64,000 nucleotides of DNA, taken from assembly GCF_900156805.1 (NCBI RefSeq), contig NZ_FTOQ01000014.1:1-64000 (forward strand), in the 5' to 3' direction. The DNA comes from Roseivivax lentus (GTDB lineage: Bacteria; Pseudomonadota; Alphaproteobacteria; Rhodobacterales; Rhodobacteraceae). Below are positions 1 to 64,000 of this stretch, one piece after another. Within the stretch, counting starts at the first letter, position 1. Every line of letters begins with the position of its first letter. The notes beneath the pieces are model-generated. The model did no database searches and had not been told where the DNA came from. It saw nothing but the letters and a program-made list of their open reading frames with translations. The position numbers were made by a program, and so were the translations under genes.

Positions 1-765
1 GCCGCCGCCCGGCGCGACCGTCAGGCTGCCCGGCGCCGAGATCGAATTGACCGTGACGTTGCTCGGGGCCGCGCTCACCGCCTGCGCGATGGTCAAGGCC
101 GCCGTGCCCGAGTTCGTGACCGTGTAGGTGACGGATTTCGCCATCCCCGCGGGCTCGCTGCCCTGGGCGTCCGTCCCGCCATCGGTGAGCGCGCCGCTTT
201 CCGACGAACTCACCGCGATCTCGGGTTCGGGGGGCGGAGGCGTGCCAATGGTGCCGGTGCCGCCTGAATAGGTGTAGGTAAAGTTGATCGCGGTCGCCCC
301 GTGGGTCCCCGTGACGGAACAGCCCGCGCTGCAATCGAGGGTTACCGATCCACCTGACGATACAGGGTTCCCGTTCACCGAAAAGGTAAGCAGTCTCGCA
401 TCGTCGCCGCCATCGAAATTGAAGAAATTGGTATTTCCAGCGCTGTCGACGTTCTGGATGAGTATAAAATCTTCGTTTTCGTCGCTGACTGGTACGTTGG
501 TTGAATAGTCGCAATCGTTATCGGTCAGGTTTAGCGCGAGCGTATCTGTCACGGATGTCGGCGCCCCCGGCGAAGGGCAATTGGTGTACTGCGCCTGCGC
601 CGGGACAGAGAGGACGAGCCAGAGAAACAGCGCCTTGCAGAACAGCAGACAGGCCTGCAGGACGAAAAGACGGGCCCGGTCGATAGATTTGGCGACGGAC
701 CGGTCTTCGCCATGCGCGTCTCGGGAGGCTCCGATCGCCGAGAACCGGGAAAATGCCATGGTCAT
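1..765 (-). CDS. Secreted Ig-like/repeat surface protein, N-terminal part (cut by window edge)
   Basis: An open frame runs from the ATG ending at 765 off the left edge, about 255 codons without a stop. A second in-frame ATG lies two codons later, and a GAAGGG ribosome-binding site sits about 10 bases upstream. After a charged leader of roughly 30 residues there is a hydrophobic segment (around residues 33-57) ending in VPAQAQ, a likely signal peptide with an unusually long N-region. The mature part starts with Thr/Asn/Asp-rich sequence, then a linker rich in Pro-Glu leads into a beta-type repeat with the motif VTYTVTNSGTAALTI. That motif is typical of the choice-of-anchor/DUF11-like extracellular repeats in large surface proteins or autotransporters. 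The C-terminus, and so the anchoring mode, is outside the window. It lies downstream of the paralogue pair and could be co-oriented with them. The exact family is uncertain. Confidence 0.72.
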   Translation of the reverse strand, partial: MTMAFSRFSAIGASRDAHGEDRSVAKSIDRARLFVLQACLLFCKALFLWLVLSVPAQAQYTNCPSPGAPTSVTDTLALNLTDNDCDYSTNVPVSDENEDFILIQNVDSAGNTNFFNFDGGDDARLLTFSVNGNPVSSGGSVTLDCSAGCSVTGTHGATAINFTYTYSGGTGTIGTPPPPEPEIAVSSSESGALTDGGTDAQGSEPAGMAKSVTYTVTNSGTAALTIAQAVSAAPSNVTVNSISAPGSLTVAPGGG

Positions 766-778
766 GTCGCGTCGCCCT

Positions 779-1144
779 TCAAATCGGGCCAGGGCATTGC
801 CAAGCATCTCTGCCGAAACACGCCATGACCATATCATCAATAACCACCAGGCTCTCACCCGGATCGTTCGAAATACGCGGCGCTTCGCAGGCGAACCCTC
901 GCGCTGCCGTGGGGTAAACGTTATCCGCGGGCCGGAATCGCACAACGGGCTTTGTTTCGCTTTTTGCGGGTATGAGGATTTCTGCAACACACTTCATGAG
1001 GGCGCGCGCCCTGCTTGGCTGCACAGCCCCCCCGATCCGGCCTGGTCGGGTTGCGACGGACGCCGGAGGCAGGGGATGCGAGATGCCGCCCGAGTGCCAT
1101 GAGGGCCGCGGGCGAGACGCGGCGGACGGGGTGTTGCGGTTCAT
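779..1144 (-). CDS. Doubtful small ORF after the paralogue operon
   Basis: A 121-codon frame starts 1 base after the stop codon of the preceding gene and has a good GGAGG ribosome-binding site 5 bases upstream of its ATG. The protein is Arg/Pro/Ala-rich at its start with no recognisable domain, and its codon use looks less biased toward G/C at third positions than its neighbours. It is listed because of the ribosome-binding site and spacing. Apart from this frame, the 380-base interval between 1146 and 765 shows nothing I can name. Confidence 0.22.
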   Translation of the reverse strand: MNRNTPSAASRPRPSWHSGGISHPLPPASVATRPGRIGGAVQPSRARALMKCVAEILIPAKSETKPVVRFRPADNVYPTAARGFACEAPRISNDPGESLVVIDDMVMACFGRDAWQCPGPI

Positions 1145-1145
1145 G

Positions 1146-3047
1146 TCAGCCTCCGCGCGCCAGGTCATCGTGCAACTCGGTCAGGAGGGCCGCGCCCTCG
1201 AGCGGCATGTCCGGAAAGAGGCTGCGCAGATTGGCCGCCTCGCGCATCTCGGCGAGGCTTAGCGGCGGTCGGCCCGCGCGCCGCCGTCCGCTCCACTCGG
1301 CGCCGAGCACTTCGGTGAGGATGAAGTCGCGCTTCGCCGCCGGTCCCGGCCGGGACAGTTGCGCCGCCGGGATCGTGCCGAAGACGTTCTCATAAGCCGC
1401 GACGAGAGGATCGGCGGGGCGCGGCTGGGACTTGGGCAACGGCATGGCTGCGGGCGCGGCGGCCTGCGGCGCGACCCTCGCCTGCGCCGTGGCGAACAGG
1501 CGCGGCGTCTGAAGCCTCTGCGACAGGACGGGCGCGGCCTCCGCGAAGGGCCGCGCGATACGGGCGCCGATCACGTGGGCGAGCGGTCCGGGCGTGCCGG
1601 GTTGGCCCTGCGCCCCGGCGTTCAGAACGAGGCTCGGCGCGCCGGTCCCGGGGTCCGGTTCGACCCGGGCGGTCACCGGACGCTGCGCCTGATCGGTCAC
1701 TCGCATCTGCCCCAGAAGCGTCGCGCTGACCCCGGCCCCGGTGGGCACGCTTTGCGACAGGCGGTGCAGGTCGCCGTCGGGATAGACCACCCGCAGCGTC
1801 ACCTCGCGGCAGACAAGCAGCGATTTCAGGAAGCCGAAGGCGGTGCCGGCAACCGGCCCCACGGGCACCTGGAACTGGTATCCCGCAGGCAGGCCCTGGG
1901 CGTGGTTGGCGGCGGCCTGCCGGATCGGCGTGTCGAAGAACCAGCCGGTCGCCCGATCCGCCTCGAAGGGCGCGAGGTCCAGCGTGATCTCCGCCGGTCC
2001 GTGATATTGCACGCGGATCTCGGCCTTGTCTCCCGCGCCGTCATGGGAAAAGAGCGACCGCTCGGCGCCCTGGGCATCGGTCAGCGCGACCACCGAGGCG
2101 GGAACGTGCGACGGCGCCGCACCCGGGGCCGCCACGAGCGCCGTGCCGCCGGGGGCGCTTTGGGCGGAAAAGGACATCTCGAGGACATTGGCCGCTGACA
2201 GATCGGCCCGGATCGCGTTGACCGAGGGCGCGACGGAAAAGCTGTGCCGCACCGCGTTCACGCCGCTGCGGTCGACCGTGTACATGCCGCTCTCGTTGCC
2301 CGGATCGGGCGCGTGGGTGTTCCCGGCGGCTTTGCGGATCGAATGGGAGGTGTTCCACAGCGCGTCGATGCGCGCGGCCCAGTCCGCCTCGTGTTTGAGC
2401 GCGGCGCGCAAGGGCGGAAGCAGCGCGGGCGGCGCCGAGGCCGGCGCCTGCGCGAAGAGGCTGTCGAGCCAGGCCGCGCGGATCCCGGCGGCGTCGAGGG
2501 GCGGCAGTCCCTGCGCCTGCCGGCCGCTCCATTCATAGGCGATCCGGTACTCGACCACGTAGTCCACGTTGCTGAGCGGTCCGCGCCCGAGGGCCGCTGC
2601 CGCAGCCGCCTTGTCCGTGGGGCTGATCGGCGCGAACAGCGACTGGTAGCTGGTGACGAGCTGGCTGCGCGCCTGCGCGGCGGCGGTCAGGTGCTGTTCC
2701 AGCTCCGCCCGGTCCTGATCCGTCCAGAGATAGGCGGTGGCGCTGATCAGGTTGAAATACCGGGTGGTCAGACCGGCGCTGAGCGCGATCACGTCGTCCG
2801 ACGTGCGTGCGGCAAGGGTGTTGAGGAAGTGCCAGGTCTCGGCGCTGAAGGTCCCGAAGCTGTTCCATTCCCACGGGAACTCACCCACCCCGGAGGTATC
2901 GACCGGCAGGAATTCCTCCGGGGCCGCGGCCATCGCCTGCGCGGGCGCGGTCTTGAGGACCGCGCGGGCGCCGGGACCGCCGATGCCGGCAGATCGCCGC
3001 AGGGTGGCGACAAGCGACTGCTTGAGGGCACGATAGGGGTCGGACAT
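1146..3047 (-). CDS. Uncharacterised 633-residue protein, paralogue of the next gene upstream
   Basis: No known function recognised. I chose the ATG at 3047 because a GAGG box lies 8 bases upstream; a longer frame reaches 3188. No signal peptide or membrane segment is evident. The N-terminal third contains DTSGVGEFPWEWNSF and GLTTRYFNLISATAY, which align with DSAGMGDLFWYWNNA and ALTTGLFNLYTAMAY of the protein at 3206-4663. The middle repeats this relationship: GWFFDTPIRQAAANH here matches GWWNPQLIKQAANH there. A segment with an E-x-SGR...G-PPL signature occurs twice, at about residues 135-190 and again at the C-terminus (about 565-625), so the protein has an internal duplication. The second half is Pro/Ala-rich. 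It is co-directional with its paralogue, 158 bases downstream, with a large palindrome between them. Its product could be a structural or effector protein, but nothing in the sequence fixes this. Confidence 0.75.
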   Translation of the reverse strand: MSDPYRALKQSLVATLRRSAGIGGPGARAVLKTAPAQAMAAAPEEFLPVDTSGVGEFPWEWNSFGTFSAETWHFLNTLAARTSDDVIALSAGLTTRYFNLISATAYLWTDQDRAELEQHLTAAAQARSQLVTSYQSLFAPISPTDKAAAAAALGRGPLSNVDYVVEYRIAYEWSGRQAQGLPPLDAAGIRAAWLDSLFAQAPASAPPALLPPLRAALKHEADWAARIDALWNTSHSIRKAAGNTHAPDPGNESGMYTVDRSGVNAVRHSFSVAPSVNAIRADLSAANVLEMSFSAQSAPGGTALVAAPGAAPSHVPASVVALTDAQGAERSLFSHDGAGDKAEIRVQYHGPAEITLDLAPFEADRATGWFFDTPIRQAAANHAQGLPAGYQFQVPVGPVAGTAFGFLKSLLVCREVTLRVVYPDGDLHRLSQSVPTGAGVSATLLGQMRVTDQAQRPVTARVEPDPGTGAPSLVLNAGAQGQPGTPGPLAHVIGARIARPFAEAAPVLSQRLQTPRLFATAQARVAPQAAAPAAMPLPKSQPRPADPLVAAYENVFGTIPAAQLSRPGPAAKRDFILTEVLGAEWSGRRRAGRPPLSLAEMREAANLRSLFPDMPLEGAALLTELHDDLARGG

Positions 3048-3135
3048 GGCCGGACCTCGGAGCTGCGGGGAATGGGACATGGGGGTGCCTGCCCGGTGGC
3101 GCCGGTCAGGCCGTGCGGACAGCGGCGTGAAAACG

Positions 3136-3169
3136 CCCACCCGACGATCGCGCGCGATCATCGGATGGG
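3136..3169 (-). promoter_or_regulatory. 34-base near-perfect palindrome between the paralogues
   Basis: Two 17-base arms (3136-3152 and 3153-3169) are complementary at 15 of 17 positions, centred on an alternating CGCG. It lies between the stop of the upstream paralogue (3206) and the start of the downstream one (3047). There is no T-run on either side, so it could be an mRNA processing or stabilising stem-loop, an attenuator, or a protein-binding site. The role is inferred from position only. Confidence 0.5.
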
Positions 3170-3205
3170 CCGGCACTCGTGACAACACAACCTACACGCG
3201 GGTCG

Positions 3206-4663
3206 TTACTGCGCCCCGGGCCACGCGCAATTCGCCCCAATCACGTAGGCCTGCGAGGTCATCAGGGTGCCGGGGATGACGGCGGGCGGCGGGGTCATGG
3301 TGACGGTCACCGTGCCGGCGGTCTTGTCGTAATGGTAGGTCGAGCTTTGGTAGCTCTGCGATGCGCCGGCCAGCGGAATGCCGAGGAAGCTGACGCTCCA
3401 CGAGGATTGCTGCTGGAAGTGCGACTGGAACAGCGCTTCGGTGGCATTGTGGAAGACCATCTTGATCGTCGGCAATTGCGAGATGGCCAGCACGTCGAGC
3501 ACCCCGAAATCCCCGTTCTCGGCGAAGTTGTAGGGTTGCGGCGTGGTGAAGGCGACGCCGCTGACGTTCGGATCGTGATTGGCCGCCTGCTTGATCAGCT
3601 GCGGGTTCCACCAGCCCGAACCGTTGCTGATGTCATAGGCGCTGGCGGAGAGTTGCGGCGTGAACTTGGTCACCCCGGTGAAGGACATGGTGATGTCGAC
3701 CTGGGTCACTTTCTGGTCGAAGGAGAACGCGTTGTAGCTTGCGCCCGCGCTGCCGCCGAGATGAAAGAAGTCGATCCAGCCGGACACGCCTGCCCCGCCA
3801 TTGACCGAAACGCTGGAGGTCGTCTGGTCCACCTGGGTAACCGTCATGTTGACCTCGAAGCCCTGCGTGCCCTGCAGCCCATTCTGGATCGTGCTCGTGG
3901 GCTCCGCGATGTTGAGATACGGCAGGATCGAGGCCGTCCCGTTGACATCCGCCGCCGACATCCAGCCCGGCTTCACAGCCGCCGGCGTCGGGGAGAGGTT
4001 CCTCGCACATTGCGCGATTTGCGCATTGTAGGAATTGACCGCGTTCTGGACCGTGGCCGCCGCCGCCGTCTGCGACAGGTACGTCATGAAGTCGCTGATA
4101 AGCTTTCCGGTGCCGAGCGGCGCATTGGGCAGCAGCGAGGTCGGGCTGGTCGAGCTGCGGAAGGTCGCAAGCGTCAGATCGTCAGCGCCCCAGGAGAGGA
4201 TCTGCTCGGTGACATAGAGCAGCTTGGCGCTGGCCGTGGCCGAATTCGCCGCGGGAATGGCCCCGAAAAGCGAGGTGTAGTCGGCCACCACGGTGGTAAC
4301 GATCCCCGCCGCGTTCATGTTTGCCTGGTTGAGCGCGGTCTGGTCGGCCGCGGTCAGCTCGTAGGCCATCGCGGTGTAGAGGTTGAACAGCCCGGTCGTC
4401 AGTGCGCTGCCGTCGGTGATCTGAAGGTACCCGTCCGCATTGTACTGCATGACGTTGTCGAACTGGTTCCACGTCGCGGTGTTGAAGATCGCCGCGTTGT
4501 TCCAGTACCAGAACAGATCGCCCATCCCGGCGCTGTCGACCGGCGACCAGTTCTGGACGTTCAGCGCGGACTTGACCGCGCTATCGGCTTTTTTCATCAG
4601 GCCATCGTAATAGGCCTTCTTGATGGGGGCGATGTCCTGTGCGGTTGTCTCGAGGTCTTTCAT
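3206..4663 (-). CDS. Uncharacterised 485-residue protein, first gene of the paralogue pair
   Basis: Function not recognised. The ATG at 4663 has a strong GGAGGA box 9 bases upstream and is preferred over a longer frame starting at 4756. The protein is Asn/Thr/Ser/Ala-rich, with no signal peptide, no membrane span and few charged residues, which suits an extracellular or assembly-type protein. Its first 200 residues are predicted-helical and match the N-terminal region of the downstream paralogue. Residues from about 290 to 430 are beta-like (for example VSVNGGAGVSGWIDFF and QVDITMSFTGVTKF) and contain the shared GWWNPQLIKQAANH block. The two genes therefore share both halves, with the downstream one carrying extra Pro/Ala-rich and duplicated segments. 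It is divergent from the gene at 4990 across a repeat-rich 326-base interval that presumably carries promoters for both directions. Confidence 0.78.
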   Translation of the reverse strand: MKDLETTAQDIAPIKKAYYDGLMKKADSAVKSALNVQNWSPVDSAGMGDLFWYWNNAAIFNTATWNQFDNVMQYNADGYLQITDGSALTTGLFNLYTAMAYELTAADQTALNQANMNAAGIVTTVVADYTSLFGAIPAANSATASAKLLYVTEQILSWGADDLTLATFRSSTSPTSLLPNAPLGTGKLISDFMTYLSQTAAAATVQNAVNSYNAQIAQCARNLSPTPAAVKPGWMSAADVNGTASILPYLNIAEPTSTIQNGLQGTQGFEVNMTVTQVDQTTSSVSVNGGAGVSGWIDFFHLGGSAGASYNAFSFDQKVTQVDITMSFTGVTKFTPQLSASAYDISNGSGWWNPQLIKQAANHDPNVSGVAFTTPQPYNFAENGDFGVLDVLAISQLPTIKMVFHNATEALFQSHFQQQSSWSVSFLGIPLAGASQSYQSSTYHYDKTAGTVTVTMTPPPAVIPGTLMTSQAYVIGANCAWPGAQ

Positions 4664-4895
4664 GGTCTTGTCCTCCGGATCCTGTTCCCTGTGATGCTCG
4701 GATCGAGCGCTGTCCCCCGGGAGCGATCCTTGAATGGCGGGGAACAGTGAGGACATGCTGTCAGGGCGCGGGGTTCCGGTCCCGAAAGCCTGCCGAAATT
4801 AAAACGAAATCGCGGGCCTTCGGAAATTCGGGAAGGTTTCGGAAATCTTTCGGTCTTTTCCCGCGCGTCTGCGCGAAGGTGTCCGGGTCTCCCCA

Positions 4896-4947
4896 GACGG
4901 CGCGGGCCCGCGTGTACCTCTCTCCTTCCTGACGGCGCGGGCCCGCG
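4896..4947. repeat. Two 17-base direct repeats, each with a 12-base palindrome
   Basis: The 17-mer at 4896-4912 recurs exactly at 4931-4947 with a 35-base period. Each copy contains the perfect palindrome CGCGGGCCCGCG (4901-4912 and 4936-4947). They sit in the divergent intergenic region 4664-4989 upstream of the gene at 4990. The rest of that interval is comparatively A/T-rich with several TTCGG/CGAAA motifs around 4790-4860. Paired palindromes near a start codon suggest operator sites. The regulator encoded at 5946 is a candidate ligand, which is inference. Confidence 0.6.
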
Positions 4948-4953
4948 CCACAC

Positions 4954-4989
4954 CCCGGACCTCTCAGGCGGCCCGGACCTCTCAGGCGG
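4954..4989 (+). repeat. Perfect 18-base tandem duplication abutting a start codon
   Basis: An 18-mer ending in AGGCGG is present at 4954-4971 and 4972-4989. The second copy ends directly before the ATG at 4990. AGGCGG could serve as a weak ribosome-binding site for the ATG at 4996, so the duplication may affect translation. Confidence 0.7.
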
Positions 4990-5649
4990 ATGGCCATGGA
5001 CTTGTTGACCGCGCAGACGCAGGAGATCACGGGCGTCAGCATCTTTCCCTATTACCGCGATGTGCCGCTCGAGCTGGACGCGGTCGCGCATGGCGCCTCG
5101 GGGCGCTACGAGACCGGCTTTTTCGCCGGGCAATCCTATCACCGCCTGACGCTGGACGACGTGCGCATCACGCGGGCGCTGCATGTGGGCGCCACCTATA
5201 GCTGCACCGCGCGCGGCCCCGACGACCGGCCGCTCAAGACGCATTGGCTGTTCTGCACCTCGCTGGCGCCGCGCCTGTCCTTCGGTCTCAGCAAGGGCTG
5301 GGGCGCGCCCGCCGGTTGCACCGCCATCCTGCCGGATATCGACGGGCTGCTGGTCGAGCTCGAGGAATTGACCGACCTCGTCAGCGTGTTCCCCTCCCCG
5401 CTTGTCGAAAACAGCGTCTGCGAAGCTCAGATCGGCCGGAAGGGCTGGCTGGTGATGACCCGCATCGGCTGTCCGCAGCGGATCGGCATCCTCGTCGAGG
5501 ACCCGGTGCTGCCCTCCAGCATGTGCCTGGGATCGACCGGCATCACCATGGCCGCGCGCGCGGTGCGGACCACGCAAGCCATATCGCTCGGCCCGTTATC
5601 CTGCGTGCGCGACGGTGATGCCGCGCTGTTTCTGCGGATGGAGGCGTGA
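4990..5649 (+). CDS. Uncharacterised 219-residue protein
   Basis: Not recognised. It starts MAMDLL, with alternative ATGs at 4990 and 4996; AGGCGG immediately upstream favours the second. The protein is a compact, mixed alpha/beta sequence with several Cys residues (for example TYSCTAR, FCTSLA, SVCEAQIG, RIGCPQR and SLGPLSC) and no signal peptide or membrane segment. Several Leu-Glu-rich stretches (LLVELEELTDLVSVF) look like a helix, and the rest has short beta-like blocks. It is the first gene of the plus-strand set leading to the regulator, PAP2 and S8 protease genes, though a ~296-base spacer separates it from the regulator. It may be a partner of the paralogues on the other strand. Confidence 0.68.
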   Translation: MAMDLLTAQTQEITGVSIFPYYRDVPLELDAVAHGASGRYETGFFAGQSYHRLTLDDVRITRALHVGATYSCTARGPDDRPLKTHWLFCTSLAPRLSFGLSKGWGAPAGCTAILPDIDGLLVELEELTDLVSVFPSPLVENSVCEAQIGRKGWLVMTRIGCPQRIGILVEDPVLPSSMCLGSTGITMAARAVRTTQAISLGPLSCVRDGDAALFLRMEA

Positions 5650-5852
5650 TGTTTGGGCTATGCCGCAGCGCCGATGATGTTTACGCTACGTCCGGTAGCC
5701 AGTTGCCGTCGGTTTTCCCTAATCTTCGTTCGAGCGATGTCGAACAGCCGTTTCGGGTGCCGCATGCGGAGCAACGGGCCGACCGCCCCGGGCCGCATTC
5801 GTGTCTGCGACACGGAGACACCGGCGCCCCTAAGGGCGCTCGCGTCTGGGAC

Positions 5853-5924
5853 GGGACCGGCGTTTTTCACCAAGCACGCGTTCATGTCGGGGCCGGTATT
5901 CTTGATGGGGCCAGTATTTTTTAC
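5853..5924. repeat. 18-base imperfect tandem repeats in a spacer
   Basis: Three related 18-mers beginning GGGRCC and rich in T (5853-5870, 5889-5906, 5907-5924) lie in register, with one degenerate unit in between at 5871-5888. Read in one frame they spell a GPVFxx-type hexapeptide repeat. They lie in the 5650-5945 spacer just upstream of the regulator start. That spacer also holds a small GCGCCC/GGGCGC hairpin near 5824-5839 and otherwise nothing recognisable. They could be regulator-binding sites or the eroded end of a repeat-coding gene. Confidence 0.5.
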
Positions 5925-5945
5925 GGGGATTGTCCTGCGCACATC

Positions 5946-7637
5946 ATGACCACGGTATCGGGACATATCAGGCTGGGCCGCGCCACCTATCATCCGGGGA
6001 CCGAACGGATCCTGACGGCGTCGGGCGACGAGATCGTGCTGCGCGCGCAATCGGCGCAGGTGCTGCGCGCGCTGATCGGGCGGCTGGGCGCGCTCAGCCC
6101 ACGCGACGACCTGATCGCCGAGGTCTGGCCCGATGTCGCGGTCACCGATGACAGCCTGACGCAGTGCATCCTCGATATCCGCCGCGCCATCGGCGATGCC
6201 GACCGGAGCGTGCTGAGGACCATGCCGAAGCGGGGCTACGTCCTGCACGGAGAGCTGGTGCAGGGCCCCGTTCCCGCAGCGCCCGGGCAGGCGGCGGCGC
6301 ATGCATCGGTTGGGATCGCGCCCGCGACGCCGCGTAGCCCCGCAGAGACCGGGCGCGCCGACGCGGCGCCGGACCCGTCCCGCGATCCCGGTGCGCCGCA
6401 TTACGCGCATCCCCTTCGCATCATCCCCCAGCTCGATCCGCGCGATGTGCTGCCCACGCTGGCCGTGCTGCCGTTCCGGGCGCCGCCCGACAGCAGCCGC
6501 GCCGCGATCGTGAGCGCCTATCTCGGCGACGAGATCGCCGGCGGCATCAGCCGGTCGGAAGACATGAACGTCATCTCGCGGCTCTCCACGCTGGAGCTTG
6601 GCCAGGGCGCGGGCGACCTGCGGCGCGTGGGGCAGATGCTGAACGCCGATTTCGTCCTCTCGGGCAGCGTGTTCGATCGCGGCACCTCGAGCCTCCTGCT
6701 CGTCGAGTTCGCCGAGACCACGTCGCAGCGGGTGCTCTGGTCGGACCGGATGGCGCTGGCCGACCGCGCCTGGATCGAGGATGACGAATGCGTCGGCCGG
6801 ATCGTCGCCCAGGTGCGCCGGGCGATCATGACGAACGAGGTGCGGCGCGTCCGGTCCTCGGCGCTCAGGGATCTGAAGCTCTTCAGTGTGCTGCACGGGG
6901 CGGTCGGGCTGATGCACCGCTTCGCGCCGAAGGAGTTCAACCTCGCGCGGAACTACCTCGATTACGTGATCGAGAAGGCGCCGGATCATCCGACGCCCTT
7001 GGCCTGGCTCGCGCGCTGGCACGTTCTGCGCGCCGTTCAGGGCTGGACCGAGGACACGAAATGCGAAGCCCGCGCGGCCCTCGACTTCACCGGGCGGGCG
7101 CTGGATATCGACCCCGATCACACGCTCGCCCTGGTCTCCGAAGGGCAGGTCCTGGCGCACCTGGCGCACCGGCTCGACGAGGCCGAAAGCCGCTACAACA
7201 CCGCGCTGGCGATCACCCCGAACGATGCGCAATGCCTCGCGTTGCGTGGCATGTTCTCGGCCATTCGCGACCGCGGCGCGGAGGGCAAGCGCGACACCGA
7301 ACGCGCGCTGCATCTGTCGCCGCTGCATCCGCACCGCTTCTTCTTCCTGGCGCAGGCCGCCGCCGCCAACATCGCCGCCAAGGATTACCCCCGCGCGGTG
7401 ACGCTGGCCAAGGAATCGCTGCGCCTGAACCGCACGCATGTCTCCACGCTGCGCACGCTGGCCATCGCCCAGGCGGGCGCGGACCAGATGGAGGATGCCC
7501 GCCGCACCGCCGCCGAACTGATGCGGCTGCATCCCGGCATGCGCGTCAGCAGCTGGCTGAAGAACTCGCCCAGCAGCGGCTACGAGCTGGGCCGGTCGGC
7601 GGCGGAAAAGCTGAAACTCTCCGGGATCCCGCTTTAG
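5946..7637 (+). CDS. Winged-helix (CadC/OmpR-type) regulator with TPR tail
   Basis: This 563-residue cytoplasmic protein has a C-terminal-type OmpR/CadC winged helix at its N-terminus (about residues 5-105, with SPRDDLIAEVWPDVAVTDDSL, shown in part, and RTMPKRGYVLHG as the typical wing). A Pro/Ala linker follows. The next domain (about 160-300), starting LAVLPF, resembles the FlgO/TolB-N-like region common in this regulator class. Tetratricopeptide-like helices then run to the end (about 310-563). There is no membrane span. I chose the ATG at 5946 because the longer frame from 5646 adds ~100 residues that do not look coding. It is followed after 34 bases by the PAP2 gene, and that gap holds a strong ribosome-binding site. 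It probably controls this locus, sensing a ligand or partner through its TPR part. That role is inferred from proximity. Confidence 0.8.
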   Translation: MTTVSGHIRLGRATYHPGTERILTASGDEIVLRAQSAQVLRALIGRLGALSPRDDLIAEVWPDVAVTDDSLTQCILDIRRAIGDADRSVLRTMPKRGYVLHGELVQGPVPAAPGQAAAHASVGIAPATPRSPAETGRADAAPDPSRDPGAPHYAHPLRIIPQLDPRDVLPTLAVLPFRAPPDSSRAAIVSAYLGDEIAGGISRSEDMNVISRLSTLELGQGAGDLRRVGQMLNADFVLSGSVFDRGTSSLLLVEFAETTSQRVLWSDRMALADRAWIEDDECVGRIVAQVRRAIMTNEVRRVRSSALRDLKLFSVLHGAVGLMHRFAPKEFNLARNYLDYVIEKAPDHPTPLAWLARWHVLRAVQGWTEDTKCEARAALDFTGRALDIDPDHTLALVSEGQVLAHLAHRLDEAESRYNTALAITPNDAQCLALRGMFSAIRDRGAEGKRDTERALHLSPLHPHRFFFLAQAAAANIAAKDYPRAVTLAKESLRLNRTHVSTLRTLAIAQAGADQMEDARRTAAELMRLHPGMRVSSWLKNSPSSGYELGRSAAEKLKLSGIPL

Positions 7638-7671
7638 GCAAACCGGCAAGAAAACCACCAGGAGGTACGAT

Positions 7672-8859
7672 ATGAGTATGGGTCCCGAGAATGCCCTGAA
7701 CGCCTTGAACGCGCTCAATGCGCTCAACGCCCTGAATGCGCTGAACGCGCTTGGCAGCAGCAATGCCCTGGGCGCGCCGGGCGGCGAAAGCCCGCTTCTG
7801 GGCGAGGCGCTCATCACCAACCGCGACGGCATCGCGGGTGCGCGCATTCCGGATATCCCCGCGCCCGCGCCGGGTCTCGCCGACAGCCCGCAGAACCTGC
7901 CGCGCCTGTCGACCAGCGTCCGCGCCGCCATTTTCCAGGCCGAGCTCGGTCAAAGCGTCGATCTGTCCGTCGAAATCAACGACGGCCTGCCCACCGCCAC
8001 GCTCTGGCGAAAGACGGCTGAACGCGACCGCAAGTCCCGCACGGTCACCTTCGCGCCGATGGTCGAGATGACCGGCCCCACGACCGAGCAGCTCGTCACG
8101 CAGCTCAGGCTCGTCGGCTCCTATGCGCGGCTGCGTGCCGACCGGGGGGCGGAGGTCCTGTCGCAGATCGGCGTGCCCACGGCCTTCTTCGGCTCGATCG
8201 GCTTTCTCGACCCGGCCCGGACACCGCACACGATCGAGCTGCTCTACACCGCGCTCGGATTTGCCCTGCCGGTGATCCAGCGCACGAAGTTCGCGATGGC
8301 GGTCAAGCGGCCCATCGAGTTCTCGCCGCAGGTGCAGCCGATGATCGCGACGCCGACCCATGGCTCGCTGCCCAGCGGGCATGCGACCGAGGTCTTCCTG
8401 ATGGCGCGCGTTCTGTGGAAGCTCCTGCGCGAAAGCGGCGCGCCGCAATATGCCGATCACGATAACGCTTACTGGGGCGAGATGCTGATGCGGCAGGCCG
8501 CACGGATCGCCACCAACCGCACCGTGGCCGGCGTGCATTTCCCCATCGACAGCGTGGCGGGCGCCGCGCTGGGGCTGACGCTGGCCGATCATGTTCATGC
8601 CATGTGCCGGGGCGGCGGCTGGTCGTCCGCCTGTCTCAAGGCGCCGAAATTCAACGCCGACGACGATTTCGACTGGCACCAGCTCTATGCTGCCAAAGGC
8701 GACAAGCTGCAGCCCGAGGCCGGCACGGGCGACCATGTCTATGCCACCTTCGAGACCCATGAGGCGGGCGGAGACGCGCCTCCCTCCCCGGCGCTCAACT
8801 GGCTCTGGCAGAAGGCGCTGGACGAATGGCGCGACCCGCAGCCGGCAGCCGGACGATAG
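7672..8859 (+). CDS. PAP2-superfamily phosphatase / haloperoxidase-like protein with NAL repeat
   Basis: This 395-residue protein carries all three PAP2 signature motifs: K206-x6-R213-P214, P234-SGH237, and R283-x5-H289-x3-D293. These are the phosphate/vanadate-binding and catalytic residues of acid phosphatases and vanadium haloperoxidases. The soluble character (no clear membrane helices) and the long N-terminal part favour the vanadium-chloroperoxidase-like branch over lipid phosphatases, but the sequence alone does not separate phosphatase from haloperoxidase. Residues 7-27 are seven consecutive Asn-Ala-Leu triplets, followed by GSS and one more NAL. No signal peptide is visible. A GGAGG ribosome-binding site lies 6 bases upstream of the start, and the S8 protease gene begins 9 bases after the stop. 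The substrate is unknown. Confidence 0.85.
   Translation: MSMGPENALNALNALNALNALNALNALGSSNALGAPGGESPLLGEALITNRDGIAGARIPDIPAPAPGLADSPQNLPRLSTSVRAAIFQAELGQSVDLSVEINDGLPTATLWRKTAERDRKSRTVTFAPMVEMTGPTTEQLVTQLRLVGSYARLRADRGAEVLSQIGVPTAFFGSIGFLDPARTPHTIELLYTALGFALPVIQRTKFAMAVKRPIEFSPQVQPMIATPTHGSLPSGHATEVFLMARVLWKLLRESGAPQYADHDNAYWGEMLMRQAARIATNRTVAGVHFPIDSVAGAALGLTLADHVHAMCRGGGWSSACLKAPKFNADDDFDWHQLYAAKGDKLQPEAGTGDHVYATFETHEAGGDAPPSPALNWLWQKALDEWRDPQPAAGR
7690..7752 (+). repeat. In-frame 9-base repeat encoding (Asn-Ala-Leu)7
   Basis: Seven consecutive 9-base units encode NAL. Synonymous codons vary (AAT/AAC, GCC/GCG, CTG/CTC/TTG/CTT), so the peptide is conserved more strictly than the DNA. An eighth NAL follows GSS at 7762-7770. 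This argues for selection on the peptide and not for recent slippage. Confidence 0.85.
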
Positions 8860-8868
8860 GGGCGCACC

Positions 8869-10890
8869 ATGGCGCAGTGGATCCCGAACCCGCTGGAGCA
8901 GGCGGGCGACATCATCGATCACGTGACTTTTTTTCGGCTGAGCCGCGCCGGGGCGGATACGGAACCGGCGCCCGATACAATCTGGTGGTCGGTCCTGGTC
9001 GAGCTCGAGGAGATCAGCATCGACACTCTGGCGGCCCGGATTTCGGACTTTGCGCAGGACCTCGTCATCCCCGCCGCCTATGACGCGGAAGATCGCGCGC
9101 GCTCCCTGCCGCGACAGCCGGTGACACTGTTCGCCCGCAGCGCGCTGGTCGCGCATCTGAACGATCGCAGCCAGGACCTGGGCATCGCCTCCGTCCTTCT
9201 GGGCGCCGAGACGCCCGCGCGGTTTCTCGACCGGGACGCGGCGCCCCGGGACCTGCCCGGGATCGAAGTGGCAGACGACGTGGTCGTGCAGGCGGTCGTG
9301 GATGACGGCATCGCGCTCGCGCATGACCTTTTTCGCCGCGGCGCGACCGCGACCCGCATCCACTACGCGCATATCTTCGAAGCGGAGCCGGTGCCGGGCG
9401 GCCATACGAGCCTCGGGCGCGGGCTGGAGCGGGCGGAGATCGACCGCATCCTCGCCGAATGCACCTTCGGCGGCATGCTCGACGAGGATCTCTTCTACAG
9501 CCGCACCGGGCAGCTCGATCCCGCGCGAGAGGTATTCTCCACCGTGGCGCTGCGCCGGTCCCACGGCACGCATATCATGGCGCTTGCGGCGGGCGCGCCC
9601 ATGGCCGAGGAGGACGCCAAGCATCCGATCCTCTGCGCCGCTCTGCCCTCGCGGATCGTCGGGGACACGACCGGGCTCGACATGGTGCCGCTGCTGTACC
9701 TGGCCTTCCACATCCTTGTCCGGCAGGCCCGCCGCTTCCGCAGGCAGGACGGCACCCCTGCCCCGGTGATCTTCAACTTCTCCTATGGCAATAACGGCGG
9801 GCCGCATGACGGCACCGGCATCTTCGCCACGCTCTTCGATCATTATTTCGGCCCGGATGCCCCGCGCGCGACCGCGCAGGAACAGCGGGCCTGGCTGACC
9901 CTGCCGGCCGGGAATGCCAATCTCGAACAGCTGCACGGCGTGGTGCCCGAAGGCGCAAGCGGGCCGGTGACGCTCGATCTCTGCCTGCTGCCCGACGACC
10001 GCACGGCGAGCCATGTGCAGGTCTGGATGCCGTCCTGCCCCAAGGATGCGCAGCCCGACTTCGCCCGCATCACCGTGCACACCCCTGCCGGTCAGTGCGG
10101 CACGATCGACACGCAGCCCGGCGCGCATGCCGAGCTTGTCGGCGCGGAGAACCGGAGGATCGCCTGGCTTGCCTACCAATATGTCGGCGGGCACACGCGG
10201 CGCGGGCTGGTGACGCTGTCGATCAATCCGACCGCCGATCTGACGGACGACACGGCGCTCGCCCCGGCAGGCCAGTGGCGGCTGGAGATCGAGCGCCATC
10301 CCGGCCTGTCGGACGACCCGATCCATGTCTGGATCCGCCGCGACGAGACGCTGCCCGGCCAGATGCCGGGCGGTCGTCAGGCCTTTTTCGACAATCCCGA
10401 CTACGTGCGCTTCGACCGCTTCGGCGCACCGCTGCCCGTCGATCCGCCGGACAGCGATTGCCCGGTCCGGCGCTCCGGCACGCTGAGCGGCTTTTCCTGC
10501 GGCGCGGAGCCCGTCGTGGTGGCGGCCTACGTGGCGCAGGAGGCGGTGCTTTCGGATTATTCCGCGGCAGGACCGCTCAACCCGACGCCCGGGGGTCCGC
10601 AGCCGCCGCGCGACGGCCCCGATCTGGCGGCGCGGGGCGATGACAGCTTCGTGCGGCGCGGCGTGCTGTCGGCGGGATCGAGAAGCGGCTCCTGGGTGCG
10701 GCTCGCGGGCACCAGCGTCGCGGCGCCGCAAGTGGCCCGGATTGCCCGTGGCGACATCGCCCGCGCGACGGGCAGCGCGCGCGATTGGGCGCGCGCGCTT
10801 GCGCAGGCGGACGGCCTGCCGCTGAAGGACGATCCGGGCCCAACCCGGGTCGGGGCGGGTGCGGTGCGGTCCGCGCCCGGCGAGGCCTGA
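8869..10890 (+). CDS. Subtilisin-like serine protease (peptidase S8 family)
   Basis: This 673-residue protein has the S8 catalytic triad in order: Asp145 in VVDDG, His232 in SHGTHIMA, and Ser616 in GTSVAAP. NFSYGNNGG at about 303-311 is the usual substrate/oxyanion-region strand. The His-to-Ser spacing of about 380 residues is much longer than in plain subtilisins, so a sizeable domain (about 380-560, beta-rich, with HVQVWMPSC and WRLEIERHP) is inserted. No signal peptide is seen. The first ~130 residues precede the catalytic core and could be a propeptide or targeting domain. The gene is nine bases after the PAP2 gene and closes the plus-strand set. A cytoplasmic or non-classically exported protease acting on the neighbouring uncharacterised proteins is a plausible but untested role. 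Confidence 0.87.
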   Translation: MAQWIPNPLEQAGDIIDHVTFFRLSRAGADTEPAPDTIWWSVLVELEEISIDTLAARISDFAQDLVIPAAYDAEDRARSLPRQPVTLFARSALVAHLNDRSQDLGIASVLLGAETPARFLDRDAAPRDLPGIEVADDVVVQAVVDDGIALAHDLFRRGATATRIHYAHIFEAEPVPGGHTSLGRGLERAEIDRILAECTFGGMLDEDLFYSRTGQLDPAREVFSTVALRRSHGTHIMALAAGAPMAEEDAKHPILCAALPSRIVGDTTGLDMVPLLYLAFHILVRQARRFRRQDGTPAPVIFNFSYGNNGGPHDGTGIFATLFDHYFGPDAPRATAQEQRAWLTLPAGNANLEQLHGVVPEGASGPVTLDLCLLPDDRTASHVQVWMPSCPKDAQPDFARITVHTPAGQCGTIDTQPGAHAELVGAENRRIAWLAYQYVGGHTRRGLVTLSINPTADLTDDTALAPAGQWRLEIERHPGLSDDPIHVWIRRDETLPGQMPGGRQAFFDNPDYVRFDRFGAPLPVDPPDSDCPVRRSGTLSGFSCGAEPVVVAAYVAQEAVLSDYSAAGPLNPTPGGPQPPRDGPDLAARGDDSFVRRGVLSAGSRSGSWVRLAGTSVAAPQVARIARGDIARATGSARDWARALAQADGLPLKDDPGPTRVGAGAVRSAPGEA

Positions 10891-10950
10891 GCGACCGGCC
10901 GCGCGGGCCCCGGCGCGCAATGATGACATGTCATGCCTTCCGAGGAGGCC

Positions 10951-12429
10951 TCACGGCGCGGCGTCAGCCTCCGGGATGACCGCCTCGGCCTCGATCTCGA
11001 CCTTGTAGCCGCCGATCAGCCCTGCCACGACCACGAGCGTATTGGCGGGCTTCACCGCCCCGAAGACCCGGCCATGGGCGCGCGAGATCGCGGCGACATC
11101 GGCCTCGTCGGTGATGTAGATGCGGGTGCGCACCACGTCCTCGGCCCGCGCCCCGAGCGCCGAGAGCGCGGCGAGGATCTTGTCGAGCACGTAGGTCGTC
11201 TGCGCCCCGGCATCCTCCGCGGCCACCTTGCGCGACGGGCCCGCCGTGGCCGTGGTGCCCGAGACGAAGACGCGCGCGCCCACGCGCTGCGCGCGGGCAT
11301 ATCCGGCGATATCCTCCCATTCCGAGCCGGTCAGCACGCGCGTCGCGCCGGGGCGCGCGGCGGGCTCGGCGGCATGGGCTAGCGGGATCCGGTCGAGGTG
11401 ATGCGACAGATCCCCCGAGGCGGTCAGGAACGGCGGCCTGCGATATTCATCGCCGCAATCGCCGGGCACCGGGTCGGTCCCGGCGAAGGCCGCGTCCAGC
11501 GCCGCGCGGTCCTCGGCATCGAGCGCGAAGGAGAACAGGCGCAGGTTATCGGCCATGTGTTCGCTTTGCCCGAGCCGCGCGCCGATGATCGTGGCGGCCA
11601 CGGCCTCCTGTTCCAGCACCCAGCGCGTCGCCACGTTCGACAGCGACACGCCATGCTTGCGCGCGATGCCCGAGGCCGCCCGCAGGAGCCCCTGAAACGC
11701 ATCCCAGCCGCCGATCGTGTCGATGAAGCGGCGGTATTTCATCTTCGACCAGTCGCCGATCTGCGCGGGGTCCTCCGCGCCCAGCCATCGCTCCGACAGG
11801 AAACCGCCGCAGAGCGTGCCATAGGCAAAGAGCTTCACGCCGGTTTCGCGCGCCAGATCGCTGAGCGGCCCCGCCGCGCGCCGGTCCACAAGCGAGAACG
11901 ACACCTGGTTCGAGACCAGAGGCACGCCGTCCTTCAACGCCACGCGCAGGTGATCGGCGTCGAAATTGGTGACGCCCAGCTCGGCGATCAGCCCCTTCTC
12001 GCGCAGCTCGGCCAGCTCGTGCAGCGCATCGAGCCAAGCCGGGTGCTGAAAGCTCCACCAGTGGAATTGCAGAAGGTCGACGCAGTCAACGCCGAGCCGT
12101 TCGAGCCGCTCGGCCACCCCGGCGCGCACGATTGCGGGCGTCATCGGGCCGGGTGGCGGGCACCATTTGGTGAAGGCGAGAGGCCGCTTTTCGTTCTCTC
12201 CCCGCCGGGCCAGAAGCCGCCCGGCGATGATCTCGGCGCTGCCGTAATGATCGGCCATGTCGAACGTATCGAAACCTGCGCCGGCATAGGCCGCAAGGTG
12301 GTCCGCGCCGGTCTCGGGGTCGATCTCGGTGCCGTCCTTCTCGATGTCCGCCACCTGCCACAGCCCCACGAGCGTGCGGGCCATGTCGAGCGATCCGAGG
12401 CGCGTGCGGTCGGGGCGGGGGTCAGTCAT
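10951..12429 (-). CDS. Aldo/keto reductase fused to a RidA-like domain
   Basis: This 492-residue protein has an aldo/keto reductase barrel at about residues 10-345. The catalytic tetrad is visible as Asp57, Tyr62, Lys88 and His123 (in LLQFHWW). A YjgF/YER057c/UK114 (RidA-superfamily) domain follows at about 365-490. The RidA domain keeps the ending KVEIEAEAV but has Asn where enamine/imine deaminases carry the key Arg of the P-A-R-S motif, so it probably belongs to a Rid subgroup without that activity. The ATG at 12429 lies inside the end of the upstream GntR gene (8-base overlap), so the two are cotranscribed. It is likely a catabolic NADPH-dependent reductase for a substrate imported by the neighbouring Liv-type transporter. 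The fusion suggests the Rid domain handles the reactive product or precursor. Confidence 0.88.
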   Translation of the reverse strand: MTDPRPDRTRLGSLDMARTLVGLWQVADIEKDGTEIDPETGADHLAAYAGAGFDTFDMADHYGSAEIIAGRLLARRGENEKRPLAFTKWCPPPGPMTPAIVRAGVAERLERLGVDCVDLLQFHWWSFQHPAWLDALHELAELREKGLIAELGVTNFDADHLRVALKDGVPLVSNQVSFSLVDRRAAGPLSDLARETGVKLFAYGTLCGGFLSERWLGAEDPAQIGDWSKMKYRRFIDTIGGWDAFQGLLRAASGIARKHGVSLSNVATRWVLEQEAVAATIIGARLGQSEHMADNLRLFSFALDAEDRAALDAAFAGTDPVPGDCGDEYRRPPFLTASGDLSHHLDRIPLAHAAEPAARPGATRVLTGSEWEDIAGYARAQRVGARVFVSGTTATAGPSRKVAAEDAGAQTTYVLDKILAALSALGARAEDVVRTRIYITDEADVAAISRAHGRVFGAVKPANTLVVVAGLIGGYKVEIEAEAVIPEADAAP

Positions 12430-13093
12430 GGCGGGCGGCCTCGTCGATCCGGTGGGCGAGAATGGCGAAGCTGCGCTCGATATCGCGGCATAGCGCGGCG
12501 CGGGCGGAGGCCCCGTCACCCGCTTTCAGCGCCGCGAGGATCTCGTGGTGGTGGCGGTGCTCGTCGAGGGTCTGCGCCGATTGCTCGCGGATCACGAGGT
12601 TCAGATACGCGCCGTATTGCATCCAGAGCGCCTCGATCATCGGCAGCAACACTTCCGACCCGCTGAGCCGGTAGAGCGCGAAGTGAAAGGCGTAGTTGAG
12701 CTCCAGATCGGGCAGCACGCCGTCGGCCCCCGCCCCGGCCAGCATCGCCTCGAGCGGGGCAAGGTCGTCCGGCCCCATCCGCGCCATCGCCGCGTCGAGC
12801 GCCAGCGCCTCGAGCGCCAGTCGCGCGGCCTTCAGGTCGGTGATCCGGCGCGCATCGAAGGGCGGCACCATCAGCGTCCGGCTCGGCGTGTCGATCAGCG
12901 CGCCCTCCGCCACCAGCCGCCGCACCGCCTCGCGCACCGGGGTCATCGAACAGCCCAGCTGTTCGGCCAGATCGCGCAGGCTGACCACGTCGCCCGGGGC
13001 GAATTCACCGCGCGTGAACGCCTGCCGGAGCGCGTCATAAACGGTCTCGCGCAGCTTCGACTGATCGATCGGGGCGAGTCTCGGCTGGTTCAT
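12422..13093 (-). CDS. GntR-family regulator, FCD (FadR) subfamily
   Basis: This 223-residue regulator has an N-terminal winged helix (about residues 13-75, with the recognition region SMTPVREAVRRLVAEG) and an all-helical FCD effector-binding domain (about 85-215) holding Asp/His residues (NYAFHFALY, LDEHRHHHEIL) that usually bind a metal and a carboxylate ligand. The ATG at 13093 has a GGGAGC box. It is divergent from the TIGR04076/aldo-keto reductase/Liv operon across 99 bases and overlaps the reductase-RidA gene downstream. It most likely represses both transcription units and is released by a small organic acid from the pathway. Confidence 0.9.
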   Translation of the reverse strand: MNQPRLAPIDQSKLRETVYDALRQAFTRGEFAPGDVVSLRDLAEQLGCSMTPVREAVRRLVAEGALIDTPSRTLMVPPFDARRITDLKAARLALEALALDAAMARMGPDDLAPLEAMLAGAGADGVLPDLELNYAFHFALYRLSGSEVLLPMIEALWMQYGAYLNLVIREQSAQTLDEHRHHHEILAALKAGDGASARAALCRDIERSFAILAHRIDEAARHD

Positions 13094-13192
13094 GGGCACG
13101 CTCCCTGCCTGCGCTTCCGGGGGGTCAGAAAAGATTTGACACCCCATCGGGCTTTTACACAAGATCAAATATCACAGATCAAAAGGCGCAAC
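13094..13192. promoter_or_regulatory. Divergent promoter with a TTTGATCT direct repeat
   Basis: This is the spacer between the GntR gene and the plus-strand operon. It is A/T-rich compared with its surroundings and carries TTGACA at 13136-13141 on the plus strand. AGATCAAA occurs twice (13162-13169 and 13176-13183, period 14), close to the start at 13193. The position fits a GntR operator that would block transcription of the operon. No classic FadR-type palindrome is seen. Confidence 0.45.
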
Positions 13193-13567
13193 ATGGCGGA
13201 CGATCCCGAGGACGGTTTCTGGCTTTACGATCTCAGGATCGAGACCGTGCTCGACGGCCGCACGCCCGTCTGCCGCCATATCGAGGGCGAGGCCTTCCGC
13301 ATGCAGGGCGAGACGCTGGTCTTCGAGGCCGGGCAGCGCGTGTCGGCCTATGCGCTCGCGGCCCTGCTGCCGCTTCTGCCCGCCAAGCAGCGCACGACCG
13401 ATCCCAACGACTGGATGTCCACCGACGCCGAAATTGCCTGCCCCGACCCCCATTGCGGCGGGCGCTTCCGCATCATCCGCGAAGGCAAGCGGCATTTCAG
13501 CCATGCCGCGACCACCGGCCTGCCGGATGCCCGCAAGGCTCCCTATTGGCAGGAGGGCGAGACATGA
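13193..13567 (+). CDS. TIGR04076-like small protein
   Basis: This 124-residue soluble protein has an alternating beta/short-helix pattern, a run YALAALLPLLPAKQR followed by DPNDWM, and a late CPDPHCGGRFRI motif with two Cys that could bind metal or an iron-sulfur cluster. This block resembles the family annotated as TIGR04076, a small uncharacterised family often next to aldo/keto reductase or other oxidoreductase genes. The family name is from memory and only moderately certain. The function is unknown. The stop overlaps the next gene's start (ATGA), so it is translationally coupled to the aldo/keto reductase. Confidence 0.68.
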   Translation: MADDPEDGFWLYDLRIETVLDGRTPVCRHIEGEAFRMQGETLVFEAGQRVSAYALAALLPLLPAKQRTTDPNDWMSTDAEIACPDPHCGGRFRIIREGKRHFSHAATTGLPDARKAPYWQEGET

Positions 13568-14643
13568 GCGTGGCGACCATCGAGCTGCGCCCGGGCCACC
13601 GCATCAGCCGCGTGATCCGCGGCGGCTGGCAACTCGCGGGCGATCACGGCGACGTCGACCGCGCGACGGCCATCGCCGACATGGAAGCCTTCGTCGATGC
13701 CGGCATCACCACCTTCGACTGCGCCGATATCTATACCGGCGTCGAGGAGATGATCGGTGCGTTCATGGCGGATCTGCGCCAGAGGCGCGGAGCCGAGGCC
13801 GCCGACCGTGTCGTCGTTCATACCAAGCTCGTCCCCGATCTGGGCCGCCTGCCCGATCTTCGCGCCGACGAGGTCGAGGCGATCATCGACCGGTCGCTCA
13901 AGCGGCTGCAGGTCGACCGGCTGGACCTCGTGCAATTCTACTGGTGGGACACGTCGCTCGGCGATCCGGTCGCGGCGATGGAGGTGCTGAAGCGCTGCCA
14001 GGCGGCGGGCAAGATCCGCAATCTCGGCGTGACCAACTGGGACGTGGCCGATACCCGGCCTTTCGTCGAGGCGGGCATCGATCTGGTCTCGACGCAGGTG
14101 CAATATTCCGTGCTCGACCGCCGTCCGGCGGGCGGGCTTGCGGACTGGGCGGCACAGGCCGACATGCAGCTTCTGTGCTACGGCACGCTCGCGGGCGGGT
14201 TTCTCACCGAGGGCTGGCTGGGCAAACCCGATCCGGGCTTTGCCTTCGAGAACCGCAGCCTCGTGAAATACCGACTCATCATCGACGAATTCGGCCCCTG
14301 GGCGCTGTTCCAGGAGTTGCTCGAAGCGCTGAAGGCGGTGGGCGACCGGCACGGCGTGTCGCTGTCCTCGGTCGCGACGGCCTGGGTGCTCGACCAGCCG
14401 CAGGTGGCCGCGGCCATCGTCGGCGCGCGCTATGCCCGGCACCTGCCGAAGACCCTGCAGGTCTTCGACGTGACGCTCGACGCCGAGGATCATGCGCGGA
14501 TCGGCGTGGTCATCGCCAAGGCGGGCGGGCCGAACGGGCCGGTCTTCGGGCTCGAGGGCGACCGGACGAACCGTCACGGGCGCATCATGAAATACAACCT
14601 TAACACCAATCCCGACGACGCGGTGCTGGGGACGCAGACGTGA
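13564..14643 (+). CDS. Aldo/keto reductase
   Basis: This 359-residue barrel protein is clearly related to the reductase half of the fusion at 10951-12429: shared VRGGWQLAGD-like start, YGTL.GGFL and late VVGARY-type blocks. The catalytic positions Asp52, Tyr57 and Lys88 are present. The residue matching the catalytic His is Tyr126 (LVQFYWW, versus QFHWW in the paralogue), which may alter substrate or reaction. Its start overlaps the TIGR04076-like gene and its stop overlaps the GTG of livG, so it is embedded in the transport operon. Likely it reduces or oxidises a carbonyl intermediate of the imported compound. The substrate is unknown. Confidence 0.88.
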   Translation: MSVATIELRPGHRISRVIRGGWQLAGDHGDVDRATAIADMEAFVDAGITTFDCADIYTGVEEMIGAFMADLRQRRGAEAADRVVVHTKLVPDLGRLPDLRADEVEAIIDRSLKRLQVDRLDLVQFYWWDTSLGDPVAAMEVLKRCQAAGKIRNLGVTNWDVADTRPFVEAGIDLVSTQVQYSVLDRRPAGGLADWAAQADMQLLCYGTLAGGFLTEGWLGKPDPGFAFENRSLVKYRLIIDEFGPWALFQELLEALKAVGDRHGVSLSSVATAWVLDQPQVAAAIVGARYARHLPKTLQVFDVTLDAEDHARIGVVIAKAGGPNGPVFGLEGDRTNRHGRIMKYNLNTNPDDAVLGTQT

Positions 14644-15413
14644 CCGAGACGCTGCTGGAAACGGCGGGCCTTTGTCGCGCCTTCGGGCCGCTCAAGGCCG
14701 TCGACGATGTCTCGATTGCCGTCAAGGCGGGCACGATCACCGGGCTCATCGGCCCGAACGGTGCGGGAAAGTCGACGCTTTTCAATCTTCTGACAGGCGT
14801 TCTTGCACCGGATGCGGGCAAGATCCGCCTCAAGGGCGAGGACGTGACCGGCCTGCCGCCCGATGCGCTGTTCACGCGCGGACTTGGCCGCACGTTCCAG
14901 ATTCCGCGCCCTTTCGCGCGCATGTCGGTCCTGGAAAACGTGATGATGGCCCCCGTCGGCCAGACAGGGGAGCGCGTCTGGGGGCCGTTCGTCGGCGCGG
15001 GCCGGGTCCGGGCGGAAGAAGCCCGCATCCGCGCCCGCGCGCTAGAGGTTCTGGACTTCGTCACGCTCGCGCCGCTCGCGGATCACCCGGCGGGCAAGAT
15101 CTCGGGCGGGCAGCGCAAGCTGCTGGAACTCGCGCGCGTCTTGATGGGCGATCCGGAGGTGATCCTGCTCGACGAGCCCGCCGCCGGGGTGAACCCGTCG
15201 CTGACAGCGACCTTGATCGAGAAGATCGAGGCGCTGAACCGGCAGGGCAAGACCTTCGTCATCATCGAGCATGACATGGATTTCATCATGCGCCATTGCG
15301 ATCCCGTCATCGCGATGGCCGAGGGCCGCCTCGTGTTTGAGGGTAGCGCCGCGGAGGCGCAGGCCAACCCGGTCCTTCTCGAGGCCTATCTCGGGACGAT
15401 GGTGCATGGCTGA
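14640..15413 (+). CDS. livG: Branched-chain/amide-type ABC transporter ATPase LivG
   Basis: This is a 257-residue ATPase of the HAAT (Liv) family. Walker A is GPNGAGKST (about 38-46), the Q-loop is in FQIPRPF, the signature is ISGGQ (LivG-type, before RKLLELARVL), Walker B is VILLDEPAAGVNP, and the switch His is in IIEHDMDF. The GTG start overlaps the stop of the aldo/keto reductase (GTGA). It energises uptake together with LivF and the permeases downstream. The C-terminal end overlaps livF by 8 bases. Confidence 0.93.
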   Translation: MTETLLETAGLCRAFGPLKAVDDVSIAVKAGTITGLIGPNGAGKSTLFNLLTGVLAPDAGKIRLKGEDVTGLPPDALFTRGLGRTFQIPRPFARMSVLENVMMAPVGQTGERVWGPFVGAGRVRAEEARIRARALEVLDFVTLAPLADHPAGKISGGQRKLLELARVLMGDPEVILLDEPAAGVNPSLTATLIEKIEALNRQGKTFVIIEHDMDFIMRHCDPVIAMAEGRLVFEGSAAEAQANPVLLEAYLGTMVHG

Positions 15414-16140
15414 TCCGGCGCTCAGCATCCGGGCCGTGACGGCGGGCTACCTGCGCGACCTGCCGATCCTCTTCGACGTGGACCTCGTGGCCGAGGCCGG
15501 GAAGATCACCACGATCATCGGACCGAACGGCGCGGGGAAATCGACCTTGATCAAGGCGATAGCGGGCCTTGTTCCAGTGACGTCCGGGACCGTTCGGCAT
15601 GGCGGCACCGACATCACCGGCCTGCGTCCCGACCGGATGGCCGCCCACGGCATCGCCTACGTGCCGCAGACCGACAACATCTTCCGCAGCCTGACCATCC
15701 GCGAGAATCTCGACCTCGCGCTGCGCCGTGCGGGGCTGCGCCGGGACGCGATCCGCGCCCGCCTGCTGGCCCAGTTCCCGGCACTTCAGGCCAAGCTCGG
15801 CGACAAGGCCGGATCGCTTTCGGGCGGGCAACGGCAATTCCTGGCGCTGGCCAATGCGCTCGCGACCGAGCCGCGCACGATCCTGATGGACGAGCCGTCC
15901 GCCGGGCTGTCCCCCCGGGCCGCCGAGGAGGTGCTGGAGATGGCGCGCGGGTTGACCGAGACTGGCGTGACGATCCTCCTCGTCGAGCAGAACGTGACCC
16001 AGGCGCTGCGCCTCTCGGACCACTGCTACATCCTGGCCGAGGGCCGCAACCAGATCGACGGCAAGGCCGCCGACCTTCTGGGCGATCCGGTGGTGGCCGA
16101 GATCTATCTCGGCGGCAAGCGCCTCAGGGTGGGCGCATGA
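15406..16140 (+). CDS. livF: Branched-chain/amide-type ABC transporter ATPase LivF
   Basis: This is the second ATPase of the transporter, 244 residues. Walker A is GPNGAGKST, the signature LSGGQRQFLALA, Walker B TILMDEPSAGLSP, and the His switch region VEQNVTQAL is of LivF type (Gln/Asn replacing the usual His-Asp). The start lies inside the end of livG, and the stop overlaps the ATG of livH (ATGA), so all transport genes are coupled. It pairs with LivG at the cytoplasmic face of LivHM. Confidence 0.92.
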   Translation: MADPALSIRAVTAGYLRDLPILFDVDLVAEAGKITTIIGPNGAGKSTLIKAIAGLVPVTSGTVRHGGTDITGLRPDRMAAHGIAYVPQTDNIFRSLTIRENLDLALRRAGLRRDAIRARLLAQFPALQAKLGDKAGSLSGGQRQFLALANALATEPRTILMDEPSAGLSPRAAEEVLEMARGLTETGVTILLVEQNVTQALRLSDHCYILAEGRNQIDGKAADLLGDPVVAEIYLGGKRLRVGA

Positions 16141-17051
16141 TCCAGCACCTCGTCGACGGCGTGCTTGTGGGAGCGATCTACGCGCTCGGAGCCATCGGGC
16201 TGACGATGGTCATGCACATGCTGCGCTTCGCCAATTTCTCCCATGCGGAGCTGCTGTCGGTCGGGGCCTATGCGGCGCTGGTCTTCGAAAAGCTGTTCTC
16301 GGCTCTCGCCCCGCCGCTCGCCGCCAAGATCGGCCCCCTGTCGATGTCCTTAGCGCTGGCGCTCGCGGTTCTTGTCTCGATGGCGATCACCGCCGCCACC
16401 GCCGTGCTGATCGACAAGCTCGTCTTCAAGCGCATCCGCGAGCGGGGCGAGGAACTGTCGATGGTCTTCGCCTCCTTCGGTGTGGCGCTGATCGTCCGCA
16501 ACGTGATCGGGCTCGTCTTCGGGCTCGGCACCACGCTTTACAGCCGCGAGATCCCCTTCGCGATGGTCCTGAGCCTCGATCCCTTGATCCTCGTGCGGCC
16601 CGACCAGATCTTCACCCTCTCGGCGGCGCTCCTCCTGATGGTGATCCTGCACCTCGTCCTGTCGCGCACGACCTTCGGTTACAGCTTGCGCGCAGTGGCC
16701 GAGAACCCGGCGCTCGCGCAGATCGCAGGCGTCAACCTGCGCCGCATCGTGATCGCCGTCTGGGTGATCGGTGGCGGGCTGGCCGCGGCGGCCGGCGTGT
16801 TCTACGGGCTGACGAACCAGATCACGCCGATGATCGGACGCGACCTTCTGATGCCGGTCTTCGCCGCGACCATCGTCGGCGGGATCGGGTCGATCTACGG
16901 CGCGGCGGCGGGCGGTTTCCTCGTGGGCCTCGCCGCGAACCTCGCGCTGGTGATCCTGCCTTCGGGCTACAGCCCCTCGGTGCCGTTTCTCATCATCCTG
17001 CTCGTCCTCAGCTTCCGCCCGAGCGGCATCTTCGCATCGGAGCGCGCATGA
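16137..17051 (+). CDS. livH: Liv-type ABC transporter permease LivH
   Basis: This is a 304-residue inner-membrane permease with about eight hydrophobic segments, opening IQHLVDGVLVGAIYALGAIGLTMV. The characteristic AENPALAQIAGVNLRRI loop contacts the ATPase, and GGIGSIYGAAAGGFLVG is typical of LivH. It forms the translocation channel with LivM. The start overlaps livF and the stop overlaps livM by 4 bases each. Confidence 0.92.
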   Translation: MIQHLVDGVLVGAIYALGAIGLTMVMHMLRFANFSHAELLSVGAYAALVFEKLFSALAPPLAAKIGPLSMSLALALAVLVSMAITAATAVLIDKLVFKRIRERGEELSMVFASFGVALIVRNVIGLVFGLGTTLYSREIPFAMVLSLDPLILVRPDQIFTLSAALLLMVILHLVLSRTTFGYSLRAVAENPALAQIAGVNLRRIVIAVWVIGGGLAAAAGVFYGLTNQITPMIGRDLLMPVFAATIVGGIGSIYGAAAGGFLVGLAANLALVILPSGYSPSVPFLIILLVLSFRPSGIFASERA

Positions 17052-18016
17052 TCGGGCTTCTGTCCTACCTCGTCTTCTTCGCCACGGTGGCGACGATCCT
17101 TGCCATCGCGGTGCTGGGGCTCAACCTGCAATGGGGCAATACCGGGCTCTTCAACGGCGGCGTGGCCGCGTTCTTCGGGGCGGGGGCTTACGGCACGCTG
17201 ATCCTCGGCGGCACGCCGCAGGCGGGGCATCTGGGCGGCTTCGCCATGCCCTATCCGCTGGCGCTTTTAGGGGGCATGGCGGTGGCCGCCGCGCTGGCCT
17301 GGGGTGTGGGTCGGCTCACGCTCAAGCTCAGGCACGATTACCTCGCCATCGCGACCTTCGGCGTGGCGGTGGCCTTCGAGAACGTCATGCGCAATGCCGA
17401 ATGGCTCTCGGGCGGGGCCAAGGGCCTGCGCGGCTTCGAGCGGCCCTTGCAGGAGGGAATCGGCTCGGGTCTCGCCTATAACGCGCTCTATCTGGCCTTC
17501 GTGGCGTCGCTCTTGCTGCTCACCTACCTTTTCCTCGAACGGCTCGTGAGCTCCCCCTTCGGACGGCTCCTGCGCGCGATCCGGGAGGACGAAGAGGCCG
17601 CGCGCTCCCTCGGCAAGAACCCCGCGAAGGTGCGGCTCACGGCCTTTGTCACAGGCTCCGTCATCATGGGGATGGCGGGCGGGCTCTACGCCACCTTCTA
17701 CGCCTTCGTCAGCCCGCAGGACGTGCTGCCGATCCTGACCTTCCAGATCTGGGCCATGCTGATCGTGGGCGGCGCGGGCAACAATCGCGGCGCGATCCTG
17801 GGCGCGTTCCTGATGTGGGGGGCCTGGACGGCGAGCGGCTGGGCGCTGTCGCGCCACGCCCCGGTCGAGGCGCAGATCTATGCAGGTTCGATCCAATATG
17901 TCCTAATCGGATCGGTGATCGTGGGCATGCTGCTGTGGCGGCCGCAGGGGCTCTTCCCCGAACGGCTCGTCGTGTCGCAATCGGGCGGCGCCACCCGGCC
18001 CGCTCCGGCGAAATAG
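17048..18016 (+). CDS. livM: Liv-type ABC transporter permease LivM
   Basis: This is a 322-residue permease with about nine hydrophobic segments. LNLQWGNTGLFNGG near the start and the loop REDEEAARSLGKNPAKVRLTAF are LivM signatures (EAA-like coupling region). The end (LWRPQGLFPERL) is typical of the family. It is followed by 47 bases and the binding-protein gene, whose strong ribosome-binding site allows higher expression than the membrane parts. Confidence 0.92.
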   Translation: MIGLLSYLVFFATVATILAIAVLGLNLQWGNTGLFNGGVAAFFGAGAYGTLILGGTPQAGHLGGFAMPYPLALLGGMAVAAALAWGVGRLTLKLRHDYLAIATFGVAVAFENVMRNAEWLSGGAKGLRGFERPLQEGIGSGLAYNALYLAFVASLLLLTYLFLERLVSSPFGRLLRAIREDEEAARSLGKNPAKVRLTAFVTGSVIMGMAGGLYATFYAFVSPQDVLPILTFQIWAMLIVGGAGNNRGAILGAFLMWGAWTASGWALSRHAPVEAQIYAGSIQYVLIGSVIVGMLLWRPQGLFPERLVVSQSGGATRPAPAK

Positions 18017-18063
18017 AGATTATCAATGAAGCCAACCAACAGAACCAACAGGGAGACGAAGGA

Positions 18064-19338
18064 ATGACCAAGACAGGGAACCTGCTGCGCACGGGCGCGG
18101 CCATGGGGCTGGCGCTCGCGGCGATGAGCGTCGCCGACACAGCCGCCGCGCAGGAATGCAGCGTCAAGGTGGGCGCGGTGCTGCCCACCTCGGTCGATTG
18201 GGGCCGTCCAATCGCCGAGACCGCGCAATGGGTGGTCGACCAGGTCAACGAGGCCGGCGGCGTGAACGATTGCCAGGTCGAGATGGTTCTGCGCGACACC
18301 CAGGTCGATCCCAAGGTCGGTGTCGATGCCGCCAAGGCGCTTGTCGATCTCGACGGCGTGCCGGTGCTGCTCGGGGCCGTTTCCTCGGGCGTGTCGATGC
18401 CGATCCTGACCTCGGTAACGGTGCCCGCGGGCGTCATGCAGATGTCGTGCTGCTCGTCCTCGACCGCCTTCACCGCGCTCGCCGAGGAAGGCAAGACCGA
18501 CGGGCTGTGGTTCCGCACCTTCGCCACGACGGGCGTGCAGGCGGCGGTCGGCGCGAAGGTCGCGCAGGACCAGGGCTGGAAGAAGGTCGCGGTCTTCTAC
18601 AAGAACGACGATTGGGGCCAGGATATCGGCAAGCTCGTCGCCGCCGATCTCGAAGCGCTCGGGATCGAGGTCACGGCCTCGGTCGCCATCAACGACGCCC
18701 AGCCCAGTTACCGCGCCGAGGCGGCCTCGGCGCTTTCGGGCCAGCCCGACGCGATCTATCTCGCTCTTTATCCGAACGAGGGCACGGCCACGGTGCGCGA
18801 ATGGATCTCGCTCGGCGGCACGCAGAACATGATCCTCGCCAATTCGCTGAAATCCGAGGAATTCCGCGAGAATGTCGGCATGGATTACCTCTCCAATGCC
18901 TGGGGCACCGACACCGCCTCCCCGCGCGCCGACAGCGCCACAGCCTTCGTCGACGCCTACCAGGCGCGCTTTGACGGCCCGCCGAACGGTCCGGGCCTCG
19001 CCAACAGCTACGACGCCACGATGATCGCGCTTCTGGCGATGGAAGCGGCGGGCAAGGACGCCACGGGGGCCGAGATCGCCGCCGCTGTGCCCCGCGTGAC
19101 CGACCCCGCGGGCACGCCGGTTACCGCCGACAGCGCCGGCTTCACCCAGGCGCGCGAGGTCTTCGCCGAGGGCGGCAGCGTCATGTATCAAGGCGCCACG
19201 GGCAACGTGCGCTTCGACGCCAATGGCGACGTCTCGGCCCCGGCCGTGGTGTGGAAATTCGGCGAGGCGGGCATCGACGAGGTCGAATACCTCTCGCTCG
19301 ACGACGTGGATGCCTTCATGAGCGCGCTGCAGAAGTGA
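18064..19338 (+). CDS. Periplasmic binding protein of the Liv-type transporter
   Basis: This 424-residue protein has a Sec signal peptide (basic start, hydrophobic core GAAMGLALAAMSV, cut near AAA-Q) followed by a type I periplasmic binding fold: VKVGAVLPTSVDWGRP, the ligand-loop region SCCSSSTAFTAL, KKVAVFYKNDDWGQ. Its sequence resembles the amide/urea/aromatic-binding branch more than LivK itself, and the two consecutive Cys in the ligand loop are unusual. A GGGAG-GAAGGA region just upstream of the ATG gives efficient translation. It closes the operon with the two reductases, so its ligand is probably the substrate of that pathway. The ligand cannot be read from the sequence. Confidence 0.9.
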   Translation: MTKTGNLLRTGAAMGLALAAMSVADTAAAQECSVKVGAVLPTSVDWGRPIAETAQWVVDQVNEAGGVNDCQVEMVLRDTQVDPKVGVDAAKALVDLDGVPVLLGAVSSGVSMPILTSVTVPAGVMQMSCCSSSTAFTALAEEGKTDGLWFRTFATTGVQAAVGAKVAQDQGWKKVAVFYKNDDWGQDIGKLVAADLEALGIEVTASVAINDAQPSYRAEAASALSGQPDAIYLALYPNEGTATVREWISLGGTQNMILANSLKSEEFRENVGMDYLSNAWGTDTASPRADSATAFVDAYQARFDGPPNGPGLANSYDATMIALLAMEAAGKDATGAEIAAAVPRVTDPAGTPVTADSAGFTQAREVFAEGGSVMYQGATGNVRFDANGDVSAPAVVWKFGEAGIDEVEYLSLDDVDAFMSALQK

Positions 19339-19345
19339 CGATCCG

Positions 19346-19374
19346 AGGCGGCGCCGGCAGGTTCGGCGCCGCCT
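19346..19374 (+). terminator. Terminator-like hairpin after the Liv operon
   Basis: A perfect 10-base stem (19346-19355 with 19365-19374) with a 9-base loop starts 7 bases after the binding-protein stop, in the convergent space before the cytochrome b561 gene. There is no T-run, so it may be a factor-assisted terminator or 3' stabiliser. Confidence 0.6.
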
Positions 19375-19463
19375 CCACTCAGAGGTCTATGCGGCCAGTG
19401 GCCCGCGCAGGCAGGTCACCGTGAACCACAAGGCCACGTCGATTTGGCAAACCGGAAAAGGGC

Positions 19464-20021
19464 TCAGCGCGTTCCGCGACGATAGGGCGGCCACATGCGC
19501 GAAAAGACGCCGTCCCGCTTGATGAGCCCGTGCTGCAGCGCCGCAAGCACATGCACTCCGACGATCCCGGTGATGAGGTAGCTGCCGTAGAAATGCGCGC
19601 TCTTGGCGATCTCGGCCACCGCATCGGATCGGGGGGCCAGCTTCGGAAACCCGATCGCGTTCAGCGTCTCGATGGGAAAGCCGCCCGCGACGACCCGGAT
19701 GTAGCCCGCAACGGGCATCGCCAGGATCAGCACGTAAAGCGCCATGTGGCTGGCATGGGCGGCGCGCTGCTGCCACACCGGAATGTGATCGGGCAAGGGC
19801 GGCGCCGGGCGCAGGCCGCGATAGGACAGGCGGATCACCGCCATGACGAAGATCAGGACGCCCGTATTCTTGTGATAGATGTAGAGCGAATTCTGGAAGG
19901 GCCGGCTAAGCCCTTCCTGAACCATGAGAAATCCCACCGGGATGGTCGACAGGATCAACAGCGCCATGGCCCAGTGCATCACCCGGGCGAAGGTCGTATA
20001 ATCGGATTGGGCCTTGTCCAT
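19464..20021 (-). CDS. Cytochrome b561 family membrane protein
   Basis: This 185-residue protein has four hydrophobic segments and His residues in the expected places for two b-type hemes: His in RVMHWAMA, in IYHKNTG, in SAHFYGSY and in GVHVLAALQH. It acts in the inner membrane as a quinol oxidase or electron carrier, in the superoxide-oxidase/CybB-like group. The start at 20021 gives MDKAQSDY and the usual family length. It faces the Liv operon convergently and is divergent from the next plus-strand gene across ~100 bases. It appears to stand alone. Confidence 0.88.
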   Translation of the reverse strand: MDKAQSDYTTFARVMHWAMALLILSTIPVGFLMVQEGLSRPFQNSLYIYHKNTGVLIFVMAVIRLSYRGLRPAPPLPDHIPVWQQRAAHASHMALYVLILAMPVAGYIRVVAGGFPIETLNAIGFPKLAPRSDAVAEIAKSAHFYGSYLITGIVGVHVLAALQHGLIKRDGVFSRMWPPYRRGTR

Positions 20022-20120
20022 CGCGCACCTCACACAAGGGCATGTTAGCGCCGTGACTGCACGCTGCAAGCGATACCGGCGAGGGCTTGACGCGGCCCGC
20101 TTCCCGCTCAAATCAGCGCT

Positions 20121-20876
20121 ATGACCATGCTGCCGACAGATTCCACCGCGCGGGCGCGGCACGATTGGGCGAACGGGTTCCGTTTTCCGCCCGCGGTACT
20201 GCGTTTTGCCGCCGCCTCGCTGGCCGGTGCGGTCCTCGTGGCCGCGCTCTCCGCCGGGCTGTTCGACGCGGCGCTGGTCCATGTCGCGGTGACCACAATC
20301 CTGTTCCTCGCCGCGGCGCTCTTCGCCGCGACGCGCATGGCCCGCGATTATCCCCACGCGGCTCTCGGGCTGGCCAACGTCGTCACGCTGGCACGACTCG
20401 GCCTGACCGCGGCCCTGGTCAGCCAGATCCTGTCGGGCGAGGCCACGCCGTGGCTCGTCTTCGCGCTTGCGGTGGCGGCCCTGTGCCTCGATGGCATGGA
20501 TGGCTGGCTCGCGCGCTGGCAGCGACTGACCTCGCGCTTCGGGGCGATGTTCGACATGGAGGTGGATGCGGCACTGGGCCTCGTGCTGGCGCTGAACGCG
20601 CTTGCCGCGGGCACGGTCGGCCCGGCGGTCCTGCTGCTGGCGCTGCCGCGATACGCCTTTGCCGCCACGGGGCGCATCCTGCCGTGGATGGCGCGTCCGC
20701 TGCCCGAGCGGCGGGGCCGCAAGCTGGTCTGCGTGCTGCAGATCGCGGCCCTGATCGCGCTGCAGCTGCCGCTGCTGGGCGACATGCAGGCCGCGCTGAT
20801 CGTCACCGCGACGGCACTGGCGCTGGCCTGGTCCTTCGGGCGCGATATCCTCTGGCTGTGGCGGAACCGGCCGTGA
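20121..20876 (+). CDS. CDP-alcohol phosphatidyltransferase family protein
   Basis: This 251-residue integral membrane enzyme contains the exact family motif D-G-x2-A-R-x8-G-x3-D-x3-D, seen here from DGWLAR to MFDMEVD (about residues 137-155). That motif binds CDP-diacylglycerol and two metal ions. About six to seven hydrophobic segments surround it. The enzyme transfers an alcohol headgroup (or a phosphatidyl group) at the inner membrane. The acceptor is not predictable, and it is larger than PgsA-type enzymes at the N-terminus. Its stop overlaps the GTG of the sulfatase-fold gene, so the next two genes form one operon with it. It is probably part of a lipid-headgroup pathway. Confidence 0.88.
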   Translation: MTMLPTDSTARARHDWANGFRFPPAVLRFAAASLAGAVLVAALSAGLFDAALVHVAVTTILFLAAALFAATRMARDYPHAALGLANVVTLARLGLTAALVSQILSGEATPWLVFALAVAALCLDGMDGWLARWQRLTSRFGAMFDMEVDAALGLVLALNALAAGTVGPAVLLLALPRYAFAATGRILPWMARPLPERRGRKLVCVLQIAALIALQLPLLGDMQAALIVTATALALAWSFGRDILWLWRNRP

Positions 20877-22510
20877 CCGCCCTGCCCGTCCGGGCCCTGC
20901 TTCGGCTTCTGCTCGCCACGCTGGTTCTGCATCTGCTGCTGATCCAGCCGAACCATCCCGCGGCCATGACCTGGCAGGCCCTGCTGCTCTTCCCGCTGGA
21001 ACTGCCGCTGATCCTGTTGCTGCTGATCGCGGCCAGGGGCCTTGCGGCGACGCTCCTGCGCGGGTTCCTCGCCGTGGCGCTGACGGTGATCGCGGTGCTC
21101 AAGACCGCCGATTTCGCGATGTTCACGGCGCTGGCCCGGGGCTTCAATCCTGTCGCCGACCTGGTGCTGATCGATGCCGGTCTGCGGCTTCTGTCGGGCT
21201 CCGTCGGGATCGTCCCGGCGATCCTCACGGGCCTTGCCGCGATCCTCGCCACCTGCGCCATCGCCGCCGCGACCTGGTGGGCGACGGGCGTCTGGGCGGC
21301 CCTCTCGGTGCCGCGCGGCGTGCGACCGGCGGCGGGCCTCAGCGCGATCGTCTTTTCAGGCCTCGTGTTGGCGCAGATCGGCGAGAGCTGGGGCAAGTGG
21401 CGCCTGCCCGTCTCACCGCCCGGCGCGGCCTTCACCGCGCGTCTTGGGCTGGAACGCGGCGCCCTCATCCGTGACACGATGGCCGAACTGCGCGCCTTCC
21501 GCCTCGCCGCGGCGACCGATCCCTTGGCCGAGGCAAGCGGCCTGCTCGACCGGATCGACCGCGACGTACTGATCGTCTTCGTCGAAAGCTACGGGCGCAC
21601 CAGTCTCGACACGCCCTATTACGCCGATCTGCACCGCGAAACCCTGCGGCGCAACGAGGCGCGCCTGCAGGAGTTGGGCCTTTCCATGACCTCCGGCATC
21701 CTCGAGGCACCGACGCGGGGCGGGCAAAGTTGGCTGTCGCACGCGACCTTCGCCAACGGGCTCTGGGTGACCGACCAGACGCGGTATGGCGCCGCCCTCG
21801 CCTCGGGGCGCGAGACGCTTTTTCACATCGCGGCACGGTCGGGCTTTCACACCGCGGCGATCATGCCTCAGATCACCCTCGACTGGCCCGAATCTTCGGT
21901 GATGGGCTTTGACACGATCCTGGCCGCCAGCGATCTGGGCTATCGCGGCGAAGCCTTCAACTGGGTCACCATGCCCGATCAATACACCTTTTCGGCGCTC
22001 GACCGTTTGCTGCGCGACGCGGTGACCGACAAGCCCGTCTTCGCCCAGTTCGCGACCGGATCCTCGCACGCGCCCTGGGTGCCGGTGCCGCAACTGGTTT
22101 CCTGGGACGAGATCGGCGACGGGCGCATCTTCAACGAGATGGCCGCGTCGGGCGATACCCCGAAGGAAGTCTGGCGCGACCGCGACCGCGTTCGCCTGCA
22201 ATACCGCAAGGCCATCGACTACGCGCTCGACACGGTCTTCGCCTACGCCGCGCTGCACGCGGAGGATCCGCCGCTTCTGATCGTGCTCGGCGATCACCAG
22301 GCGGCCGATTTCGTGTCGCTCGACGACACCGCGCAGGTGCCGATCCACGTGATCGGGCCGCCGCACCTCGTGTCGGAGATCGACGCCTGGGGCTGGACGC
22401 CCGGCCTGATCCCAGCCTCCGACAGCCCGGTGATCGCCATGGACCGGATGCGCGATCTGCTGATCGAGGCGTTTTCCTCGGGGATCGAGGTCGCCGAGGC
22501 ATCTCGATGA
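20873..22510 (+). CDS. Membrane-anchored sulfatase/phosphoglycerol-transferase-like protein
   Basis: This is a 545-residue protein. The first ~180 residues carry about five hydrophobic spans, and the rest is an alkaline-phosphatase/sulfatase-superfamily domain beginning LIVFVESYGRTSLDT. It continues with GGQSWLSHATF (the region of the nucleophile in LTA-synthase-like enzymes) and ends with VLGDHQAADFVS, whose Asp/His bind metal. The architecture matches LtaS/OpgB-like enzymes that move phospho-headgroups from lipids to periplasmic acceptors, or phosphoethanolamine transferases. The start is the GTG at 20873, overlapping the previous stop; a longer upstream frame overlaps that gene and is not real. 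The stop overlaps the start of the next gene. Confidence 0.82.
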   Translation: MTALPVRALLRLLLATLVLHLLLIQPNHPAAMTWQALLLFPLELPLILLLLIAARGLAATLLRGFLAVALTVIAVLKTADFAMFTALARGFNPVADLVLIDAGLRLLSGSVGIVPAILTGLAAILATCAIAAATWWATGVWAALSVPRGVRPAAGLSAIVFSGLVLAQIGESWGKWRLPVSPPGAAFTARLGLERGALIRDTMAELRAFRLAAATDPLAEASGLLDRIDRDVLIVFVESYGRTSLDTPYYADLHRETLRRNEARLQELGLSMTSGILEAPTRGGQSWLSHATFANGLWVTDQTRYGAALASGRETLFHIAARSGFHTAAIMPQITLDWPESSVMGFDTILAASDLGYRGEAFNWVTMPDQYTFSALDRLLRDAVTDKPVFAQFATGSSHAPWVPVPQLVSWDEIGDGRIFNEMAASGDTPKEVWRDRDRVRLQYRKAIDYALDTVFAYAALHAEDPPLLIVLGDHQAADFVSLDDTAQVPIHVIGPPHLVSEIDAWGWTPGLIPASDSPVIAMDRMRDLLIEAFSSGIEVAEASR

Positions 22511-23451
22511 GGCGTCCCGGTCTGCCGTCCTGGACGCTCCGTGCGGTGCAGGGAGCCATCGCGCTGGGGCTTCTGGTGCTTCTCTGGCAGGTCGCGGGCG
22601 GCGAGGAGGCCGCGCAAAGCCTCACCTCGGCGAACCCCGCCTGGCTGGCGGCGGCCCTTGCCGCGCTGACCCTTCAGACGGTGCTTTCGGCGCTGCGCTG
22701 GCGGCTGACCGCGGCGCAGCTCGGCATCACGATCGACCCGCGCGCGGCGCTGCGGGAATATTACCTCTCGCAGGTGGTGAACCAATCGCTGCCGGGCGGC
22801 GTGCTCGGCGATGCGGAGCGGGCGCGGCGCGCCCGCGCGCAGGCCGGGTTCCTGGCCTCTGGTCAGGCGGTCCTCTTCGAGCGTCTGGCGGGCCAGGCGG
22901 GCCTTTTCCTGTGCACCGCGACGGCCTTCATCCTGACGCTCGCCCTGCCCGGCGGGGTGGTCTGGCCGGATTGGCTGCGCGCGCCGGTGGCCGGGTTCGT
23001 CGGGCTCGGGCTGTGCCTGCCCTTTGGGTTCTACGCCGCCACGCGCCTTGACGGGCGGCTGGGGCGCGGCCTGCGCGCCTTCGGAGCGGCGATGGTCACG
23101 GCCCTTGCGGCCCGTTCCGTCATCGTCCGGCAGCTGCTGCTGAGCCTTGCCACCACGGCCTGCAACCTTGCGGCCTTCGCCTTCTGCGCCGAGGCGGTCG
23201 GGCACGGCCTGCCGCCCGCGGCGGTCGCGGCCTTCGTGCCGCTCATCCTGCTGACGATGCTGGTCCCGCTCACCATCAGCGGCTGGGGCCTGCGCGAAGG
23301 CGCGGCGGCGGCGCTCTTTCCGGTGGCGGGCGCCTCGGCGAGCGGCGGTCTGGCCACCAGCATCGTCTTCGGGCTCATGCTGATCGTCTCGACCCTGCCC
23401 GGTCTTCTGGTGCTGCTCGGGCGGCGGCCCGATCCGGTCGGGTCGCGCTGA
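22507..23451 (+). CDS. Lysylphosphatidylglycerol-synthase-type transmembrane protein (UPF0104)
   Basis: This 314-residue protein has about seven to eight hydrophobic segments. LSALRWRLTAAQLG, REYYLSQVVNQSLPGGVLGDAERARR and SGWGLREGAAAALF are the conserved blocks of the LPG_synthase_TM/UPF0104 family, which act as flippases or membrane partners of lipid-modifying enzymes. No soluble aminoacyl-transferase domain is attached. It overlaps the sulfatase-fold gene by 4 bases, and its stop abuts the convergent RidD-C-type reductase gene with no spacer, so the two transcription units must terminate inside each other. Likely it translocates the lipid or carrier product of the two preceding enzymes. 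Confidence 0.85.
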   Translation: MRRPGLPSWTLRAVQGAIALGLLVLLWQVAGGEEAAQSLTSANPAWLAAALAALTLQTVLSALRWRLTAAQLGITIDPRAALREYYLSQVVNQSLPGGVLGDAERARRARAQAGFLASGQAVLFERLAGQAGLFLCTATAFILTLALPGGVVWPDWLRAPVAGFVGLGLCLPFGFYAATRLDGRLGRGLRAFGAAMVTALAARSVIVRQLLLSLATTACNLAAFAFCAEAVGHGLPPAAVAAFVPLILLTMLVPLTISGWGLREGAAAALFPVAGASASGGLATSIVFGLMLIVSTLPGLLVLLGRRPDPVGSR

Positions 23452-24279
23452 TCAGGGCGCGGCGCTGCGCCGTGGGCGATCATGCACCGCCTCGATCGCG
23501 GCCTGCGCATCGGCGTTCAACCCGCAATCGAACACCACATCGGAGCCGAGCGAGAAGACCCGCGTGTCCGGACGGATCGCATCGGCGAGCTTCTCGGTGG
23601 GCGACGGCATGGTCAGGCCCTGCTGCCCGCCGCCAATCAGAAGCGGCGCGATCGCGACCTGAAGCCGGGTCAGAAGGCCCGCTTCGAGGAACCGCGAAAT
23701 GGTGATGCCGCCGCCCTCGATCATCAGCGTGGAGAGGCCCGCGTCGTGCAGCGCCTCCAGCACCGCGGCGGGATCGATGAGACCGTCCTCTGCCGGAAGG
23801 CGGATCACCTCGATGCCCGGCGCGCGCGCCCGGTCCACGGACTGGATGACGATCCGCCGCGCACCGTCGGCCTGCAGAAGCGGCGCGTCGTCGGGCAGCC
23901 GTCCGCGCGGATCGACGACGATGCGCGCGGGGTTCGGGCCCGGGCAGAGGCGCACGGTCAGCCGCGGGATATCGTGCAGCGCGGTGCGCACGCCGATGAC
24001 CACGCCGTCCACCAGCGCCCGCATGCGGTGCAGATGAGCCAGCCCGTCCGGGCCGGACACGTCGCGCGCATCGCCCGTCACCGTTGCGATCCGACCGTCG
24101 AGCGACTGGCCGATCTGCGCCACGGTCACCGGACCGAGGTCGCGACGCGCGAGCGGGCCGTAGAGCGCGATGGCCTCGGCCTCGCGCGGGCTCCAATGGC
24201 CGCAGCAGGCGCAGGCCCGCCCCTGCCGCACCGCGAGCATCCGCTCCCAGACCCGTTCGCTGACATCAATCGGTTGCAT
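23452..24279 (-). CDS. RibD C-terminal-type reductase
   Basis: This 275-residue protein belongs to the dihydrofolate-reductase-like RibD-C family. The core (about 55-270) has VAQIGQSLDGRIAT, the HRMRALVDGVVIGVRTAL block with PRLTV, and the C-terminal LMIEGGGITISRFL glycine motif for NADPH binding. The usual N-terminal cytidine-deaminase domain is absent, replaced by ~55 residues with CACCG that could bind metal. In riboflavin synthesis this domain reduces the ribosyl side chain of the GTP cyclohydrolase II product. Here, with that cyclohydrolase four genes upstream, a similar reduction in another pathway is likely. The ATG at 24279 lies within the end of the methyltransferase gene (14-base overlap). 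It is last in its operon. Confidence 0.87.
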   Translation of the reverse strand: MQPIDVSERVWERMLAVRQGRACACCGHWSPREAEAIALYGPLARRDLGPVTVAQIGQSLDGRIATVTGDARDVSGPDGLAHLHRMRALVDGVVIGVRTALHDIPRLTVRLCPGPNPARIVVDPRGRLPDDAPLLQADGARRIVIQSVDRARAPGIEVIRLPAEDGLIDPAAVLEALHDAGLSTLMIEGGGITISRFLEAGLLTRLQVAIAPLLIGGGQQGLTMPSPTEKLADAIRPDTRVFSLGSDVVFDCGLNADAQAAIEAVHDRPRRSAAP

Positions 24280-25054
24280 GCGCACCGTTCCTTTCCGCGC
24301 CGGGCGGCATCGCGAGGATATCGCCATGCCCGATCCGGCATGTACTGCGCGCCGCATCTGCCACGCGCATCGCACCCCAGGCTTCGGCGCTTGCCGCGCC
24401 GGCCTCTGCCGCCGCCGCGGCTATTCCCTCGACCAGCGCGGCCTGCAGCGCCGCCGATGCCGGACCGAGCTGCCAGGGGCTGGACGCGTGCTGCACGTCG
24501 AAGCCTTCCCGCGCGAAGGCCGATGCCGCGGTCTCGACCGCGTCGGGGCCCAGCGCCGGACCGAGGCCCTTGTCGCCGCGCTGGTGGCGGTTGAAGGCCT
24601 CCGTTACGGCCGCGTCCTCGGCGTCCGCAGGGCTCCATTCCATGTCGCCATCATAGGACAGGGCGGCATAGACGGGCACCCGCACCCGCGCCGCGAGGTC
24701 GCGCAGCCACGCCTCGGGCATGAGATCGAGAAGCGCCGACGCGGTCACCAGCGTCACACCCTCGAGCGGCAGCGCCTCGAGATCGCCGAGATCCATCGCC
24801 CATGTCTCCGCCTGCCCGCCCGCGCAATCGGCGGCCCGGCGCAGCAGGTGCGGGTCGTTGTCGACCAGCCGCCAGAACGTGCCCGCGGGCAGATGCGGCG
24901 CCATCGCGCGCACGGTCGAGCCAGTGCCGCATCCGAGATCGAGGATCACCGGATCGGGCCCCGCCGCCCGGGCCGCGCGCCGCAACAGTGCCGCGTCCCG
25001 CGCGGCGTGATCGGCGGGTTCGCGCAAGGCCAGCCAGTCGGCGGAAAATCCCAC
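24266..25054 (-). CDS. Class I SAM-dependent methyltransferase
   Basis: This 262-residue enzyme has motif I as VILDLGCGTGSTVRA (about residues 36-50), the acidic loop WRLVDNDP, and MDLGDLEAL then VTLVTASALLDLM as motifs II-III. The chosen start is a GTG at 25054, immediately after the stop of the pterin-synthase-like gene. The C-terminal part (RVADAARSTCRIGHGDIL) overlaps the reductase start. The acceptor (N, O or C) cannot be predicted. By position it would methylate an intermediate derived from GTP cyclohydrolase II and the pterin-synthase homologue. Confidence 0.85.
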   Translation of the reverse strand: MGFSADWLALREPADHAARDAALLRRAARAAGPDPVILDLGCGTGSTVRAMAPHLPAGTFWRLVDNDPHLLRRAADCAGGQAETWAMDLGDLEALPLEGVTLVTASALLDLMPEAWLRDLAARVRVPVYAALSYDGDMEWSPADAEDAAVTEAFNRHQRGDKGLGPALGPDAVETAASAFAREGFDVQHASSPWQLGPASAALQAALVEGIAAAAAEAGAASAEAWGAMRVADAARSTCRIGHGDILAMPPGAERNGAHATD

Positions 25055-25055
25055 G

Positions 25056-25451
25056 TCAGACCTCGCCCTCGTACCAGGCCCGCGCGACATGGCTTTCATG
25101 CAGCAGGATGCGCAGTTTCTTCACCCGCCCGTCATCCTTGAGCCGGCCTTCGCGCACGAACCCGGCCATCCGATCGAAGATGTGGCGGCACAGGAACTCG
25201 GTCGTGGTGAACTTGCCCTCGAATTCCGGCACCTCGTCGAGGTTCTGGAACTTCAGCGGCGCCAGCACCTCGCTCAGCATGTCGGTGGCGAGACCGATAT
25301 CGACCACCAGCCCGTGCTGATCGATATCCTCGGTGTAGAAGGCCGCGTCCACGGTGAAGGTCGCACCGTGCATGTTCTGCGCGGGCCCGAAGATGGGCGA
25401 GGCGAAGGAATGGGCGATCATGATGTGATCTCGGACTTCGACGGCGAACAT
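25056..25451 (-). CDS. 6-pyruvoyltetrahydropterin synthase / QueD homologue with altered active site
   Basis: This 131-residue protein has the single T-fold domain and normal length of the PTPS/QueD family, with GLVVDIGLATDML and TTTEFLCRHIFDRM in the expected places. A strong AAGGAG site precedes the ATG. Zinc ligands His14 (AHSF) and His28 (MHG) are present, but the third His of the H-G-H motif is Ala30. The catalytic Cys position is Ala24, and the Asp-His pair of the catalytic relay is Lys67-Phe68. A Glu in LLHES keeps the substrate-anchoring site. So it should bind a pterin-like ligand but not run the normal 6-carboxytetrahydropterin reaction. It lies between the MDR dehydrogenase (15-base gap) and the methyltransferase. 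Confidence 0.87.
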   Translation of the reverse strand: MFAVEVRDHIMIAHSFASPIFGPAQNMHGATFTVDAAFYTEDIDQHGLVVDIGLATDMLSEVLAPLKFQNLDEVPEFEGKFTTTEFLCRHIFDRMAGFVREGRLKDDGRVKKLRILLHESHVARAWYEGEV

Positions 25452-25466
25452 GCGGTCTCCTTTCGG

Positions 25467-26414
25467 TCAGGTGTATCGGATACGGTGGCACAACGTGCCG
25501 GGATCGGCGAGGATCGCGCCGTATTGCCCGGGCAGCGCGGCGAAGGCGGTCTCGCCGGAAATCAGCGCGTCGAGCGCGGGATCGGTCAGCAGATCGAGCG
25601 CCTTGGCCATGCGCCGCGCGTGATCCCAGCGCGGGCTGCGCGCCGCCGGAAGCTGGCCGACCTGGCTGCTGACAAGGCGCAGGCGGCGGCTGTGAAAGGC
25701 CCCGCCCAGCGGCACCGGGATCGGCCCCGCGCCGTGCCAGCTGGCCTCGACGATGGTGCCCTCCTGTCCGGCGCAGTCGATGGCGCGGGCCAGACCCTCG
25801 GGCGTGGCGGAGGCATGGATGACCACGTCGCATTCGCCCGGTGCAGTCTCCGGCGCGGCGAATTCGCAACCCAGCGCGGCCGCCAGCGCCGCGCGGTCCG
25901 GATCGCGGTCGACCAGCGTCACCTCCGCCCCGGGCAACCGCGCGGCGAGATAGCCCGCCAGCGCGCCGATCACGCCCGCACCGATCACGGCGATCCGGTC
26001 CCCGGCCGAGGCGCCGCTGTCCCACAGGATATTGAGCGCGGTCTCCATGTTGGCGCCCAGAATGCCGCGTTCGGGCGGCAGGGCGTCGGGCAGCGGGGTC
26101 AGCATCGCCTCGGCCATGCGAAAGCGGTCCTGATGGGGATGCAGCGCAAAGACCGCGCGGCCGGCGAAGCTGCCCTCGGTCGCGCGGCCCACGGCGCAAT
26201 AGCCGTATTTGACGGGAAACGGGAACGCGCCTTCCTGAGCGGGCGCGCGCATGCGCTCCGTCTCGCTGTCGGGCACGCGGCCTTGGAAGACCAGCCGCTC
26301 GGTGCCCCGGCTGATACCGGTGAACAGCGTCTCGACCGCGATGCCCGCGCCCGTCTCCGCGGGGCGCAGCTCGGCCGCTTCGGGGCCCGTGCACCAGAGC
26401 GCGGTTGCATTCAT
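25467..26414 (-). CDS. Zinc-type alcohol dehydrogenase-like MDR oxidoreductase
   Basis: This 315-residue protein of the medium-chain dehydrogenase/reductase family has a GroES-like N-terminal domain (GISRGTERLVFQGR, FPVKYGYCAVGR) and a Rossmann domain with IAVIGAGVIGALAGYLAARL followed by TLVDRDPDR. It is a short version (family usually 340-370) and lacks the structural-zinc Cys cluster, like the chlorophyll/bacteriochlorophyllide-type or threonine-dehydrogenase-like short MDRs. Whether the catalytic zinc is bound is unclear. The start overlaps the ribA stop (ATGA). It probably reduces or oxidises an alcohol/carbonyl in the pathway, but the substrate is unknown. Confidence 0.85.
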   Translation of the reverse strand: MNATALWCTGPEAAELRPAETGAGIAVETLFTGISRGTERLVFQGRVPDSETERMRAPAQEGAFPFPVKYGYCAVGRATEGSFAGRAVFALHPHQDRFRMAEAMLTPLPDALPPERGILGANMETALNILWDSGASAGDRIAVIGAGVIGALAGYLAARLPGAEVTLVDRDPDRAALAAALGCEFAAPETAPGECDVVIHASATPEGLARAIDCAGQEGTIVEASWHGAGPIPVPLGGAFHSRRLRLVSSQVGQLPAARSPRWDHARRMAKALDLLTDPALDALISGETAFAALPGQYGAILADPGTLCHRIRYT

Positions 26415-27568
26415 CGCGGCAGATGTCCCGACTTGGCGATCTTGGTCGCGATGTAGCGATCGTTCCAGCCGGTGCGGCCTTGGTGCAGAGGCACCCGCTC
26501 AATCACCTCGATGCCCTGCGCGGCGAGGATGGCGATCTTGGCGGGATTATTGGTCATCAGCCGCACCTGAGCGATGCCCAGCCGGTGCAGCATATTTGCC
26601 CCTATGCGGAAATCCCGCTCGTCGTCCTCGAAGCCGAGCCATTGATTGGCCTCGACCGTGTCCAGCCCCGCATCCTGCAGCGTGTAGGCGCGCATCTTGT
26701 TGGCAAGGCCGATGCCCCGGCCCTCCTGGTTGAGGTACAGGAGCACCCCGCCCCCGGTTTCCGCCATGGCCGACATGGCCCCGCGCAGCTGGGCGCCGCA
26801 ATCGCATTTCCGGCTGCCCAGCACGTCGCCGGTGAAACAGGACGAATGCAGCCGGACGGTCACCGGCCCGGTGAGGTCCGGCGCACCGATCTCGATGGCG
26901 TAATGCTCCTCGCCGCCGTTGCCCGAGCGAAAGACATGCACATGCCCCGCCTCGGAGACATCCATCGGCAGGCGGGCCGAACTGATCGGGTGTTGCGGCT
27001 GGTCCCGCTCCAGCGCCGCGATCACGTCCGCTGCCGACATCACGGTCAGATCGAGGCGCCGGACAAGCTCCGCGTCCTCGCCCAGCGGCACGACGAGCGC
27101 CGCGGGCAGCATCTGCTCCGCCTTCGCCAGCGCGATGGCCGCGCGGTGCAGGACCGATCCCGCGGCCGTCACGGGCACGGTCTGCGGCGCGGGAACGGCA
27201 GGCTCTTCCGCCGTCACCGCCGCCTGCCCCGCAATCGCCGTCAACCATGCCAGCCCCGCCGCTTGCGGCACATCGAGCGTCACCGTCTCGCCTGCGCCGG
27301 TCTCCGGCAGGCCCAGCGCCGCGGCCCGGTGCGCCGTCACCACCAGTTGCGGATGCCCGAGCGCCGAAAGCGCGGCCAGGCGGGCATCGGTCAGCGTCTC
27401 GACCCAGGCGACAAGCGCCACGGTCCCGGCGTCTTTCAGGGCGACCGGCAGGCCGAGCCTGAGATCGCCCTTGATGCGCAACAGGTATTCGGCGGCGCGC
27501 GGCGCGAGGGCCTCGCGCGTGGCGTCGTCATGCAGGTCGGTCGGACGAAAGAGTTGCACCCTCGGCAC
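26411..27568 (-). CDS. ribA: GTP cyclohydrolase II with N-terminal extension
   Basis: This 385-residue protein's C-terminal half (about 185-385) is GTP cyclohydrolase II. The zinc cluster is LHSSCFTGDVLGSRKCDCGA (Cys-x10-Cys-x-Cys), with YLNQEGRGIGLANK and NPAKI also present. The reaction is GTP to 2,5-diamino-6-ribosylamino-4(3H)-pyrimidinone 5'-phosphate with loss of formate. The first ~180 residues are an extension without clear catalytic motifs, in the place where RibBA fusions have DHBP synthase. No other riboflavin gene is next to it, so it may feed the pathway made by the following MDR, pterin-synthase-like, methyltransferase and reductase genes. The start is a GTG (27568) with no strong ribosome-binding site; another GTG at 27559 is possible. 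It is the first gene of the operon. Confidence 0.9.
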   Translation of the reverse strand: MPRVQLFRPTDLHDDATREALAPRAAEYLLRIKGDLRLGLPVALKDAGTVALVAWVETLTDARLAALSALGHPQLVVTAHRAAALGLPETGAGETVTLDVPQAAGLAWLTAIAGQAAVTAEEPAVPAPQTVPVTAAGSVLHRAAIALAKAEQMLPAALVVPLGEDAELVRRLDLTVMSAADVIAALERDQPQHPISSARLPMDVSEAGHVHVFRSGNGGEEHYAIEIGAPDLTGPVTVRLHSSCFTGDVLGSRKCDCGAQLRGAMSAMAETGGGVLLYLNQEGRGIGLANKMRAYTLQDAGLDTVEANQWLGFEDDERDFRIGANMLHRLGIAQVRLMTNNPAKIAILAAQGIEVIERVPLHQGRTGWNDRYIATKIAKSGHLPR

Positions 27569-27713
27569 CCATCTTAAGGATTGGTTTCTAGGAAGTTAGC
27601 GCAGCCACGGCGGAGGCAAGCGTCGTGCGCGACTTGTTGCGACCCCGCCGCATTCCCGTTGGACGGGCGCGGGCGCGCGCTATGTGCAGGCGTGCATGGC
27701 GAAAGGAGATCGA

Positions 27714-28439
27714 ATGGACCGCTGGCTGGGATTTCTGCGATCACTGGTGATCTATCATAATCCCGTGTCCATCCGGGCCTGGCGGCGCTTTTACCGCGAG
27801 ATCCTGACGCCGGGCGATCTGGTGTTCGATGTGGGCGCGCATGTGGGCACGCGGGCGCGGGCGATGCGGGCCGTGGGCGCGCGGGTGGTCGCGCTGGAGC
27901 CGCAGCAGCCCTTCGCGGGCTTTTTGCGCCGGACCCTGCCGCGCGACATCCACCTGATCGAGGCCGCCGCGGGCCGAAGCGAGAGCGAGGCGGAAATGGC
28001 CGTCTCCTCGCGGCATCCGACCGTGTCGTCGCTGCGCACCGATTTCGTCGAGGGCGCCGCGACCGCGCCGGGTTTCGACCATGTGCGCTGGGACCGGGTG
28101 CAGCGGGTCCGCCTGGTCACGCTCGACGGTCTGATCGCGCAATTCGGGCGCCCAAGCTACGTCAAGATCGATGTCGAGGGGTTCGAGCTTGAGGTGCTCG
28201 GGGGATTGTCCGAGCCGCTGCCGCTGTTATCCGTCGAATTCCTGCCCGGCTTTCCGCATCTGACCCATGCGGTGATCGACCGGCTCTGCGCATTGGGCGA
28301 GTATCGGTTCAATCCCGTGCAGGGGGAGAATGGCGGGCTGTTGTGGTCCGACTGGCGCGATGCGGGCGCGACCCGGGCATGGCTCGGCACCCTGCCCGCC
28401 GAAGCAACCTCGGGCGATCTCTTCGCGCGGCTGTCCTAG
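27714..28439 (+). CDS. FkbM-family methyltransferase
   Basis: This 241-residue SAM-dependent methyltransferase has motif I as LVFDVGAHVGTRARAMRAVG, VVALEPQQPF as the acidic strand, and SYVKIDVEGFELEVL, the FkbM signature. The ATG at 27714 was chosen because AAGGAG lies 6 bases upstream, against in-frame starts up to 30 bases earlier. FkbM enzymes O-methylate sugars or polyketide-type hydroxyls. It is divergent from ribA by 145 bases and converges with the phosphatase/glycosyltransferase pair. It may methylate a glycan built by the glycosyltransferase next door, which is a guess. Confidence 0.87.
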   Translation: MDRWLGFLRSLVIYHNPVSIRAWRRFYREILTPGDLVFDVGAHVGTRARAMRAVGARVVALEPQQPFAGFLRRTLPRDIHLIEAAAGRSESEAEMAVSSRHPTVSSLRTDFVEGAATAPGFDHVRWDRVQRVRLVTLDGLIAQFGRPSYVKIDVEGFELEVLGGLSEPLPLLSVEFLPGFPHLTHAVIDRLCALGEYRFNPVQGENGGLLWSDWRDAGATRAWLGTLPAEATSGDLFARLS

Positions 28440-28449
28440 GCGTTGCGCG

Positions 28450-29229
28450 TCATTCGCCCCGGATGATCCGGGCGAAGGCGTCGAACAACACAGGCGGCGC
28501 GGCAATCACGGTGCCGCTCTCCTCGGGGCGCTCCGCGGCCTGCCAGCCCTCCACCCGCGCGCCCGATTGCCGCAGAAGCACGAGGCCCGCGGCGATGTCC
28601 CAGGGCTGCAGACGCCGTTCCCAGAACCCGTCGAGCCGCCCCGCCGCCACCCAAGCCAGATCGAGCGCCGCCGCCCCCATGCGCCGCACACCGGCGCAAT
28701 GCGGCATCAGCCGCGCGATATCGGCGGCGTGGTCGTCGATATGCGGCATCGTGCCGAAGGGAATGCCGGTGCCGAAGAGCGCAGGCTCGAGCGTCGCGGT
28801 CGCCGCCGGCGTCATGGCCGCGCCGTTCAGCGTCGCGGCCGCGCCGGTCCGCGCCGCGAAAGTCTCGCCGTGCAGCGGGCTGTGCACCACACCGACCGTG
28901 ATCTCGCCCGCGACCTCGAGCGCGACCGAGACCGCCCAATGCGGGATGCCGCGCAGGAAATTCGTCGTGCCGTCGAGCGGATCGACGATCCAGCGGCGCG
29001 TGACCGGGCCGGATGTGCCGCTTTCCTCGCCGAGCCAGCCATCTTCGGGCCGGGCCGCGGCGAGCCGCGCCCGCACATGCCGTTCCGCCGCGAGGTCGGC
29101 CTCGGAGACGAAATCGCCCGCGCGTTTATGGGTGGCGGTGAGCCGGGTCCGGTCGCGCCAGTGACCGCGCAGGATCTCTCCCGCCTCCTCGGCGACGGCG
29201 ACCGCCAGCTCGAGATCCGCGGCGCTCAT
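28450..29229 (-). CDS. Inositol-monophosphatase-family phosphatase
   Basis: This 259-residue enzyme of the Mg2+-dependent, Li+-sensitive phosphatase family (IMPase/CysQ/SuhB) carries the metal-binding motifs GEESG and WIVDPLDGTTNF (about 85-95) and the late WDIAAGLVLL. It removes a phosphate from inositol monophosphate, 3'-phosphoadenosine 5'-phosphate or a sugar phosphate. Which one is not clear. The ATG overlaps the glycosyltransferase stop (ATGA), so it is translated with it. Its job may be dephosphorylation of a sugar or inositol product in the same pathway. Confidence 0.87.
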   Translation of the reverse strand: MSAADLELAVAVAEEAGEILRGHWRDRTRLTATHKRAGDFVSEADLAAERHVRARLAAARPEDGWLGEESGTSGPVTRRWIVDPLDGTTNFLRGIPHWAVSVALEVAGEITVGVVHSPLHGETFAARTGAAATLNGAAMTPAATATLEPALFGTGIPFGTMPHIDDHAADIARLMPHCAGVRRMGAAALDLAWVAAGRLDGFWERRLQPWDIAAGLVLLRQSGARVEGWQAAERPEESGTVIAAPPVLFDAFARIIRGE

Positions 29230-30299
29230 CTCCGGTGCCCCGCCGCGACCCGGTCGAGGATGTCGCCCACCCGCGCCGCCGCATCGGCCCATGTGGGCAG
29301 GTCCTGCGCGGCCAGCCGCGCGGCCCGCGATTTCGCCGCGTGGGCCTGCGGGTCCTGCAAGAGCGCGCGCAACGCCTCGGCGAAGGCCGCGGGATCGTCG
29401 GGGGCGACCAGCGTTCCGGCGGCCTCGGGCACCGTCCCGGGCACCGCACCGGCGGTCGTCGAGACGATGGGCAGACCGCGCAGCAGCGCTTCGTCGAAGA
29501 CTATGCCGTAGCCTTCGTAGCGCGTCGCCAGCGCGAAAAGATGGGCCTGCGCGTAAAGCGCGTTCAGTTCGGCCTGACCGACCCGCCCGGCAAGGCGCAG
29601 GCGGTCCACCAAACCGGCCTCGGCGATCTGCCGGGTCAGCGCGGCGTCATGGCCGGGCTCCCAGGGGCTCCCGACGATGACCGCCCGCCACGGCATATCC
29701 GCGATCTGCGCCAGCGCGGCGATCAGCACGTCATGCCCCTTGCGCGGATGCAGAAGACCCACCGACAGGATCAGCGGCGGACCGGGCGGCGGCGCGTCGG
29801 GCCGGTCGGGCGGCAGCTCCGGTCGCCCGGGCCGGATCACCGAGATCCGGTCGGAGTTCACGGCATAATCCGACACCAGAACCTCGCCGATATGGGCGCT
29901 TGGCACGAGGACATGCGCCGCGCGGGTCAGGTTTTCCCGTTCCAGCGCCTGCAGCCGCCGGGCTTCGGCTTCGGGAAGGCCGCTTTCATGCGCGAGCGGG
30001 TGATGCACCAGCGCAATAATCGGCGCCGCGACCCGGTCCAGCGCCGCGGTCTCGAGCGCGCCGAAGGCCAGCCCGTCCACGATGACCACGCGCTCCGACG
30101 GGACCTCCGACAGACGACAGAGCGCCTCGGCCATGTCCGCAGGGCCGGGAAACGGAAAACCCTCCGGCAGGGCGACATGGGTCACGTCCCGACCACCGGC
30201 GCGCAGGGCCTCCAGCAGAGAGCGGTCGTAATGATAGCCGCCGGTCGGAGAAGACAGGTCCCCCGGAACGGCAAACGCGGCGTCGTGAGCGGGACACAT
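29226..30299 (-). CDS. GT4-family glycosyltransferase
   Basis: This 357-residue GT-B fold enzyme has an N-terminal acceptor domain with GGYHYDRSLLEAL and a C-terminal nucleotide-sugar domain with LILSVGLLHPRKGHDVLI. The E-x7-E-like motif RYEGYGIVFDEALLRGLPIV (about 273-292) retains sugar-nucleotide positions of GT4 retaining enzymes. It is cytoplasmic with no membrane span. The acceptor is unknown. Its partner is the phosphatase overlapping its end. Adjacent to the GTP cyclohydrolase/pterin-like operon, it would be consistent with glycosylating a small molecule or lipid, which is inference. Confidence 0.87.
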   Translation of the reverse strand: MCPAHDAAFAVPGDLSSPTGGYHYDRSLLEALRAGGRDVTHVALPEGFPFPGPADMAEALCRLSEVPSERVVIVDGLAFGALETAALDRVAAPIIALVHHPLAHESGLPEAEARRLQALERENLTRAAHVLVPSAHIGEVLVSDYAVNSDRISVIRPGRPELPPDRPDAPPPGPPLILSVGLLHPRKGHDVLIAALAQIADMPWRAVIVGSPWEPGHDAALTRQIAEAGLVDRLRLAGRVGQAELNALYAQAHLFALATRYEGYGIVFDEALLRGLPIVSTTAGAVPGTVPEAAGTLVAPDDPAAFAEALRALLQDPQAHAAKSRAARLAAQDLPTWADAAARVGDILDRVAAGHRR

Positions 30300-30567
30300 T
30301 CTGAGACCTCCACCTGCTGGCCTTCAGGTTAGGGCACGGACGGGGCAAGACAATCGGGGCGCACCGACGATCTTGCCGCGATGTCCGTGGCTTGATTGAG
30401 GGCGCACGCCATTTCGTGCAGCGCGCGTCTTGCGGAAGTGCGTCGCGCAGGATCATGCTCCGGTTCGGTTTTCCGCGTGACCGGGCAGGACTTCGCCCCA
30501 TCTCGGCAGGAACACGTCACCGTCACCGGGCCATCGCCGGCCTGTTTCTCAACCGAGGACGCCAATC

Positions 30568-32058
30568 ATGCGCTTTGGGACCTTGATCACCCTGATCCTC
30601 GTTCTGTCGGTCGTCGGTCTCACCTATGAGATCGCCGCGGGCCGGGTGCTTGCCCCGTTTTTCGGAACCTCGCTTGTGACCTGGACCGCGGTCATTGCGA
30701 CGGTGCTGGCGGGGTTCTCGCTGGGCAATGCCCTGGGCGGGCTCGTCGCCGAACGCCCGCCCGACGCCGCCGCCGCCGCTGTGCGCCGGGCGCTGGTTGC
30801 GACGGCGGCGCTGATGGCGCTGTCGCCGGTCGTGCTGGCGCTGCTCTACGGGATGGGTGCGCGCGGCACGTCCGGCATGATGTTCACGGTCTTCGTCGCC
30901 TTCTTTCCCGCCTCGGTGCTCATCAGCTTCCCGTCGCCCTTCCTGGCCAAGCTCGCCGTGGAGGCCCGCCCGGGGCGCGAGGGATCCTCGTTGGGCCTGA
31001 TCCTTGCGGCCGGCTCGCTCGGCGCCATTGCGGGGGCGATCATCGCGGGCTTCGTCGCGCTGCCGCTGATCGGCTCGGCTGCCACCTTCTCGGCCTGCGG
31101 CGCCGCGGCTTTGGCCTGCGTGCTCTTCGTGCGCGGGGCGCCGCCCGACGCGGACCCGTCGCGCGGGCGCACCGCGGGCTCGACCACGCTGCTTTCGGTC
31201 TGGCCCGCGGGCCTCGCGATCCTTCTGAGCATGGCCAACGGGGCGGTCTGCCAATACGAGTCGGGCCTCTCCTGCATCGACGTTCTGCGGCACGGCAACA
31301 CGATCCAGCTGCAATCGGATCGCACGCCGCAAGCCGCCGAACGCACGCTGCGGTCGGACGAGGCGGCGGGCACGCCGCCCGAACTGGTGCTGCCTTACAC
31401 GCAATGGCTCTGGGCGCGGATGGACCGCGACCTCGGACCGGCGCCCGCGGTGCTGTTCATCGGCGGCGGCGGCTACACCCTGCCGACCCGTCTTCTCGCC
31501 GAGCGGCCCGAGGCTCGCGCCATCGCGGTCGAAATCGACCCGCTGGTGACCTCTGTGGTGCGCGACACCCTGCCCCGCGCGGGCGCGATGATCGCGAAGA
31601 CCGGCTTCGTCGCGGACAGCGAAGCCCTCGACGACACGGACGGCGGGCGGCTGGGCATCGTCCACGCCGATGGGCGGGTCTATATCAACGAGGCCGAACG
31701 CCGCTTCGACGCCGCCGTCATCGACGCGTTCTCGTCGGGATCGGTGCCCGCGCATCTGGCGACGCTGGAGACCTATGAACGCCTGCGCGCGGTGGTCGAC
31801 GGGCCGGTCTACGTGAACCTGATCGACAGGCCGGACGGGCGGTTGGCGCGCGGGGTGCATGCGATCCTGCGCGGGCTCTACTCCCATGTGGAGGCGGTGC
31901 AGGGCCCGCTCAGCAATCGCGGACGGGCCAATATCGTGCTTGCCGCCGCACAGACGCCGCTGGCCGCGCTCGACCGGCTGCCCCGGGGCTATGCGCCGAC
32001 CGAGATCACGCCCGCGCGGACCTTCACCGATGACCGGGGATGGGTCGGCCACCGCTAG
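30568..32058 (+). CDS. Spermidine-synthase-like fused membrane protein
   Basis: This 496-residue protein has an N-terminal membrane domain with about six spans (LTYEIAAGRVLAPFFGTSLVTWTAVI), as in multi-spanning polyamine-synthase homologues. Its C-terminal Rossmann domain (about 290-440) has VLFIGGGGYTLPTRLL and AIAVEIDPLV, the aminopropyltransferase/SAM fold. The DSPDP-type catalytic segment of true spermidine synthases is not evident (VIDAFSSGSVP is at that place), so it may be a methyltransferase-like relative. The 268 bases upstream contain no gene. It stands as a single gene between the GT4 and the Gfo/Idh genes. Confidence 0.82.
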   Translation: MRFGTLITLILVLSVVGLTYEIAAGRVLAPFFGTSLVTWTAVIATVLAGFSLGNALGGLVAERPPDAAAAAVRRALVATAALMALSPVVLALLYGMGARGTSGMMFTVFVAFFPASVLISFPSPFLAKLAVEARPGREGSSLGLILAAGSLGAIAGAIIAGFVALPLIGSAATFSACGAAALACVLFVRGAPPDADPSRGRTAGSTTLLSVWPAGLAILLSMANGAVCQYESGLSCIDVLRHGNTIQLQSDRTPQAAERTLRSDEAAGTPPELVLPYTQWLWARMDRDLGPAPAVLFIGGGGYTLPTRLLAERPEARAIAVEIDPLVTSVVRDTLPRAGAMIAKTGFVADSEALDDTDGGRLGIVHADGRVYINEAERRFDAAVIDAFSSGSVPAHLATLETYERLRAVVDGPVYVNLIDRPDGRLARGVHAILRGLYSHVEAVQGPLSNRGRANIVLAAAQTPLAALDRLPRGYAPTEITPARTFTDDRGWVGHR

Positions 32059-32169
32059 GACTTGGGATGCCGTGTTCCGTGCCGGTTGCTTGGCATTCCA
32101 AGCAGCCGGGCCGGTCGGCTCACGCGCGCCCGGCTTTGCAGGCAGGGACAGCGCGGCCTCGGCCCGCCC

Positions 32170-33132
32170 TCAGCCGGCACCGTGCAGCATCGCCTCCACA
32201 AGCTTCTGCACCCGCAGCGCTTCGCGGGGCGATGCGAGGCGGTTGGGCTTGCCCTCGATACAGAGCTTCAACTCGTCCAATTGCGCCTTGAGGCTGACCG
32301 CGCGGGGGTCTTCCGGGCGGGGCCGGGTTTCGACGAAGGCGCCGCCGTCCGAGACGGCATCGATGTAAAATTCCGTGATCCGGCGGCTTGTCCGCGTGCC
32401 CTTGATGGTCAGCTCCTGCCGGTCGGGCAGCGCGCCGCCGACGCTGGCGAGGATCGTCACCGGACGGCCATCGCCGCTTGTGAGGCGCGCGGCCATATGG
32501 GTTTCGCACAGGGCCGGGTCGGACGGGTAAGCGGGCCGGGCCCAGTCCACCGAGAGCGGCCCGAGCAGGCGTTCGGTGAAGAACAGGAAATGCGAGACGA
32601 CCTCGCGGGTCATGCCGCCCTCGTCGCGAAAGCGCAGCCAATCCGCCGCCTGCTGCCAGGCGCGCGGCCAGGCACCGTAGGTCAGGATGATCTCCGCCCC
32701 GACCAGATCGCCCATCGCGCCCGACTGCGCCGCCGCCGAGACATCCGCCAGCGCGTCGCCGGAGGCCTGCACGAAATTGACCGCCGCCGGAACGCCCTGT
32801 TCCTCGAGCCGCGCGACGAGAGCCGCGCTGGCCTCGAGATCGACGCCAAGCGGCTTTTCGAGAAAGACCGCCTTGCCCGCCTCCGCCGCGGCCAGCGCAT
32901 AGGCCTTGCGCGGCACCGGCGGACAGGCGAGGTAGACCAACTCCGCCGCCGCCATCGCCGCTTCGGGCGTTTCGGTCACGACCGCGTCCGGGACCAGCGC
33001 CTGCGCCGCCGCGCAGGCCACGGGATCGGGATCCCAAAGCGTGACCGGCGCGAAGCCGTCATGCCGGGCCATATGCGCCAGCATGCGCCGGCCCATGATC
33101 CCCAGCCCGATGAGTGCAGTCCTTGTCGTCAT
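32170..33132 (-). CDS. Gfo/Idh/MocA-family oxidoreductase
   Basis: This 320-residue NAD(P)-dependent oxidoreductase has an N-terminal Rossmann domain with ALIGLGIMGRRMLAHM and the family signature FLEKPLGVDLEA (Glu-Lys-Pro, about 89-100). It has a C-terminal alpha/beta domain. Such enzymes act on sugars, inositols or amino-acid-like compounds. It lies 18 bases downstream of the acetamidase gene, and both follow the IclR gene on the same strand, so the three may be one operon linked to the peptide-type uptake genes across the divergent promoter. Confidence 0.87.
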   Translation of the reverse strand: MTTRTALIGLGIMGRRMLAHMARHDGFAPVTLWDPDPVACAAAQALVPDAVVTETPEAAMAAAELVYLACPPVPRKAYALAAAEAGKAVFLEKPLGVDLEASAALVARLEEQGVPAAVNFVQASGDALADVSAAAQSGAMGDLVGAEIILTYGAWPRAWQQAADWLRFRDEGGMTREVVSHFLFFTERLLGPLSVDWARPAYPSDPALCETHMAARLTSGDGRPVTILASVGGALPDRQELTIKGTRTSRRITEFYIDAVSDGGAFVETRPRPEDPRAVSLKAQLDELKLCIEGKPNRLASPREALRVQKLVEAMLHGAG

Positions 33133-33150
33133 CCGTCCCGTCCTTGTCCT

Positions 33151-34092
33151 TCACTGCTCCAGCAGCGTTTTGTCGAGCACCATGTGCACGCCCTTGTTGC
33201 CGTTGACGCATTGCGTGATCCGCAGATCCGCGGCGAGCGAGCAGAGCATGTAGGCATCCGCCGGGCTCAGCCCGCGCCGCTCGGTGATCCAGGCGATCAT
33301 GTCGCGCACGGCGCGCTCGGCGCAGCGGTCGAGGCTTTCGTGCAGCCCCATCGTGATCAGCTGATCGGGGGTCTCGGCGCGCGGCGCGGGAAGCGTCACG
33401 TCGCTCAGGGCGGTCAGCCGGAACGTGCCGGTCAGCGCGGTTTCGATGGCGGTCACGCAGACCTCGCCGTCGCCCTGCGCGGCGTGCCCGTCTCCGGCCG
33501 AGAACAGCGCGCCCTCAGCGAAGATCGGAAGGTAGAGCGTGGCACCGGGACCGAGCATCTTGTTGTCGAGATTGCCGCCATGGGCGCGCGGTTGGGTCGT
33601 CGAGATTCGCCCCCATCCCGGCGGCGGTGCCACGCCCATGACCCCGAAGAACGGGGCCAGTGGGAGCGTCAGCCCCCAAGAGAGGCGCGCGGTCATCGCA
33701 TCGGTGTCGAGCGGGATGATGGTCGTGCGGCCGGTGTCGAAATCCTCGGGCAAGGCGCCGGAAAGCGGGCGGATGATGTTCCAGCCCCAATCCTGCCGCA
33801 GCGCCACATCGAGGATATCGACCTGCAGGACCATGCCGGGCCGCGCCCCGCTTATGGCCACGGGGCCGGTCAGGATATGGCCCGGAAGCATTCGTTCGGC
33901 CCGCGCGTGGATATCGTGGATTTCGCCCGGAACGTGGAAGCCCGCATCGGGCGGCGGCAGGTGCGCCTCGCCGCCCGAGACGGTCTCGATGGTCACGGTC
34001 TCGCCGCTCTCGATCTCGAGGACCGGCGGCAGGGCGGCATCGAAATAGCCCCAGGCACAGGTCTCGAGGCTGGCGGCGAGGTGATGGCGCAT
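33151..34092 (-). CDS. Acetamidase/formamidase-family amide hydrolase
   Basis: This 313-residue protein of the FmdA_AmdA family has the conserved stretches VSGGEAHLPPPD, HARAERMLPGHILTGPVAI, GDGHAAQGDGEVCVTAIE and AYMLCSLAADLRITQCVNG in order. The family hydrolyses short amides to acid plus ammonia in the cytoplasm. The start at 34092 gives MRHHLAAS; a longer frame to 34353 overlaps the IclR gene. It sits between the IclR and Gfo/Idh genes. An amide produced by the M20 or gamma-glutamyl enzymes on the opposite strand is a possible substrate. Confidence 0.87.
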   Translation of the reverse strand: MRHHLAASLETCAWGYFDAALPPVLEIESGETVTIETVSGGEAHLPPPDAGFHVPGEIHDIHARAERMLPGHILTGPVAISGARPGMVLQVDILDVALRQDWGWNIIRPLSGALPEDFDTGRTTIIPLDTDAMTARLSWGLTLPLAPFFGVMGVAPPPGWGRISTTQPRAHGGNLDNKMLGPGATLYLPIFAEGALFSAGDGHAAQGDGEVCVTAIETALTGTFRLTALSDVTLPAPRAETPDQLITMGLHESLDRCAERAVRDMIAWITERRGLSPADAYMLCSLAADLRITQCVNGNKGVHMVLDKTLLEQ

Positions 34093-34114
34093 GGCAGCGG
34101 GCCCTTCCGGATCG

Positions 34115-34927
34115 TCACAGGCTTTCGGTGATGGCATTGGCGGCCTCGATCGCGAGCGGCGCGATCTTGGCGACGAAGGTTTCGCGGGACCACTCGGCCA
34201 GCGATCCCGCGACGTGGATCGCCCCCAGCGGCTCGCCGGGCGCGCGGGCGATGGCGACACCGATGGCGATTTCGCCCTGGATGAATTCGTCGGTGACGAC
34301 CGCGAAGCCATCCGCACGCGCATCCGCGACGCGCGCCATGATCGCGTCGCCATCGGTCAGCGTCTGGCCGGTATAGGCGGTCAGCGGCGCCTGTTCGAGG
34401 ATCTGCGCGACCCGCGCGTCCGGCAGGGCCGAGAGCACCGCACGCCCGCCCGCCGTGCAGAAAAGCGGCACGCTGTGGCCGACCAAGGTGGCGAAGAAGG
34501 TCTCGCGCTTGCTCTGCATCCGCAGCGCGTAGATGAGGCGCGCCTCGTCGAAGAGGCTCAGATCGACCCGCTCGCGCACCGTCTTGCGCAGCTCCAGCAG
34601 CACCGGCGTCGCCTTCTGCACCACCGGATCGAGCCGCAGGACATCGAGCGTCCGGTCCAGAAGCCGCACGCCCGGCAGGTAGCCGCGGTCGTTCGGGCCG
34701 CGCCGGAGATATCCCAGCACCATGAGCGTATGCGTGATGCGCTGCGCCGCCGACCGGTCCATCCCGGCACGGCTCGCGATCTCGCTCAGCGAAAGCGGCC
34801 CGCTGGCGTGGTTGAAGGCGGAGAGCACATGCATCGCCCGGGCGGCGGCGCGCACGAAAAGCGGGTCGCCTTCCTCTGCCTGATTATTGGGCGGGGAAAT
34901 CGGGTCGGCTCGAAAAACCTCGCGCAT
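34115..34927 (-). CDS. IclR-family transcriptional regulator
   Basis: This 270-residue regulator has an N-terminal winged helix (about 23-80: LSLSEIASRAGMDRSAAQRITHTL, shown in part, then LGYLRR) and a C-terminal GAF-like effector domain (about 100-265) with LFCTAGGRAVLSALP and GFAVVTDEFIQGEIAIGV. It is divergent from the dipeptide-type transporter operon. A 6-5-6 inverted repeat centred at 34997 lies between them and is its probable operator. It likely controls both the transporter/hydrolase operon and its own amidase/oxidoreductase genes. Confidence 0.92.
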   Translation of the reverse strand: MREVFRADPISPPNNQAEEGDPLFVRAAARAMHVLSAFNHASGPLSLSEIASRAGMDRSAAQRITHTLMVLGYLRRGPNDRGYLPGVRLLDRTLDVLRLDPVVQKATPVLLELRKTVRERVDLSLFDEARLIYALRMQSKRETFFATLVGHSVPLFCTAGGRAVLSALPDARVAQILEQAPLTAYTGQTLTDGDAIMARVADARADGFAVVTDEFIQGEIAIGVAIARAPGEPLGAIHVAGSLAEWSRETFVAKIAPLAIEAANAITESL

Positions 34928-34988
34928 CGAAATCCTCGTGGTTGACGTAGCGTCGCAAATCGCGGCACTCTCATCTAGCGATATAAAA

Positions 34989-35005
34989 GTATCGCCTGTC
35001 GATAC
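34989..35005. promoter_or_regulatory. Candidate IclR operator in the divergent region
   Basis: GTATCG at 34989-34994 and CGATAC at 35000-35005 form a perfect 6-base inverted repeat with a 5-base spacer, next to an A/T-rich ATATAAAA (34981-34988) that could be a -10 region. The size fits IclR-type sites. The rest of the 383-base region 34928-35310 is G/C-rich and shows no gene. Confidence 0.5.
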
Positions 35006-35310
35006 ACAAGGCCGTCAGAGCGATCAATAATGAAAAACCCGCCGCAAGCGACAGAAATCGCTCGGGATTCGGGAACGCACCAACAGTCGGGGGAACGCGG
35101 GTCTCGCACCCGCCTTTCGCCACGATGATTCGGCTCCCGCAGACGGGGGCGTCATGCCTGCCGCGGGTCCTCGAAGGCCGGCGCAGGCCAAAGCGGTTTC
35201 CGGCGGCGGCCCCGCCGGGAAGCGGCGGGGATCACCCTGCGCAATCCGGCACGGCCCAGACCGTGCCCGGGCACGACCAACAGACGCGAAAGGCAAACAG
35301 GGAAACGTTC

Positions 35311-36906
35311 ATGAAGACTTTCAGCTCGAATTATCATTGGCTCGCCGCAGGCCTCGTGGCCGGCAGCACGGCCTTCACCCCCGCGATCGCGCAAGAGGAC
35401 GAGGTGACCATCACCGCGGTGATGCATTCCGGCCTGCGCGTGCTGGACCCGGTCATCACCACCGCGCATATCACCCGCAACCACGGCTACATGATCTATG
35501 ACGTGCTGACCGCGGTGGACGAGAATTTCACCCCGCAGCCGCAGATGGCCGATTGGGAGATCTCCGACGACGGCCTCGTCTACACCTTCACCCTGCGCGA
35601 CGGTCTGCTGTTCCATGACGGCGCGCCGGTGACCGGTGAGGATGTCGTGGCCTCGCTGACGCGCTGGGGCGACCGGGATTCCGGCGGCCAGTTGATCTTC
35701 GACGTGACCGAGAGCCTTGAGGCCCCGGACGAGAAGACCATCGTCTGGACCCTGACGGAGCCCTTCGCGCCGCTGATGGACGTGATCTCCAAGCAATCGG
35801 CGGTGCCGCCCTTCATCATGCCCGCGCGCGTCGCCGCGACGCCGCCCTCGGAGACGATCACCGAATACGTGGGCTCCGGTCCCTTCACCTTCAACGAGGA
35901 CGAATACGAACCGGGCGTGTCGGTCACCTACGAGAAGTTCGACGATTACGTCCCCCGCGACGGCGAGGTGTCGTGGATGGCCGGGCCGAAGGAGGTCAAG
36001 GTCGACCGCGTCGTCTGGACCACGATGCCCGACAACCTGACCGCCATCAACGCGCTGGTCGCCGGCGAGATCGACTATATCGAACAGCTCTCCATCGACC
36101 TGCTGCCGATCCTCGAGGCGGCGCCGAACGTGGTTGTCGAGATGCGCGACCCGCTGGGATACGTCACCATCGGCCGCCCGAACCACCTGCATCCGCCCTT
36201 CGACAACAAGCTCGTGCGGCAGGCGGCCATGGATGCGCTGAGCCAGGAGAACATGCTGGCGACGATGCAGGGCAACCCGGATTACTACAATGTCTGCGGC
36301 GCCATCTTCGGCTGCGCGACCCCGCTCGGCGACGAGACGGGCTCCGAGCCGGTCACCGGCGGTGCCGATATCGAGGCGGCGAAGGCCAAGCTCGAAGAGG
36401 CGGGTTATGACGGCACGCCCATCGTGCTGATGGCGCCGACGGACGTGGTCAGCCTGATGAACCAGCCGGTCGTGGCAGCCCAGGCCCTGCGCGAGGCGGG
36501 CTTCGAAGTCGACATGCAGTCGATGGACTGGCAATCCGTGGTGCAGCGCCGTGCGCAGCAGAACACCATCGAGGATGGCGGCTGGAACATGTTCTTCACC
36601 AACTGGATGGTGCCGGAAGTCTCCGATCCGCTGATCAACGTGATGGTCAACGGGCGCGGCGACGACGCCTGGTTCGGCTGGCCCGACGATCCCGAAATCG
36701 AGGAAATGCGCGCGGCCTTCGTGAAGGCCACCACCCCCGAGGAGCAGAAGGCCATCGCCGTCGATATCCAGGCGCATGTCATGGATAACGTGAACTACAT
36801 CATGATGGGCGAGTACCTGATCCCGCAGGCGCGCAGCACCGCGCTCGAGGGCATGATCCCGTCGCCGGTTCCGGTGTTCTGGAACATGGAAAAGACCTCC
36901 GAGTGA
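35311..36906 (+). CDS. Dipeptide/oligopeptide-type ABC binding protein
   Basis: This 531-residue solute-binding protein (SBP_bac_5 family, cluster C) has a Sec signal peptide of about 28 residues ending AIAQ. ISDDGLVYTFTLRDGLLFHDGAPVTGEDV (key block at about 90-118) is the family hallmark, and GSGPFTFNEDEYEPG is typical. Ligands of this family range from peptides to opines, nickel chelates and glutathione. AGGGAAA lies 6 bases upstream of the ATG. It starts an operon with permeases, a fused ATPase, two M20 hydrolases and a gamma-glutamyltransferase, so the ligand is probably a small peptide, N-acyl amino acid or gamma-glutamyl compound. Confidence 0.92.
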   Translation: MKTFSSNYHWLAAGLVAGSTAFTPAIAQEDEVTITAVMHSGLRVLDPVITTAHITRNHGYMIYDVLTAVDENFTPQPQMADWEISDDGLVYTFTLRDGLLFHDGAPVTGEDVVASLTRWGDRDSGGQLIFDVTESLEAPDEKTIVWTLTEPFAPLMDVISKQSAVPPFIMPARVAATPPSETITEYVGSGPFTFNEDEYEPGVSVTYEKFDDYVPRDGEVSWMAGPKEVKVDRVVWTTMPDNLTAINALVAGEIDYIEQLSIDLLPILEAAPNVVVEMRDPLGYVTIGRPNHLHPPFDNKLVRQAAMDALSQENMLATMQGNPDYYNVCGAIFGCATPLGDETGSEPVTGGADIEAAKAKLEEAGYDGTPIVLMAPTDVVSLMNQPVVAAQALREAGFEVDMQSMDWQSVVQRRAQQNTIEDGGWNMFFTNWMVPEVSDPLINVMVNGRGDDAWFGWPDDPEIEEMRAAFVKATTPEEQKAIAVDIQAHVMDNVNYIMMGEYLIPQARSTALEGMIPSPVPVFWNMEKTSE

Positions 36907-37002
36907 GGTCTGCCGGGGCGCGCGCGGACGATGCGCGCCCCACCCCTTCCGCCGCCGACCGGGTGCCCGCCCCCGGCGCACCGACCGAACGGAGATCCAT
37001 AC

Positions 37003-37944
37003 ATGCTGGGCTATATCCTCAAACGGGTGCTGGCCACGATCCCGGTCATGGCGATCGTCGCCATCTTCGTTTTCCTGCTGCTGCGGCTGACGCCCGGCGA
37101 TCCAGCGGCGATCCTCGCGGGCGACGCGGCCACTCCGGACCAGCTCGAACGCATCCGCGACAGGCTGGGTCTGAACGACCCGCTCTATATCCAGTTCTTC
37201 ACTTGGGTCGGGCAGCTCCTGCAGGGCGATCTGGGCACGTCGCTGATTTCCAACACCTCGGTCTCGTCGATGATCGGCAACCGCATCGGTCCCACCATCA
37301 ACATCGCGCTGATGACGATCCTGATCTCGGTCGCGCTGGCCGTGCCGATGGGCGTCATCGCGGCCTGGCGGCACCGCACCTGGGTCGATTTCCTGGTGAT
37401 GTCCTTCTCGGTGCTGGGCTTTTCCGTGCCGGTCTTCGTGATCGGCTACATCCTGATCCAGATTTTCGCGATCGAGCTGCGCTGGGTTCCGGTGCAGGGC
37501 TACGTCTCGCCGGGCGAGGATTTCGGCGACTTCTTCGTGCGCGCGATCATGCCGTCGTTGACCCTGGCCACGATCTACATCGCGCTCATCGCGCGGATGA
37601 CCCGCGCCTCGATGCTCGAAGTGCTGGGCGAGGATTACATCCGCACCGCCCGCGCCAAGGGCGTGCGCGAGAATGTCGTGCTGTTCCGCCACGCTTTGCG
37701 CAATGCCGCCGTGCCGATCCTGACCATCATCGGCACGGGTTTCGCGCTGCTGATCTCGGGCGTGGTGGTCACCGAGAGCGTGTTCAACATCCCCGGCATC
37801 GGCCGGCTGACGGTCGATGCGATCCTCGCGCGCGACTACCCGGTGATCCAGGCGATGATCCTGCTGACGGCGGGCATCTACGTCGTGGTGAACCTTCTGG
37901 TCGATATCTCCTATTCCTTCTTTGATCCGAGGATCCGGTACTGA
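37003..37944 (+). CDS. Dipeptide-type ABC permease (DppB-like)
   Basis: This 313-residue inner-membrane permease has about six spans. It opens with GYILKRVLATIPVMAIV and contains LRLTPGDPAAILAG, typical of DppB/OppB. The EAA loop appears in EDYIRTARAKGVRENVV. ATG at 37003 has GGAGAT upstream. Its stop overlaps the start of the second permease by one base. It forms the channel together with that protein. Confidence 0.92.
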   Translation: MLGYILKRVLATIPVMAIVAIFVFLLLRLTPGDPAAILAGDAATPDQLERIRDRLGLNDPLYIQFFTWVGQLLQGDLGTSLISNTSVSSMIGNRIGPTINIALMTILISVALAVPMGVIAAWRHRTWVDFLVMSFSVLGFSVPVFVIGYILIQIFAIELRWVPVQGYVSPGEDFGDFFVRAIMPSLTLATIYIALIARMTRASMLEVLGEDYIRTARAKGVRENVVLFRHALRNAAVPILTIIGTGFALLISGVVVTESVFNIPGIGRLTVDAILARDYPVIQAMILLTAGIYVVVNLLVDISYSFFDPRIRY

Positions 37945-38831
37945 TGACCGATACCACCCGATCCACGCAGAGCGCCTTCGCCGCGCTGACGCGGCTCATC
38001 TCGCTGCCGGGCGGCGCCCGCCTTGGCGGCGGGCCGATCATCGCGGCGCTGATCCTTCTGGTCATCGTCGTGGCCTCGCTCGCGGCACCGCTTTACGTGC
38101 CCTACGATCCGCTCGAGATGAAGGCGCTGTCGCGGCTGCAGGGCCCGTCCGAGGCGCATCCCCTGGGCACCGATCCATTCGGGCGCGACATCTTCAGCCG
38201 GGTGATGACGGGCGGGCAGGTCTCGCTTCTGATCGGCGTCGGCGCCGCCGTGGTCAGCGTGGCCCTCGGCCTCATCATCGGGCTGGTCGCGGGATTTTTC
38301 CGCATGGCCGACGCGATCATCATGCGCATCATGGACAGCCTCATGGCGATCCCCGCGATCCTTCTGGCGATTGCGCTCGTGGCGCTGAACGGGCCCAGCC
38401 TGGGCTCGGTCATCATCGCGATCACCATCCCCGAAGTGCCGCGCGTCGTGCGGCTGGTGCGCTCGGTCGTGCTGTCGGCGCGCGAGGAGCCCTACGTGGA
38501 GGCGGCCATCGCCCTGGGCTCGCCGATGCCGAAGATCCTCTTTCAGCATCTGATGCCCAACACCTTCGCCCCGCTCATCGTGCAAGGCACATATATCTGC
38601 GCCTCCGCCATCCTGATCGAGGCGCTTCTGAGCTTCCTCGGCGCGGGCGTCTCCACCGAGATCCCCACCTGGGGCAACATCATGGCCGAGGGGCGGCTCT
38701 ACTTCCAGATCAAGCCCGGGCTGATCTTCTGGCCGGGCCTGCTGCTGTCGCTGTGCATCCTGTCGATCAACCTTCTGGGTGATGCCGCGCGCGACGTGCT
38801 CGACCCCCGCATGAAGAAACGAGAGGGCTGA
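37944..38831 (+). CDS. Dipeptide-type ABC permease (DppC-like)
   Basis: This 295-residue second permease has an N-terminal cytoplasmic tail, then about six spans. HPLGTDPFGRDIFSRVMTGG is the DppC/OppC signature. The EAA loop is in EEPYVEAAIALGSPMPKIL, and the end ARDVLDPRM is typical. It overlaps the first permease by one base and is followed one base later by the ATPase gene. Confidence 0.92.
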   Translation: MTDTTRSTQSAFAALTRLISLPGGARLGGGPIIAALILLVIVVASLAAPLYVPYDPLEMKALSRLQGPSEAHPLGTDPFGRDIFSRVMTGGQVSLLIGVGAAVVSVALGLIIGLVAGFFRMADAIIMRIMDSLMAIPAILLAIALVALNGPSLGSVIIAITIPEVPRVVRLVRSVVLSAREEPYVEAAIALGSPMPKILFQHLMPNTFAPLIVQGTYICASAILIEALLSFLGAGVSTEIPTWGNIMAEGRLYFQIKPGLIFWPGLLLSLCILSINLLGDAARDVLDPRMKKREG

Positions 38832-38832
38832 G

Positions 38833-40518
38833 ATGCAGTTCAAGTCGAAGGATTTCTCGGAGGCCGAGCGCGTCCTGAAGATCCGCAAACTGAAGGTCGG
38901 GCTGACGGGCCGTCCGGACGCCGCACCGGTCCTGAACGAGATCGACCTCGATATCCGCGCGGGCGAGACGCATTGCCTCGTGGGCGAAAGCGGCTCGGGC
39001 AAGTCGGTGACCTCGCTCGCGGTGATGGGGCTTCTGCCCAAGGATGCGCTCGAGGTGCAGGGCGGGCTCATCGACCTCGAGGGCTTCGACATCACCGCCG
39101 CCACCCATGCGCAGATGCGCGAGCTGCGCGCCCAGCGCATCGCGATGATCTTCCAGGAGCCGATGACGGCGCTGAACCCGGTGCTGCGCGTGGGCGAGCA
39201 GATCGAGGAAGTGCTGGCGATGCACACCGACCTGTCGGGCTCCGAGGCCAAGGCCCGCGTCCTCGACATCATGGACCAGGTGCATCTGCCGGATGTCGAG
39301 CGCATCTACCGCGCCTTCCCGCACCAGCTATCGGGCGGCCAGCGCCAGCGCATCATGATCGCCATGGCGCTCGTGCTCGATCCCGACCTGCTGATCGCCG
39401 ACGAGCCGACGACCGCGCTCGACGTGACGACGCAGCTGCAGATCCTGAAGCTGATCGCCGAGATGCAGGAACGCCACGGCACCGCGGTGCTGTTCATCAC
39501 CCACGACATGGGCGTGGTGGCCGAGATCGCCGATACGGTCAGCGTCATGCAGAAGGGCCGGATCGTCGAACGCGCGCCGATCCGGCAATTGCTGACCGAC
39601 CCGAAGGAGGCCTATACCCGCAAGCTGCTGACCGCCGTGCCCAGCCTCGGACCCCGCATGCGCCGCGACGGGGACGGCGCGAAGCCGGTGCTCGAGGTGG
39701 CGGGGCTCGACATGACCTATGGCGGCACCGGCATATTCCGCAAATCGAAGGCGGTGCACGCGGTGCAGGATGCGCATTTCTCCATCGCGCCGGGGCGCAC
39801 GTTGGGCATCGTCGGCGAAAGCGGGTCGGGCAAGTCCACGGTGGCGCGCTGCATCATGCGGCTCATCGATCCCACCGGCGGCGAGATCACCGTCTCGGGC
39901 AAGGAGATCTCGACCCTCGGGCGGCGCGCGTTGCAGCCGCACCGGAAATCGCTTCAGATCGTGTTCCAGGATCCGTACCGGTCGCTCAACCCGCGCTGGA
40001 CCGTGGCGCGCAGCCTCTGCGAGGGGCCGATCAATTTCGGCGTTTCCAAGGCCGAGGCGATGAAGACCGCCGCCGAGTTGATGGAGCTCGTGGAATTGCC
40101 GCGCGACGCGCTCGACCGTTACCCGCACCAATTCTCGGGCGGGCAGCGCCAGCGCATCGCCATCGCCCGCGCCGTCGCCATGAAGCCCGACCTGCTGGTC
40201 GCCGACGAGGCGGTCTCGGCGCTCGATGTGAGCGTCCAGGCGCAGGTGCTGGACCTGCTCGCCGATGTGCAGAAACGCTTCGGCGTGGCCTTGCTGTTCA
40301 TCACACACGATTTGCGCGTCGCCGCGCAGATCTGCGACGAGGTCCTCGTGATGCAGAAGGGCAAGGTGGTCGAAGCCGGGCCCGCCGACGAGGTCCTACT
40401 GCATCCCGGCCACGACTACACCCGGTCCCTGATCGAGGCCGCCCCCGGCCGCGAATGGGATTTCGCTAATTTCCGCGCGCTGACCGGCGCGCCGCTGACG
40501 CAAGGAGCCACCCCATGA
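38833..40518 (+). CDS. Fused double ATPase of the dipeptide-type transporter (DppD-DppF-like)
   Basis: This 561-residue protein has two complete ABC ATPase domains in tandem. The first has Walker A GESGSGKS (about 50-57), signature [15 protein letters not shown] and Walker [14 protein letters not shown]. The second has Walker [10 protein letters not shown] (about 327-335), signature [16 protein letters not shown] and [15 protein letters not shown]. Both halves keep the His switch (FITHDMG, FITHDLR). Most systems encode DppD and DppF separately, so this is the fused GsiA/YliA-like form. The stop overlaps the first M20 gene by 4 bases (ATGA). Confidence 0.93.
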
Positions 40519-41684
40519 CCATCCTCCCCGAAATCGCCCAGTTCGCCGACGACCTGACCGCGATCCGGCACGATTTCCACGCCCATCCCGAGCTCGGCTT
40601 CGAAGAGACGCGCACATCCGGCATCGTCGCCGAGAAGCTGCGGGAATACGGCGTCGACGAGGTGCATGAAGGTCTGGGCGGCACCGGCGTCGTGGGCGTC
40701 ATCAAAGGCCGCGGCGAAGGCAATCGCCGCGTGGGCCTGCGCGCCGACATGGACGCCCTGCCCATCGAGGAAGCCTCGGGCGTGCCCTATGCCTCGACCA
40801 ATCCGGGCCGGATGCATGCCTGCGGCCATGACGGGCACACGACCATGCTGCTGGGGGCCGCGCGCTACCTCGCGGCGACCCGCGATTTCGCGGGCTCCGT
40901 CGTGCTGATCTTCCAGCCCGCGGAGGAAGGTCTGGGCGGCGCCCGGCGCATGATCGCCGAGGGGCTGTTCGAGAAATTCCCCTGCGACGAGATCTACGGG
41001 ATGCACAACGATCCCAACACCGATCCGGGCATCGTGACGGTGACCCCGGGACCTGCGATGGCGGGGGCCACCTTCTTCGACATCCGGGTCAAGGGGACGG
41101 GCAGCCACGCCGCGATGCCGCACCAGTCGCGCGATCCGATCGTGATCGGCACGGCCCTCGTGCAGCAGCTTCAAAGTGTCGTCAGCCGCAACACGCCGCC
41201 GACGAAGCCCATCGTTCTGTCGGTGACGAAGTTCAACGCGGGCTCGGCCTATAACGTGGTGCCCGACGACGCGAACATCGCGGGGACGATCCGCTATTTC
41301 CACCAGGAGGTCGCCGATCTGGCCGAAACCCGCATCCGCGAGCTTTGCGCGGGCCTGTCGCAAGCCTACGGCGTCGAGATCACCGCCGATCTGCGCAACG
41401 TCTTCGACGTGCTGATGAACGATCCCGAGCTTTCGAAGGCCTATGTCGCGGCGGCGAGGGACATCGTCGGCGACGACATGTCCTATGAAATCGACGACCA
41501 GATGACCGGGTCGGAGGATTTCGCCGACATGCTGCACGTCGTCCCGGGCGCCTATTGCCGGGTCGGGCATGCGGGGAACGTGCCGCTGCACAATCCCTCC
41601 TTCGTGCTCGATGACGGCATCCTGCCCATCGGCGCCTCGGTCTATGCGCGGATCGTGGAAACGCGCCTGAAGCGCGACGCCTGA
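40515..41684 (+). CDS. M20 amidohydrolase (hippurate-hydrolase-like)
   Basis: This 389-residue enzyme of the M20D family has DFHAHPELGFEETRTS, RADMDALPIEEASGVP, MHACGHDGHTTMLL (metal Cys-His), QPAEEGLGGARRMI and MHNDPN in order, plus the internal dimerisation domain. The family removes acyl groups from N-acyl amino acids or cuts simple amides. It is translationally coupled to the transporter ATPase, so it most likely processes the imported compound in the cytoplasm. Confidence 0.92.
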   Translation: MTILPEIAQFADDLTAIRHDFHAHPELGFEETRTSGIVAEKLREYGVDEVHEGLGGTGVVGVIKGRGEGNRRVGLRADMDALPIEEASGVPYASTNPGRMHACGHDGHTTMLLGAARYLAATRDFAGSVVLIFQPAEEGLGGARRMIAEGLFEKFPCDEIYGMHNDPNTDPGIVTVTPGPAMAGATFFDIRVKGTGSHAAMPHQSRDPIVIGTALVQQLQSVVSRNTPPTKPIVLSVTKFNAGSAYNVVPDDANIAGTIRYFHQEVADLAETRIRELCAGLSQAYGVEITADLRNVFDVLMNDPELSKAYVAAARDIVGDDMSYEIDDQMTGSEDFADMLHVVPGAYCRVGHAGNVPLHNPSFVLDDGILPIGASVYARIVETRLKRDA

Positions 41685-41744
41685 TCCCGCCCTGCCCTGT
41701 CCACCGCCGCGCCGATCCGGGTGCGGCGACTAGGAGCCCTGCCG

Positions 41745-42884
41745 ATGACCAATCCGCTCGACCTGCCGTTCGACACCGAGGAGATGCTGGAGGGCCTGCG
41801 CCCCTGGATCGAGACCGAAAGTCCGACCTTCGATGCCGCCGCCGTGAACCGGATGATGGACCTCGTGCAGCACGAGATGGCCACGCTGGGCGCGCGGGTC
41901 GAGCGCATCCCGGGCCGCATGGGCCTCGGGGACAGCCTGCGCGCGACCATGCCGCATCCCCGCGCGGGCGAAGGCGGCATCCTGCTTCTCGGGCACATGG
42001 ACACCGTGCACCCGGTCGGCACGCTCGAGAAACTGCCCTTCCGGCGCGAGGGCGACATCTGTACCGGGCCGGGCCTGATGGACATGAAGGGCGGCAATTA
42101 CGTCTATCTCGACGCGCTGCGCAAATTGCTGGCCGCCGGGATCGACACGTCGCTGCCGGTGACCGTGCTGTTCACCCCCGACGAGGAGATCGGCACGCCC
42201 TCGACCCGCGCGCTGATAGAGGCGGAGGCGAAGCGACACCAGTTCATCCTCGTGCCCGAACCGGCCCGCCCCGATGGCGGCGCAGTCATCGGGCGCTACG
42301 CCATCGCGCGCTTCAACCTGCAAACCCGCGGCCGGCCCAGCCATGCGGGCTGGGCGCTGGCGGATGGCCGTTCCGCAATTGCCGAGATGGCCCGCCACGT
42401 CGCAATCATCGAAGGCATGACCACCGAGGATTGCACCTTTTCCGTCGGCGTTTTCCATGCCGGGCAGTGGGTCAACTGCGTCTCCAGCGTCTGCGATGCG
42501 GAGGTGCTGAGCATGGCCAAGACGCAGGAATTGCTCGACGCGGGCGTCGAGAAGATGCTCGCGCTCAACGATGACAGCGGCGACGTGGTGATGGAGGTTC
42601 GGCGCGGCGTCACCCGCCCGGTCTGGGAGCCCGACCAGCCGGGCACCATGGCGATGCTGGACCTGGCGAACGAGATCGCCGGAGAGATCGGCTTTCACAT
42701 GACGGGCCAATCCGCGGGCGGCGGATCGGACGGGAACTTCACCGGCTTTCTCGGCTTGCCGACGCTCGATTCCATCGGCGTGCGGGGCAAGGGCCTGCAC
42801 ACCCTGACCGAACATATCGAGGTCGACAGCCTCGTCGAACGCGCGCGGCTTGCGGCGGGGCTCTTCACCCGGCTCGGCACCTGA
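41745..42884 (+). CDS. M20-family peptidase (carboxypeptidase G2-like)
   Basis: This 379-residue enzyme belongs to the M20A/CPG2 group. Metal and catalytic residues appear in LLLGHMDTVHPVG, GPGLMDMKGGNY, FTPDEEIGTPSTRALIE (catalytic Glu pair) and a late HTLTEHIEVDSL. The substrates of relatives are C-terminal glutamyl amides and folate-type compounds. The ATG at 41745 follows GGAG by 7 bases. A 60-base gap separates it from the previous hydrolase, and its stop overlaps the next start (TGATG). Together with the gamma-glutamyltransferase, this favours a glutamyl-containing substrate. Confidence 0.9.
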   Translation: MTNPLDLPFDTEEMLEGLRPWIETESPTFDAAAVNRMMDLVQHEMATLGARVERIPGRMGLGDSLRATMPHPRAGEGGILLLGHMDTVHPVGTLEKLPFRREGDICTGPGLMDMKGGNYVYLDALRKLLAAGIDTSLPVTVLFTPDEEIGTPSTRALIEAEAKRHQFILVPEPARPDGGAVIGRYAIARFNLQTRGRPSHAGWALADGRSAIAEMARHVAIIEGMTTEDCTFSVGVFHAGQWVNCVSSVCDAEVLSMAKTQELLDAGVEKMLALNDDSGDVVMEVRRGVTRPVWEPDQPGTMAMLDLANEIAGEIGFHMTGQSAGGGSDGNFTGFLGLPTLDSIGVRGKGLHTLTEHIEVDSLVERARLAAGLFTRLGT

Positions 42885-44455
42885 TGTCGGACGCCCTGTC
42901 GCGCAGCCTCGAGATCACCAAACACGTGGTGGAGACCGACCGCGGTGTGGTCGCGGCGCAGCATCGGCAGGCGGCGGAGGCCGGGGCCGAGGTGCTGGCC
43001 GCCGGGGGCGACGCGGTCGATGCGGCGGTGGCCTGTTCCTTCGTATGCGGTGTGCTCGAGCCCTGGATGTCGGGGCCCGCGGGCGGCGGCGGCGCGATGC
43101 ACTGGCGCGCCGGCACCGGCACCGCCCATGCGCTGAATTTCGGCATGTCCGCACCTTCGGGCCTGCGCCTTGCCGATTTCCCGCTCTCGGGCGAGGGCGT
43201 CGCGGCCGATCTCTTTCCCTGGGACCGGGTGGTCGAGGATCGCAACGTGCAGGGCGCCCGCGCGGTCGCGGTGCCGGGGGTCGTGGCCGGGCTCGATGCG
43301 GCGCATGCGCGCTGGGGCCGCATGCCGTGGGCCGACCTGCTGCAGCCCGCGATCGCCGATGCCCGCCGCGGCATGGAGGTCGATTGGTACGCCGCGCTCA
43401 TCATCGCGAGTGCCGCGCGGGACCTGGCCCGGGACCCGGATGCGGCGGCGCAGTTCCTGCAGGACGGCCGCTTCCCGCGGTCCTTTTCCTGGACCGCGCA
43501 GGGCAATGACCGGATCGACCAGTCGCGGATGGCCGACAGCCTCGACATCCTCGCCCGCGACGGCGCGGCGGCGCTTCACGGCGGCGATCTGGGTGCGGCT
43601 CTGGCCGCGGATGTCGCGGCCAAGGGCGGCTATCTGAGCCGCGAGGACCTCGAAGCGGTCACGCCCCGGATCGAGGCCCCGCTTTCCGTGCCCTACCGCG
43701 CGGCGCGCTTCGAGGTAATGCCGGGTCTCACCGCCGGTCCGACCTTCGCCCATGCCATGGCGCGTCTGGCCGAGGCGCCCAGGGCCACGCTCGACGAGAT
43801 GCGGCCCGCCCATGCGCGCGCGCTGCTGTCGGCATACCGCGCGCGGCTCACCACGATGGGGCACGATGGCGAGGTCCATGCGGCCCCGGGATCGACCACG
43901 CATTTCTCGGTGGTGGACCGGCAGGGCAACATGGTCGCGCATACCCAGACGCTTCTGTCGATCTTCGGCGCGCGCGTGGTCTCGCCATCGACGGGCTTCC
44001 TGCTCAACAACGGCATCATGTGGTTCGACCCGGTGCAGGGTCGGGCCAATTCGCTGACCCCCGGCGCACCCTGCCTGATGAATATCTGCCCCGTGCTCGG
44101 CCAGGTGAACGGGGCGCGCGTCGCCTTGGGGGCCGCGGGCGGGCGCAAGATCGTCTCCGCCGTGGTGCAACTCGCGGCGTTTCTTGCCGATCACGACATG
44201 GATCTCGCGACGGCCTTCGCCACGCCACGGATCGACGTGTCGGGCGCCGACCGGATCGTCGCGGATGACGCACTGCCGGGTCCGGTGCGCGACGCCCTGC
44301 AGGCGGTGGCACCCACCTCCGTGGTGCGCCGGTCGATGCTGCCCTATCCCTTCGCCATCCCCTCGGGCGTCGCGACGCGGGAGGGTCGCCAGACCGGCGC
44401 GACCGAAATCATGGCGCCCTGGGCGGATGCCGTCACTGAGCCCGCCGCGCTCTAG
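42884..44455 (+). CDS. Gamma-glutamyltransferase family protein
   Basis: This 523-residue Ntn-hydrolase has the nucleophile Thr338 in STTHFSVVD (the self-cleavage site separating large and small subunits), with GGGGAMHW near the N-terminus and LTPGAPCLMNICP and ALGAAGGRKI downstream. There is no obvious signal peptide, so it is probably cytoplasmic, unlike the classical periplasmic Ggt. It transfers or hydrolyses gamma-glutamyl groups. Last gene of the uptake operon, followed by a terminator-like hairpin at 44544. Confidence 0.9.
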   Translation: MSDALSRSLEITKHVVETDRGVVAAQHRQAAEAGAEVLAAGGDAVDAAVACSFVCGVLEPWMSGPAGGGGAMHWRAGTGTAHALNFGMSAPSGLRLADFPLSGEGVAADLFPWDRVVEDRNVQGARAVAVPGVVAGLDAAHARWGRMPWADLLQPAIADARRGMEVDWYAALIIASAARDLARDPDAAAQFLQDGRFPRSFSWTAQGNDRIDQSRMADSLDILARDGAAALHGGDLGAALAADVAAKGGYLSREDLEAVTPRIEAPLSVPYRAARFEVMPGLTAGPTFAHAMARLAEAPRATLDEMRPAHARALLSAYRARLTTMGHDGEVHAAPGSTTHFSVVDRQGNMVAHTQTLLSIFGARVVSPSTGFLLNNGIMWFDPVQGRANSLTPGAPCLMNICPVLGQVNGARVALGAAGGRKIVSAVVQLAAFLADHDMDLATAFATPRIDVSGADRIVADDALPGPVRDALQAVAPTSVVRRSMLPYPFAIPSGVATREGRQTGATEIMAPWADAVTEPAAL

Positions 44456-44543
44456 GCACGCTTGGCGATGGCCGCATGGAGCGCCTTCGGCACACTCGTC
44501 ACGAAGCAATCCCCACTCCGAAGGCTAGAAATTAATCAAACCC

Positions 44544-44575
44544 GCGCGCCGTCCCCCGCCGGTCGCGCCTTTTTT
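44544..44575 (+). terminator. Intrinsic terminator after the gamma-glutamyltransferase operon
   Basis: GCGCGCCG (44544-44551) pairs with CGG-T-CGCGC (44560-44568, one bulged T), followed by C and six T (44570-44575). It separates the peptide-uptake operon from the guanidine module. Confidence 0.65.
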
Positions 44576-44610
44576 GTTGCGCGGGCCGCGGGCGAGCGGG
44601 TCAGCATGGG

Positions 44611-44722
44611 GCTGCAGGACGTTTAGGGTTCCGCCGCGCATCCGCGGGTCTGGTCCGAGAAACGTCACCTGACCGGCAAATTCCGGGCGGGCACACGGCG
44701 GGCCAAAATCCCGGGAGGCATA
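44611..44722 (+). ncRNA. Guanidine-I (ykkC class) riboswitch
   Basis: The conserved pieces appear in order: GACGTTTAGGGTTCCG (44618-44633), a hairpin CCGCG/CGCGG (44634-44638 with 44643-44647), CTGGTCCGAGA (44650-44660), AACGTC (44661-44666) closing a 6-base helix with GACGTT, then ACACGG (44693-44698), CAAAATCCCGGGAG (44704-44717). These match the known guanidine-I aptamer, which binds guanidinium and turns on guanidine-handling genes. The binding-protein gene begins 94 bases downstream. A second hairpin, GACCCGC 44735-44741 with GCGGGTC 44763-44769, lies between and could be part of the expression platform. No T-run follows it, so translational control or antitermination are both possible. 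Confidence 0.9.
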
Positions 44723-44815
44723 CTGCGCAGGTTTGACCCGCGCCCTCCTCCTTGTTCCGCCAGCGGGTCGGACCTCACCTCGAATGCGGGCGGGACGCTG
44801 ACAAAGGGTAAGTCC

Positions 44816-45883
44816 ATGAACAGAAGAACGCTGCTGTCAACGACGGTCATGTCTCTCGGTCTCCTTGCCGCGACGCAGGGTCCCGTCGCCGCGCAGGAAA
44901 AGACCGAATTCCGGCTGGCCTGGTCCATCTACGTGGGCTGGATGCCCTGGGGGTACCTCGAGGAATCGGGCATCATGGACAAGTGGGCCGAGAAATACGG
45001 CATCACCGTCGATATCGTGCAGATCAACGACTACGTCGAATCGATCAACCAATACACGGCGGGCGCTTTCGATGGCGTCTCCGCGACCAACATGGACACG
45101 CTGTCGATCCCGGCCGGCGGCGGCGTCGACACCACGGCGCTTATCATCGGGGATTATTCCAACGGCAACGACGCGGTCATCGCCAAGGGCGACATGACCC
45201 TCGCGGATCTGGCGGGCACCCGCGTGAACCTCGTCGAGCTGTCGGTGTCGCATTACCTGCTGGCCCGCGCGCTCGATTCCGTGGGCCTGGCCGAGCGGGA
45301 CCTCGACGGCGTCGTCAATACCTCGGACGCGGACATGATCGCTGCCTTCGCGACCGACGATGTCAGCACGGTGGTGACCTGGAACCCGCTCGTGTCGGAG
45401 ATTCTGTCCTCGAACCCCGATGCGACAAACCTCTTCGACAGCTCCGCCATCCCGGGCGAGATCCTCGACCTGATGGTGGTCAACACCGAAACGCTGGCGG
45501 CCAATCCCGATTTCGGCAAGGCCGTCGTCGGCGCCTGGTACGAGGTCATGGGCCTGATGGCCGCGGGCGACGAAGAGGCATTGACCGCCATGGCCGAGGC
45601 CTCGGGCACCGATCTTGCGGGCTACAAGGCGCAGCTCGACGCGACCGAGATGTTCTTCGATCCCGCCGAGGCCGTCGCGCAGGCCGCGAGCCCCGATCTG
45701 CCCGCAACCATGGTCAGCGTCGCCGAATTCCTGTTCGACAAGGGCATCCTCGGCGTGGATGCGCCGTCGGCGGATTTCGTCGGCATCGAATACCCGGACG
45801 GCACGGTGACCGGGAACGCGGACAACGTCACGTTCCGGTTCGATGCCAGCTACATGCAGATGGCCGCGGACGGCGCGCTTTGA
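44816..45883 (+). CDS. Guanidine-associated ABC binding protein (NitT/TauT type)
   Basis: This 355-residue protein has a Sec signal peptide (basic start, hydrophobic core, cut near VAAQ at about 27) and a SsuA/TauA-like fold: FRLAWSIYVGWMPWGYL, GAFDGVSATNMDTL and NLVELSVSHYLLARAL. The Trp/Tyr-rich start (W-S-I-Y-V-G-W-M-P-W) is a feature of the urea-carboxylase-associated/guanidine binding proteins and would suit a flat cation. It is the first gene behind the guanidine-I riboswitch, which strongly suggests guanidine as ligand. AAAGGG lies upstream of the ATG at 44816. A stem-loop at 45901 separates it from the permease. Confidence 0.88.
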   Translation: MNRRTLLSTTVMSLGLLAATQGPVAAQEKTEFRLAWSIYVGWMPWGYLEESGIMDKWAEKYGITVDIVQINDYVESINQYTAGAFDGVSATNMDTLSIPAGGGVDTTALIIGDYSNGNDAVIAKGDMTLADLAGTRVNLVELSVSHYLLARALDSVGLAERDLDGVVNTSDADMIAAFATDDVSTVVTWNPLVSEILSSNPDATNLFDSSAIPGEILDLMVVNTETLAANPDFGKAVVGAWYEVMGLMAAGDEEALTAMAEASGTDLAGYKAQLDATEMFFDPAEAVAQAASPDLPATMVSVAEFLFDKGILGVDAPSADFVGIEYPDGTVTGNADNVTFRFDASYMQMAADGAL

Positions 45884-45900
45884 GCTGACGAAATGCCTCA

Positions 45901-45920
45901 CCCGGCCGGAGGCGGCCGGG
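45901..45920 (+). terminator. Intercistronic stem-loop between binding protein and permease
   Basis: A perfect 8-base stem, CCCGGCCG (45901-45908) with CGGCCGGG (45913-45920) and a GAGG loop. There is no T-run. Such loops after binding-protein genes usually protect the upstream mRNA or reduce readthrough so that more binding protein than permease is made. Confidence 0.6.
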
Positions 45921-45950
45921 CATCCTCCACCCCCGCCCGAGACATCGCGC

Positions 45951-46766
45951 ATGCGCCTGATCAACCGCCGCCCCACCTCGCCGCCGCTTGCGGTCGTGCT
46001 GGCCGCCCTGCCCTTCGTCGCCGTGGCCGTGGCCTATGCCATCGGCTCCGACATCCGGCTGGCCGCCAATCCGCAGGACAAGCTGCTGCCGGCACCCGCG
46101 ACCATCCTCGAGACCGCGATCCGGCTCTTCACCGAGGGCGACCGGCGGTCGGGCGACATCCTGCTCTGGCACGACACCTGGGCGAGCCTCCGGCGGCTCT
46201 TCTTCGGCGTGGGGATCGGCGCGATCATCTCGCTCGTCGCGGGCGTTCTCATCGGCATGCTGCCTTACGCGCGGCGCACCTTCTCGGATTTCGTGGCGGT
46301 GCTGTCGATGGTGCCGCCGCTGGCGATGCTGCCGATCCTGTTCATCGTCTTCGGGCTCGGCGAGACCTCGAAGATCGTGCTGATCGTCGTGGGAATCACG
46401 CCGTTCCTGATCCGCGACCTGAGCCAGCGCGTCCTCGACATCCCGCACGAGGAGATCGTGAAGGCGCAGACGCTGGGCGCCTCGAGCCTCGTGATCGCGC
46501 TGCGCGTGGTGCTGCCGCAGATCCTGCCGCGGCTCATCGCGGCGGTGCGGCTGTCGCTGGGATCAGCCTGGCTGTTCCTGATCGCCGCCGAAGCGGTCGC
46601 GGCGGATGTGGGGCTCGGCTATCGCATCTTCCTTGTCCGCCGCTACCTCGCGATGGACATCATCCTGACCTACGTCATCTGGATCACGCTTCTGGCCTTC
46701 CTGATCGACTGGGCGCTAAAGGTCGCCTCGCGCCGCGCCTTTCCCTGGCTGGGGGCGGGCCTGTGA
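45951..46766 (+). CDS. ABC transporter permease (NitT/TauT type)
   Basis: This 271-residue inner-membrane protein has about six hydrophobic spans. The EAA coupling loop appears as EEIVKAQTLGASSLVIALRVVLPQILPRLIAAV, giving the family's key E-A/G positions, and the end RYLAMDIILTYVIWITLLAFLIDW is typical of SsuC/TauC-like permeases. The ATG at 45951 is chosen because an upstream extension overlaps the binding-protein stop and is not hydrophobic. The stop overlaps the GTG of the ATPase gene. It transports the riboswitch ligand, most likely guanidine. Confidence 0.9.
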   Translation: MRLINRRPTSPPLAVVLAALPFVAVAVAYAIGSDIRLAANPQDKLLPAPATILETAIRLFTEGDRRSGDILLWHDTWASLRRLFFGVGIGAIISLVAGVLIGMLPYARRTFSDFVAVLSMVPPLAMLPILFIVFGLGETSKIVLIVVGITPFLIRDLSQRVLDIPHEEIVKAQTLGASSLVIALRVVLPQILPRLIAAVRLSLGSAWLFLIAAEAVAADVGLGYRIFLVRRYLAMDIILTYVIWITLLAFLIDWALKVASRRAFPWLGAGL

Positions 46767-47569
46767 GTTTCGTGTCGGTCACAGATGTCTGGCAATCCTA
46801 TGACGGACGGTCGATCATCGAGCGGGTCAATCTCGACGTGGCCGAGGGCGAATTCGTGTCGATCGTCGGCGCGTCGGGCTGCGGCAAGTCGACCTTCCTG
46901 CGGCTGCTCTTGGCCGATGAGCGCCCGACCCGCGGCACGATCCGTATCGATGGCGGCGCTCCGGCGGTGGAGCCCGGGCGCGAACGTGGCGTCGTCTTCC
47001 AGCGCTATTCGGTCTTCCCGCATATGAGCGTGCGCGACAACATCGTGGCCGCCGAAAGCTTCGCCACGGGGCTCGGCCGCTTCTTCGGAGCGAAGCTGCG
47101 CGCGGCCCGCGCACGGGCGGATGGCACGCTCGACCGGATTGGCCTGGCCCATGTGGCGGGCAATTATCCCGCGACGCTCTCGGGCGGGATGCAGCAGCGG
47201 CTGGCCATCGGGCAGGCCCTGACCGCCCGCCCGCGTATCCTGCTGCTGGACGAGCCCTTCGGCGCGCTCGATCCCGGAACGCGGATCGCGATGCACGATT
47301 TCCTGACCGAGCTTCGGGCCGAGACCGCGATGACCGTCTTCATGGTCACCCATGACCTCTCCGAGGGTTTCAAGCTGGGCGACCGGGTGCTGGTCTTCGA
47401 CAAGCCGCGCTGGGACCCCGACTACCCCGAGAAGTTCGGCGCCACGATCACCTACGATTTCGACGCCCGGGACGGGGGCATCCCCTATCAGCGCATCCTC
47501 GAGAAGGCCCCCGGCCTCGCCCCAGACATCGTGTCCGACATCGCCCCTGACATCGCGGGCCCGGCCTAG
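46763..47569 (+). CDS. ABC transporter ATPase (NitT/TauT type)
   Basis: This 268-residue ATPase has Walker [10 protein letters not shown] (about 37-45), the Q-loop [14 protein letters not shown], signature [15 protein letters not shown], Walker [14 protein letters not shown] and switch HDLSEG. The GTG start overlaps the permease stop (GTGA). The C-terminal tail (about 205-268) is longer than usual, with [16 protein letters not shown], as in the urea-carboxylase-associated transporters. About 110 bases then lead to the guanidine hydrolase gene. Confidence 0.9.
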
Positions 47570-47678
47570 CCCGGCCCGTTCCAACGCCCATGCGCGCCGC
47601 CGGACCCCGCGCATGGGAAACAGCCAAGGTCCGGAAGCCGCACGCCCGCAGACGGGCGCACCCGAGAGGGAGACCGAC

Positions 47679-48938
47679 ATGCTCTTCGAGCCCATGACCC
47701 GCCAAGGCAGGTCCCACCACCCCGACGCCGCCCGCGCACGCCACAGGGCGCGCGACCGGCGCTTTCATCATCCCGACCTCACCAAGCTCGGCGGCTGGCG
47801 CGCCATGCAGAAAGAGGGCGAATTGCCCGAGGGCCGCTGGGACGAGGAGCGCCGCTGGGCGCTCCGCATGGGCCTGACCGGCGCCGACAGCATCGACGAC
47901 AAGTCGATCCCGACCTTCGCGCGGGGCGAGCTGCCGCATTACGCGGGCATCAACACCTTCCTCAAGGCGCCCTATACCGAGGATGTCCTCGAGGTGGCCA
48001 ATTACGACGCGACCGTGCTCGGCATCCCCTTCGACGGCGGCACCACCTACCGGCCCGGCACCCGCTTCGGCCCGCAGGGCGTGCGCAAGATCTCGGCGCT
48101 TTATACCCCCTACAACTACGAGATCGGCGTCGATCTGCGCGAACAGATGACGCTTTGCGATGCGGGCGACGTGTTCACCATCCCCGCCAATATCGAGAAG
48201 AGCTTCGATCAGATCAGCCGCGCGGTGAGCCATGTGTTCTCGTCGGGCTCGCTGCCGATCATGATCGGGGGCGATCATTCCATCGGCTTTCCCTGCGTGC
48301 GCGGCATCGCCGAATGCACCTCGAAGAAGATCGGCATCGTGCATTTCGACCGCCATGCGGACATCCAGGAAAAGGACCTGGACGAGCGGATGCACACCAC
48401 GCCGTGGTTCCATGCCACCAATATGCCGAACGTGCCCGCGAAGAACCTCGTGCAGGTTGGCATCGGCGGCTGGCAGGTGCCGCGCGAGGCGGTGAAGGTC
48501 GCCCGCGAGCGGCAGACCAACATCATCACCATGTCCGACATGGAGGCGATGGGCATCGACAAGACCGCCGAGATGGCGCTCGAGATGGCCTGGGATGGGG
48601 TCGACATGGTCTACATGTCCTTCGACATCGACAGCATCGATTGCGGCTTCGTGCCGGGCACCGGCTGGCCCGAACCGGGCGGCTTCCTGCCGCGCGAGGC
48701 GCTGGCGCTGGCCTCGAAGGTCGCGGCCGAGGGCATCTGCGGGATGGAGCTGGTGGAGGTCTCGCCGCCCTACGACACCTCCGACATCACCGCGCTGATG
48801 GGCACGCGGGTGATCGTGGACGTGCTGGGCGCGATGGTCTCGAACGGCACGCTGGGCAAGCACAAGCAGCATATCGACAAGCCCGTCTCGATCCCCCATG
48901 GCGAGTTCGAGGGCAAGAGGTGGTCCAATGCCACATGA
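47679..48938 (+). CDS. gdmH: Guanidine hydrolase (GdmH-type arginase-family enzyme)
   Basis: This 419-residue member of the arginase/agmatinase family has metal ligands at His200 (GGDHSIG), Asp224-x-His226-x-Asp228 (HFDRHADIQ) and Asp316-x-Asp318 (SFDIDSIDCG). The DxHxD motif is flanked by the GdmH-specific D-R-H and QEKDLDERMHTTPWFHATN, and GTGWPEPGGFLPREAL also matches the nickel-dependent guanidine hydrolase branch as in cyanobacteria. The reaction is guanidine to urea plus ammonia. The ~70-residue N-terminal extension is also typical. The ATG at 47679 has GAGGGAG upstream. Position after the riboswitch and transporter confirms the role. The end overlaps the His-rich gene by 11 bases. The nickel chaperones HypA/HypB-like GhaA/GhaB known from other systems are not adjacent. 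Confidence 0.92.
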   Translation: MLFEPMTRQGRSHHPDAARARHRARDRRFHHPDLTKLGGWRAMQKEGELPEGRWDEERRWALRMGLTGADSIDDKSIPTFARGELPHYAGINTFLKAPYTEDVLEVANYDATVLGIPFDGGTTYRPGTRFGPQGVRKISALYTPYNYEIGVDLREQMTLCDAGDVFTIPANIEKSFDQISRAVSHVFSSGSLPIMIGGDHSIGFPCVRGIAECTSKKIGIVHFDRHADIQEKDLDERMHTTPWFHATNMPNVPAKNLVQVGIGGWQVPREAVKVARERQTNIITMSDMEAMGIDKTAEMALEMAWDGVDMVYMSFDIDSIDCGFVPGTGWPEPGGFLPREALALASKVAAEGICGMELVEVSPPYDTSDITALMGTRVIVDVLGAMVSNGTLGKHKQHIDKPVSIPHGEFEGKRWSNAT

Positions 48939-49395
48939 TCACGGGCCCCACGGGCATCATCCCCATCATCACCACGACCATGACCACGCGCACGGCCCCG
49001 GTCACAACCATGCCGATGCGGAGCACCTGCACAGCCACATGCACCACCATGATGCGGCGGCGGACCTGCAGGTGCTGGCCACGCAATTCATCGCGGGCTT
49101 CCTGCAGGCCGATGACAAGACGAGCTATCTCAAGCTCGCGGGCGTGCCGTTCGAACGGGCCTCGAAGGACGGCGCCAAGGCGCTGAAACTCGTCGACGTG
49201 GAACTGACGACCGACTGGCAGGTGGGCACCGCCTCCCCGAGCTTCGGCTCACGCGAATTGTCCTACCTGCCCTTCCCCGGAGAGATGGTGCGGGAACGCA
49301 CCAACATGTCCCTGATCTACGTGTCGCTCGACGAGAAATCCGTCCTCGACATCCGCGACTTTCTCAACACCCGCAAACAGGAGATCGAAAGATGA
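48928..49395 (+). CDS. Histidine-rich protein, candidate metal chaperone for GdmH
   Basis: This 155-residue protein has 20 His among residues 3-41, arranged as HxH, HH and HHHH clusters with Asp/Gly/Pro. This is a flexible metal-binding tail like those of nickel-storage and nickel-insertion proteins. Residues ~45-155 form a soluble domain (DLQVLATQFIAGFLQADDKTSYLKLAGVPF, key part 46-70; DVELTTDWQVGTASPSFGSREL) of a family I do not recognise. The ATG at 48928 lies within the end of gdmH, so translation is coupled. Its place where HypA/HypB-type chaperones sit in other GdmH systems, plus the tail, argue for nickel loading of GdmH. This is inference. Confidence 0.88.
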   Translation: MPHDHGPHGHHPHHHHDHDHAHGPGHNHADAEHLHSHMHHHDAAADLQVLATQFIAGFLQADDKTSYLKLAGVPFERASKDGAKALKLVDVELTTDWQVGTASPSFGSRELSYLPFPGEMVRERTNMSLIYVSLDEKSVLDIRDFLNTRKQEIER

Positions 49396-49550
49396 AGACA
49401 CTGCCCCTCGCCGCCCTCGCGGCGCTGACCGCCCTGCCCGCCGCGGCCCATACCGAGGCCACGCTGCATGTCCACCATGCCGAAACCGGGTCGATGATAC
49501 TCGCGGGCGCGATGGTGGTCGTGGCGCTGGCCCTGACGCTTCGGCGCTGA
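49392..49550 (+). CDS. 52-residue membrane peptide, last gene of the guanidine module
   Basis: A small gene overlapping the stop of the His-rich gene (ATGA). The product has an N-terminal Sec-like segment (MKTLPLAALAALTALPAAAH), a short periplasmic stretch with three His, Glu and Asp-like metal-binding character (HTEATLHVHHAETG), and a C-terminal membrane helix (about 34-50) ending in RR. If the leader is cleaved the mature peptide is about 33 residues with a single span. The His cluster suggests a link to metal handling as for the preceding gene. A bidirectional terminator follows at 49558. Confidence 0.72.
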   Translation: MKTLPLAALAALTALPAAAHTEATLHVHHAETGSMILAGAMVVVALALTLRR

Positions 49551-49557
49551 ACGGAAA

Positions 49558-49590
49558 CGGGCGGCCCCGGATCCCTCCGAAGGCCGCCCG
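49558..49590. terminator. Bidirectional terminator between convergent operons
   Basis: A perfect 9-base stem, CGGGCGGCC (49558-49566) with GGCCGCCCG (49582-49590) and a 15-base loop, sits 7 bases after the membrane-peptide stop and 33 bases before the stop of the minus-strand ATPase gene. There is no T-run, but the position fits termination of both operons. Confidence 0.6.
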
Positions 49591-49623
49591 CGCAGGCGAC
49601 GCAGTCAAAGCCGCAGGCCCGCC

Positions 49624-50721
<1,098 letters not shown>

Positions 50722-50726
50722 CGGAC

Positions 50727-51632
50727 TTATCCTTTCACGGAACCGGCGGTCAGACCGCGGATGAAATACTTTCCGGCAACCACGTAGACGAACAGCGTCG
50801 GCAGGGCCGCGATGATCGCGGCGGCCATGTCGACGTTGTATTCCTTCACGCCGGTGGTCGAATTGACGATGTTGTTGAGCGCGACCGTCACAGGCTGCGT
50901 GCCCGCCTGGCTGAAGGAGACGCCGAACAGGAAATCGTTCCAGATCTGGGTGAACTGCCAGATGACGGTGACGACGATGATCGGCAGCGACAGCGGCAGG
51001 AAGATCGACCAGAAGATGCGGAAGAACCCCGCGCCATCGACCTTGGCGGCCTTGGTCAGCTCGTCCGGGATCGACACGTAGTAATTGCGGAAGAACAGCG
51101 TGGTGAAGCCCAGGCCGTAGATCACGTGCACGAAGACGAGCCCCGGAATGGTCCCGGCGATGCCCATCACCCCCAACATCCGCGCCATCGGCAGCAGCAC
51201 CACCTGGAACGGGATGAAACAGCCAAAGAGCATCAGCGCGAAGAAGATGTTGGCCCCCTTGAAGCGCCATTGCGCGACGACATAGCCGTTCAGCGCACCG
51301 AGCAGGGTCGAGATCAGAACGCCCGGAATGGCGATCAGCACGGAGTTCCAGAAGAACGGGCGCACGCCTTCGCACTGGATGCCCGTGCAGGCCTCGGACC
51401 AGGCGCTGCGCCACGCGTCGAAGGTGACATCGCGCGGCAGGGACATCAGATCGCCGGTGCGGATCTCGTCGAGCGATTTCAGCGACGTGGTGATCATCAC
51501 GAAAAGCGGCATCAGGTAGAACAGCGCGAAGATGCACAGCGCGAGATAGAGGATGATGCGCAGCGCCAGCTTGGTCGTCTGGCTCTGGCTGCGGGCCATC
51601 GAGGGACCGCCGCTGGAAGAGATATCAGCCAT
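50727..51632 (-). CDS. Sugar ABC transporter permease (MalG-like)
   Basis: This 301-residue inner-membrane permease of the CUT1 family has about six spans. The EAA loop appears in PDELTKAAKVDGAGFFRIFWSIFLPLSLP (the conserved EAA-like E-L-x-K-A-A-x-x-D-G). It opens with TTKLALRIILYLALCIFALFYLMPL after a charged N-tail. It overlaps the preceding permease gene by 8 bases and lies 5 bases before the ATPase gene. It forms the sugar channel. Confidence 0.92.
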   Translation of the reverse strand: MADISSSGGPSMARSQSQTTKLALRIILYLALCIFALFYLMPLFVMITTSLKSLDEIRTGDLMSLPRDVTFDAWRSAWSEACTGIQCEGVRPFFWNSVLIAIPGVLISTLLGALNGYVVAQWRFKGANIFFALMLFGCFIPFQVVLLPMARMLGVMGIAGTIPGLVFVHVIYGLGFTTLFFRNYYVSIPDELTKAAKVDGAGFFRIFWSIFLPLSLPIIVVTVIWQFTQIWNDFLFGVSFSQAGTQPVTVALNNIVNSTTGVKEYNVDMAAAIIAALPTLFVYVVAGKYFIRGLTAGSVKG

Positions 51633-52497
51633 CTTTGGTCCTCAATTCCGAATAAAGGTAGGGAACGACGATCGCGAAGACGACGAGCATCATGACCATG
51701 GCGGAGCTGGCCGCCTGGCCGATATCGCCGCGCGAGAAGGCCATCGCGTACATGTAGGTTGCGGGCAGATCGGTGGCGTAGCCCGGGCCCCCGCCGGTCA
51801 GCGCGATCACGAGGTCGAAGGACTTGATCGCGAGATGCGCCAGCACGATGAACGCGCTGAGAAAGATCGGCGCCATCGAGGGGATGATGATCGCGGTGTA
51901 GACGCGCCAATGCGGGATGCCGTCGACCTGCGCGGCCTTGATGATCTCGCCATCGACGGAGCGCAGACCCGCGAGGAAAAGCGCCATCACGAAGCCGGAG
52001 CTTTGCCATATCGCGGCGATCACGATGGTGTAGATGGCCATGTCGGGATCGACCAGCCAGTCGAAGCGGAACTCCTCGAAGCCCCAGCCTCGGACCATCG
52101 CCTCGAGGCCGAGCCCCGGATTGAGGATCCATTTCCACGCGGTGCCGGTGACGATCATCGACAGCGCCATCGGGTAGAGGTAGATCGTGCGGATCGCGCC
52201 CTCGGTGCGGATCTTCTGATCGAGCAGGATCGCCAGCAGCAATCCCAGAACCATCGCGATGATGATGAAGAGCGATCCGAAGATGAACAGGTTGACCATC
52301 GCCGTCTCGAAGCGCGGCGAGGCGGCCAGACGTTCATACTGGATGAAGCTGTCGAGCTCGTAGCGCGGCATCAGGCGCGAGCGCGTCAGGGACACCCAGG
52401 CCGTCCAGCCGATGAAGCCGTAGACGAAGATCATGACCGCGATGAACGACGGTGCCAGAACGATCTTCGGCATGTTGTCTTGAAGCCATTTCGACAT
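51625..52497 (-). CDS. Sugar ABC transporter permease (MalF-like)
   Basis: This 290-residue permease has about six spans, opening IVLAPSFIAVMIFVYGFIGWTAWVSLT. The EAA loop is in DGEIIKAAQVDGIPHWRVYTAIIIPSMAP. The RFDWLVDP stretch and the whole layout match the GtsB-type glucose permease. A strong stem-loop (52523-52548) separates it from the binding-protein gene upstream, the usual arrangement for high binding-protein expression. Confidence 0.92.
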   Translation of the reverse strand: MSKWLQDNMPKIVLAPSFIAVMIFVYGFIGWTAWVSLTRSRLMPRYELDSFIQYERLAASPRFETAMVNLFIFGSLFIIIAMVLGLLLAILLDQKIRTEGAIRTIYLYPMALSMIVTGTAWKWILNPGLGLEAMVRGWGFEEFRFDWLVDPDMAIYTIVIAAIWQSSGFVMALFLAGLRSVDGEIIKAAQVDGIPHWRVYTAIIIPSMAPIFLSAFIVLAHLAIKSFDLVIALTGGGPGYATDLPATYMYAMAFSRGDIGQAASSAMVMMLVVFAIVVPYLYSELRTKDG

Positions 52498-52522
52498 GGC
52501 GTGTCCCCCCTTTGCCTCCCGT

Positions 52523-52548
52523 GGCCCTGCCCCCCGAGGGGCAAGGCC
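52523..52548 (-). terminator. Stem-loop between sugar-binding-protein and permease genes
   Basis: An 11-base stem with one mismatch (52523-52533 with 52538-52548) and a 4-base loop. There is no T-run on the minus strand. Probably it stabilises the upstream mRNA and reduces readthrough into the permease genes. Confidence 0.6.
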
Positions 52549-52569
52549 TGCTTTGGTAATCGCGGGCGA

Positions 52570-53826
52570 TTACATGGAGTTGGCGACTGCGTCCGTCAGC
52601 ATCTGCACGGCGTCCTCGGACGACATGTCAGAGTTGAAATGCGCGGTGACGACATCGGTGATCGCACCGGCCTGCGCGCCGAAGAGCGCCATGCCATGGG
52701 CATAGGACGGCAGGAGCGAGCCGCCGTCAGACGACGCGGCCATGTCGGCCGAAGACGTCTGCGCGCAGCTGTCGAACCCGTCGAGCGCGACGTCGGTGCG
52801 CGCGGGGATCGAGCCCTTGTTCATGTTGAACACTTCCTGGAAGGTCGGGCCCATCACCAGCTCCGCCAGAAGCTCCTGGCCAGCTTCTTTCGCCTCGCCG
52901 CCCACTTCGAACATCGCGAAGCTGTCGACGTTGTAGAGGAAGCCCTCACCGGGCGTGGAGGCGCAGGTGAAATCGACACCCGGCTCCTGACCGGCGGCGA
53001 GGAATTCACCCTTGGCCCAGTCGCCCATGATTTGGAAGGCGGCCTCGCCGTTCATGACCATCGCGGTGGCGAGGTTCCAGTCGCGGCCCGAGAAGTTGTC
53101 GTCGACATAGCCGCGCAGCGTGCGCATCTGGTCGAAGACCGCAACCATCGTGTCCGAGCCCAGCGCTTCGGGATCGAGGTCGACCAGCGCCTTCTGGTAG
53201 AAGTCCGGACCGCCGAGACCCAGAACCACGGTCTCGAAGACGGTGGCGTCCTGCCAGGCCTGACCGCCATGGGCGAGCGGGATGATGCCCGCCGCCTGCA
53301 GCGTCTCGGCCGCGGCGTTGAACTCGTCCCAGGTGGTGGGCATCTCGATGTTGTTGGCCGCGAGGATCTCGGTGTTGGCCCAGATCCAGTCCACGCGGTG
53401 CACGTTCACCGGAACCGCGCACCAAGTGCCGTCGCACTTCATGTGCGAGGCGATCGAAGCGGGCAGCAGCTCGCCCCAGTTATTGGCCTCGGCGACGTCC
53501 GAGATATCGGCCAGAACGCCTTCCTGATACCATTCCTGAATGGACGGGCCCTTGATCTGTGCCGCGGTCGGTGCGTTGCCGGACAGCACGCGGGCACGCA
53601 GCGCGGTGCCTGCCGCATCGCCGCCGCCGCCTGCGACGGGCATGTCGGTCCAGGTGCCGCCATTGGCCGCGAATTCTTCCTGCAGCACGGCCACGGACTT
53701 GGCCTCGCCGCCGGACGTCCAGTAATGCAGGACTTCCGCTTCGGGCGTGACGTGGCTTTCGGCCAGTGCCCCGTTTGCGGCCACGATCGCGATCGCGGAC
53801 GCCATTGCAAATGCGCCGTATTTCAT
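52570..53826 (-). CDS. Glucose/mannose-type ABC sugar-binding protein (GtsA-like)
   Basis: This 418-residue periplasmic protein has a 21-residue signal peptide (ALAE-S). The mature start HYWTSGGEAKSVAVL and the stretch GGGGDAAGTALRARVL, then AAQIKGPSIQEWYQEG, match the GtsA glucose/mannose branch of SBP family 1. LPASIASHMKCDGTWCAVPVNVHRVDW (with two Cys probably disulfide-bonded) follows the same pattern. Start at 53826 with GGAGGAAA upstream. First gene of the minus-strand sugar operon, divergent from the response regulator, a layout similar to the GtsABCD and GltR/GtrS arrangement. Confidence 0.92.
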   Translation of the reverse strand: MKYGAFAMASAIAIVAANGALAESHVTPEAEVLHYWTSGGEAKSVAVLQEEFAANGGTWTDMPVAGGGGDAAGTALRARVLSGNAPTAAQIKGPSIQEWYQEGVLADISDVAEANNWGELLPASIASHMKCDGTWCAVPVNVHRVDWIWANTEILAANNIEMPTTWDEFNAAAETLQAAGIIPLAHGGQAWQDATVFETVVLGLGGPDFYQKALVDLDPEALGSDTMVAVFDQMRTLRGYVDDNFSGRDWNLATAMVMNGEAAFQIMGDWAKGEFLAAGQEPGVDFTCASTPGEGFLYNVDSFAMFEVGGEAKEAGQELLAELVMGPTFQEVFNMNKGSIPARTDVALDGFDSCAQTSSADMAASSDGGSLLPSYAHGMALFGAQAGAITDVVTAHFNSDMSSEDAVQMLTDAVANSM

Positions 53827-53951
53827 CTTGGTTTCCTCCCAGAGATTGCCCGTGTCGGGCTTGCGTGGCGGGACTGTGTCGCCCGGATCGCAGCCTTGCA
53901 ACGCGGGAATGGCCGCTGCCCGCCCGGGACATGCAATTAATCGGGCAAGCC

Positions 53952-53966
53952 GTTACACGTTGTTAC
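53952..53966. promoter_or_regulatory. GTTAC direct repeats, candidate response-regulator site
   Basis: GTTAC at 53952-53956 and 53962-53966 form a direct repeat with a 10-base period, the spacing at which OmpR-type regulators bind tandem sites. It lies in the 223-base divergent region between the sugar-binding-protein gene and the response regulator at 54050. The rest of that region holds no gene. Confidence 0.4.
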
Positions 53967-54049
53967 GCAAAGCCCTGTCGCGGCGCGGGCAGGGACCTAT
54001 CATGCCCCGCGCAGGCGCCCGTGCGACGCTGTGCCGAAGGAGATCTTGG

Positions 54050-54787
54050 ATGACGATTCCGCGGATTCTGGTGGTCGATGACGACGCGGAGATGCGCCGC
54101 ATGATGACCCAGTTCCTGCAGAAGAACGGCTCCATCGCACTGCCTGCCGCGAACGAGGCGGAGGTGCGCGCGCATCTCGACGGCGGGCGGATCGACCTCA
54201 TCCTGCTCGACGTGATGCTGGGCGACGAGAACGGCCTGTCGATCTGCGACCGGCTGCGGCGCGAACAGGATGTGCCGGTCATCATGGTCTCGGCGCTGTC
54301 CGCCGATCACCAGCGGATGCAGGGCTACGAGGTCGGCGCGGACGACTACATCGCCAAGCCCTTCAATCCCGAACTGATGCTGGCGCGGGTCAAGGCCGTG
54401 CTGAAGCGCACCCGGCGCGCCTCCTCGCTCGCGCATCGCCGCAAGACCGAGACCTTCCACTTCCGCGGCTGGCGCTACGACGCCAAGCGCCGCGAGGCGC
54501 TGTCGCCCGACGGCGTGCAGGTCGCCCTGTCCAAGCGCGAGACCGCGCTTCTGCAGGTGCTGCTGGCCAATCCCTTCATCCCCCTGACCCGCGAGGAGAT
54601 CGCCGAGGCGCTCAGCCTCGACGAGGCCGCACCGCAGCCGGGCGATGCGACGGGCCGCTCCATCGACATGCTGGTCAAGCGCCTGCGCTCCAAGATCGAG
54701 GCCAACCCGAAGGAACCCGACGTGCTGCGGACCGAACGCGGCGTGGGCTACGTCTTCGCGGTCGACGTGACGACCGAAGATCGATGA
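54050..54787 (+). CDS. OmpR-family response regulator
   Basis: This 245-residue regulator has a receiver domain (about 5-118) with the acidic pair Asp10-Asp11 (VVDDDAEM), phospho-acceptor Asp54 (LILLDVML), and Lys in YIAKPFNPE. A C-terminal winged helix (about 140-240) has SKRETALLQVLLANP and the wing RTERGVGYVFAV. AAGGAG precedes the ATG at 54050. Its stop overlaps the sensor kinase start. The partner kinase follows. It likely controls the divergent sugar transporter. Confidence 0.93.
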   Translation: MTIPRILVVDDDAEMRRMMTQFLQKNGSIALPAANEAEVRAHLDGGRIDLILLDVMLGDENGLSICDRLRREQDVPVIMVSALSADHQRMQGYEVGADDYIAKPFNPELMLARVKAVLKRTRRASSLAHRRKTETFHFRGWRYDAKRREALSPDGVQVALSKRETALLQVLLANPFIPLTREEIAEALSLDEAAPQPGDATGRSIDMLVKRLRSKIEANPKEPDVLRTERGVGYVFAVDVTTEDR

Positions 54788-56235
54788 CGCGGCACGCGCC
54801 CAGCCTGCGCTTCGTGGGCATGGTTCTCGTGCTGCTGGCCTTCGCCGCGGGCGCGGTCACGGCCTGGGCCTGGGTGCGGTCGGACGCGCGCTGGCAGCAG
54901 CACCGCGCCGAGGCCTACGTCGCGGGGCTGGCACTTTACGCGACGCTGCAGACCGGGACCGCGGCGCCCACGGGCATGGGCATCGTCCCGCTGTCCGCCG
55001 ACGATCAGCGCCGCGCGGATGCGGGCGATTTCCTGCAATTGTCGCGCGCGCCGCAGGTCGTGCGCACCACCATCGTGCCCATCCTGCCCGATCCCGGCAG
55101 CGGCGGGCTGGCCCAGGCGCTGACCCTCGTGATCCTGTCGCCGGACATCGTCTATCCGATCGCCCCCCTGCAGCAGCGCACCGAGCAGACCGCGGCGGAG
55201 ACCGCGGGCGGGGTGCTGCGCCTTCTGGCCACCTATTGCAGCGATCCGGTGGTTCTGGCCCGCACCGGCACCGGCCCCTGGTCCTATGTCGAGGGCGGAC
55301 GCTTCTGGAACTGTGCTGCCGCCCCCGCCGACCTGCGGCTCTGGGCCGCGATGGGGGCGGCGATCGCCCTTGCCGGTCTGCTCACGGTGCTCTTGAACAC
55401 CACGGCGCATTTCACCGATTTCGCGACCCGCCTGCGCAGCCGCCGCAGGCTCGACGGTCCGGAAAGCTACGACACCGACGGGCCGAAGGAATTGCAGGAC
55501 ATCGTGACGGCCGTGAACACCCACCTGGAGGCCGAGCGCGCCCAACTGGCCGCCCGCGCCGCCGTGCTCTCCGGGGTCAGCCACGATCTCGGCACGCCGG
55601 CGACCCGGCTGCGCCTGCGCACGGCGCTCATCGAGGATGCGGAGCTGCGCGGCAAGCTCGAACAGGACATCGACAGCATGACCGGCATGATCGAAAGCGT
55701 GCTGACCTATACCCGTGCCGAGATGAACGCCGAGGAGCCCCGGCCGATCTCGCTGCAATCGCTGGTCGAGGCGATCGTCGCGGATTACGAGGATATCGGC
55801 AAACCGGTGCGGCTGCGGCCGCCCCGCGACGTGGTGCTGCAGGGCGCGCAATCGGTCTTCATGTCCCGGCGCGGCAGCAGCGTCATCTCGGGCGATCACG
55901 ACATCGTCGTGCGGGCGCGTCCGATCTCGCTGCAGCGGGCGATCTGCAACCTCATCGACAACGCTCTGAAATACGGTCGCCGCTCCACGGTCGGGCTCGA
56001 GACGGACGCGGCCAGCGTGACGATCACGGTCGAGGATGAGGGCACGGCCAGCACAGCGAAGGATATCGAAAAGCTGATGGCGCCCTTCACCCGCGGTGAC
56101 AACACCGCCGCGAAGCACGGCTACGGGCTCGGCCTGACCATCGTGAACACCATCGCCAGCCTGCATGGCGGCGCGCTGTCTTTCGAGGATACGCCGACGG
56201 GGATCACCGCCCGCCTGACCATCGCGCGCGGCTAG
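54784..56235 (+). CDS. Sensor histidine kinase
   Basis: This 483-residue kinase has one membrane span near 12-30 and a second near 193-212, with a periplasmic sensor domain of about 160 residues between (LATYCSDPVVLARTGTGPWSYVEGG). A short HAMP-like linker follows. The H-box has phospho-acceptor His267 in SGVSHDLGTPATRLR, where the usual Arg of SHDLRTP is Gly. The ATPase domain shows N-box NLIDNALKYG, then GYGLGLTIVNTI. The start overlaps the response regulator by 4 bases. By analogy to GtrS it probably senses a sugar or sugar acid controlling the divergent transporter. Confidence 0.92.
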   Translation: MTRHAPSLRFVGMVLVLLAFAAGAVTAWAWVRSDARWQQHRAEAYVAGLALYATLQTGTAAPTGMGIVPLSADDQRRADAGDFLQLSRAPQVVRTTIVPILPDPGSGGLAQALTLVILSPDIVYPIAPLQQRTEQTAAETAGGVLRLLATYCSDPVVLARTGTGPWSYVEGGRFWNCAAAPADLRLWAAMGAAIALAGLLTVLLNTTAHFTDFATRLRSRRRLDGPESYDTDGPKELQDIVTAVNTHLEAERAQLAARAAVLSGVSHDLGTPATRLRLRTALIEDAELRGKLEQDIDSMTGMIESVLTYTRAEMNAEEPRPISLQSLVEAIVADYEDIGKPVRLRPPRDVVLQGAQSVFMSRRGSSVISGDHDIVVRARPISLQRAICNLIDNALKYGRRSTVGLETDAASVTITVEDEGTASTAKDIEKLMAPFTRGDNTAAKHGYGLGLTIVNTIASLHGGALSFEDTPTGITARLTIARG

Positions 56236-56344
56236 GTGCGGCGTGCCCGAACTTGGCGGCGCTATTTCGGCGGATTTGTCCTCGCAGGAGCCGAGGCACC
56301 GCGTCTGATTGTATGTAGGTGGGACTCGGTGAGCGCTTTTGTCT

Positions 56345-56760
56345 ACCCCTCACCCCGGAAATAGACTGCGTTGCCGCCCCGAAACTTCATTTGGTGGCGC
56401 CGGCTTGTGAGGCGCAAGGCCAGATGGGACCGAACCAGGTGAGCCGTGGCGGCGGGGATCGCCTCGACGCGTTCAACAGCATTCTCGACCGGCAGCTTGG
56501 CCATTCCCCAACGCAAAGCATCGAGATGCTGAAAGCCTCGCGCTCGGGCTAGGTCACGCGCGGCGTCGTAATGCGTTCGCATCGCCAATGTTCGGGTCCG
56601 TCCGCGCCTTCGAGGCCTAGACTGGCCTGCTCCCTGCGGTCCGCCTTGCTCCGAGCGGCCTTCTCCGAGTCGGTGTGCAGGCTGATCCAGTGGGTTTCGC
56701 GTGGTTCGATGCCCCGATGCCGGCACGGTCGTGGCGGCACAGGTAGAAAAGACGCTTCGT
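56345..56760 (-). pseudogene. Tyrosine integrase, frameshifted N-terminal fragment
   Basis: Read on the minus strand, three frames together give pieces of the N-terminal region of an alphaproteobacterial tyrosine integrase. KRLFYLCRHDRAG is at about 56721-56757, then in another frame GIEPRETHWISLHTDSEKAARSKA (key part WISLHTDSE), then YDAARDLARARGFQHLDALR and AKLPVENAVERVEAIP in a third. The family normally continues with about 250 more residues to the catalytic Arg-His-Arg-Tyr, which are missing here. So it is a decayed, truncated gene, presumably the left relic of a mobile element. Confidence 0.7.
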
Positions 56761-56892
56761 TAGACGATAATCCTGATCGAGAAATCCCCGATTTGTGCAG
56801 AAATCAACCGGATCGGATGCCCTCTCTGGCGCGAAAACGCCAATTCCCGTTTTTGTGTCAGTAAGTCATTAGCCGGGCATTTTGAGAATAAT

Positions 56893-57690
56893 GGCGGTGC
56901 CGTCAGCCGAATTCGGTCTTATCTCCACGAGGACAGTCACATTGCGTCTTATGCTGAATGGACGCCGCGCCACTTGGCAAGAGAAGCGGTCGGTTGGCTT
57001 TGAAATGAGGTCGTAGTGAAAAGCTGCGCTCTTGGTTGAAGCGGTCAGTAATGAGGGGTGGACGGCTGCAAAATATTGAAGATTTTGCAGCCACGAGAAC
57101 TCGGGCATCGCCTTCTCCCGTCGTCGGAACGACAGGTGCGCGTTTTCCGCCCCATCGTTCGTCCACCGACCTGTCTTCTGCCGGTCGCCCGCTGCAATTT
57201 CCTTCAGTGCACCGGCGTTTGACCGGAGATTGGCCGTTGCGATGACGTGGGGCTGACCGTGCTTGCGGATCGCATTCTTTAGAAATCTCAGAGTTACCTT
57301 CTTGAAACGTGCCTACGCCACGAAGCTTTCGGGAACCTCACGCTCGCGATCCACCGCCCGCCACGGAAAGCCAGGTTCGCCGTCAATTTTCAAGGACGTC
57401 ACGCCGAGTTGTGATCGTCAGCGACTGGCTTTCCTGCGTTTGATTTGACGCTTTCGGATCTTGGCGGAGAAGCTCGGGCCGAACCGATGCCACCAGACAC
57501 TGACTATCTCATGGCTCAAATTGGCGCCGCACTGATGCAGCAGACCCTCAACATTCCCAAGTGAGAGCGGGAGCCGGACGTAGGTCATCACGGCCAGGTG
57601 GATGGTTTTCGGAGAGGTCTTGAAGTAGTTGAAAAGTTTGTGCTTTGCCATTTTTTTGAGGCGATGATGATGTGACCGCCAACTGTCAGG
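56893..57690 (-). pseudogene. Decayed IS6-family transposase/element
   Basis: The minus strand carries pieces of an IS6 transposase in several frames, from MAKHKLFNYFKTSPKTIHLAV (start at 57651) through WWHRFGPSFSAKIRKRQIK, then GEPGFPWRAVDREREVPESFV, a run like FLKNAIRKHGQPHVIATANLRS and GRWTNDGAENAHLSFRRREKAMPEF. They match the intact copy at 58798-59502 throughout, with several frameshifts and stops, and no Asp in the second DDE position. The left end GGCGGTGCCGTCAGCCGAATTC (first half at 56893) matches the end of the intact element. It abuts the truncated recombinase at 57692. Confidence 0.82.
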
Positions 57691-57691
57691 C

Positions 57692-58648
57692 GTGACGCTC
57701 GACTGTGAACTGGCAGCACTTGAACGGTCTGACGTCGGGAACGGGCATAAAGATTTCGAGCGGTTCCACATCGAATGGGCGATGGTGTTCCGTACCGATC
57801 TTGGGCAAGCCAAGGACAGGACCGGCAAGTTCTTGAGCAAATCCACCAGCCGCGCGATCATGGCAACCGTGCGCGAGTTCACGATCTGGCTTTCTCAGCA
57901 GGAAGGCTACAGGAGCCGGATCAGAACGTCCGATGCCGACTACTTCAACCTGTCGCGCCGCGACGAAGCCGAAGCCCGTGCATCGTCTCGCCGCCCCACT
58001 CCCAGCGTCCAGCAGGGGCAACACGCTTTCGATTTGATGCCCTCGACCACCCCGCGCGAAATGCGGGACAAGGCCGTCTTCGCCTTACTTTGCCTTACGG
58101 GTATCCGTGTCGGTGCATTGATCAGTCTGTGCATCCGGCATGTCGATCTGGATGAGAAATCCGTGACGCAGAACCCCCGCGAAGTGGCGACGAAGTTCGG
58201 CAAACGCATCGACACCTTTTTTGCAAAAGGCTTACCCGAGGCCAAAGCTGTTTTGCGGAACTGGATCGCCTACCTGGAAGACGAAGCGCTCTATGGCCCG
58301 GACGACCCGCTTTTCCCAGCAACCGCCATCGCACCAAACTCGAATACCGGCTTCACGGTCGAAGGTTTCGAGCGCCGCCCGTGGAAAAGCACGGAACCAG
58401 TCCGCAAGATCGTCAACGCTGCCTTCCAAGCCGCCAAGCTGGACAGCTTCGGCCCGCACGCCTTCCGCCACATGCTCGCCCGCCATGCCGCACAGAATTG
58501 CACTGCGGTCGCGGAAATCGTCGCCACAGCGCGGAACCTCGGTCATTCCGATGTGCGGACAACGTTGCGCAGCTATGGCCAGATCAGCCGCGAACGCCAG
58601 CGCGCCTTGATTACAGGCGAGTCTGGCGATGACCTGATGGAGGACTGA
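57692..58648 (+). CDS. Tyrosine recombinase/integrase, N-terminus probably truncated
   Basis: This 318-residue protein has the tyrosine-recombinase catalytic residues in place: Arg in LTGIRVGALISL, His-x-x-Arg in HAFRHMLARH, and LGHSDVRTTLRSYGQ with the nucleophilic Tyr. A core-binding region (about 25-80, FHIEWAMVFRTDL and TSRAIMATVREFTIWLS) precedes it. Relatives usually have about 40-60 more residues at the N-terminus, and an in-frame stop lies 24 bases upstream of the GTG start, next to the decayed IS6 copy. It is therefore likely an integrase whose 5' end was removed by that IS. Activity is doubtful. No tRNA or att repeat was found close by. Confidence 0.75.
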   Translation: MTLDCELAALERSDVGNGHKDFERFHIEWAMVFRTDLGQAKDRTGKFLSKSTSRAIMATVREFTIWLSQQEGYRSRIRTSDADYFNLSRRDEAEARASSRRPTPSVQQGQHAFDLMPSTTPREMRDKAVFALLCLTGIRVGALISLCIRHVDLDEKSVTQNPREVATKFGKRIDTFFAKGLPEAKAVLRNWIAYLEDEALYGPDDPLFPATAIAPNSNTGFTVEGFERRPWKSTEPVRKIVNAAFQAAKLDSFGPHAFRHMLARHAAQNCTAVAEIVATARNLGHSDVRTTLRSYGQISRERQRALITGESGDDLMED

Positions 58649-58797
58649 TCCGACTGCAGAGCAAAGGATCACCGCGCGTGGGAACAAGCATTCGCAAATT
58701 CAATTTTTACCAGCAAAAACAATTTATTAGGCTGATATAGTGGCGGTGCTGTCAGACCAATTCGAACCCGTCTCTGCCAGGACAGTGACACTGCCCC

Positions 58798-59502
58798 TTA
58801 TGCGGCGCAAAGACCGCGCCACTCGGCAAGAGCAGCGGCGCGATTTGCCTTGAAGAGGGGTCTGCTCGAGAGGCTGCGCTCCTGGTTGAAGTGGTTAGAG
58901 ACAGAGGCGTGGACAGCGGCGAATTTCTGCAAACTTCGCATGCGACGAAACCGAAGCATCGCCCGTTCCCGTCGTCGGAACGGCAAGTGTGAGTTCTCTG
59001 CTCGATTGTTCTTCCAACGGCCTGTTTCTTGTCGATCTTCGGAACCGATTTGCTTCAGCGCGGCACCATAGGATCGGAGCATGTCCGTCACGATCACCTC
59101 GGGCCGACCATGTTTGCGCATTGCTTTCTTTAGGAATTTCAACGCGGCCTTCTTGTCTCGAGTCTTCGTCACGATGCTTTCGAGTACCTCGCCTTCGTGA
59201 TCAACGGCCCGCCAAAGATAGTGGCGCTCGCCATTGATCTTCACGAACATCTCGTCGAGATGCCAACGCCAACTGCTGGATTTCATCCCTTCGATGCGCC
59301 GCCTACGGATCTCCGAGGCGAACAGTGGCCCAAACCGGTGCCACCAGAACCGGACCGTCTCATGGCTGACATCGACGCCACGTTCGTGCAGCAAATCCTC
59401 TACATTGCGCAGCGAAAGCGGAAAACGGACGTACAGCATCACCGCCAGGCGGATTATCTCGGGGCTTGTCTTGAACCACTTGAATGGGCTGGGTTTGGTC
59501 AT
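58798..59502 (-). CDS. IS6-family transposase
   Basis: This 234-residue DDE transposase of the IS6/IS26 type has an N-terminal helix-turn-helix region (LSLRNVEDLLHERGVDVSHETV, key part LLHERGVDVSHETVRFW), the first Asp in WHLDEMFVKING, the second in VIVTDMLRSYG, and the Glu in NNRAENSHLPFRRRER. Length is normal for the family and no frameshift is seen, so it should be active. It lies inside terminal inverted repeats. A decayed relative is 1.1 kb to the left. Confidence 0.92.
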   Translation of the reverse strand: MTKPSPFKWFKTSPEIIRLAVMLYVRFPLSLRNVEDLLHERGVDVSHETVRFWWHRFGPLFASEIRRRRIEGMKSSSWRWHLDEMFVKINGERHYLWRAVDHEGEVLESIVTKTRDKKAALKFLKKAMRKHGRPEVIVTDMLRSYGAALKQIGSEDRQETGRWKNNRAENSHLPFRRRERAMLRFRRMRSLQKFAAVHASVSNHFNQERSLSSRPLFKANRAAALAEWRGLCAA

Positions 59503-59634
59503 GCGGGGCGCTAGCCAGCGCCCTACCCCGCCTCAAGACAAGTTCCTCTGACAAAGCCCCTGAAAGGGCTGGGTTTGGTCATGCGAGGACGCTAGCCAGC
59601 GCCCTGCCCCGGCTCAAGCCAGGTTCCTCTGACA
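59481..59634. repeat. Tandem ~80-base repeat of an IS6 end
   Basis: Segment 59481-59553 recurs at 59561-59634 with few differences (shared blocks GGGCTGGGTTTGGTCATGCG, CGCTAGCCAGCGCCCT, GTTCCTCTGACA). Each copy contains the palindrome GGCGCTAGCCAGCGCC-like stem and ends in an IS6-type terminal repeat. A third end-like sequence (59659-59680) follows. The ~220 bases between the transposase start and the peroxiredoxin gene hold nothing else. Confidence 0.75.
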
Positions 59635-59723
59635 GTGCCTCCTGGGACGTTATCAAGGCAAGTTCGTCTGACAGTCGCCCTTTGCTGGGCAGGCCGATCC
59701 AGACACCATATCCGGTGTACCAA

Positions 59724-60251
59724 TTACTCCTTCTCGAGGTACTCCAGCATGATCTCCGCGCTGGACCGGTCAAGCGGTACGCCATCCGGATTATCTCTCA
59801 GGCCGGGCTCGGCGAAGACCTGTCTGATCGCGCCGTCTTCGACCAGCATCGAATACCGCCAGCTCCGCAGGCCCATCCCATGGTCCGAGCGGTCGACGAG
59901 CATGCCCATCATCCGGGTGAACGCGCCATTTCCATCCGGTAGCATGAAGACCTTCTCGATATTTCGCGATCTGGCCCATTGGAACATGACAAAGGCATCA
60001 TTGACGGCGAGGCAGATGACCCGGTCGATACCACATGCCATGAAGTCGGCATGCAGGCGTTCGTAGCCGGGCAGATGGCTGTCCGAGCAGGCAGGCGTGA
60101 ATGCTCCGGGAAGCGCGAAGAGGACGATCCGCTTGCCTGCGAACACGTCTGCGGTCGTCAGCGCCTTCCACTCGAATGGATTGTCGCCACCGAGTGCGGC
60201 GTTGCGCACTCGGGTATGAAACACGGTGTCGGGGACCTGTTGTGGTGTCAC
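59724..60251 (-). CDS. Peroxiredoxin (Prx5/redoxin type)
   Basis: This 175-residue peroxiredoxin has peroxidatic Cys55 in PGAFTPACSDSHLPGY, the Prx5 signature. No second Cys of the atypical 2-Cys type in the usual C-terminal place is evident, so it probably uses glutathione or a glutaredoxin. No glutaredoxin domain is fused. It reduces hydroperoxides in the cytoplasm. It is the last gene of the minus-strand SDR/GST/aldehyde-dehydrogenase operon (17 bases after the dehydrogenase), where a glutathione link fits the neighbouring GST. Confidence 0.92.
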   Translation of the reverse strand: MTPQQVPDTVFHTRVRNAALGGDNPFEWKALTTADVFAGKRIVLFALPGAFTPACSDSHLPGYERLHADFMACGIDRVICLAVNDAFVMFQWARSRNIEKVFMLPDGNGAFTRMMGMLVDRSDHGMGLRSWRYSMLVEDGAIRQVFAEPGLRDNPDGVPLDRSSAEIMLEYLEKE

Positions 60252-60268
60252 GGTGGCTCTCCTCGAAC

Positions 60269-61693
60269 TCAGAACTTCACCGTAACCGTCTTGAGATGCG
60301 AGTAGTGATGGATTGCCTCGATCCCCTTCTCGCGTCCGTAGCCCGAATTCTTGTAGCCGCCGAAAGGCGTTTGGACAGACATCGTATTCCAGACATTGAC
60401 GAAGATCTGGCCCGCGTCGATCCGGTCGGCAACGCGCAGGGCGCGGCTGATGTTTTGGCTCCAGACCGTGCCGATCAGGCCGTAATCGCTGTCGTTGGCG
60501 ATGCGGATCGCATCCTCTTCGGTGTCGAAGGGAATCACGACGCCGACGGGACCGAATATTTCCTCCTGCGCGATGCGCATGTCGTTCGACACATCGGCGT
60601 AGAGCGTGGGCTGGATGTAGAACCCGTCACCGTCAGCCACGGCGCCGCCGTGAAGACAACGCGCACCATCTTCTTCGGCGACCTTGAAGTATGTCTGCAC
60701 GCGCCGGAATTGCGCAGGCGTAATGATGGGGCCGAGATTCTCACCAGGAACAATGCCTTCCACCGCTTTCTTCAACTTACCGAGGAATGCGTCGTAGACG
60801 GACCGCTGCACCAGCACGCGCGTGCCGGCGGAGCAAACCTGACCGGCGTTGAGTGTGAAGCCCTTAACGGCCTCGGTCGCAGCGGTGTCAAGATCGGCGT
60901 CATCGAACACAATGTTGGCCGACTTGCCACCGAGTTCCAGCGTGAGGGGAATGATCCGGTCGGCCGCGATATGACCGATGGCCCGGCCCACGCCGACCGA
61001 TCCCGTGAAGGCGACCTTGCGGACATCGGGATGGCTCACGATGGCTTCGCCCACGTCCTTGCCGGTTCCGAGTACGACATTGATGACGCCGCTGGGAAAG
61101 CCGACTTCGCTCGCCATCCGGGCCATGGCGACCGTGGTTTGGGACGTGATCTCGGAGGGTTTCGCGACGATCACATTGCCCGCGACCAGCGCCGGCGCGA
61201 TAGCCCGAGCGGCCTGGTTCAGCGGCAGGTTCCAAGGCGTGATGACACCGACGATCCCGTAGGGCTCGCGCTTGGTGAAGACGTGCTGATCGGGTGCAAC
61301 GTCGAGCACATCGCCAGTCGGCAGATACACGAGGCTGCCGTAGAACTCGAAATAGGCGACCGATCCATCGATTTCGGCATAGGCCATGGGCATGGGTTTG
61401 CCGGTGTCGGCACGCTCCATCTCGGCCAGCTCGTCACGCTTCTCGCGCATCATGGCCGCGAGGCCCATCATCAGACGTCCGCGCTCTGCGGCGTTGAACC
61501 GGCGCCACCCCTCGGCGGCGCGCTTGGCGGCGCCAACGGCGGCGTCGACGTCGGCCTTCGTGCCGGCGGCGACCGAGATGCCCGGCCCGCCGGTCATCGG
61601 ATTGACGTTGTCGAGGTAGCTGCCGGACGCGGCGACGGAGTTACCGTCGATCCAGTGTTCCAGTTTACCGAGTGTGGCGATCTGCTTGTTCAT
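60269..61693 (-). CDS. NAD(P)-dependent aldehyde dehydrogenase
   Basis: This 474-residue enzyme has the catalytic Cys in LNAGQVCSAGTRVLV and the general-base Glu in LELGGKSANIVF. The Rossmann-type sites (GVITPWNLPLN, FTGSVGVGRAIG) and the end FGGYKNSGYGREKG are typical of the betaine/gamma-aminobutyraldehyde-like branch. It oxidises an aldehyde to acid. The starting region and its place between GST and peroxiredoxin genes suggest detoxification or catabolism of an aldehyde derived from the SDR product. Confidence 0.93.
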   Translation of the reverse strand: MNKQIATLGKLEHWIDGNSVAASGSYLDNVNPMTGGPGISVAAGTKADVDAAVGAAKRAAEGWRRFNAAERGRLMMGLAAMMREKRDELAEMERADTGKPMPMAYAEIDGSVAYFEFYGSLVYLPTGDVLDVAPDQHVFTKREPYGIVGVITPWNLPLNQAARAIAPALVAGNVIVAKPSEITSQTTVAMARMASEVGFPSGVINVVLGTGKDVGEAIVSHPDVRKVAFTGSVGVGRAIGHIAADRIIPLTLELGGKSANIVFDDADLDTAATEAVKGFTLNAGQVCSAGTRVLVQRSVYDAFLGKLKKAVEGIVPGENLGPIITPAQFRRVQTYFKVAEEDGARCLHGGAVADGDGFYIQPTLYADVSNDMRIAQEEIFGPVGVVIPFDTEEDAIRIANDSDYGLIGTVWSQNISRALRVADRIDAGQIFVNVWNTMSVQTPFGGYKNSGYGREKGIEAIHHYSHLKTVTVKF

Positions 61694-61711
61694 TCTCTCG
61701 CTCCCCAGAGC

Positions 61712-62308
61712 TCAGATATAAGGCATGGTGGCTTCGACGGACGGGCGACCCTTTTGCCGTTCGCGCCAAGCGCGAAGGTTCGGCAGGTCGGCCAGCCAGT
61801 CCCGATCGGTGAACCGGAAGACCACGTAGTCGATCAGCGTAACGGCGGCGAAGTTCGCGATGTCGGGCCGATCGGCGAAGTCGCGCGGCAGGTTGGCGTC
61901 AAGCCAGGCGAGACCGCTTGCGATGCTGCGAAACCGCTTGGAGCCGACCATGTCGGTGTCGAATTTGTCGCTCGACTTGCGGCCAATGATGATGGCCGTC
62001 GACGCCTCGGCTGCGCCCAGTGCAGGGGCGGCGATTTCGAGCGTGCGGGCGAGATCGTCCGACGGGTAGATGGACGGCTGGGCGACCTCGTCAAGATAGC
62101 GCAAGATGAGATGCGCCTCGGCAAAAACATGGCCGTCATCGGTCGTGAGCGTCGGGACGCGGCCCGCCGGGTTGGCCTTGAGGAAGACCTCGGGGTCAGC
62201 CCAGGGATCGACGATTTCCAGCTCGACCTTGTCTGCGAGACCCTTCTCTTCGATGGCGAGTCGCACCAGACGGACGAAAGGCGACGTGGTGTTGATATAG
62301 AGATGCAT
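61712..62308 (-). CDS. Glutathione S-transferase
   Basis: This 198-residue cytosolic GST has a thioredoxin-fold N-domain (about 1-75) with SPFVRLVRLAIEEKG, NPAGRVPTL (the cis-Pro glutathione site) and FAEAHLILRYLDE, and an all-helical C-domain. The catalytic residue near the N-terminus (Thr8-Ser9 in NTTSPF) is Ser/Thr-like. It conjugates glutathione to an electrophile, or acts in isomerisation. It lies 10 bases after the SDR gene and 18 before the dehydrogenase. Confidence 0.92.
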   Translation of the reverse strand: MHLYINTTSPFVRLVRLAIEEKGLADKVELEIVDPWADPEVFLKANPAGRVPTLTTDDGHVFAEAHLILRYLDEVAQPSIYPSDDLARTLEIAAPALGAAEASTAIIIGRKSSDKFDTDMVGSKRFRSIASGLAWLDANLPRDFADRPDIANFAAVTLIDYVVFRFTDRDWLADLPNLRAWRERQKGRPSVEATMPYI

Positions 62309-62318
62309 GGGCCTCTCC

Positions 62319-63116
62319 TCACTTGACCTTGAGCGTGATGCCGCCGTCGATCACCAATTCGATGCCCGTGATGTGCTTGGCCTCGTCCGAGGCCAGGAAC
62401 ACGCTGGCCCAGGCGACGTCCCATCCGTCGCCCATCTGTCCGAGCGGCACAAGGGCATCGCGCGCCTTCACCATCGCCTCGGTCGAGCCGTAGACGGCTG
62501 TGACGTTGCCAGCGTGGATCAAGGGTGTGTTCATCAGCCCCGGCAGGATCGAGTTGCAGCGGATGCCCTTCGGCCCGTAGTTCAGCGCGATGTCGCGGGT
62601 GAAGGCGTTCACCGCCCCCTTGGACGCCGAATAGCTGATGCAACTGTAGCCTAGGCTGTGCGTCGAGGCGATGGACGATATATTGATGATCGACCCGCCA
62701 CCCTGTTTGGTCATGATCGGCAGGATGTTGCGGCAGGTCAGGTAGATCGACTTGACGTTGATCGCCATCAGCCGGTCCCATTGTTCGTCAGTCAGATCCT
62801 CCGGCCCGCCCGGGTCGATGATGCCGACATTGTTGTCGAGCACGTCGATGCGCCCGAAGGCCTCCATGCAGGCATTGACGGCAGCCTCCACCTGGTCCGC
62901 TTTCGAGACGTCGCAGACAGCGGTTTCGACCGTGCCACCTTCTTCTCGGATGATCTTGGCGGTTTCCTCGACGGCGTCCTTGTTGATGTCGAGCGCAAAG
63001 ATCTTGGCGCCTTCGCGCGCCATCGCCACGGCAGCGGCCTTTCCATTGCCCCAGCCGGCACCGATGGCACCCGCGCCCGAGAAGAAAACCACCTTGTCTT
63101 TCAATCTGTCGCCCAT
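62319..63116 (-). CDS. Short-chain dehydrogenase/reductase
   Basis: This 265-residue SDR has a cofactor motif SGAGAIGAGWGNGKA (TGxxxGxG-type with Ser for Thr), the structural NNVG motif, and the catalytic Ser/Tyr/Lys in NISSIAS and YSCISYSASKGAV. It ends with ITGIELVIDGGITLKV. The ATG at 63116 follows GAAGGGCGG, preferred over a longer start at 63215. It is the first gene of the minus-strand operon. The SDR/GST/aldehyde dehydrogenase combination resembles glutathione-dependent pathways for alcohols or epoxides, though the substrate is not known. Confidence 0.92.
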   Translation of the reverse strand: MGDRLKDKVVFFSGAGAIGAGWGNGKAAAVAMAREGAKIFALDINKDAVEETAKIIREEGGTVETAVCDVSKADQVEAAVNACMEAFGRIDVLDNNVGIIDPGGPEDLTDEQWDRLMAINVKSIYLTCRNILPIMTKQGGGSIINISSIASTHSLGYSCISYSASKGAVNAFTRDIALNYGPKGIRCNSILPGLMNTPLIHAGNVTAVYGSTEAMVKARDALVPLGQMGDGWDVAWASVFLASDEAKHITGIELVIDGGITLKVK

Positions 63117-63474
63117 GTCCGAGCCGCCCTTCCGTGATGCCGAGAGTTGCCGCACACTCGCGCGTGCGGATCGGATCCGGAAATATGAATGCAGTCTAAA
63201 CGCCAGAGGAAACACCTATACCGCTCATCGTAGCGCCCCTCCGGACAAGCGAATACATCCACGGAGCGCCTCAAAAACGATTGAATTCGCTGAGTTTCGC
63301 CCCCGAGCCGAAAGCTCCGCAGATAGCGATATAGAAAAAAGCTCTAATCGGCATGGGATTTCCGTCTTTGAAATCAATCGCCACCTCCCGCCATTGTCCG
63401 GCCACCGGCACAAGGGAGGGCACGACGTCTCAGGCACCGCCATCCGCCGGTTGAAACGGAAATGGAGGACTGCC
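63117..63474. promoter_or_regulatory. Divergent intergenic region
   Basis: These 358 bases between the SDR operon and the plus-strand binding-protein gene are A/T-richer than the genes and hold no ORF I can support. They must contain promoters for both sides. AATGGAGGA just before 63475 is the ribosome-binding site of the right-hand gene. No clear operator was found. Confidence 0.4.
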
Positions 63475-64000
63475 ATGAAATTCTCAACGCTCATGACCGC
63501 ATCGCTGCTGGCTTTGGCCGCTGGCCCTGCCGTCGCTCAGGACAAGACCATCAATATTGCCGGATTCGGCGCTTCGTCAGGTGTAGTCGGCATCTTCGGC
63601 CAAAACTCGGGCGCGGCGATGGCCGCCGCTGTCGAGAAGATCAACGCCGAAGGCGGTGTGACGCTGGCCGATGGATCCCAGGCGTCGCTTGTCACCACGT
63701 ATTACGACGACCGCTGCAATGCCGAGGAGGGTATTTCGGTTCTGCGCCGCATCGCTTCGACCGATGCGCTTGTCGCAGTCGGCCCGACCTGTTCGAACGT
63801 AGCCGAACCGCTGTTCGGCATCCTTCAGGCCAAGGTCGACGACGCGGGCGACACCGGGCTGCAATTCCCGGTCTTCACCGACGTCGCGATCAAGGGTGGC
63901 CTTGCCGGCATCTCGGAATGGGTGTTCCGCAACACGCCGTCCGAGTCGACGATGTACGACAGCCTCTTCGCCTGGATCCGCGAAACGCACCCGGATGCCA
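63475..64000 (+). CDS. Branched-chain-type ABC binding protein (cut by window edge)
   Basis: The first ~175 residues of a type I periplasmic binding protein. Signal peptide about 21 residues (LLALAAGPAVAQ), then INIAGFGASSGVVGIFG, KINAEGGVTLADG and VAVGPTCSNVAEPLFGILQ. GGAGGA lies 6 bases upstream of the ATG. It would be the first gene of another HAAT-type transporter, divergent from the SDR/GST operon. Its C-terminus is outside the window. Confidence 0.9.
   Translation, partial: MKFSTLMTASLLALAAGPAVAQDKTINIAGFGASSGVVGIFGQNSGAAMAAAVEKINAEGGVTLADGSQASLVTTYYDDRCNAEEGISVLRRIASTDALVAVGPTCSNVAEPLFGILQAKVDDAGDTGLQFPVFTDVAIKGGLAGISEWVFRNTPSESTMYDSLFAWIRETHPDA

Follow-up and report, generated by a model that had tools for sequence, protein, structure and literature searches.

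A histidine-rich protein encoded beside alphaproteobacterial guanidinases is a candidate for nickel delivery in a guanidine-I riboswitch operon

How might a guanidinase that is predicted to depend on nickel obtain its metal? The question is raised by a locus of Roseivivax lentus, located in the window (the whole stretch of 64,000 nucleotides that was analysed), in which an aptamer is followed on the + strand by six genes, for a substrate-binding protein (SBP), a permease, an ATPase, a GdmH-type guanidinase and two small proteins, P5 and P6:

44612..44719, + strand: guanidine-I riboswitch aptamer (Rfam RF00442, E 7.5e-13)
44720..44815, + strand: leader that separates the aptamer from the first gene, a possible expression platform (leader alignment)
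44816..45883, + strand: SBP, periplasmic, putative guanidine binder (TIGR03427; NMT1-like)
45951..46766, + strand: ABC permease (PF00528)
46763..47569, + strand: ABC ATPase, GTG start (PF00005)
47679..48938, + strand: GdmH-type guanidinase, 419 aa (PF00491, PDB matches, key residues)
48928..49395, + strand: P5, 155-aa His-rich protein, candidate nickel-delivery protein for GdmH
49392..49550, + strand: P6, 52-aa peptide with a signal-like N-terminus, a His motif and one hydrophobic segment (translation)

A sequence-only reading of this DNA had placed a guanidine-I riboswitch directly upstream of the transporter genes and had named a covariance-model search as the check. Run against RF00442, the search gives 81 bits, compared with a gathering score of 63, over the full length of the model (1-107), and 44612-44719 is the sole match found in the 4.44-Mb assembly. 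The Rfam model also detects the aptamer in 59 of 62 genomes searched; this is the count we adopt, as sequence patterns recognised the riboswitch of relatives at 5/28 loci in a strict and 27/28 in a relaxed form. Judged from its sequence, the element would bind guanidine and switch expression. The leader at 44720-44815 is partly conserved among relatives, the predicted fold of 44612-44830 has a z of -1.98, and no terminator-like site was found on the + strand in 44400-49700.

The six open reading frames fill 44816-49550, bearing out the earlier description of an ABC transporter, a GdmH-type hydrolase and two small genes on one strand, with coordinates that were right within a few bases. Overlaps of reading frames at 46763/46766, 48928/48938 and 49392/49395 fit a single operon. 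The SBP scores 511 bits against TIGR03427, above the curated cut-off of 334. SBP, permease, ATPase and GdmH genes are clustered in all 26 complete relatives from the window's taxonomic order, and a second set has the same cluster at 26 of its 30 loci. This clustering, together with the aptamer in most genomes searched, makes the link between transporter and guanidine somewhat stronger than in the earlier reading, and suggests that the TIGR03427-type importer takes up guanidine. The sensing, import and breakdown module as such is of an already known kind.

The assignment of GdmH, including the ligand residues recognised earlier, also stands. The protein matches the arginase family PF00491 with 260 bits and guanidinases in the PDB with 554 bits (7esr/7oi1) and 540 bits (9fek), the next ureohydrolase being far lower at 175 bits. 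All metal ligands (H200, D224, H226, D228, D316 and D318), the specificity residues T123 and W330 and the further key residues H239 and E360 are present; all ten residues that the available text on the N. inopinata guanidinase lists are identical here. A sequence pattern for these residues recognised GdmH in 48 of 58 loci, and the count we adopted comes from a later check. With these residues, GdmH is expected to hydrolyse guanidine in a nickel-dependent manner. A urease is encoded elsewhere in the genome (urease alpha was found), and its region contains a His-tailed UreE-like frame. No HypA match was found in this genome, which the sequence-only reading had also missed.

What goes beyond that reading is the role of the His-rich gene after GdmH, which is closely tied to guanidinases of Alphaproteobacteria and encodes a candidate for nickel delivery. 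P5 belongs to an undescribed family, with no Pfam, NCBIfam or PDB relative found. We set its start by the MPHD start of its relatives, an in-frame ATG being present also at 48898. In an alignment of 54 members, which leaves out L083 (uncertain start) and L207 (start codon not found), each protein has 8-28 His, the GHN motif is present in 53, and the His arm varies in length, some members having as few as 8 His. HypA (PF01155) was absent from P5 and from 54/54 members at E 0.1. Searches of the 54 members against Pfam and NCBIfam gave stray weak matches, at most two members per family; the NCBIfam model that matched two members is a nickel/cobalt efflux transporter (E 0.013), a match that probably reflects the His run. 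The best PDB matches of the 54-member profile had E 0.46 and 0.92. AlphaFold single-sequence models reached a pLDDT of 46 for the whole protein and 43 for residues 43-155, and are therefore unfit for a fold search. None of 44 candidate stretches on viral contigs was confirmed to carry a P5 relative.

The distribution of P5 follows that of GdmH closely. In a sample of 292 genomes from one alphaproteobacterial order, GdmH was found in 28, P5 in 28 and both in 27; in 297 genomes from a second such order the numbers were 31, 30 and 30, and in a 289-genome phylum sample GdmH was present in all five genomes with P5, although these counts are not independent events, since the comparison genomes are related. 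The mismatches in the two orders comprise the end of a contig, a remnant of P5 and a homologue without the specificity Trp, and across the three samples P5 without GdmH in the same genome occurs as one remnant only. P5 lies 3' of GdmH on the same strand in the window's taxonomic order, with overlapping reading frames in many loci; at 28 second-set loci it lies -1 to 481 bases from where the GdmH match ends, at most 20 in 16 of them. P5 accompanies GdmH also at L233, where the aptamer lies 155 bases 5' of GdmH and the operon's transporter gene was not found, and at L230, which yielded neither a transporter gene nor an aptamer. The distances of P5 and GdmH are correlated (r 0.89, 44 of 54 loci).

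Tight pairing, overlapping frames and correlated divergence would also suit a subunit with a structural or regulatory role in the alphaproteobacterial guanidinase, comparable to the beta subunit of metformin hydrolase, and heteromeric ureohydrolases do exist (PMC11399263, in the part available). However, P5 is not a ureohydrolase homologue, metal handling is a better fit for its His-rich arm, and the N. inopinata guanidinase is described, in the available text, as a homohexamer that resembles the Synechocystis enzyme (PMC11410670). We regard a subunit role as improbable. Nor does the guanidinase as such appear to need P5, which was found in none of 80 guanidinase loci, mostly from Nitrospira and Actinobacteria (loci G724, G851 and G866 stand outside the comparison). 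P5 could thus be dispensable or unrelated in an ordinary guanidine module, with GdmH loaded by the urease accessory set, for which the UreE-like frame speaks, or by free nickel; the available text on the N. inopinata guanidinase likewise identifies no chaperone (PMC11410670). But the retention of P5 next to intact guanidinases, recorded for 22 of the 113 genera in one order sample (in one genus just as the remnant) and for 22 of 122 in the other, argues for selection, and we consider this reading very unlikely.

The genes after P5 may bear on where nickel would come from. Of 25 relatives in the window's own order, 13 have a P6-like small gene after P5, as does 1 of 28 loci in the second set. 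In that second set a HupE/UreJ nickel permease gene follows P5 in nine of 29 loci (family membership was checked for one of the nine), as it does in Sinorhizobium fredii NGR234, whose pNGR234b also has the transporter, GdmH and a leader resembling the aptamer; full-length HupE is missing from the other 20 second-set loci. The nine loci represent four genera, with six from one genus (g132), so that the link stands for fewer events than nine. Near this genome's urease, one query found no HupE in an 18-kb stretch. P6 has no match to PF04955 (HupE/UreJ), and we do not claim it as a true HupE relative, for which the support consists of two weak matches: L213, a longer relative of P6, against the HupE N-terminus (13.8 bits; phmmer, single target), and L214 (E 1e-3). 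P6 itself does not match PF20506 (DUF6732) either; among its relatives, five of ten and one more match that family weakly (best E 0.01, all below the cut-off).

The neighbouring permease and the variable His arm might also indicate that P5 stores or buffers nickel, to protect the cell or to keep a supply upon induction of the operon, without direct transfer to GdmH. We consider this unlikely, as the conserved domain of P5 and its occurrence only with GdmH, one remnant apart, point to a specific partner more than to general buffering.

Together, our data suggest a model in which P5 hands nickel to GdmH. Guanidine would bind the leader aptamer and switch on the single operon, the TIGR03427 importer would bring guanidine into the cell, GdmH would convert it to urea and ammonium, and the urease encoded elsewhere would complete the breakdown. 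Since GdmH is presumed to require nickel, P5 would take the place of HypA/HypB-type chaperones in this lineage as an alternative delivery protein, capturing nickel with its His-rich N-terminal arm and docking on GdmH through its conserved domain of about 110 residues. P6 may help nickel to reach P5 here, a part that in certain other lineages may fall to a HupE/UreJ permease. We think that this scheme as a whole is probably correct. The chances seem about even for a broader idea, namely that P5, with no detectable Pfam or NCBIfam relation, represents a new class of nickel metallochaperone that evolved with the alphaproteobacterial guanidinases, and that P6 and its longer relatives are a minimal periplasmic nickel-capture peptide replacing HupE.

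P5 is thus a concrete candidate for nickel loading in two alphaproteobacterial orders in which about one in ten sampled genomes has GdmH (28/292, 31/297), and it could boost the activity of recombinant guanidinases. A role in nickel delivery, if true, would also give a function to the P5 gene of Limimaricola variabilis, which is labelled 'hypothetical protein' in RefSeq and is likewise followed by a P6-like small gene.

Several known systems share parts of this arrangement. Guanidine carboxylase operons have the same binding-protein family, TIGR03427, which we take to be linked to urea/guanidine carboxylase; to our knowledge, they encode other degradation enzymes and no nickel enzyme. GhaA and GhaB are HypA/HypB-like proteins. 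According to the available portions of two reviews, their genes serve as nickel accessory genes in an operon of Synechocystis PCC 6803 that, like the one here, combines a guanidine-I riboswitch, an ABC importer and GdmH (Sll1077) (PMC12186494, PMC12930504); GhaA/GhaB were not seen here, where P5 stands in their place and P6 is extra. The guanidinase of Nitrospira inopinata shares with ours the guanidine-I riboswitch and the same ten key residues; the available text describes an APC permease, in contrast to the ABC importer here, and states that nickel loading is unclear and no chaperone was found (PMC11410670), and the Nitrospira loci compared lack P5, which is present here. Metformin/dimethylguanidine hydrolases, finally, are nickel ureohydrolases with hypA-hypB 5' and hupE 3', and their activation depended on HypA/HypB, as far as the accessible text goes (PMC11399263). 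Their operons and the P5 loci thus have in common a nickel ureohydrolase beside a gene for nickel delivery (a candidate in the P5 loci), with HupE in some P5 loci, whereas the metformin enzyme has two subunits, another substrate and HypA/HypB where the guanidinase here has P5.

Two features read earlier from the sequence alone, a guanidine-I riboswitch upstream and a module running on one strand behind it, hold up. The covariance model for the aptamer (RF00442) gave a full-length match at 81 bits against a gathering score of 63, the single match found across the 4.44-Mb assembly, and the six genes after it all lie on the plus strand with short gaps or overlaps. The region is laid out as follows:

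41721-44455 (+), genes for an M20-family peptidase and a gamma-glutamyltranspeptidase, back to back, ending about 156 bases 5' of the aptamer
44612-44719 (+), guanidine-I aptamer
after the aptamer (+), genes for a periplasmic binding protein, a permease, an ATPase, an arginase-family enzyme, a 155-aa His-rich protein (P5) and a 52-aa peptide (P6), in this order
49624-52497 (-), MalK-type ABC transporter (ATPase and two permeases), facing the operon from the downstream side

The binding protein scores above the curated threshold for TIGR03427 (family name 'putative urea ABC transporter substrate-binding protein'), a family presumably defined through its association with urea carboxylase, an enzyme since reinterpreted as guanidine carboxylase. 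The guanidine module as a whole is of an already known kind.

The sequence-only reading had also called the arginase-family enzyme a GdmH-type hydrolase, and the comparison with characterised guanidinases bears this out. The 419-aa enzyme reaches 554 bits against the Synechocystis guanidinase structures (7esr/7oi1) and 540 bits against the N. inopinata guanidinase (9fek), with the next ureohydrolase at 175 bits. All residues listed for metal binding and guanidine hydrolysis in the N. inopinata enzyme (PMC11410670) align with identical ones in the window's enzyme. Besides GdmH, the genome has four arginase-family genes, on its contigs C19, C22 and C31. The gene for urease alpha lies at another place in the genome, so that the host can probably use urea; in the urease region, on a stretch of contig C42 (7522-8136, minus strand), lies a frame with a long His-rich tail, UreE-like by position and tail only.

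For the survey of relatives, we used 292 genomes of the window's order (Rhodobacterales, to which the named relative Limimaricola variabilis also points; GdmH counted as present at E up to 1e-100), 297 genomes of a second order, probably Hyphomicrobiales judging by the named relative Sinorhizobium fredii NGR234, and 289 genomes of the phylum. A second set of 30 loci comprised 28 from the 31 second-order genomes that carry GdmH (all but G724, G851 and G866) and two from the phylum sample. All ten key residues are present in 29 of 30 second-set loci, in every one of 80 named loci, and in 26 of 27 loci of the window's order, where a contig end truncates the remaining one. The named loci, mostly from Nitrospira and Actinobacteria and without cyanobacteria, are those 80 out of 567 confirmed ones that most resemble the N. 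inopinata enzyme, and are therefore not representative of all guanidinases. In the window's order, binding protein, permease, ATPase and GdmH occur together in every complete relative (26 of 26) as well as in the truncated locus L090; in the second set they do so in 26 of 30 loci, and the exceptions are L217, where the contig ends, L230, L231 and L233. The aptamer scored over cut-off in 59 of 62 genomes (61 with a GdmH-like gene, one with a remnant) and was not found over cut-off in G012 (the remnant), G689 and G786; in a few drafts it lies on a different contig from GdmH, so that adjacency cannot be judged there.

P5 follows the enzyme closely. In the window's order, GdmH is present in 28 genomes and P5 in 28, with both, side by side, in 27. 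Of the two exceptions, G291 has its GdmH cut by a contig end, and G012 yields no more than a 35-residue P5 match that falls within a different open frame (L091, 6260-6790), with neither GdmH at 1e-100 nor a guanidine-I aptamer; this match is probably a decayed remnant, the trace of a lost operon. In the second order, 31 genomes have GdmH and all of these except G786 also have P5, which occurs in no further genome (30 in total), and in the phylum sample all five P5 genomes (of 289) carry GdmH. Fisher tests gave p values of 8e-36 and 2e-40 for the two order samples, which overstate the evidence because the genomes are related. Neither P5 nor HupE was matched in any of the best 80 of 567 named loci, with flanks of up to 6 kb, some on short contigs, and a P5 profile made from alphaproteobacterial sequences alone. 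Two loci link P5 to the enzyme and not to uptake, for in both it is retained with GdmH: L233 has the aptamer 155 bases 5' of GdmH and yielded no gene of the operon's transporter, and L230, whose GdmH match starts only at residue 111, yielded neither aptamer nor transporter.

Common to the 54 aligned P5 members (L083 and L207 were omitted because their starts are uncertain) are an N-terminal arm rich in His, whose length varies, and a C-terminal domain in which all seven invariant positions lie. They have 8 to 28 histidines each (median 17.5), and the H and the N of a GHN motif are each present in 53 of 54. The window's sub-type has an HLHSH motif in addition; a second sub-type shares about 30% identity with the protein of the window. 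P5 has no convincing match among Pfam, NCBIfam or PDB families, and RefSeq annotates that of Limimaricola variabilis as hypothetical. No description of it was found in the literature covered on guanidine hydrolases, riboswitches and nickel chaperones; the founding GdmH paper (Funck et al. 2022, Nature), outside this coverage, may mention it. P6, or a peptide like it that combines a His motif with a single hydrophobic segment, follows P5 in the window and in L. variabilis; among relatives from the window's order this holds for 13 of 25, and in the second set for 1 of 28.

The GdmH homologue of G786 (L231, 5677-7008, minus strand) is only 57% identical, has Ser in place of the specificity Trp and is itself rich in His over a stretch close to the N-terminus; neither aptamer nor P5 was found, nor a transporter match next to the gene. 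Judged from these features, it may act on another guanidino compound. A HupE gene adjoins it, and the locus also has a gene resembling a LysR-type regulator by eye.

As to nickel, no HypA match was found in the window's genome, nor in 50 of the 62 genomes (51 counting only matches over cut-off); where present, HypA is at least about 42 kb away from the operon or on a separate contig. Of the 29 second-set loci with P5, nine have a HupE/UreJ-like permease gene directly 3' of it (four genera, six of the nine from one), and S. fredii NGR234 also has one downstream of P5. Two HupE proteins were checked against PF04955, from L232, a P5 locus, and from L231, which is without P5. In metformin hydrolase operons, as described in PMC11399263, hypA-hypB stand before the enzyme genes and hupE after them, and activation of the hydrolase required HypA/HypB.
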